Source: a virus
Virus record (IMG/VR): IMGVR_UViG_3300008952_000342
Coordinates: 1-21,588 of that record
Length of the DNA: 21,588 bases
Strand: one strand, 5' to 3'
Shown in pieces: positions 1 through 21,588 of the stretch. Every line of letters begins with the position of its first letter. The first letter of the stretch is position 1. A program made the translations under genes and the position numbers. The notes beneath the pieces are model-generated. The model saw only the letters and a list, made by a program, of their open reading frames with translations. It was not told the origin of the DNA and made no database searches.

Positions 1-491
1 TTTGGCTGAGCCGCATAGTTGCCGTTTTCAAGGGCTAGTATGTGTGCGCACTTATGTTCGTGCGGAATTTCGGAATGATCCGTATCTACTATATTACCTT
101 CTGGGTGGCTCCAGTCAACCGTAAAAAGGTAGTTGCCGTAATACCACTTCTTATCTTTTCCTATATATTTCCCAGATTGTCCTGCTAGGATGTCATAAGT
201 AGTAATAGCAGGATAGTAACTAAAACTATTCCAAAGCTCCAACTCGTCAAGTCGCATCCTAGGAACTTTTTTGACATCAAAGCCTCTTTGTATGAAGGCG
301 CTAATCGGTAGACGATAGAAGACAGCACCATTTTCCATAATTGCGTGAAAGAGTATGGCATGCCCTGTAATCGATGCCATACCAAAGATAATGCAATCTT
401 CGACTTCTCCATGGTGTCCCTTAAGGTCATAGAGATATTCTCTCCTGACTTGCGCATAAGTCGCAGGAATATTTGCGTTCAGGTATGCCAT
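1..491 (-). CDS. Conserved hypothetical phage protein, 3' part beyond the window
   Basis: An open frame starts at ATG 489-491 and runs without a stop through the left edge, giving at least 163 residues of a C-terminally incomplete protein. It begins MAYLNANIPATYAQVRREYL and continues with DLKGHHGEVEDCIIFGMASI, LFHAIMENGAVFYRLPISAF and KKVPRMRLDELELWNSFSYY. I recall near-identical proteins as unnamed genes in marine metagenomic phages; no function is known to me. It has no signal peptide or membrane segment, and the visible part is rich in aromatic residues and looks globular. An AAGGA lies 11 bases before the ATG. It is the last gene seen of the replication arm, 14 bases after a small membrane-peptide gene. 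A 90-codon frame at 185-457 on the same strand is a shadow of it. The gene call is firm; the function is unknown. Confidence 0.85.
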   Translation of the reverse strand, partial: MAYLNANIPATYAQVRREYLYDLKGHHGEVEDCIIFGMASITGHAILFHAIMENGAVFYRLPISAFIQRGFDVKKVPRMRLDELELWNSFSYYPAITTYDILAGQSGKYIGKDKKWYYGNYLFTVDWSHPEGNIVDTDHSEIPHEHKCAHILALENGNYAAQP

Positions 492-505
492 CTATCATAA
501 AATCC

Positions 506-610
506 TTATAGTGCTGCGATTATTAAAATCACAAGTACAACACCTGCACCAATCACAATTTTTCTATGATTAGTCCACAGGTCTTTTACTGCATCTTTTA
601 TCATATCCAT
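506..610 (-). CDS. Small membrane peptide, 34 residues
   Basis: A 34-codon gene with an N-terminal charged stretch (MDMIKDAVKDLWTNHRK) and one hydrophobic helix (IVIGAGVVLVILIIAAL) that runs to the C-terminus. The start is well supported: AGGAGG lies 5 bases before the ATG, the strongest ribosome binding site in the replication arm. That site overlaps the stop codon of the DNA polymerase gene at 620-622. The topology suggests a single-span inner-membrane peptide with its N-terminus in the cytoplasm. Peptides of this style occur after polA in marine phages as far as I recall. A holin or pinholin-like role, or anchoring replication to the membrane, is possible but nothing in the sequence decides it. 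Confidence 0.75.
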   Translation of the reverse strand: MDMIKDAVKDLWTNHRKIVIGAGVVLVILIIAAL

Positions 611-619
611 AGTTTCCTC

Positions 620-2470
620 CTATTTTATTTTACCCCAGTTTTTACCTGACTCATAGTCTACCTTATTAGGTACTTCAAGTCCAACTGCGGATTCCATAAT
701 TTCCACTATTTGTTTTGCTTGTTTATCATCTTTGACTGAAATGTCCAGTTCATCATGTACTTGAATATGAGGAATAATTTTTGCTTTATGTAATTCCAAC
801 ATAGCTTTTTTAGTCATATCAGCTGCTGATCCTTGAATTAATTTGTTTAAAGCTTTGTAAGTAAAAGCTCTTCTAATCCCAGCTCCGTGTTCCCTGAGTG
901 CTTCCTCATGAGGCAAGGCTTTATGAATCCCGAATTGATTAGGTTCCCACAGATGAAACCTACACAATCTTCCGAGTAGAGTTCTAATTTTTCCTGAGTC
1001 TTGCGCTCTTCTCATGACAGCATCCATCATTTGTTTAACAAATGGAACTTTGCCATGATATTGTTTAAATAATTCATCCGCTTTTTCTTTACTAACACCC
1101 AGTTCAGATTGTAATTTATTTTTTCCCATTCCATAAAATAAACCTAAATTAATGGTTTTTGCTTGATAACGTGGAATCTCAGCCATTTCTGCTACAATAC
1201 TATGAAAATCTGCGTCGCCAACTTTGTAGGCTTCCAAAACTTCATCAACTCCATATAAATTTTGTAGTGCAGCATAATGTACAACCAATCGTGGTTCCTG
1301 TTGATTATAATCAAAACAACCCCAAGTACATCCTTCTTCAGGAATAAATAAACTTCGGATCCGTGGTCCAAGGTCTTTGTTTCTTGCTGGTATTTGTTGT
1401 AAATTTGGATTGGAATAACTAAATCTCCCTGTCACGGTTCCACCATTATCGGATCTAAGTTGGTTTATTTCAGCATGTATTCTACCTTTATAAGAATGTT
1501 TTAATATGGTATCAATAAATGTGGTATGAGCCTTATTTATTTCACGAGCTCTAGCAATTTTTTTAACGAGTGGATGGGGATGGTTCTGAAGAAAATTTTT
1601 TGTAAAGGATGGTGCCTGTGTTTTTTCGGTACGGTCAAAAGGTAATTTCAGTTTTTCAAAAACTTGGGCAATGGATCTTGCTGCCCATATTTGAACATCT
1701 ATCTGTGTTTCTTTTTTTACTTGGTGCAAGCATCCTTTTTCTTCTTCAACTAATTCTTTTTTTAATTTATGAGCATTTTCAGTATCTACTCGAACTCCCA
1801 AAAAACGCATATCAACAAGGCAAGGAAAAAGTTCAGTCTCTAATTCAAAGATAGATTGTATGTCTTGATGTATAATTTCTTTCTTTAATTCTTGCCAAAG
1901 TTCATAGGTTATTTCCGCATCTTTCTCGGCATAAGAGCCAACATACATGGCGGGTAGTTTGTACATTTCAGCCTTAGCATCAACTCCCCATTCCTTGGCG
2001 GCTGCATATAAGGCAGCTTCATCTTTTCCTTGACCAATGTATCTACGGCTACAATTGTTTAAGTCGTAACGCATTTGATTTTCATCTACTGTGGCTGCTG
2101 CAATCATAGTATCAACAATTTTACCTTTAATCGTTAATCCTAGTGATCGTAACCAACATACATCGTACATTGCGTTATGGAATATTTTTATTGCATCCGT
2201 GTTTAATACGGATTGAAACCATTTTAGAACTTTTTTCCGATCCATATTACCACCCCCTTCATGAGCAATGGGATAATAACCAGACCATCCTTTAACAGCT
2301 ACAGCGATTCCTGTGACATCACCACGTTTTGTAACTGAGCCTGAACCCATTTTAATTAGATCAGGATCTTTAGTTTCTAAGTCAATTGCGATTTCGGTAT
2401 ATTTAGATAAATCTGGAAAATCTTCTGGTGGAATCCATTCTGTTTGAGGTTTAAAAAGTGGTATTTTCAT
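620..2470 (-). CDS. polA: Family A DNA polymerase with 3'-5' exonuclease domain
   Basis: Replicative phage DNA polymerase of the Pol I family, 616 residues, without a 5'-3' exonuclease domain. The exonuclease domain (about 22-200) has all three motifs: D30-L-E32, HNAMYD ending at D103, and YAEKD ending at D184, so proofreading should be active. The polymerase domain has TGRFSYSNPNLQQIP (347-361), motif A DYNQQEPR from D387, motif B with K438 and Y446 in AKTINLGLFYGM, and motif C VHDE with D573 and E574. The residue matching E. coli Phe762 is Leu442 (codon TTA, 1145-1147); Leu here is associated with slower, higher-fidelity enzymes and with temperate or pseudotemperate phages. The start overlaps the stop of the DUF3310 gene as TAATG. 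The enzyme acts in the cytoplasm with the primase and helicase encoded upstream. Confidence 0.97.
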   Translation of the reverse strand: MKIPLFKPQTEWIPPEDFPDLSKYTEIAIDLETKDPDLIKMGSGSVTKRGDVTGIAVAVKGWSGYYPIAHEGGGNMDRKKVLKWFQSVLNTDAIKIFHNAMYDVCWLRSLGLTIKGKIVDTMIAAATVDENQMRYDLNNCSRRYIGQGKDEAALYAAAKEWGVDAKAEMYKLPAMYVGSYAEKDAEITYELWQELKKEIIHQDIQSIFELETELFPCLVDMRFLGVRVDTENAHKLKKELVEEEKGCLHQVKKETQIDVQIWAARSIAQVFEKLKLPFDRTEKTQAPSFTKNFLQNHPHPLVKKIARAREINKAHTTFIDTILKHSYKGRIHAEINQLRSDNGGTVTGRFSYSNPNLQQIPARNKDLGPRIRSLFIPEEGCTWGCFDYNQQEPRLVVHYAALQNLYGVDEVLEAYKVGDADFHSIVAEMAEIPRYQAKTINLGLFYGMGKNKLQSELGVSKEKADELFKQYHGKVPFVKQMMDAVMRRAQDSGKIRTLLGRLCRFHLWEPNQFGIHKALPHEEALREHGAGIRRAFTYKALNKLIQGSAADMTKKAMLELHKAKIIPHIQVHDELDISVKDDKQAKQIVEIMESAVGLEVPNKVDYESGKNWGKIK

Positions 2471-2676
2471 TATTTATAATCTCTTTCAATAATCATATCG
2501 ATATAATGTTTGGCTTTCTCTAAATCCTGCTTTCCTCCTTTATATGCGTGTCTGCAGATGTATTTAATAGCATTTCCCTCCGCAAATTGCAAATTATTAT
2601 CATTTATAAACTTGCTGGGTTGCACTTTAAATCTACTGTAGTGATTTCCTCCAATTTGTTTTTTGTATGCACTCAT
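2470..2676 (-). CDS. DUF3310 protein (T7 gp1.7 nucleotide-kinase-like domain)
   Basis: A 68-residue protein that is almost entirely a DUF3310 domain. It has the IGGNHYSRFKVQP signature near the N-terminus, then AEGNAIKYICRHAYKGGKQD and LEKAKHYIDMIIER, two helices of the MazG-like or all-alpha type. DUF3310 also occurs in phage T7 gp1.7, reported as a nucleotide kinase, but that protein is about three times longer, so the activity here is uncertain. A role in nucleotide supply or sensing during replication fits its place directly before DNA polymerase. It has no ribosome binding site of its own. Its ATG overlaps the TGA of the 27-codon ORF upstream (ATGA) and its stop overlaps the polymerase start (TAATG), so it is probably translated by coupling. 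Confidence 0.88.
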   Translation of the reverse strand: MSAYKKQIGGNHYSRFKVQPSKFINDNNLQFAEGNAIKYICRHAYKGGKQDLEKAKHYIDMIIERDYK

Positions 2677-2756
2677 GTAAATAAAAAATAAAGTTTAATG
2701 CTAAAATAAAATGTCATCATTGATAATAAAACAAGATCACTATCGATTCTGTACAT
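2673..2756 (-). CDS. Possible tiny hydrophobic peptide, 27 residues, coupled on both sides
   Basis: A 27-codon frame fills what would otherwise be an 80-base gap between the helicase and DUF3310 genes. Its ATG overlaps the helicase TAA as TAATG, and its TGA overlaps the DUF3310 ATG as ATGA, the same two arrangements used at the other junctions of this operon. The peptide starts MYRIDSDLVLLSMMTF and ends in a hydrophobic, aromatic tail, so it could sit in the membrane. It may be a real membrane peptide, or serve mainly as a translational bridge that brings ribosomes to DUF3310, which lacks a ribosome binding site. The sequence is very AT-rich, so hydrophobicity alone is weak support; the double overlap is the main argument. 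Confidence 0.5.
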   Translation of the reverse strand: MYRIDSDLVLLSMMTFYFSIKLYFLFT

Positions 2757-4264
2757 TATACATCCTCCATCGGAAATGCTTTGTTTTCATCTTTCGGTCT
2801 TACAATATGTAAATGTTCTTTTGTGCGTGTCGCTCCTACATAGAATAATCTATTTTCATCATCCTTATTTTTTTCATAAGCTAATTGTGTATTGGTTGTA
2901 AGATCAGGCAAGATGACCACGTTATCTTCTTCACCACCTTTAACACTGTGTATGGTTGATAATTTAATTCTAGCTTCCTGATTTAATTTTTCTCCATTAG
3001 CTCTCATTTTTCTAATGTATGTGATTCTTTTTGATCCAGCATTATCAAAACATTCATGCCATGTTTTTTTGGTGTTAAGGCCATAGCCCTTCGTTAATTG
3101 ATCTATTCCATAAAGAGCTTCTTTAGATAAGGCTTTTAGTTTATCTTTATCCCAATTAACTGGACTCATATATTGAGAAATATTTATAATATTTTTGTAA
3201 GATAATAGTTGTCCTTTTCGTAAATGTTCCCAATTAAGTGCTGCTTCCTGTATGTATTTTTCATATGATTTTTTAAATCTGTTTTCAAAATATAATCCTT
3301 TTTCTTTTAATATTTCTTCTAGAGCGTTTAATTGAAATCTTGTTCTAGTTAACACTAGCCAATTTTTACTATCCATATTTATATCCTCAAAATTCCAATA
3401 TCTACTTAAATGTCCTTTATGTGCTTTAGGATTCCAATTTTTTGGAAGTCTATTTTTTATTCTGTTTATAATTTTATTAGCAAATTCATATATAACTTTT
3501 GGAACTCTTACAGATTCTTTAAGTTCTAATGATTTCATTTGGCTTCTTTGAGCAATAAATGAATCTACATCCGCTCCTGCCCATCTAAATATTGCTTGGT
3601 CATCATCACCTGCAATAAAAGAATCTTTTGTTTTATCCCAAATACTTTTAGCCATTTTCCATTGCATCAAGGATAAATCTTGTGCTTCATCAATAAATAC
3701 AACATCAAATTTAGGAGCAGCGTTTTTAGATTTTGTAAACTCTAGAATCATATCGTTATAATCTTTAAGTCCATATTCTTTTTTATATCTTTCTAATTCA
3801 TTAGCTATGATAACTAATTTATCATATTCTAATTTTTGATTATGCTCTTTAAGATCAAATTGTTGATCCAATTTAATGTTTCTTAATTTTGCAAGATGTA
3901 TAATTCTTAAATAGTCACTTTTAGTCGTAAATAATCCTGTTTCTTCCTCGTCCCAATCATTATAATCTATAGGTATTTGAATTTTCTTTCCTAAATCTTC
4001 GTAGTGTCTTTTTTGCATAACTTTTGTTTTATCCCAACCAAGACGTTTAAATGCCAAAGAATGGAGAGTTCTAAAATAAGGTAAGTCATCTTCAGAATAA
4101 TTGAATTTTTTCATTGCTCTTTCTTTAGCTTCATTAGAAGCTTTTTTTGTAAATGCAAAATAGCCTATTTTATCTGGATCAGTATTTTTTAAATATGTCT
4201 CTACCTGTTCCAATAAAGTATGAGTTTTTCCTGTGCCTGGTGGACCTAATACTATTGTTTTCAT
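2756..4264 (-). CDS. UvrD/PcrA-like superfamily 1 DNA helicase
   Basis: ATP-dependent SF1A helicase, 502 residues, shorter than cellular UvrD (about 720). Motifs in order: Walker A GPPGTGKT (7-14), motif Ia AFTKKAS (37-43), the Ic-like TLHSLAF (66-72), Walker B IDEAQ (191-195), motif III AGDDDQAIFRWAG (218-230) with the Q-x-I-F-x-W pattern of UvrD/Rep, motif IV around R253, motif V LSTIHSVKGGE (435-445), and motif VI RLFYVGATRTKEH (472-484). The N-terminus starts straight at the Walker A strand, as in compact phage versions. It presumably unwinds duplex DNA 3'-5' at the phage fork or in recombination, with the primase and polymerase of the same operon. Its start overlaps the stop of the GIY-YIG gene by four bases (ATGA). 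Confidence 0.95.
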   Translation of the reverse strand: MKTIVLGPPGTGKTHTLLEQVETYLKNTDPDKIGYFAFTKKASNEAKERAMKKFNYSEDDLPYFRTLHSLAFKRLGWDKTKVMQKRHYEDLGKKIQIPIDYNDWDEEETGLFTTKSDYLRIIHLAKLRNIKLDQQFDLKEHNQKLEYDKLVIIANELERYKKEYGLKDYNDMILEFTKSKNAAPKFDVVFIDEAQDLSLMQWKMAKSIWDKTKDSFIAGDDDQAIFRWAGADVDSFIAQRSQMKSLELKESVRVPKVIYEFANKIINRIKNRLPKNWNPKAHKGHLSRYWNFEDINMDSKNWLVLTRTRFQLNALEEILKEKGLYFENRFKKSYEKYIQEAALNWEHLRKGQLLSYKNIINISQYMSPVNWDKDKLKALSKEALYGIDQLTKGYGLNTKKTWHECFDNAGSKRITYIRKMRANGEKLNQEARIKLSTIHSVKGGEEDNVVILPDLTTNTQLAYEKNKDDENRLFYVGATRTKEHLHIVRPKDENKAFPMEDV

Positions 4265-4923
4265 CTAAATTTTAATTCCTTTTCCCATTTCTCTTTATTC
4301 GTTCTCCATAATTCATATGTATGTTGTAATTTATTTGTTTCCCAAAACCAAGTTTGATACTTTCTGTTAAATTGAATATCTTCTGCTTCTTCTCCAAAAC
4401 AAGAACTTCTATTTACATACATCCTTTTAATAGGGTGATAAATTGTTTTCGTGCCTCCTATATCGTCTCGAGACCAATACCATTCCCAAAAATACTCTTC
4501 ACAATATTCTTTGTATGTTTCAAAAGTGGTAATGGAGTGATTTTTTTTAAATTTTTTATAATTTCTTTCAAAAATGCCGTCTCTTTTAGCAACATTTAAA
4601 AGAGGATTTAATCTTTTAATAAGATAACTTTCTGTTTCTTCTCTATAGTCATTATCAACAAAATTATTTGAAATTAGTATTCTAATTTTTATATTTCTGA
4701 GTTCAGATTTTTTTATCATGTCGATTTTTCTAATTTTGAAATGTTTTGCAAGTTTCTTAATAATTTCATTATTTTTAAGATTTATATTTTGATATTTTTG
4801 GTGTCTTTGATGCCAATCTTTTGTTTGTCCAACATAAAGAGATCTGCATTTGTTTTTATGTGTTGTAAATTGCTCTTTTTCTTCACAAAGCACATAAACA
4901 CAATGTTTATTATCCCATTTCAT
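4261..4923 (-). CDS. GIY-YIG family nuclease
   Basis: A 220-residue protein whose first half is a GIY-YIG nuclease domain. The first strand is C-V-Y-V-L (8-12, the GIY position) and the second is S-L-Y-V-G-Q-T-K (28-35, the YIG position). R40 is the likely conserved arginine, and a helix with REETESYLIKRLNPLLNVAK (94-113) supplies the metal-binding Glu, probably E98. A long insert separates the two strands. The C-terminal half is rich in Trp and aromatic residues and I do not recognise it; it may bind DNA. The fold makes single- or double-strand cuts. It sits between primase and helicase with TAATG and ATGA overlaps, so it is a fixed operon member rather than a recent free-standing homing gene. 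Roles could be host DNA breakdown, branch resolution or homing. Confidence 0.82.
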   Translation of the reverse strand: MKWDNKHCVYVLCEEKEQFTTHKNKCRSLYVGQTKDWHQRHQKYQNINLKNNEIIKKLAKHFKIRKIDMIKKSELRNIKIRILISNNFVDNDYREETESYLIKRLNPLLNVAKRDGIFERNYKKFKKNHSITTFETYKEYCEEYFWEWYWSRDDIGGTKTIYHPIKRMYVNRSSCFGEEAEDIQFNRKYQTWFWETNKLQHTYELWRTNKEKWEKELKFR

Positions 4924-6437
4924 TAAAATGGATCCTTTGGTTTAAGTTGTTTTGGTTTATATACATTTTCAGGTTTTTCAAAAGCGTCTACAATCATTAC
5001 ACTAGGTCTTTTTTTACCAATATAAATTCTTTCATCTTTACAATTACAATGTTGGATCAATAGATCTTGTGTTGTTTGATGTTTTTCTGGCCACTTTCTT
5101 CTCTGCAAATATCCGTGAAAAAATTTATTAAAAATAAAATAATGTTTTCCTCCATTCGTCCATACATTTCCTAAAAATATTTGTTCTTTAGTCGTCGTTG
5201 CCGAAGAATCGTTCGTACAATACTCTTCTAAATGATCTTTTAATTGTTCTATTAAGGATGATCCTATTGGAGCTTTTATAATTTCTATATTGGATAGTAG
5301 TGTGTCTGTATATTTTTCAAATTCTTTTGTAGTAATTCGTGGAGGTTTTTTATTGATTTGTTTAGTAACAGTTCTTCTGAATAACCTTTGTTCTAATAAA
5401 GAATCGATTGTATCTAGTTTTATTCTTTCTCCATCTACATTAACCCAATAATAAGGTTCATCTAGTTCAACTTTTTGTAAATCACTTAATGTAGGAAATA
5501 CTGATTCTCCCCCTATTCCAAATTTCCTAACTTTACATAAGGATTTATCACAATGATTGCACATAGGTTCTTCATTACATTTGAAACCTAATTCTTTTTT
5601 ACTATGAAATTTTATTTTTTCTTGAATTACTTTATCATCCAAAGGTTCAACAAAATGAGTATAATTAAATTGATTTATTTTTTTAGGCCATTCCTCTGGC
5701 CATTTTCTTTTTGCGTATTGAATATATTGATAAAGAACTCTATCTCTTCCATCGTTTAATTTAAACTGTGTTAAGGATTCTAAACAAGGAGGACCATCAC
5801 TAAATTCTGATTGAGGTCGTTTAATCTGTAATTTTTCTAGTTGTTCTGGTGTTAGTTTATTTCTTTCATATATTTCAAAAAAACCATCTATATTAGCAGC
5901 TTCTCCATTTTCTATAAAGGCATATCTTGTTGTATTATCACCATTAAAGTATGGTAAATTTAAGAAATTTCCTGTATCATCTTTCGATTTTAATTCGATC
6001 TGTTTTGGAAAAACTTCCGAGCCTCCATAACCCAATACGGCACTAACTGATAAAAGCTTATCCCGCATCAATTTTGCTTCAACTGGTACTGTTGTAAAAC
6101 AAAATACGTGTGCTCCTCCACTTTTGGATCTAAAGACTATTAGGGGTAATTTTAATAATTTAATTTTATTAATTAATTTTTGATGATCAAAACCTGCGTA
6201 GGAATCTATATCAATACAACCCCATCGACATTTATTATCGTCCGTAATTGGAATGATACCTAAACTAGGTTCTTTACCTTGTAAGTGGTTAGACCAATGA
6301 TTATTAGTGACTGTTTCTCTTTGAACAAAAGATTTACCTTTAATTTTTTCTCCGTCCGCACCCTTCTTGTCAACATAAGTGACACCATGAGCTCGTTCTA
6401 GTCCTAAAAATATCTTTCTAAATCGTTCTACATTCAT
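4923..6437 (-). CDS. Archaeo-eukaryotic-type primase (bifunctional primase-polymerase family)
   Basis: A 504-residue primase of the archaeo-eukaryotic (AEP) superfamily, resembling the phage and TOTE-system branch. The catalytic core shows C-I-D-I-D-S-Y with metal-binding D76 and D78, then FRSKSGGAHVFCF (102-114) with the conserved H110, then SEVFPKQIELKSK (140-152) with the basic residue K145, and NLPYF (160-164). Cys218 in PPC, then C287, C293, C296 and C301, form a cysteine cluster that could hold zinc or an iron-sulfur centre like the one in PriL. The C-terminal 200 residues probably form the primase-associated helical domain. It should make primers for the polymerase. The start (ATG 6435-6437) has no clear ribosome binding site; a GC-rich hairpin lies just upstream. 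No DnaB-like helicase domain is fused. Confidence 0.87.
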   Translation of the reverse strand: MNVERFRKIFLGLERAHGVTYVDKKGADGEKIKGKSFVQRETVTNNHWSNHLQGKEPSLGIIPITDDNKCRWGCIDIDSYAGFDHQKLINKIKLLKLPLIVFRSKSGGAHVFCFTTVPVEAKLMRDKLLSVSAVLGYGGSEVFPKQIELKSKDDTGNFLNLPYFNGDNTTRYAFIENGEAANIDGFFEIYERNKLTPEQLEKLQIKRPQSEFSDGPPCLESLTQFKLNDGRDRVLYQYIQYAKRKWPEEWPKKINQFNYTHFVEPLDDKVIQEKIKFHSKKELGFKCNEEPMCNHCDKSLCKVRKFGIGGESVFPTLSDLQKVELDEPYYWVNVDGERIKLDTIDSLLEQRLFRRTVTKQINKKPPRITTKEFEKYTDTLLSNIEIIKAPIGSSLIEQLKDHLEEYCTNDSSATTTKEQIFLGNVWTNGGKHYFIFNKFFHGYLQRRKWPEKHQTTQDLLIQHCNCKDERIYIGKKRPSVMIVDAFEKPENVYKPKQLKPKDPF

Positions 6438-6447
6438 ATTGTTAACA

Positions 6448-6475
6448 GGGCGGCTTAAGTCTCCCGCTACCGCCC
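6448..6475 (-). other. GC-rich hairpin in primase 5' leader
   Basis: GGGCGG at 6448-6453 pairs with CCGCCC at 6470-6475, a 6-bp all-GC stem with a 16-base loop, inside the 62-base gap between the stop of the DNA-binding-protein gene and the primase ATG. A weaker 5-bp stem (TTCCT 6480-6484 with AGGAA 6491-6495) lies beside it. No T-run follows on the minus strand, so it is not a clear intrinsic terminator. It could mark RNA processing, attenuation or translational control of the primase. It stands out against very AT-rich surroundings. Confidence 0.45.
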
Positions 6476-6499
6476 CTTATTCCTCTGCAAAGGAAATCG

Positions 6500-7267
6500 T
6501 TAATATGGTGATTTCGATTCAGATTCTTCAGTTCCGTGTTTCGCGGTTACTTCTCCAGTATTTACTCTTTCAGAGAAATTTTTCGCTACAGCATAAACTG
6601 ATTGATCTTTTACAGGACCGATTAAAGACACATCCCATCCAAACCATGTTCCTTTGTCATTAGACATTTGAACAGTTTTTAGATTATAAATGTGGCTGTA
6701 AGTTGGCGGCGTGAACATTCCGTTCTTGCCCTTCATTTTAATACTCATCATCTGCGAGTTCCATTTTCTACTAATTTTTAATTGAGTAGCTTTCATAGAA
6801 ACTAACGCTGTTGATGGATTATTGCCTAAAAGAAGTACGAAATGACTTGCCGTTGTTTCAAGATAATTACCATTCGGTAATCTATCTTTATTATCCTTGC
6901 CCCTAGTTGTTTTAGGGATGTCATCTCCGGCTTCATAGATATGTACAGGTGCTCCCGTACTAGTACCTCTTTCTTGCCATTCAATGTACTGTCGTTTGTA
7001 ATAAACAGGCAATACATTTACACCCTTGCTCCCATCGTGAAGTTCATTAGTCACAGTATTAATAATCATGCCAGGTTCTGCACCTTTAACATACTTACTA
7101 TTCTGTTTACTTACTTCGGGAGACAATTGACCCAGAACTTTTAAAAAAGGTAGTGCAAGATCATCTTGCGCTATGTTCTGAGAACCTTTATTTGCATCAG
7201 CCTCAAATAAATTTGTGGATAATGCACCTGCATTTTCACGTTTCGTGATATTTGCTTCTTGGTTCAT
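6500..7267 (-). CDS. Probable single-strand DNA-binding or replication-associated protein
   Basis: A 255-residue protein of a type I recall directly before the primase or polymerase in marine phages. After a polar N-terminus come DDLALPFLKVLGQLSPEV (35-52), a segment with basic and aromatic residues (VYYKRQYIEWQ), a beta-rich middle (FVLLLGNNPSTALVSMKATQ), and an acidic, serine-rich C-terminus (GTEESESKSPY) ending in an aromatic residue. An OB-fold-like beta-rich core with an acidic aromatic tail is the plan of phage single-strand DNA-binding proteins such as T7 gp2.5, but I see no diagnostic motif, so the role is inferred from plan and position. AAGGA lies 10 bases before the ATG. It starts 2 bases after the stop of the coiled-coil gene upstream. 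Confidence 0.5.
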   Translation of the reverse strand: MNQEANITKRENAGALSTNLFEADANKGSQNIAQDDLALPFLKVLGQLSPEVSKQNSKYVKGAEPGMIINTVTNELHDGSKGVNVLPVYYKRQYIEWQERGTSTGAPVHIYEAGDDIPKTTRGKDNKDRLPNGNYLETTASHFVLLLGNNPSTALVSMKATQLKISRKWNSQMMSIKMKGKNGMFTPPTYSHIYNLKTVQMSNDKGTWFGWDVSLIGPVKDQSVYAVAKNFSERVNTGEVTAKHGTEESESKSPY

Positions 7268-7269
7268 TG

Positions 7270-7830
7270 TTATTGTTTCCTTGTTATTTTGGTTCGGTTT
7301 CCTACGAACACGTTAAAAATATCCATAGGCATATCTTTATTATTTTCGATACGCTCACGGACCATTGCTTTGAGAGTCATGGGCTCAACCTTCAACTTTT
7401 GTGTCGGTTGATACCCTTGACCCTTCGCAAGGTTAGCATATTCTGCCGCCTTGTTATCTTCGTTCCGTCCAAAGGAAACAGTGATTTCATTTTTAATGAT
7501 ATCACCTAGGCCATTGGAACGAAGCCAATTATACGCCGCCTCTCTATTTTTGATAGAGATGTTCGCCGAATAATACGGTTTCACATCAACTGCAGATCCA
7601 TCTGCTAGTTTGAGAGATGATAACCCCATTTCACTTAAAAGTGTAGGGATAACTTCTCCTGAAATTCGTTCAATTTCTTTTTCTTTATCTTTTAAAGCTT
7701 GTTCTTCTGCTTTAACTTGATCTTCTAAGTCTCTCAGCTTTTTAACTTGATCAGCTAAGGACTTTATGTTTTCCGTTCTATCCAGAACTTCTGTCTGGTC
7801 TTTTTCCATTTGATTTATTAGTTCACTCAT
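7270..7830 (-). CDS. Conserved hypothetical phage protein with coiled coil
   Basis: A 186-residue early protein that I do not recognise by function. Residues about 20-58 form a highly charged coiled coil (LADQVKKLRDLEDQVKAEEQ and onward), so it probably oligomerises. The rest looks globular, with PYYSANISIKNREAAYNWLR and a conserved-looking NEITVSFGRNED segment, ending VGNRTKITRKQ. Position, one gene before the probable single-strand DNA-binding protein, suggests replication or recombination; an annealing-protein partner or nuclease inhibitor are guesses only. AAAGGA lies 7 bases before the ATG. Its start overlaps the end of the 130-residue gene by 8 bases. Confidence 0.8.
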   Translation of the reverse strand: MSELINQMEKDQTEVLDRTENIKSLADQVKKLRDLEDQVKAEEQALKDKEKEIERISGEVIPTLLSEMGLSSLKLADGSAVDVKPYYSANISIKNREAAYNWLRSNGLGDIIKNEITVSFGRNEDNKAAEYANLAKGQGYQPTQKLKVEPMTLKAMVRERIENNKDMPMDIFNVFVGNRTKITRKQ

Positions 7831-8215
7831 CTATTTTTCCTTTCTCATACATATTTATTTCTAGTGGATAATACACTTTCTCTTGTCTGTCCCATTTTAA
7901 AAGATTAAATCTACCACCGTTTATATCAGATGCAATCGTACATGCCAACCCAATAATTGCTGGATCGCCTGAAAGTAGTAAATAATCTTTAGACGTGTAA
8001 TTTTTTAGTAATCTTCTTAATTCAAAAATTACAGGACCAGGACTTAATACAATCTGTGCATTCTCTTTTAAAAGAACTTTTAATTTACCATATTTTAAAG
8101 CACCCATAATGTTAAATTTAGGACGACCAATGCTAGTGCCTGGTAATTCCTGAATAACATAAACAATAGGTTCTTTATGTTTTATATTTTGGTAATCCAT
8201 ACTTTCTTTATTCAT
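7823..8215 (-). CDS. Conserved hypothetical early phage protein, first gene of the replication operon
   Basis: A 130-residue protein with the pattern VYVIQELPGTSIGRPKFNIM, then KLKVLLKENAQIVLSPGPVI and YLLLSGDPAIIGLACTIASD, ending with a WDRQEKVYYPLEINMY segment. I recall this family as an unnamed protein of many marine phages; its function is unknown to me. Small residues and alternating hydrophobic strands suggest an alpha/beta fold. It is the promoter-proximal gene of the leftward arm: the predicted minus-strand promoter places the transcript start only about 8 bases before the ATG at 8213-8215. A second ATG six codons in is an alternative start; neither has a strong ribosome binding site. 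Confidence 0.82.
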   Translation of the reverse strand: MNKESMDYQNIKHKEPIVYVIQELPGTSIGRPKFNIMGALKYGKLKVLLKENAQIVLSPGPVIFELRRLLKNYTSKDYLLLSGDPAIIGLACTIASDINGGRFNLLKWDRQEKVYYPLEINMYEKGKIDE

Positions 8216-8222
8216 AACTTTC

Positions 8223-8251
8223 TTGACAAGATATAGGACATTCTGTATATA
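8223..8251 (+). promoter_or_regulatory. Sigma70-type promoter for the SNF2 helicase gene
   Basis: A perfect TTGACA (8223-8228) is followed after 17 bases by TATATA (8246-8251); a full TATAAT at 8248-8253 gives a 19-base spacing instead. Transcription should begin near 8258-8260, leaving a leader of only about 12 bases before the ATG at 8271. Together with the opposing promoter it forms an imperfect palindrome, 8223-8258, with arms TTGACA..ATATA and TATAT..TGTCAA, which could also be a repressor or activator site. Confidence 0.7.
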
Positions 8252-8258
8252 ATGTCAA
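8230..8258 (-). promoter_or_regulatory. Sigma70-type promoter for the leftward replication operon
   Basis: Reading the minus strand, a perfect TTGACA (8258-8253) is followed after 17 bases by TATATC (8235-8230). The expected start of transcription is near 8223, about 8 bases before the ATG of the 130-residue gene. It faces and overlaps the rightward promoter at 8223-8251. Confidence 0.65.
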
Positions 8259-8270
8259 TAGAAAGTAAAA

Positions 8271-9704
8271 ATGAATTATAAATTTAAAACGCAGCCATAT
8301 GCGCATCAATTAAAAGCGCTTGAAATGTCCTGGAATAAGGAAGTCTTTGCTTATTTTATGGAGATGGGAACGGGTAAATCTAAAGTTTTACTAGATAACG
8401 TTGCTATGCTCTTTGATAAGGGCAAAATCAATAGTGTCCTAATTGTGGCACCAAAAGGAGTATATAAAAATTGGTATGACTCCGAAATACCAGAACATTT
8501 AGCAGAACATATTGATAGAAACGTAGTGCTTTGGAAAGCTCTCATTACTAAAGAGCAAAAATCTAAGTTGGATTCTCTATTCGAGCAGGATTTTACCAAG
8601 CTACAAGTTTTGATTATGAATGTTGAGGCTTTATCAACTAGAAAAGGTCTTGATTTTGCTCATCAGTTCTTGAACGTTAAAAGAACTTTATTTGCTGTGG
8701 ATGAATCAACCACTATTAAAAATCCACAGGCTAAAAGAACCAAAAACATTATTCAATTGTCTACATTAGGGAAATATAGAAGAATTTTAACAGGATCACC
8801 TGTCACTAAATCCCCTCTTGATTTATATACACAGTGCGCCTTCTTGGATCCTTATTTATTAGATTTTCAGTCTTATTATGCCTTCAGAAATAGATATGCA
8901 GAAATGCGAACTGTTAATTTTAGCGGACGATCTGTTCAAGTTGTTACAGGATATAAAAATTTAGCTGAATTGTCAGAAATTCTTAAACCTTTTTCCTATC
9001 GAGTATTAAAAGATGATTGTTTAGACCTTCCCCCTAAAACTTATATGAAAAGGGTCATACAATTAACCCTAGAACAAAAGAAAGTTTATGAGGAAATGAA
9101 AAAAACAGCTCTTGCCACTTTAAATGGTAAAACAATTACAACTATGAATGTTATTACTCAATTAATGAGATTGCAGCAAATTACGTGTGGCCATTTTAAA
9201 GCGGATGATGATTCTATACAAAATATAAAAAGTAATCGTATTACAGAACTCATGGATGTGCTTGAGGAAGTTGAGGGCAAAGCCATTATTTGGGCTCATT
9301 GGCGTCATGACATTGACACAATTGTAGAGTCTATTGAAGAAAGGTATCCCGAGTCTGTGGTAACGTATTATGGTGATACAACAACTGATGATCGACAGAA
9401 AGCGATTAAGAAGATACAAGATCCAGAAAGCAAAGTACGATTCCTCGTTGGCACCCCACAGACCGGTGGTTATGGAATTACCCTTACAGGTGCGTCCACC
9501 ATGATTTATTATTCTAATGGTTATGACTTGGAAAAACGTCAACAATCGGAAGCAAGAATTGATCGTATTGGTCAAAAGAAACCTATGACCTATATTGATA
9601 TTCTTGCGGAAGATACTATCGACGAAAAAATCGTAAAGTCCCTCCGCAAGAAAGTAAACATCGCCACTGAAATTATGGGCGAGGAATTAAAAGATTGGAT
9701 TTAA
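8271..9704 (+). CDS. SNF2-family DNA helicase/translocase
   Basis: A 477-residue SF2 translocase of the SNF2/Rad54-like type, the minimal two-RecA-domain form. The Q-motif region YAHQLKALEMSW is followed by Walker A EMGTGKS (31-37), motif Ia VAPKGVYKNW (59-68), the DExx box DEST (144-147), motif III TGSPVT (174-179), motif IV and V with GTPQTGGYGITLT (394-406), and motif VI QQSEARIDRIGQ (424-435) with the arginine finger region. No nuclease, bromo- or other accessory domain is attached. It probably moves along duplex DNA to remodel protein-DNA complexes or aid recombination and fork restart; many marine phages carry a similar gene. It is the first gene on the plus strand, divergent from the replication operon, and convergent with the heat-shock gene. 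The start has only a weak AAAG ribosome site. Confidence 0.95.
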   Translation: MNYKFKTQPYAHQLKALEMSWNKEVFAYFMEMGTGKSKVLLDNVAMLFDKGKINSVLIVAPKGVYKNWYDSEIPEHLAEHIDRNVVLWKALITKEQKSKLDSLFEQDFTKLQVLIMNVEALSTRKGLDFAHQFLNVKRTLFAVDESTTIKNPQAKRTKNIIQLSTLGKYRRILTGSPVTKSPLDLYTQCAFLDPYLLDFQSYYAFRNRYAEMRTVNFSGRSVQVVTGYKNLAELSEILKPFSYRVLKDDCLDLPPKTYMKRVIQLTLEQKKVYEEMKKTALATLNGKTITTMNVITQLMRLQQITCGHFKADDDSIQNIKSNRITELMDVLEEVEGKAIIWAHWRHDIDTIVESIEERYPESVVTYYGDTTTDDRQKAIKKIQDPESKVRFLVGTPQTGGYGITLTGASTMIYYSNGYDLEKRQQSEARIDRIGQKKPMTYIDILAEDTIDEKIVKSLRKKVNIATEIMGEELKDWI

Positions 9705-9717
9705 TCCCCTAAAATGT

Positions 9718-9755
9718 AGGATATACACGCAACGCGTTGTAATTTTTGATATCCT
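9718..9755. terminator. Inverted repeat between convergent genes, possible bidirectional terminator
   Basis: AGGATAT (9718-9724) pairs with ATATCCT (9749-9755), and the perfect 10-bp palindrome CAACGCGTTG (9730-9739) lies between them. On the plus strand it is followed by TATTTTA. It fills the 50-base gap between the ends of the SNF2 and heat-shock genes, where a terminator for both directions is expected. The T-runs are short, so termination strength is uncertain; a protein binding site at the palindrome is the alternative. Confidence 0.5.
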
Positions 9756-10192
9756 TATTTTACTGTTATTATTTTTGGCTTCTTAGTCTCAGGAACTATT
9801 TTCATCAGATATACTTTAAGCAATCCGTCTTTTAACTCAGCACCTTCGATTTTTATATCGTCAGCGATGGTAAAAGATTTTGAAAAGTATCTTTTTGCAA
9901 TACCTTTATGGATCACTCCTTTTTTATCTTCTGCTTTTGCTTCCTTGATAGATTTAATGTTTAAGACGCCATCAGCATACTCTACGGATATATCCTTTTT
10001 ATTGTAGCCTGCTAACGCAACTTCTATGTTGTAAGTATACGTTCCAGTCTTAACAATATTGTAAGGTGGATAATTTGCCGTTGGTAAACGAAAGTCATCG
10101 TCAAACATCCTTTCGAAATGATCGAAGATGTTATCGAAACCTACCGATACGGGTCTTAATTGATTAAATATGGATAATGCTCTATTTGTCAT
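9755..10192 (-). CDS. Small heat-shock protein, Hsp20/IbpA family
   Basis: ATP-independent chaperone of 145 residues with the alpha-crystallin domain. The N-terminal arm (FDNIFDHFERMFDD, 19-32) matches the IbpA class. The domain starts at YPPYNIVKTG (41-50) and contains IEVALAGYNKKDISVEY (56-72), DGVLNIK and a closing L-K-D-G-L-L-K-V strand (120-127). The C-terminus VPETKKPKIITVK (133-145) carries the I-x-V-type anchor needed for oligomer assembly. Phages of marine hosts, including T4-like cyanophages, carry such genes; help with virion assembly or protection of phage proteins is the usual suggestion. The start is secure: AAGGAGG lies 5 bases before the ATG. A hairpin and a candidate promoter lie in the upstream gap. 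It is read convergent to SNF2 and divergent from the metallopeptidase gene. Confidence 0.95.
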   Translation of the reverse strand: MTNRALSIFNQLRPVSVGFDNIFDHFERMFDDDFRLPTANYPPYNIVKTGTYTYNIEVALAGYNKKDISVEYADGVLNIKSIKEAKAEDKKGVIHKGIAKRYFSKSFTIADDIKIEGAELKDGLLKVYLMKIVPETKKPKIITVK

Positions 10193-10245
10193 GTTAACCT
10201 CCTTGTTTAGACAGTTAATAAAGTGGGCCTTTCCAAAGCACCCAC
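10193..10245 (-). promoter_or_regulatory. Structured 5' leader of the heat-shock gene with strong ribosome binding site
   Basis: On the minus strand a hairpin pairs GTGGG (10245-10241) with CCCAC (10227-10223), with an inner CTT/AAG stem. Further down, TTAAC and GTTAA can pair across the AAGGAG ribosome binding site (about 10198-10203), leaving it in a loop next to the ATG. These are weak AT-rich stems of the kind that could melt with temperature. This is inference; the conserved ROSE-element sequence known from alphaproteobacterial Hsp20 genes is not seen. Confidence 0.35.
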
Positions 10246-10249
10246 GACT

Positions 10250-10277
10250 AATATAAGCTATTTTATGTAAATTGCAA
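10250..10277 (-). promoter_or_regulatory. Candidate promoter for the heat-shock gene
   Basis: TTGCAA (10277-10272 on the minus strand) is separated by 16 bases from TATATT (10255-10250). The start of transcription would be near 10243, giving a leader of about 50 bases. The -35 element lies within the left copy of the 19-bp direct repeat. No sigma32-like box is evident. Confidence 0.4.
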
Positions 10278-10304
10278 CAATAGTTAAAAAAAATATTTTT
10301 CCCC
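10258..10304 (-). pseudogene. Possible internally deleted remnant of the 31-residue membrane-peptide gene
   Basis: Read on the minus strand, this stretch has GGGGAAAAAT and then, 14 bases on, the 19-base sequence that codes V-A-I-Y-I near the end of the 31-residue peptide gene at 10858-10953, in the matching frame and followed by a TAG. In the intact gene the same two blocks are 68 bases apart, so 54 bases (18 codons) are missing here and the ATG is replaced by ATA. No start codon remains in frame. Chance similarity in AT-rich DNA is the alternative, but the 19-base match is exact. Confidence 0.3.
10262..10280. repeat. 19-bp direct repeat, left copy
   Basis: TTTATGTAAATTGCAACAA occurs here and again at 10865-10883 with no mismatch. 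The two copies flank the metallopeptidase gene, 603 bases apart. They may be the footprint of insertion of that gene, duplicated coding sequence, or binding sites. Confidence 0.9.
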
Positions 10305-10356
10305 TACTGCCACAACGATTATTTTTTGCCTTAATTCACTTTGCTCAATTCTAGAG

Positions 10357-10385
10357 CACTTTCTAAAAAGTGACTATGTTATACT
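10357..10385 (+). promoter_or_regulatory. Extended -10 promoter with overlapping operator-like dyad for the metallopeptidase gene
   Basis: TGTTATACT (10377-10385) fits the extended -10 pattern TGnTATAAT, which can work without a -35 box; none is seen. Transcription would start close to 10392, the A of the ATG, so the mRNA may be leaderless. Immediately upstream is the perfect dyad CACTTT-CTAA-AAAGTG (10357-10372), covering the -35 region, where a repressor or activator would act. Confidence 0.5.
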
Positions 10386-10391
10386 TATGGT

Positions 10392-10823
10392 ATGAAAGTA
10401 AAAAATGTAAAATATCTTCAAGAGAAAAAACTTGAAGCAAAACGAATTTTAAAGTCCATTGCTAGGCACTGGTTTAAAATTCATAAAGTAAAAAAGATAA
10501 CATACGTTAAAGGTTTGTATGGTAAGGCATGGTGCAAAGAAAAAAGATTACGTATACCACCACCAACTACTAGAAAACGAATGTATATCATTGCACATGA
10601 GTTAGGTCATCTAGCTTTGCATACAAAGACTAGTAAACGACAATTCATTAAAGAGTTTGAAGCAGAACAATATGCTCATACTTTAATGAGACGTTTTAAT
10701 ATCAAAGTACCTAGAGATATGACTGTTAGAGCAAAGAACTATGTGCAGTATAGAATAAACCTATCGGTTAAAAGAGGTTTACAAGCACCAATACCTAAAG
10801 AAATAAATCTTTGGTTAGGATAA
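10392..10823 (+). CDS. ImmA/IrrE-type (M78-like) zinc metallopeptidase, stand-alone
   Basis: A 143-residue, strongly basic protein with a zinc peptidase site: IIAHELGHLALH (66-77) gives H69, E70 and H73, and EFEAEQYAHTLMRRF (88-102) gives the third ligand, as in the ImmA/IrrE pattern E-x-E-A-x-x-Y-A. The N-terminus is helical (LEAKRILKSIARHW) and the tail (VRAKNYVQYRINLSVKRGLQ) is basic and may bind DNA or a partner. ImmA cleaves the ImmR repressor of ICEBs1, and IrrE cleaves DdrO in Deinococcus. No repressor or helix-turn-helix domain lies beside this gene, so its target may be a host protein or a phage factor outside the window. The gene is alone on the plus strand, with its own promoter and a 19-bp direct repeat on each side, which gives it the look of an inserted accessory (moron) gene. 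Confidence 0.87.
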   Translation: MKVKNVKYLQEKKLEAKRILKSIARHWFKIHKVKKITYVKGLYGKAWCKEKRLRIPPPTTRKRMYIIAHELGHLALHTKTSKRQFIKEFEAEQYAHTLMRRFNIKVPRDMTVRAKNYVQYRINLSVKRGLQAPIPKEINLWLG

Positions 10824-10857
10824 ATAATTTTAGGCGATCTGAAAGGGTAGCCTAGAC

Positions 10858-10953
10858 TTAAATGTTTATGTAAATTGCAACAAGAATTATGAGTAAGATT
10901 ATTAGCTCATAACGTTTTATATTGCGTTTAAAGAATGTTTTAATTTTGTCCAT
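10858..10953 (-). CDS. Small membrane peptide, 31 residues
   Basis: A 31-codon frame starting at ATG 10951-10953 with a basic head (MDKIKTFFKRNIKRYE) and a C-terminal hydrophobic helix (LIILLIILVAIYINI). It has the same layout as the 34-residue peptide at 506-610, but the sequences differ. GGGGG lies 5 bases before the ATG as a possible ribosome site, and the start overlaps the end of the acetyltransferase-like gene by 14 bases, so it looks like the last gene of the late operon. A single-span inner-membrane peptide is likely; a lysis or superinfection role cannot be decided. The 3' end contains the right copy of the 19-bp direct repeat. Confidence 0.65.
   Translation of the reverse strand: MDKIKTFFKRNIKRYELIILLIILVAIYINI
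10865..10883. repeat. 19-bp direct repeat, right copy
   Basis: Exact second copy of the 10262-10280 sequence. Here it lies inside the last codons of the 31-residue membrane-peptide gene on the minus strand. Confidence 0.9.
10887..10912 (+). terminator. Possible terminator after the metallopeptidase gene
   Basis: TTATGAG (10887-10893) pairs with CTCATAA (10906-10912), a 7-bp stem with a 12-base loop followed on the plus strand by CGTTTTAT. A weaker stem, TAGGC (10831-10835) with GCCTA (10850-10854), lies just after the stop codon. Both are AT-rich or short, and the first lies within coding sequence of the opposite strand, so this is a weak call. Confidence 0.3.
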
Positions 10954-11425
10954 TTTTCCCCCATAAGTTATCTGGTCTATCTTCTGATATCCAGTCTAAA
11001 TCATTATATTTTTCTTCATCAAGATTTATTATATAAGATTTTAAATAATTTTCACAGCATTTTATATTTAAATGTTTCTCATATAATCTGTGAAGAGTTT
11101 TTTCCCCTGTCACTGTGTAGACAAGGCCGAGATTATTTTCTTTTGCTAATTTATAAATTTCATCGACACACATTTTCATAGCTTTAAAAAGTTTAAGTTT
11201 ACTGACATCTGGATTGGAAAAAATTCCATACATGAATCCAAGGATGGATCCTTCATCGGTGTATAATCCTGCAGCACAAATCATTTCTTCTTCTTCTTCT
11301 TCTTCAACGACAATCCCTTTTGGAGGCAAAACTCCTTTAGGAAAAGCAATGTCCCAACGATTTTTTTTACACCATTCGCATATCACAGCGTAGTCTTTCT
11401 TTAAATCCCACTTTCTAACATTCAT
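10940..11425 (-). CDS. GNAT-like acetyltransferase, phage type
   Basis: A 161-residue protein with the plan of a GNAT acetyltransferase. It has a first strand and helix (MNVRKWDLKKDYAVICEWCK), a central pair of strands (MICAAGLYTDEGSILGFMYG, 48-67), a helix (KLKLFKAMKMCVDEIYKLAK), the strand GLVYTVTG and a final helix EKTLHRLYEKHLNIK. The acetyl-CoA loop (Q/RxxGxG/A) is not clear, so activity is uncertain. Marine phages often have such a gene beside tail genes, as far as I recall; the substrate is unknown and could be a virion or host protein. Residues 41-47 are seven glutamates encoded by a perfect GAA tandem repeat. It starts 3 bases after the Hint-protein gene ends, and no ribosome binding site is seen, so coupling to that gene is likely. 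Confidence 0.65.
   Translation of the reverse strand: MNVRKWDLKKDYAVICEWCKKNRWDIAFPKGVLPPKGIVVEEEEEEEMICAAGLYTDEGSILGFMYGIFSNPDVSKLKLFKAMKMCVDEIYKLAKENNLGLVYTVTGEKTLHRLYEKHLNIKCCENYLKSYIINLDEEKYNDLDWISEDRPDNLWGKNGQN
11285..11305. repeat. Trinucleotide tandem repeat (TTC)7
   Basis: Seven perfect TTC units on the plus strand, read as GAA and coding seven glutamates in the acetyltransferase-like gene. Units are in frame, so slippage would change the length of the acidic loop without breaking the gene. Confidence 0.95.
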
Positions 11426-11428
11426 ATA

Positions 11429-14005
11429 TTATCTATTTAACATAGCAACATTGTTTTGTTCTTCAAGATTCACTAAAATTTTATCGTGATCTTTCCATTC
11501 TTCAAAATATTTATCTCCTATTGTAGCTAGTTGGTCTTGCTCTTTAACTTCAAAATAATCTGTAAATAATATACCATTAATTAAAATTCGTCTGTTCTCT
11601 GCTCCAAAGACATAAACTGTGTGTTCATCATCTCCTAATGGCTTACCTTTTTCACTATCTCTAACTCTAACCCACGTGCCATCTTCATTAACCATGTGGC
11701 TACCTGAAACTTTAATTCCTTCATAGTCATAAAGTTCTTCTGTTAAGAATCTACCTGCTGCAAATACTTTTCCACCCTCAGCAATCTCATCTCCTAAATC
11801 AACTTGCTCAACTGGTTTTGTAGTTCCATCAGCCATTGTGATTGGTGTTCCTTTTAAGAAGCAGCCACCGCCGCCTCCGCCGTTTCCTCCTCCGCCACCG
11901 TGAGGTCCTGATGCGGGAGCTCCGCCTGGTCTGCTTGGTGGTGCTGATGGTTCATCTCTACCGCCTCCATGTGGTCCACCTGCTGGTGGTCCTGATGGTG
12001 TTGGTGCTGAGTAATCTTCTTCATCTTCAGCATCAAAAACTGTGCCCGTAGTTACTGGTCCACTATAGTCAGGACCTGAAGTAGGTGTATCTGAATAAAC
12101 ATCATAGTCTCCTGTTTCTGCAAATTCTTCGTCGGGTGTTGTTGGTGTGTCATCTCTACCCGTGTCTGTTAAATCTACGAGAGATGTTTTTTTTAATTCG
12201 ACATCTTCTGGTAATGGTCCATATTTTTTTTCTCTATTTTTAAATTCTTCTCTCATTTTCTTTTCCCAATCTGGCCCATAGATATCCTTCATTCCATCTA
12301 AAAGTTCTTTTGATTCTCTTTTTTCTTTTTCCGTTTTTGGGTTAATAATTTTATCTAACATTGGCGTTCTATAATTACTAAATGCAGGATTGACAAATTC
12401 TATGCCCGTTCTACCTTCGTATCTATCACTAGCAAGAGCAATATCTGTTTCAGTTTTCTTTGGATCTTCTATTATGTTTCCGTCAATATCTTCCCAGTTC
12501 CCTGTTGTTTCATTATAAACTGGTTGACCTTTTGCTAAATCTAAAGCAGTTGTTTTTTGTTGTGTTTCTTCAAATGGATTTATTCCAGTTGTCGTCATAC
12601 CAAAATCAGCTGTGTCGTATTCTGTATCTTTTGCAATATCCAACATACCTGCATCTTCGTCAGCTGCCGCAATACCTGCTTCAATGGCTTCGTCTCTTTG
12701 TTCTCTTGCAAGATCTTCTGCTGTAACTAATTCATCAGGATCTGTTAAAAAACCATATTCACTTGGGCCAAGCGTTATTCCCGCTGTTTTACTTTTAGGA
12801 TCATATTCTGTAACCGTATCTGCGCCCGCTGCTCTAGCTACTATGTTTAAATTTTCTTTTAATGCTTCTTCTCTATCGCCTAATGTAGTTGGTTTTCCAG
12901 TATCTGGATTTATTTTTGGTGAGCCGTCCGCATTATAAAAACTTCCACCATATTTTTCGTTTTTCGTTTTTTCTAATGTTTCCAACCTATCAACGACGGA
13001 CTCCTGTATGGTTTTTCCACCAATGGTTTTTCCTCCAAGAATGACTCCTGTAGGACCAGTGGCATAACCTGCCATCACGTTTTCAGGAGTGTCATAAACT
13101 CCCGTTTGAACGACTCTTCCTAAATCGTCAAGAGTGACTCCTTCTGCTTCATATTGTTCTTTGACCTTTTGTTGATAAGGGTTTGGTGTTTCCATTTGAC
13201 TTGCGATTAAACCAGGTATTACGGGTATGCCTGTCACAAGAGAAGTGACGCCACCAGCAAGGGCTCTACCTAAATCAATCGTGTTGCCTGTTAATTCGTT
13301 AAATTTTTCAGCTGCAGTTTGTCCCCAATCCCTAACGAAGTCGCCAGCACTCTGTAATCCTGATTGAACTCTTTGCCACGCATTTTGCGCCTCTGTATTT
13401 TGTGTGTAATCAATACCATAAAGATCTGTATAAGCTTGATCAATTTCTGCTTGTCCTTCTTGATCCAAAGCTTCGTAATCTACATTCCAAGATCTATCAG
13501 CGTATTGTCTAACATCAGGTATATCTCTTCCACCTGTATCTGCTAGTGTGTCTATTTTTTCTCTTGGATCAGTTAATGTTCCTGCGACGTCAGCATAATC
13601 TCCAGGTGCATATATATCACCAGTTGTAGGATCTACTATGTTTCCTGAAATGGGTTGTCCTGTATTGTCAACTGCGGATAGTACATTAGGTGATGTTTCC
13701 ATAAAAGGAGCTACAACCGGTGTTGCTACACCCGTTGCCGTGATTCCTGTTCGACCCTCACCAGTTCCGAGGTCCGTGGTTGCTGGTACTTGGGTTGTGA
13801 TACCACTTGCTTGAATAGGAAAGTCAGCTTGTGCCGCATCTCGACCTCCGCCTAAGTAATAATTATAGGCATCCTGTAGATATCGTTGATCGATAGTACG
13901 CACGTTAACATCGGGATCTAAATTTAAAATATGAGGTAATCCAGCTGCTTGTTCGCTAGTTAACAGACGATCTAAATAAGTTTCATCATTTTCAGGTATT
14001 GTCAT
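11429..14005 (-). CDS. Probable virion protein with C-terminal Hint (Hedgehog/intein) domain
   Basis: An 858-residue late protein. The N-terminal 700 residues are acidic, rich in Asp, Thr and Gly and of no family I know. A hydrophobic segment at about 245-268 (LGRALAGGVTSLVTGIPVIP) could insert in a membrane, as in ejection proteins. Residues about 668-714 form a Gly/Pro linker with two GPHGGG units and a closing run of six Gly. The last 144 residues are a Hint domain: it starts at Cys715 with CFLKGTPITMADGTTKPVEQ, then VDLGDEI, a B-block VSGSHMV with H770, and RRILINGILFTDYFEV (805-820) with N810. There is no C-terminal His-Asn followed by Cys, Ser or Thr, so splicing is unlikely, but N-S acyl shift and cleavage at Gly714-Cys715 is possible. 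The start overlaps the upstream gene stop (TAATG). Order and size suggest a tail or internal virion component. Confidence 0.78.
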   Translation of the reverse strand: MTIPENDETYLDRLLTSEQAAGLPHILNLDPDVNVRTIDQRYLQDAYNYYLGGGRDAAQADFPIQASGITTQVPATTDLGTGEGRTGITATGVATPVVAPFMETSPNVLSAVDNTGQPISGNIVDPTTGDIYAPGDYADVAGTLTDPREKIDTLADTGGRDIPDVRQYADRSWNVDYEALDQEGQAEIDQAYTDLYGIDYTQNTEAQNAWQRVQSGLQSAGDFVRDWGQTAAEKFNELTGNTIDLGRALAGGVTSLVTGIPVIPGLIASQMETPNPYQQKVKEQYEAEGVTLDDLGRVVQTGVYDTPENVMAGYATGPTGVILGGKTIGGKTIQESVVDRLETLEKTKNEKYGGSFYNADGSPKINPDTGKPTTLGDREEALKENLNIVARAAGADTVTEYDPKSKTAGITLGPSEYGFLTDPDELVTAEDLAREQRDEAIEAGIAAADEDAGMLDIAKDTEYDTADFGMTTTGINPFEETQQKTTALDLAKGQPVYNETTGNWEDIDGNIIEDPKKTETDIALASDRYEGRTGIEFVNPAFSNYRTPMLDKIINPKTEKEKRESKELLDGMKDIYGPDWEKKMREEFKNREKKYGPLPEDVELKKTSLVDLTDTGRDDTPTTPDEEFAETGDYDVYSDTPTSGPDYSGPVTTGTVFDAEDEEDYSAPTPSGPPAGGPHGGGRDEPSAPPSRPGGAPASGPHGGGGGNGGGGGGCFLKGTPITMADGTTKPVEQVDLGDEIAEGGKVFAAGRFLTEELYDYEGIKVSGSHMVNEDGTWVRVRDSEKGKPLGDDEHTVYVFGAENRRILINGILFTDYFEVKEQDQLATIGDKYFEEWKDHDKILVNLEEQNNVAMLNR

Positions 14006-16380
14006 TATGCATATCCTCTTTGTCTAAGTCTCATCATTTTTTCTTGATCATCTAGAAAAGCATGTTCTGAAGAAGTTAAACCTGTATCGTCAGCAACTCC
14101 TTGATTCATAATTCCTGCATTAAAAAATGCAGGATTAACGCCAGGGGTTTCTAATAATGTTCTATTGTCTTGTGGCAAATTTCTATTCTCTTGCACGGGT
14201 TCTTCTACATCTGGACTTTCTACATCTACATCTCGATTCATATTTAAAAATTCTTCGGAAGACTCTAAAGTGTCCTCCACACCTTTTTTTATCTCACTTA
14301 AAGGCATTAACTCTAAATGCTCTCTATATAAACTTAATTCATTTTTTTCTATCTTATTCCGACTTTCACTAATTAATGCATCCATTAATTTTAATGCTGC
14401 AACTTTCATTTGACTCGCTGTAGAGTTAGGATCAAAAACTTTTACTACATCGTTTAATGCTTTTGGATTTGCCAAAAAGCCAGAAGTTTTTCTAGCCATA
14501 TAAATGAGAGGTACTGCTATCAATGGATTTTTAGTTATACCAGCACCCATAACTACACCTCCAATTATAGATTTAGTTCCTCCTAAAGTTGCTCTTCTTG
14601 CAACAAACGAAGATACATCTGGAATTTTTAATCCCGCATGATTTTTAGCAACATTAAAAAAAGAATCTAATTGATCTAAGGTTACTTTTGAACCTTTTAA
14701 CATTTCTTCTAATAAATCTCTTCCTGCTGCTGTATCCATACCTAAACTTTGTTCAAATTTATAAGGGTCAAACATTAATCCAGTTTTGCTTTTAGATGGA
14801 ACCAAAGAACTACTATAAGCTTTTTGCAATTTAGATCTAACAAATCTGTTGTATTGTTTTTCTCCTACCAACGTTCTTAAATCTTTCAAAAATGTTGGAC
14901 TTGCTTTTCTTTTTAATAAAGCCTCTGCTAATTCATCTGCATTTAAAGAACCTGGAACTTTAAAGCCTGTGCCAAAAATGTTTTTATCAACTTTTTTAAA
15001 AATGTTAGCAGTGGGTTCTTCAAAAATTTTTTTACCTGGAATAGGAACTAATTTTACTCCTTCTTTTTGAGCTTGTTTTTTCATCACACTAGTGATTAGT
15101 GAATTTTCTAAACCAGTTGCATAAACTTTATCTGCAAATCTTAATCTAGTTGCTATGTCGGATAAAGTATCAGAAGTTAGTTTTTTGTTTTTAGAATAAA
15201 CGTTTTTAAGTAAATTATCTCTGTAGGATTGTTTATTTAATAATCTTAAATCTGTTTCTAAGGAAGATTTTAAACCTGTTAAAACTTTAATATTAAAAGG
15301 TTCTTTTTTAGATAGTCTAGCAAAATATTTAATATCATCTTTTAAATTTCTATATTGAGTGGCAGTTATATAATCTGGAATTTTTTTGTTTTTTTTAGCA
15401 TATTGATATATGGCGTCTTTTTGAGGACTTACCACGCCTTTAATTGTTCCATCATTAATTTTCGTTACATATTTTTGTAAAGAATTTTTAAAATGTTTTG
15501 TGGATATGACTGGAGTATTACCTATTTTATCTACGGCTTTATAAAAATCATCATAAAAAAAACTGCTTACTCTTCTAAAATCTCCATAAGTAACTTGAGC
15601 AGCTTTTGACATATCTAGACCTAACTTTGATAAAGTAACATTAGGTGCAAATGTGTTTAAAGTATCGTCTGCATAATCGTTCAGAAATTTTGCTTTTCTA
15701 CTTCCTGCTGTTTTTATTGGACCTCCAACATAAGGAAAAACACCTATTACTCTGCCATATCCTGTTGATATTACATTTCCTGAATCAGATAAACTTAATG
15801 GATAACCTATTTTTTTTGCAGAATCATATAATTTTTTATCTGGTTTTCCCCAAATAAATTTTTTTGTTCCTGTCCACATACCAGGTATTTTTGCAAAAAA
15901 ACTTTGTAACAATGCCTCTCTTTGAAGATCTTTTTTAAGCCTTTCTGCTTGTGTTCCAAAATCAGTAGTTTCATCAGTTATTGTACTTTGTATTATGTCA
16001 TGTAATTGACCACCACCCATAGCACCTAAAGTACCACCAGCTACGGTACCTGGAGGACCAAGAGCTGCTCCTGGTACAGAACCAAAAATTGCACCAGCTG
16101 CTTCAAACACAGGTCTGTCTATACCGATTTTTTCTAAACCCTTTGGTTCTTGTTTACCTACTTTGGATAAATTGGGGTCAATTATTTCAGGAATTATTGT
16201 TTCAGTAGCTCCAATATCTTCAGAGCCGAGTGTTGAATCGGGTAATTCATCTAAATATTGATCTTCTATATCTGTTGATGGAATACCTAAAGCTTCTATG
16301 ATGGCTTGTTGTTCTTCTTCTGTAGGTGTATCTCCTTGAATATCAACATTGCCTAAACCCTCTACAAAAATTTTACCCAT
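14005..16380 (-). CDS. Probable internal virion/ejection protein
   Basis: A 791-residue late protein. The N-terminus (KIFVEGLGNVDIQGDTPTEE, 3-22) is a short domain I associate with phage internal virion and injection proteins. It is followed by a Gly/Ala-rich membrane-active segment at about 94-124 (AAGAIFGSVPGAALGPPG and onward), a long Lys- and aromatic-rich helical middle, and a second hydrophobic Gly-rich stretch at about 600-635 (SIIGGVVMGAGITKNPLIAV). The C-terminal 100 residues are acidic and polar and end MMRLRQRGYA. Two glycine-zipper-like hydrophobic stretches separated by long helices are typical of proteins that leave the capsid and form a channel across the host envelope. No lytic transglycosylase or protease motif is seen. 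The assignment is by architecture and position only. It follows the 334-residue gene with a 2-base gap. Confidence 0.6.
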   Translation of the reverse strand: MGKIFVEGLGNVDIQGDTPTEEEQQAIIEALGIPSTDIEDQYLDELPDSTLGSEDIGATETIIPEIIDPNLSKVGKQEPKGLEKIGIDRPVFEAAGAIFGSVPGAALGPPGTVAGGTLGAMGGGQLHDIIQSTITDETTDFGTQAERLKKDLQREALLQSFFAKIPGMWTGTKKFIWGKPDKKLYDSAKKIGYPLSLSDSGNVISTGYGRVIGVFPYVGGPIKTAGSRKAKFLNDYADDTLNTFAPNVTLSKLGLDMSKAAQVTYGDFRRVSSFFYDDFYKAVDKIGNTPVISTKHFKNSLQKYVTKINDGTIKGVVSPQKDAIYQYAKKNKKIPDYITATQYRNLKDDIKYFARLSKKEPFNIKVLTGLKSSLETDLRLLNKQSYRDNLLKNVYSKNKKLTSDTLSDIATRLRFADKVYATGLENSLITSVMKKQAQKEGVKLVPIPGKKIFEEPTANIFKKVDKNIFGTGFKVPGSLNADELAEALLKRKASPTFLKDLRTLVGEKQYNRFVRSKLQKAYSSSLVPSKSKTGLMFDPYKFEQSLGMDTAAGRDLLEEMLKGSKVTLDQLDSFFNVAKNHAGLKIPDVSSFVARRATLGGTKSIIGGVVMGAGITKNPLIAVPLIYMARKTSGFLANPKALNDVVKVFDPNSTASQMKVAALKLMDALISESRNKIEKNELSLYREHLELMPLSEIKKGVEDTLESSEEFLNMNRDVDVESPDVEEPVQENRNLPQDNRTLLETPGVNPAFFNAGIMNQGVADDTGLTSSEHAFLDDQEKMMRLRQRGYA

Positions 16381-16382
16381 GT

Positions 16383-17387
16383 TTAATCAATCCTCTTAAG
16401 TTCTCCATTTACTATACCATACTTAGGAATTTTGTTTTCTTCTTCTCTCAAGCCTAATAAACTTTCATTAGATCTTATAAAAATATCCATTTCTTTAGCA
16501 ATTTGTTCTATTCTATTAGAAACTTCTTCAGAACCTCGAAGTCCAGTTAAATTAACAATTTTTTTAGCTTGATTAATTTGTAGATTAGTAATTTTTTGAC
16601 CTGGATATAAAACCTTTGCATATCCAGCAGCTAAAGTATTTTCTAAAGCTGCTATAGTTGGAATATCTGGATCAAAAATAAAATCTTTAGTTACACCTTC
16701 GGGTAAAATTTTTCCTATATCAAAGCCCAAATCTTTTAATAAAGTTCCTATTTGATTACCTCCTCTTCTTAAAGTTCCAACACCACCTGTTAAAGTAGGG
16801 TCTTCTTTAATTTTATCTCTAATGAGATCAGCTTGTCTTCTTATATTTTTAACATAACTTAAATCTTTTACGACCTTATCTCTAGCTGGACCTCCAACAA
16901 CTTGTCCTTCTTGTTGAAGACCTGATGCAAAGGCTTCTGTTTTTATAGTTGCAGCATCTATATAATCATTATAAGCCTTTGTGCCTGGTATTAACCCCTT
17001 TGCTTCAGCATCTTTTTGTGCTGATGTTCTTGTATCTTTAGGCACTTTCATAGCTTGAGCAATCGCTAACTTAGCTGCTCCTCCACGTATTGCCGCTTCT
17101 CTTGCATCATCCGCTGTTGTGTATCTTTTATATGGATCTCTTAATGCATCTGTAAGTGACATACCTGATGCTAGATTTAAACCAAATTCTCCAATGGGTA
17201 ATCTTGTTTTAGGTGTATATTGTCTTAATAAAGCTTCTAATTCAGGAGTTAGTGCTCCTGCTTTTTGACCAACAGTTGTTACAAAGCCATTTTCTTGATA
17301 ACCTTTTCTATCCACAAGTCCTGTCATGATACCTTGATTAGGAGAACCCCCTCTTCTAAACATGGGTCTTTTTAAAATTCTAGACAT
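16383..17387 (-). CDS. Late phage protein, probably virion-associated, function unknown
   Basis: A 334-residue protein that begins MSRILKRPMFRRGGSPNQGI, a start I recall from marine phage late genes. It is rich in Ala, Lys and Ile; the C-terminal third is probably helical (QINQAKKIVNLTGLRGSEEV, then IEQIAKEMDIFIRSNESLLG). There are no membrane segments and no enzyme motif. Its place between the Gln/Ala-rich protein and the long ejection-type protein suggests the internal virion or tail-tip apparatus. The start lies 2 bases after the upstream stop. Confidence 0.6.
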   Translation of the reverse strand: MSRILKRPMFRRGGSPNQGIMTGLVDRKGYQENGFVTTVGQKAGALTPELEALLRQYTPKTRLPIGEFGLNLASGMSLTDALRDPYKRYTTADDAREAAIRGGAAKLAIAQAMKVPKDTRTSAQKDAEAKGLIPGTKAYNDYIDAATIKTEAFASGLQQEGQVVGGPARDKVVKDLSYVKNIRRQADLIRDKIKEDPTLTGGVGTLRRGGNQIGTLLKDLGFDIGKILPEGVTKDFIFDPDIPTIAALENTLAAGYAKVLYPGQKITNLQINQAKKIVNLTGLRGSEEVSNRIEQIAKEMDIFIRSNESLLGLREEENKIPKYGIVNGELKRID

Positions 17388-17389
17388 AA

Positions 17390-18352
17390 TTAATTCCTTG
17401 GTGCAAATATCCTTCCATAAATATCAGCACCGGCTAAACCTAGCCCTAATGCTGTCATTAATGGACTAGCTCCTGCTGCTTGAGGTGCTTCTGAAAACGT
17501 AACTGATCCTCCTCCTGGAGTTAATCCTGCAATGCCTTGTCCTAACATGCCTAATCTTCTAATTGGATCTTGGACAGCCATCTGTGCTGTTTGTCTTTGA
17601 GCATCTAATAATGATTGTTGGTAAGCCTGTTGACCTGCACCTAGTGTGCCTAAACCTGCAATCTGTGCTCTACCATAATCTTGTGCCGTACCGCCTAGTC
17701 CTGACTGTAGATTAGCAATTCCCATTTGATTTGCTAAGTCTTGTTGTCTGGCTTGTTGCGCTTGTTGAAATCCTTGTTGTAGCATTTGTGCTTGGAGCGC
17801 GGCTCTGTTTCTATCACTTGCCGATTGATATTGTGCAAGTTGCACGCCTTCTCGACCACCGCCAAAACCACCTAGTGCAACTGCCGCATCTGAAATACCC
17901 TGTTGTCTTTGTGCTGCTTGCGTATCGAACTCTGCAAGTGCTGCATCAATTACGTCCGTTTGATAAGGTGACATGTAAGCTGTTCTTTGAGCTGCTGTCA
18001 TAGGTCCTGTTAAACCCGTTGCTGCATCTGCAGCCGTGCCTGCTTTAGTTAAAAAAGGTTGATAAGCACCCAGTCCTGTTGTTGGATCTACGGCTTGTTG
18101 ATAGGCTGCCGTTTGATAAGCATCTTGTGCAGCAACTTGCGGTGCAAGTTCCGCCATTCCTGCTTTTGTAATTCCATATTGTTGTGCCTGTGCTTGTCGT
18201 TGTGCAAACTGTTCGGCTGTTTCTCCAGGTTGCTGTGTAGTTGCTGTGGTAATTGAGGGTATGCCTGCTTGTCTTGTAAGATCCGCTGCATACGTTTTAC
18301 CTAACGCTTCAATATATTCTGGTGGTAAAGTTCTTGATTCTGTTATTGCCAT
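17390..18352 (-). CDS. Gln/Ala-rich late protein, probable ejection (internal core) protein
   Basis: A 320-residue protein with extreme Gln, Ala and Gly content. A helical middle (AEQFAQRQAQAQQYG; then QAQMLQQGFQQAQQARQQDL) would form long amphipathic helices, and a Gly-rich turn GGFGGGREGVQLAQY follows the DAALAEFDTQAAQRQQG helix. The C-terminus has a short hydrophobic stretch (SPLMTALGLGLAGADIYGRI). Low-complexity Gln/Ala helices with no Cys are common in short-tailed phage internal core proteins such as T7 gp14-16, which cross the host membrane during DNA entry; this is analogy of composition, not homology. The start overlaps the stop of the 571-residue gene as TAATG. Confidence 0.58.
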   Translation of the reverse strand: MAITESRTLPPEYIEALGKTYAADLTRQAGIPSITTATTQQPGETAEQFAQRQAQAQQYGITKAGMAELAPQVAAQDAYQTAAYQQAVDPTTGLGAYQPFLTKAGTAADAATGLTGPMTAAQRTAYMSPYQTDVIDAALAEFDTQAAQRQQGISDAAVALGGFGGGREGVQLAQYQSASDRNRAALQAQMLQQGFQQAQQARQQDLANQMGIANLQSGLGGTAQDYGRAQIAGLGTLGAGQQAYQQSLLDAQRQTAQMAVQDPIRRLGMLGQGIAGLTPGGGSVTFSEAPQAAGASPLMTALGLGLAGADIYGRIFAPRN

Positions 18353-20067
18353 TACGCCACTCTTCCTTCTAATTTTTTCATAGTATTATACATTCGTTGT
18401 GCTCCTTTTTCAACACTTCCGCCTCCTGCACCTTTAACGGCATCCGCAGTCATGACGAATTCATTTTTAGATAACATCGCTGGAACGTCATCTGCTTTTT
18501 CTTTTATTCCCACAGGAACAAAACCTCCCGTAGCTCTGTAATCTAATTCTCTAATTCCACCCGCATTTACTCTTGGTATTCCCATTGATATTCTTGGCAT
18601 GTTTGCCGTAATGCCACCCCCGTATCCGCTAACTCTTCCGCCTTTAGCGAATTGTTCATTATGCTTTTTCATTTTTTCATCTGTTGGAAATTTTATTTTA
18701 CCTGGTTTTTTATATAACCATTCAGAATATTGTTCATCATCAGGATAAGCGATAGAGTCTAAATACATTTCAATGTATTCTTGTTTTTCTGGAGACAAAG
18801 TATCATATTTTTCTCTTATAATAGCTCTTTTTTCAGGATCTCTTAAAATTTCTTGATCATAATTTCCAGCACTATATCCAATCGTAGCTGGTTCTCCATA
18901 TACAAAATCATCAAATTTATATCTAATATTTTCACCTATTTTTTCTAGTAATCCTTTAATTCCTGTTTTCTTTGTTCCCCCTCCTCCTTCTTTATACTTA
19001 ACTCTTCCGCCTTTAGCTTTAGTGTTAGTTATTCTATTTAACATTCTCGTAATATCATCTTTAGTTAAACGTCCTTCTGGTTTTTCTTTTCTTGCCATCT
19101 CAAGTGCAAGTGCTTGTATATATCTTCTGTAGTCTTCAAGATTATCAAAATCATCTATCGACAATATACCCATATCTTCTGAACGAACTCCACCTTCCGC
19201 TTTAGGAAGTGCTCCTAATGTATCAGACATAAACATTTGTGGTACACCTTCAGAAAAAGTAGGTGGATCAAAATGAGGACTCCCACTTGCAAGACCTACT
19301 CTTCCACCTTTTTTCTTATTGTATCTTGCAACAAAGGCATCTTTACCGGCTTCATCTAATGCAGAATATTCTGGATCAAATTTAAAATAGTTATCCATAT
19401 AATTTCTCATTTGAATACCCACTCTTTTTCTTCTTGCTTCTAAATACTGTTCCATTGTTTCTTCAGGTAGTTTTTCTCTAAAATTTTCTGTAAAGTAACT
19501 ATGAAGTGCACTAGCTCCAGCTGTAATTCCACCGACAAATAATTGTTGTTGTACCATTGGTGGTAAGTCTTTTAATATTGGAAATTTACCTACGGTTTTT
19601 TCAACGCCTTTTCTAACGATATCAATACCTTTTTCGCCTTTATCAATAGGTTTAACTTTTTTTACATCTTTACTTGTAAATAAATTTCTTAATGGGCTAT
19701 CTGAACTTATGGGGCTAGTAAAACCACCTCTAAGTCCACCTCCCATTATGTCTCCCATTCCTCTTTGTCCTCCTAAATATCTTGCACCAGCTCCTCCTGC
19801 CGTAGTTAATAAACCTTGTTTAAGTGCATCGCTGACACTTCCTCTTTGATCAAATCTACCAATACCTCTCATCAATCCCGCAATGCCTGGATTAAAAGGT
19901 GCAACAAAAGGTGCAGCTTTAACTGCTACATTTGCGATTTCATTTGGAATAAGTTTACGAATTCGTTCCTTAACCCAGCTTCCAATACCATAGCCTTGTC
20001 TAGGAACAGCATTCATAATGCCCCCATTTTTACGTAATTGTCTGCGAATCTGTGCTCGTGTTATCAT
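18352..20067 (-). CDS. Late phage protein with repeated KGGRV motifs and a tape-measure-like C-terminus
   Basis: A 571-residue basic, glycine-rich protein. The N-terminus (MITRAQIRRQLRKNGGIMNA) and Gly-rich stretch (GGAGARYLGGQRGMGDIMGG, 91-110) are followed by three copies of KGGRV (253-257, 352-356, 475-479) plus the related EGGVR (291-295), which punctuate segments of about 100 residues. The last 60 residues, ATGGFVPVGIKEKADDVPAM onward with LSKNEFVMTADAVKGAG and RMYNTMKKLEG, resemble a C-terminal segment common in marine phage tail proteins of the tape-measure kind. Function is unknown; a virion protein binding DNA, peptidoglycan or other tail parts fits. There is no clear ribosome binding site before the first ATG; Met18 (GGGGG upstream) is an alternative start. 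An 81-base gap precedes it. Confidence 0.6.
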   Translation of the reverse strand: MITRAQIRRQLRKNGGIMNAVPRQGYGIGSWVKERIRKLIPNEIANVAVKAAPFVAPFNPGIAGLMRGIGRFDQRGSVSDALKQGLLTTAGGAGARYLGGQRGMGDIMGGGLRGGFTSPISSDSPLRNLFTSKDVKKVKPIDKGEKGIDIVRKGVEKTVGKFPILKDLPPMVQQQLFVGGITAGASALHSYFTENFREKLPEETMEQYLEARRKRVGIQMRNYMDNYFKFDPEYSALDEAGKDAFVARYNKKKGGRVGLASGSPHFDPPTFSEGVPQMFMSDTLGALPKAEGGVRSEDMGILSIDDFDNLEDYRRYIQALALEMARKEKPEGRLTKDDITRMLNRITNTKAKGGRVKYKEGGGGTKKTGIKGLLEKIGENIRYKFDDFVYGEPATIGYSAGNYDQEILRDPEKRAIIREKYDTLSPEKQEYIEMYLDSIAYPDDEQYSEWLYKKPGKIKFPTDEKMKKHNEQFAKGGRVSGYGGGITANMPRISMGIPRVNAGGIRELDYRATGGFVPVGIKEKADDVPAMLSKNEFVMTADAVKGAGGGSVEKGAQRMYNTMKKLEGRVA

Positions 20068-20148
20068 AGTTATAATGTTGGTTTATATTAAAGGCAGGGA
20101 TTTCACCTGAGTTTATATCTTTACTTAATTTAGCCTAATAAATCAAGA

Positions 20149-20490
20149 CTATGTTGTAACATCCCGCTTTTTAATTTCAAGCGCAGAAAGCACCACATGT
20201 AGCCGATTTGCAGTAGCCGCAGTAACCTTAACTATTTCGCTCTCCTGAACGACTAAAGGTGCTGACAGCAGTTCTGATGTTGCGTTAGCTGATATAGCTT
20301 TGGTCTTAAACAAGCTAAAAACAGCGTCATCTGTGTCTGTTATCGTTACGGTAATGGTATCAGCATTACCGGAATCTTCGGACACTATAATAGATTTAAT
20401 TACAGCGGTTGTTGCTGTTGGGACCGTATACAAGGTCGTTGCTGACGTGCTGGTTAAATCTGCTTTTTTATTTACAAATGTATTTGCCAT
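20149..20490 (-). CDS. Small beta-rich virion protein
   Basis: A 113-residue protein with no Cys or Trp and strong alternation of Thr, Ser, Val and Ala (ADLTSTSATTLYTVPTATTA, DTITVTITDTDDAVFSLFKT), so an all-beta fold such as a jelly-roll or Ig-like sandwich. I recall relatives in marine phages beginning MANTF and carrying an LYTVP or LYTCP motif, annotated only as hypothetical. A head-decoration, fibre-base or neck role is plausible. The start overlaps the upstream 54-residue gene as TAATG. The 81-base region after it (20068-20148) holds no gene and no convincing terminator or promoter. Confidence 0.68.
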   Translation of the reverse strand: MANTFVNKKADLTSTSATTLYTVPTATTAVIKSIIVSEDSGNADTITVTITDTDDAVFSLFKTKAISANATSELLSAPLVVQESEIVKVTAATANRLHVVLSALEIKKRDVTT

Positions 20491-20654
20491 TATGCTATGT
20501 AGAAGTTTACGGCTTCTAGTTCATCTTTTAAATCTTGTTGAAACGTTGAGTTTAATTTTTGTACGATACTGTCCACATCTCTCACGAATGATTGTTGAAG
20601 TTGTTGATCGTATTGTTCTCCGGGTTGTGTTAACGCCTGTACAATTCTAGCCAT
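20490..20654 (-). CDS. Small helical late protein, 54 residues
   Basis: A 54-codon gene between two larger ones, coupled on both sides by TAATG (20488-20492 and 20652-20656). The product starts MARIVQALTQPGEQYDQQLQ and continues as a single amphipathic, probably coiled-coil helix (SFVRDVDSIVQKLNSTFQQD) to an aromatic end, FYIA. I recall similar short Gln-rich proteins at the same place in marine phages. It may be a small tail-adaptor or assembly protein. The function is unknown; the gene call is well supported by the two overlaps and by the absence of any other use for these 165 bases. Confidence 0.78.
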   Translation of the reverse strand: MARIVQALTQPGEQYDQQLQQSFVRDVDSIVQKLNSTFQQDLKDELEAVNFYIA

Positions 20655-21588
20655 TATCTTCTTCCATCCGGTTGTATGTCTAATCTGAAAGTCCCAAGCT
20701 TCCAGTGTTGGGTAATACTAGTGTTATCTACTTTTAAAGCTATGGCACGTGCACGCGCTCTTGTATCTATTTTTGTTGTATCCGAGTCTACCTCAAAAGG
20801 TCCTAAAGAGGAACTCGCTTCTGTGTCTGTCGGATAGTTTTTCAGATTTAATGTAACTCTTGCAGCTCCTGTTTGACTCAAGAAATCAGGAATCACTCTT
20901 CTAATCTTCATCATGTATTCGCCATCACCAGCTAATCCTCTTTGGTCTAAATCAAAATCACCAGACTGAATGCTTGCTGCAATCGCTGTCGTTGCTCCTG
21001 CTTTAATTTGATTAGATCCAGTTTCGTGTTCATAATATGTTGTTACACCTTCCGTGTTACCCACGGTTGCATCACTCGTTGCTGATGAATCGTATTCAGT
21101 TCCGTGCGGCTTGCCAAAAATTGCAGAATCTGCCCACGAAGATCTTGCTAAAGAACTTGTTGTCCATATCGGTCTTTCTGTTGTTGAATCCATATAATTA
21201 TAAGTCACTGATCGATTGTTAGATGCTGCACCACTACCAGGATAGAACCATGTCACTTCACCAAATAGGTTATTTAATCCTGCATAGATGTGGTTTTTAG
21301 GAACGGTATTAATGTCATCGTAAACATAATCTTCAACGAGACACGCTAAAGATTCCAACTTACCAGTATATCTAAAGAAACCATTTTCAGACATCCAATA
21401 AGCATTACCATCGACTTCGACGGCTGCATTCTTTCCAATCAATCCACAGTTCGTTCCAACTTGTTGAAATGAAAATACGAAAGGTGCTCCTACGAATCTC
21501 ATAACGAATAAAGACGTATCCGTCCAAATGTAAATCGCATCACGACCTCTGATCGCTGCCACGATCCGTGTTCCGTCGGCCAGTCTTT
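20654..21588 (-). CDS. Beta-rich tail (nozzle-like) protein, 5' part beyond the window
   Basis: The frame is open to the right edge: before the apparent GTG at 21560-21562 the reading continues in frame as RLADGTRI, so the true start lies outside. At least 311 residues are visible. The sequence VAAIRGRDAIYIWTDTSLFV, then FVGAPFVFSFQQVGTNCGLI and NAYWMSENGFFRYTG, is a repeated beta-strand pattern of propeller type. I recall it as a conserved late protein of marine short-tailed phages, where a tail-tube or nozzle role is likely by analogy with T7 gp12. The C-terminus (SITQHWKLGTFRLDIQPDGR) resembles the closing strand of such proteins. It ends with TAATG coupling to the 54-residue gene. Confidence 0.72.
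   Translation of the reverse strand, partial: RLADGTRIVAAIRGRDAIYIWTDTSLFVMRFVGAPFVFSFQQVGTNCGLIGKNAAVEVDGNAYWMSENGFFRYTGKLESLACLVEDYVYDDINTVPKNHIYAGLNNLFGEVTWFYPGSGAASNNRSVTYNYMDSTTERPIWTTSSLARSSWADSAIFGKPHGTEYDSSATSDATVGNTEGVTTYYEHETGSNQIKAGATTAIAASIQSGDFDLDQRGLAGDGEYMMKIRRVIPDFLSQTGAARVTLNLKNYPTDTEASSSLGPFEVDSDTTKIDTRARARAIALKVDNTSITQHWKLGTFRLDIQPDGRR

Follow-up and report, generated by a model that had tools for sequence, protein, structure and literature searches.

Grainger-type bidirectional promoters (PMC10268837, PMC12825309) consist of a divergent sigma-70 pair located between divergent genes, close enough for mutual blocking. They have one shared -10 element and their starts are mostly 18 bp apart (also 10 or 23 bp). 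In five E. coli bidirectional promoters, competition appeared only once one direction had been strengthened (PMC12825309). Overlapping divergent promoters also separate tetA from tetR of Tn10, where they are accompanied by operators and a repressor (Bertrand et al. 1983, cited in PMC11686294; also PMC3037858). The consensus for alphaproteobacterial sigma-70 promoters is CTTGAC-N17-CTATAT (PMC2873474, PMC2573895). No promoter mapping for HTVC023P-type pelagiphages was found in the literature.

The site described here shares with the Grainger type a putative divergent sigma-70 pair between divergent genes and, as its geometry implies, a distance close enough for mutual blocking. However, each promoter has its own -10 (8245-8251 and 8230-8236) and a consensus-like -35 box, and the predicted starts are approximately 33-37 bp apart. 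Like the Tn10 promoters, the pair overlaps between two genes, but no repressor was recognised and the interior holds no operator-like dyad. Both elements of the alphaproteobacterial promoter, with its exact 17-bp spacer, are matched, the difference being that two such promoters are interlocked on opposite strands.

The window (the whole stretch of DNA analysed, 21,588 bases) is a fragment from IMG/VR virus record IMGVR_UViG_3300008952_000342 and a piece of a marine phage, a relative of the HTVC023P-type pelagiphages, which are described as widespread and abundant. The closest annotated phages of the collection, judged by the SNF2 protein, are 023Pt_psg01 (65%) and HTVC027P (64%), the latter a cultured pelagiphage; HTVC023P follows as the next cultured one. 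The cultured phages closest to it have SAR11, an alphaproteobacterium, as their host. Pfam places an SNF2-type gene to the right of the site and, to the left, Pam3 gp32-, gp33- and gp34-like genes, an AEP primase, a UvrD helicase and DNA polymerase A (in the order gp32-like, gp33-like, gp34-like, AEP primase, Eco29kI-like, UvrD helicase, PolA), so the site does separate SNF2 from the replication genes, as originally predicted. Both flanks thus carry DNA-metabolism genes, and no regulator was recognised beside the site among the ten proteins scanned with Pfam. The intergenic spacer is 55 bp, from the start of the gp32-like gene (8215, leftward) to that of the SNF2 gene (8271, rightward), and contains or adjoins the following features.

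7823..8215, minus strand: Pam3 gp32-like gene, first of the leftward replication block (Pfam)
8218..8223, minus strand: candidate ribosome-binding site AGAAAG of the leftward gene; with the right-hand copy it lengthens the apparent palindrome
8222..8228, plus strand: rightward -35 box CTTGACA (TTGACA 8223-8228), a motif match, with TTGAC-N23-28-GTCAA at the same junction in 152 relatives
8224, minus strand: predicted leftward transcription start (A), placed 7 nt past the -10; leader ~9 nt
8230..8236, minus strand: leftward -10 box CTATATC (TATATC 8235-8230), 6/6 to CTATAT, spacer 17; enriched in relatives at spacer 17
8245..8251, plus strand: rightward -10 box GTATATA (TATATA 8246-8251), 5/6 to CTATAT, spacer 17 from CTTGAC; enriched in relatives at spacer 17
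8253..8259, minus strand: leftward -35 box ATTGACA (TTGACA 8258-8253), a motif match; box kept in relatives
8257..8258, plus strand: predicted rightward transcription start (A), placed 7 nt past the -10; leader 13-14 nt
8260..8265, plus strand: candidate ribosome-binding site AGAAAG of the SNF2 gene, complementary to the SAR11 16S 3' end ...CCTCCTTTCT
8271..9704, plus strand: SNF2-type helicase gene, first to the right (Pfam PF00176, 3.3e-26; PF00271)

The coordinates bear out the claim that TTGACA occurs on both strands, each followed after 17 bases by a -10 box. The two promoters occupy the same 36-37 bp and each -35 box abuts the opposite -10. They had been called face-to-face, which is wrong because the predicted transcripts depart from the outer ends and never collide; divergent and overlapping is the correct description. 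Leaders of about 8-12 bases had also been predicted, which agrees with the left (~9 nt) and falls short of the right (13-14 nt), if +1 lies 7 nt past the -10. From the coordinates, overlap of the hexamers would end at an outer length of 35, and 36-37 would be close to the tightest packing with four separate boxes. Since the SAR11 16S rRNA has a matching 3' end, AGAAAG could plausibly serve both genes as ribosome-binding site, although in the window it stands unusually close to the ATG (5 and 2 nt).

Written against the alphaproteobacterial consensus, the sites read CTTGAC-N17-gTATAT (right) and aTTGAC-N17-CTATAT (left), the -35 matching at 6/6 and 5/6 positions, respectively. The core common to both, TTGAC-N18-TATAT, is found exactly twice in the 21.6 kb window, both times here, while shuffled windows have a mean of 0.08 and 0/100 reached two. 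There are no further copies between positions 1 and 21588, which suggests that the structural genes are probably transcribed by read-through or from promoters of other types. An automated promoter scan missed both sites, as it accepts only T at the final -10 position. The inverted pair TTGAC-N23-28-GTCAA is less striking by itself, being present in 11/100 shuffles, and conservation therefore had to decide. A DNA similarity search with the 55-bp spacer against public phages gave no informative matches. Inspection by eye found no double box at the second divergent gene pair of the window (10192/10392) or at other divergent pairs of HTVC027P. The genes of that second pair encode an Hsp20-type chaperone (9755-10192, PF00011) and a product with a HELGH motif (IIAHELGHLALH; 10392-10823), perhaps a metallopeptidase, for which Pfam gave no match.

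The original prediction had proposed aligning the junction in related phages. Four viral-contig scans and annotated phages provided 326 loci; the SNF2 start could be read in 321, and both boxes were found in 152 of these 321 (39 distinct cores at < 85% identity). Their outer lengths were 33 (three loci), 34 (3), 35 (11), 36 (57), 37 (74) and 38 (4), the TTGAC arms being nearly invariant and the -10s variable. At the level of sequence, the inverted box pair is marked as real by its presence at this one junction in 152 relatives. As these loci were chosen by the motif itself, the exceptions matter. Setting aside the HTVC027P clade and the basal loci L024-L028 (see below), there is one clear exception within the two carrying clades, L075; L250 is cut by the end of its contig. 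A subgroup (L030, L038, L046) has two poor -10s. Four loci (L176, L217, L229 and L230) have an extra gene of 47-63 codons before SNF2, and in these the double box precedes the inserted gene; the element therefore belongs to the divergence point and not to the SNF2 gene. The tiny inserted genes differ among the four loci, suggesting a landing spot for small genes.

Enrichment of the -10 elements was measured on the 39 cores against dinucleotide shuffles of the interior. With the alphaproteobacterial consensus and the best of spacers 16-18, z was 7.1 for the right -10, 6.1 for the left and 10.1 for whichever was the weaker, values inflated by the shared ancestry of the relatives; 0/2000 shuffles reached the observed value for each of the three scores. 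When the register was slid, both directions and both clades gave a -10 signal that peaked at spacer 17, with a weaker period-2 echo of TATATA at spacer 15 and no signal at offsets 9, 11 and 21. That both boxes are conserved, along with the 17-bp spacing and the -10 in each direction, supports two overlapping divergent promoters, as had been claimed. The E. coli -10 consensus (TATAAT) gave a right signal above shuffles (z 3.6) and a weak left one (z 2.1), and was dropped in favour of the better-fitting alphaproteobacterial consensus; this switch was made after the data had been seen, though the consensus itself comes from outside. It derives from Sinorhizobium, and SAR11 is the presumed host from the relatives of the phage. 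A SAR11 promoter model built from TTGACA sites at 120 SAR11 rRNA loci was discarded because its apparent 17-bp peak came from the rRNA spacer and from a single conserved upstream region with the look of coding sequence. For SAR11 itself, no more than an approximate rRNA promoter was seen, CTTGAT-N16-yTATAA at some of the loci.

A quick SNF2 tree places the double box on the two deep branches of the clade that bears gp32, with the HTVC027P-like clade nested within one of them. In the HTVC027P clade the right -35 is kept, the left TTGAC box is gone and the genes are still divergent. Loci L024-L028, at the base of this clade, have a decayed left box (TTCCAA or TTTCAA instead of TGTCAA). The clade has a conserved AAAGTAAA, which on the other strand reads TTTACT and lies 16-18 bases before a TATA-type -10 overlapping the right -10; these left -10s score above shuffles (z 2.7, 3/1000), and 21-23 bp separate the predicted starts. 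From its sequences, the HTVC027P clade thus seems to have re-formed a left promoter on a shared -10 and by prediction fits the Grainger-type class. Both boxes are absent from the HTVC023P clade, which is more distant and has a different first gene, gp33-like. HTVC027P has no RNA polymerase of its own and depends on that of its host (PMC12753301); the host sigma-70 polymerase is therefore the likely user of these promoters.

Other features were seen in this clade. In two HTVC027P-like loci, L147 and L154 (~984-1500), a 172-codon ORF (MNDWMIIDSINTKPF...) lies between the promoter and SNF2, and the position of the relatives' SNF2 start reads ATA, not ATG (AAACATAAATTATAAG), possibly through a homing-type insertion. 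Within the GC-rich gap of 548 bp between gp34 and gp35 of HTVC027P there is a strong match to the Rfam family RF02976, Flavobacterium-1 RNA (90.2 bits, gathering threshold 58.9, E 6.8e-18; L091:5753-5873, minus strand; HTVC027P ~17,753-17,873), a small RNA family in a pelagiphage.

Relatives that keep only one box while the genes stay divergent had been named as evidence against the paired arrangement, and the HTVC027P clade contains them; yet this clade is nested within a two-box clade and has an alternative left promoter candidate. The loss of the left TTGAC box there would fit a real rightward promoter alone, with the left box kept for some other reason or by chance. That is very unlikely, as left -10 enrichment at spacer 17 is about as strong as right, the left -10 of the window is the better match of the two and the HTVC027P clade has its own TTTACT-N16-18 candidate with -10s above shuffles. 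The near-invariance of the TTGAC arms beside variable -10s, together with the frequent presence of operators in divergent spacers, might instead indicate that the TTGAC/GTCAA arms serve a symmetric DNA-binding regulator, from host or phage, as an operator overlapping the promoters. The site had been described as a 36-bp palindrome with symmetric TTGACA and ATATA arms. The count of 12 pairing positions in 18 holds, six lying in the two hexamers and 6/12 in the interior, but the interior pairing is not significant in the window (shuffle P ~0.10), is at chance across relatives (0.314 vs 0.324 in shuffles) and includes an ATATA symmetry that is not conserved. The symmetry consists only of the two -35 boxes and the outer AGAAAG ribosome-binding sites, and with the interior at chance it is not an operator-like dyad. 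The distance between the arms is also not fixed, taking every integer from 33 to 38 (about half a helical turn); each arm has its own -10 at 17 bp and the window holds no further copy, making an operator quite unlikely.

The promoters overlap completely, this overlap is conserved in the 152 relatives and the HTVC027P clade retains it in another register. A built-in either/or switch had been suggested on such grounds, in which competition between polymerases for the shared 36 bp commits a genome temporarily to expression of SNF2 or of the replication genes, and strong transcription one way can indeed suppress the other (PMC12825309). However, the five E. coli bidirectional promoters do not compete at basal activity (PMC12825309), DNA-metabolism genes lie on either flank, no regulator or feedback was recognised beside the site and the interior has no operator dyad. 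Simple compactness would equally lead to overlap, and exchange of polymerases should normally be faster than commitment. Such a switch is therefore improbable. It is likewise unlikely that a regulator-free form operates, in which steric competition would set which genome copies, or which phase of infection, express SNF2 versus replication genes, with exclusivity preserved as two -10s were rebuilt into one shared -10. The adjoining replication genes, AT-richness and symmetric ends could also belong to a replication origin or other structural DNA element that resembles a promoter by coincidence. An origin was rejected by GC skew, which does not reverse at this site in the window or at the corresponding junction in HTVC027P; Rfam has no match on the window and the conserved positions are those of the -35, -10 and ribosome-binding elements, leaving this explanation extremely improbable.

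The site is very probably a compact double promoter for the host housekeeping sigma-70 RNA polymerase, of the alphaproteobacterial type, with two outward units in the same 36-37 bp. The right promoter would drive the SNF2 gene, and the left promoter the gp32-like gene with the replication genes that follow it. Each -35 box, lying directly against the opposite -10, would cover the opposite start region, and by this geometry probably only one polymerase can be accommodated at a time, one direction excluding the other. With ribosome-binding sites directly after the promoters, leaders would be about 9-14 nt. Polymerases may load alternately, so that both units are expressed together. Because the published promoters show no basal competition and no regulator was recognised, the purpose is likely to be economy of space and shared expression rather than switching.

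As a near-minimal design for two full divergent promoters, the site offers a testable consensus, CTTGAC-N17-CTATAT, for phage use of the host polymerase. The apparent shift to a shared -10 in the HTVC027P clade would be a natural experiment on the evolution of bidirectional promoters.
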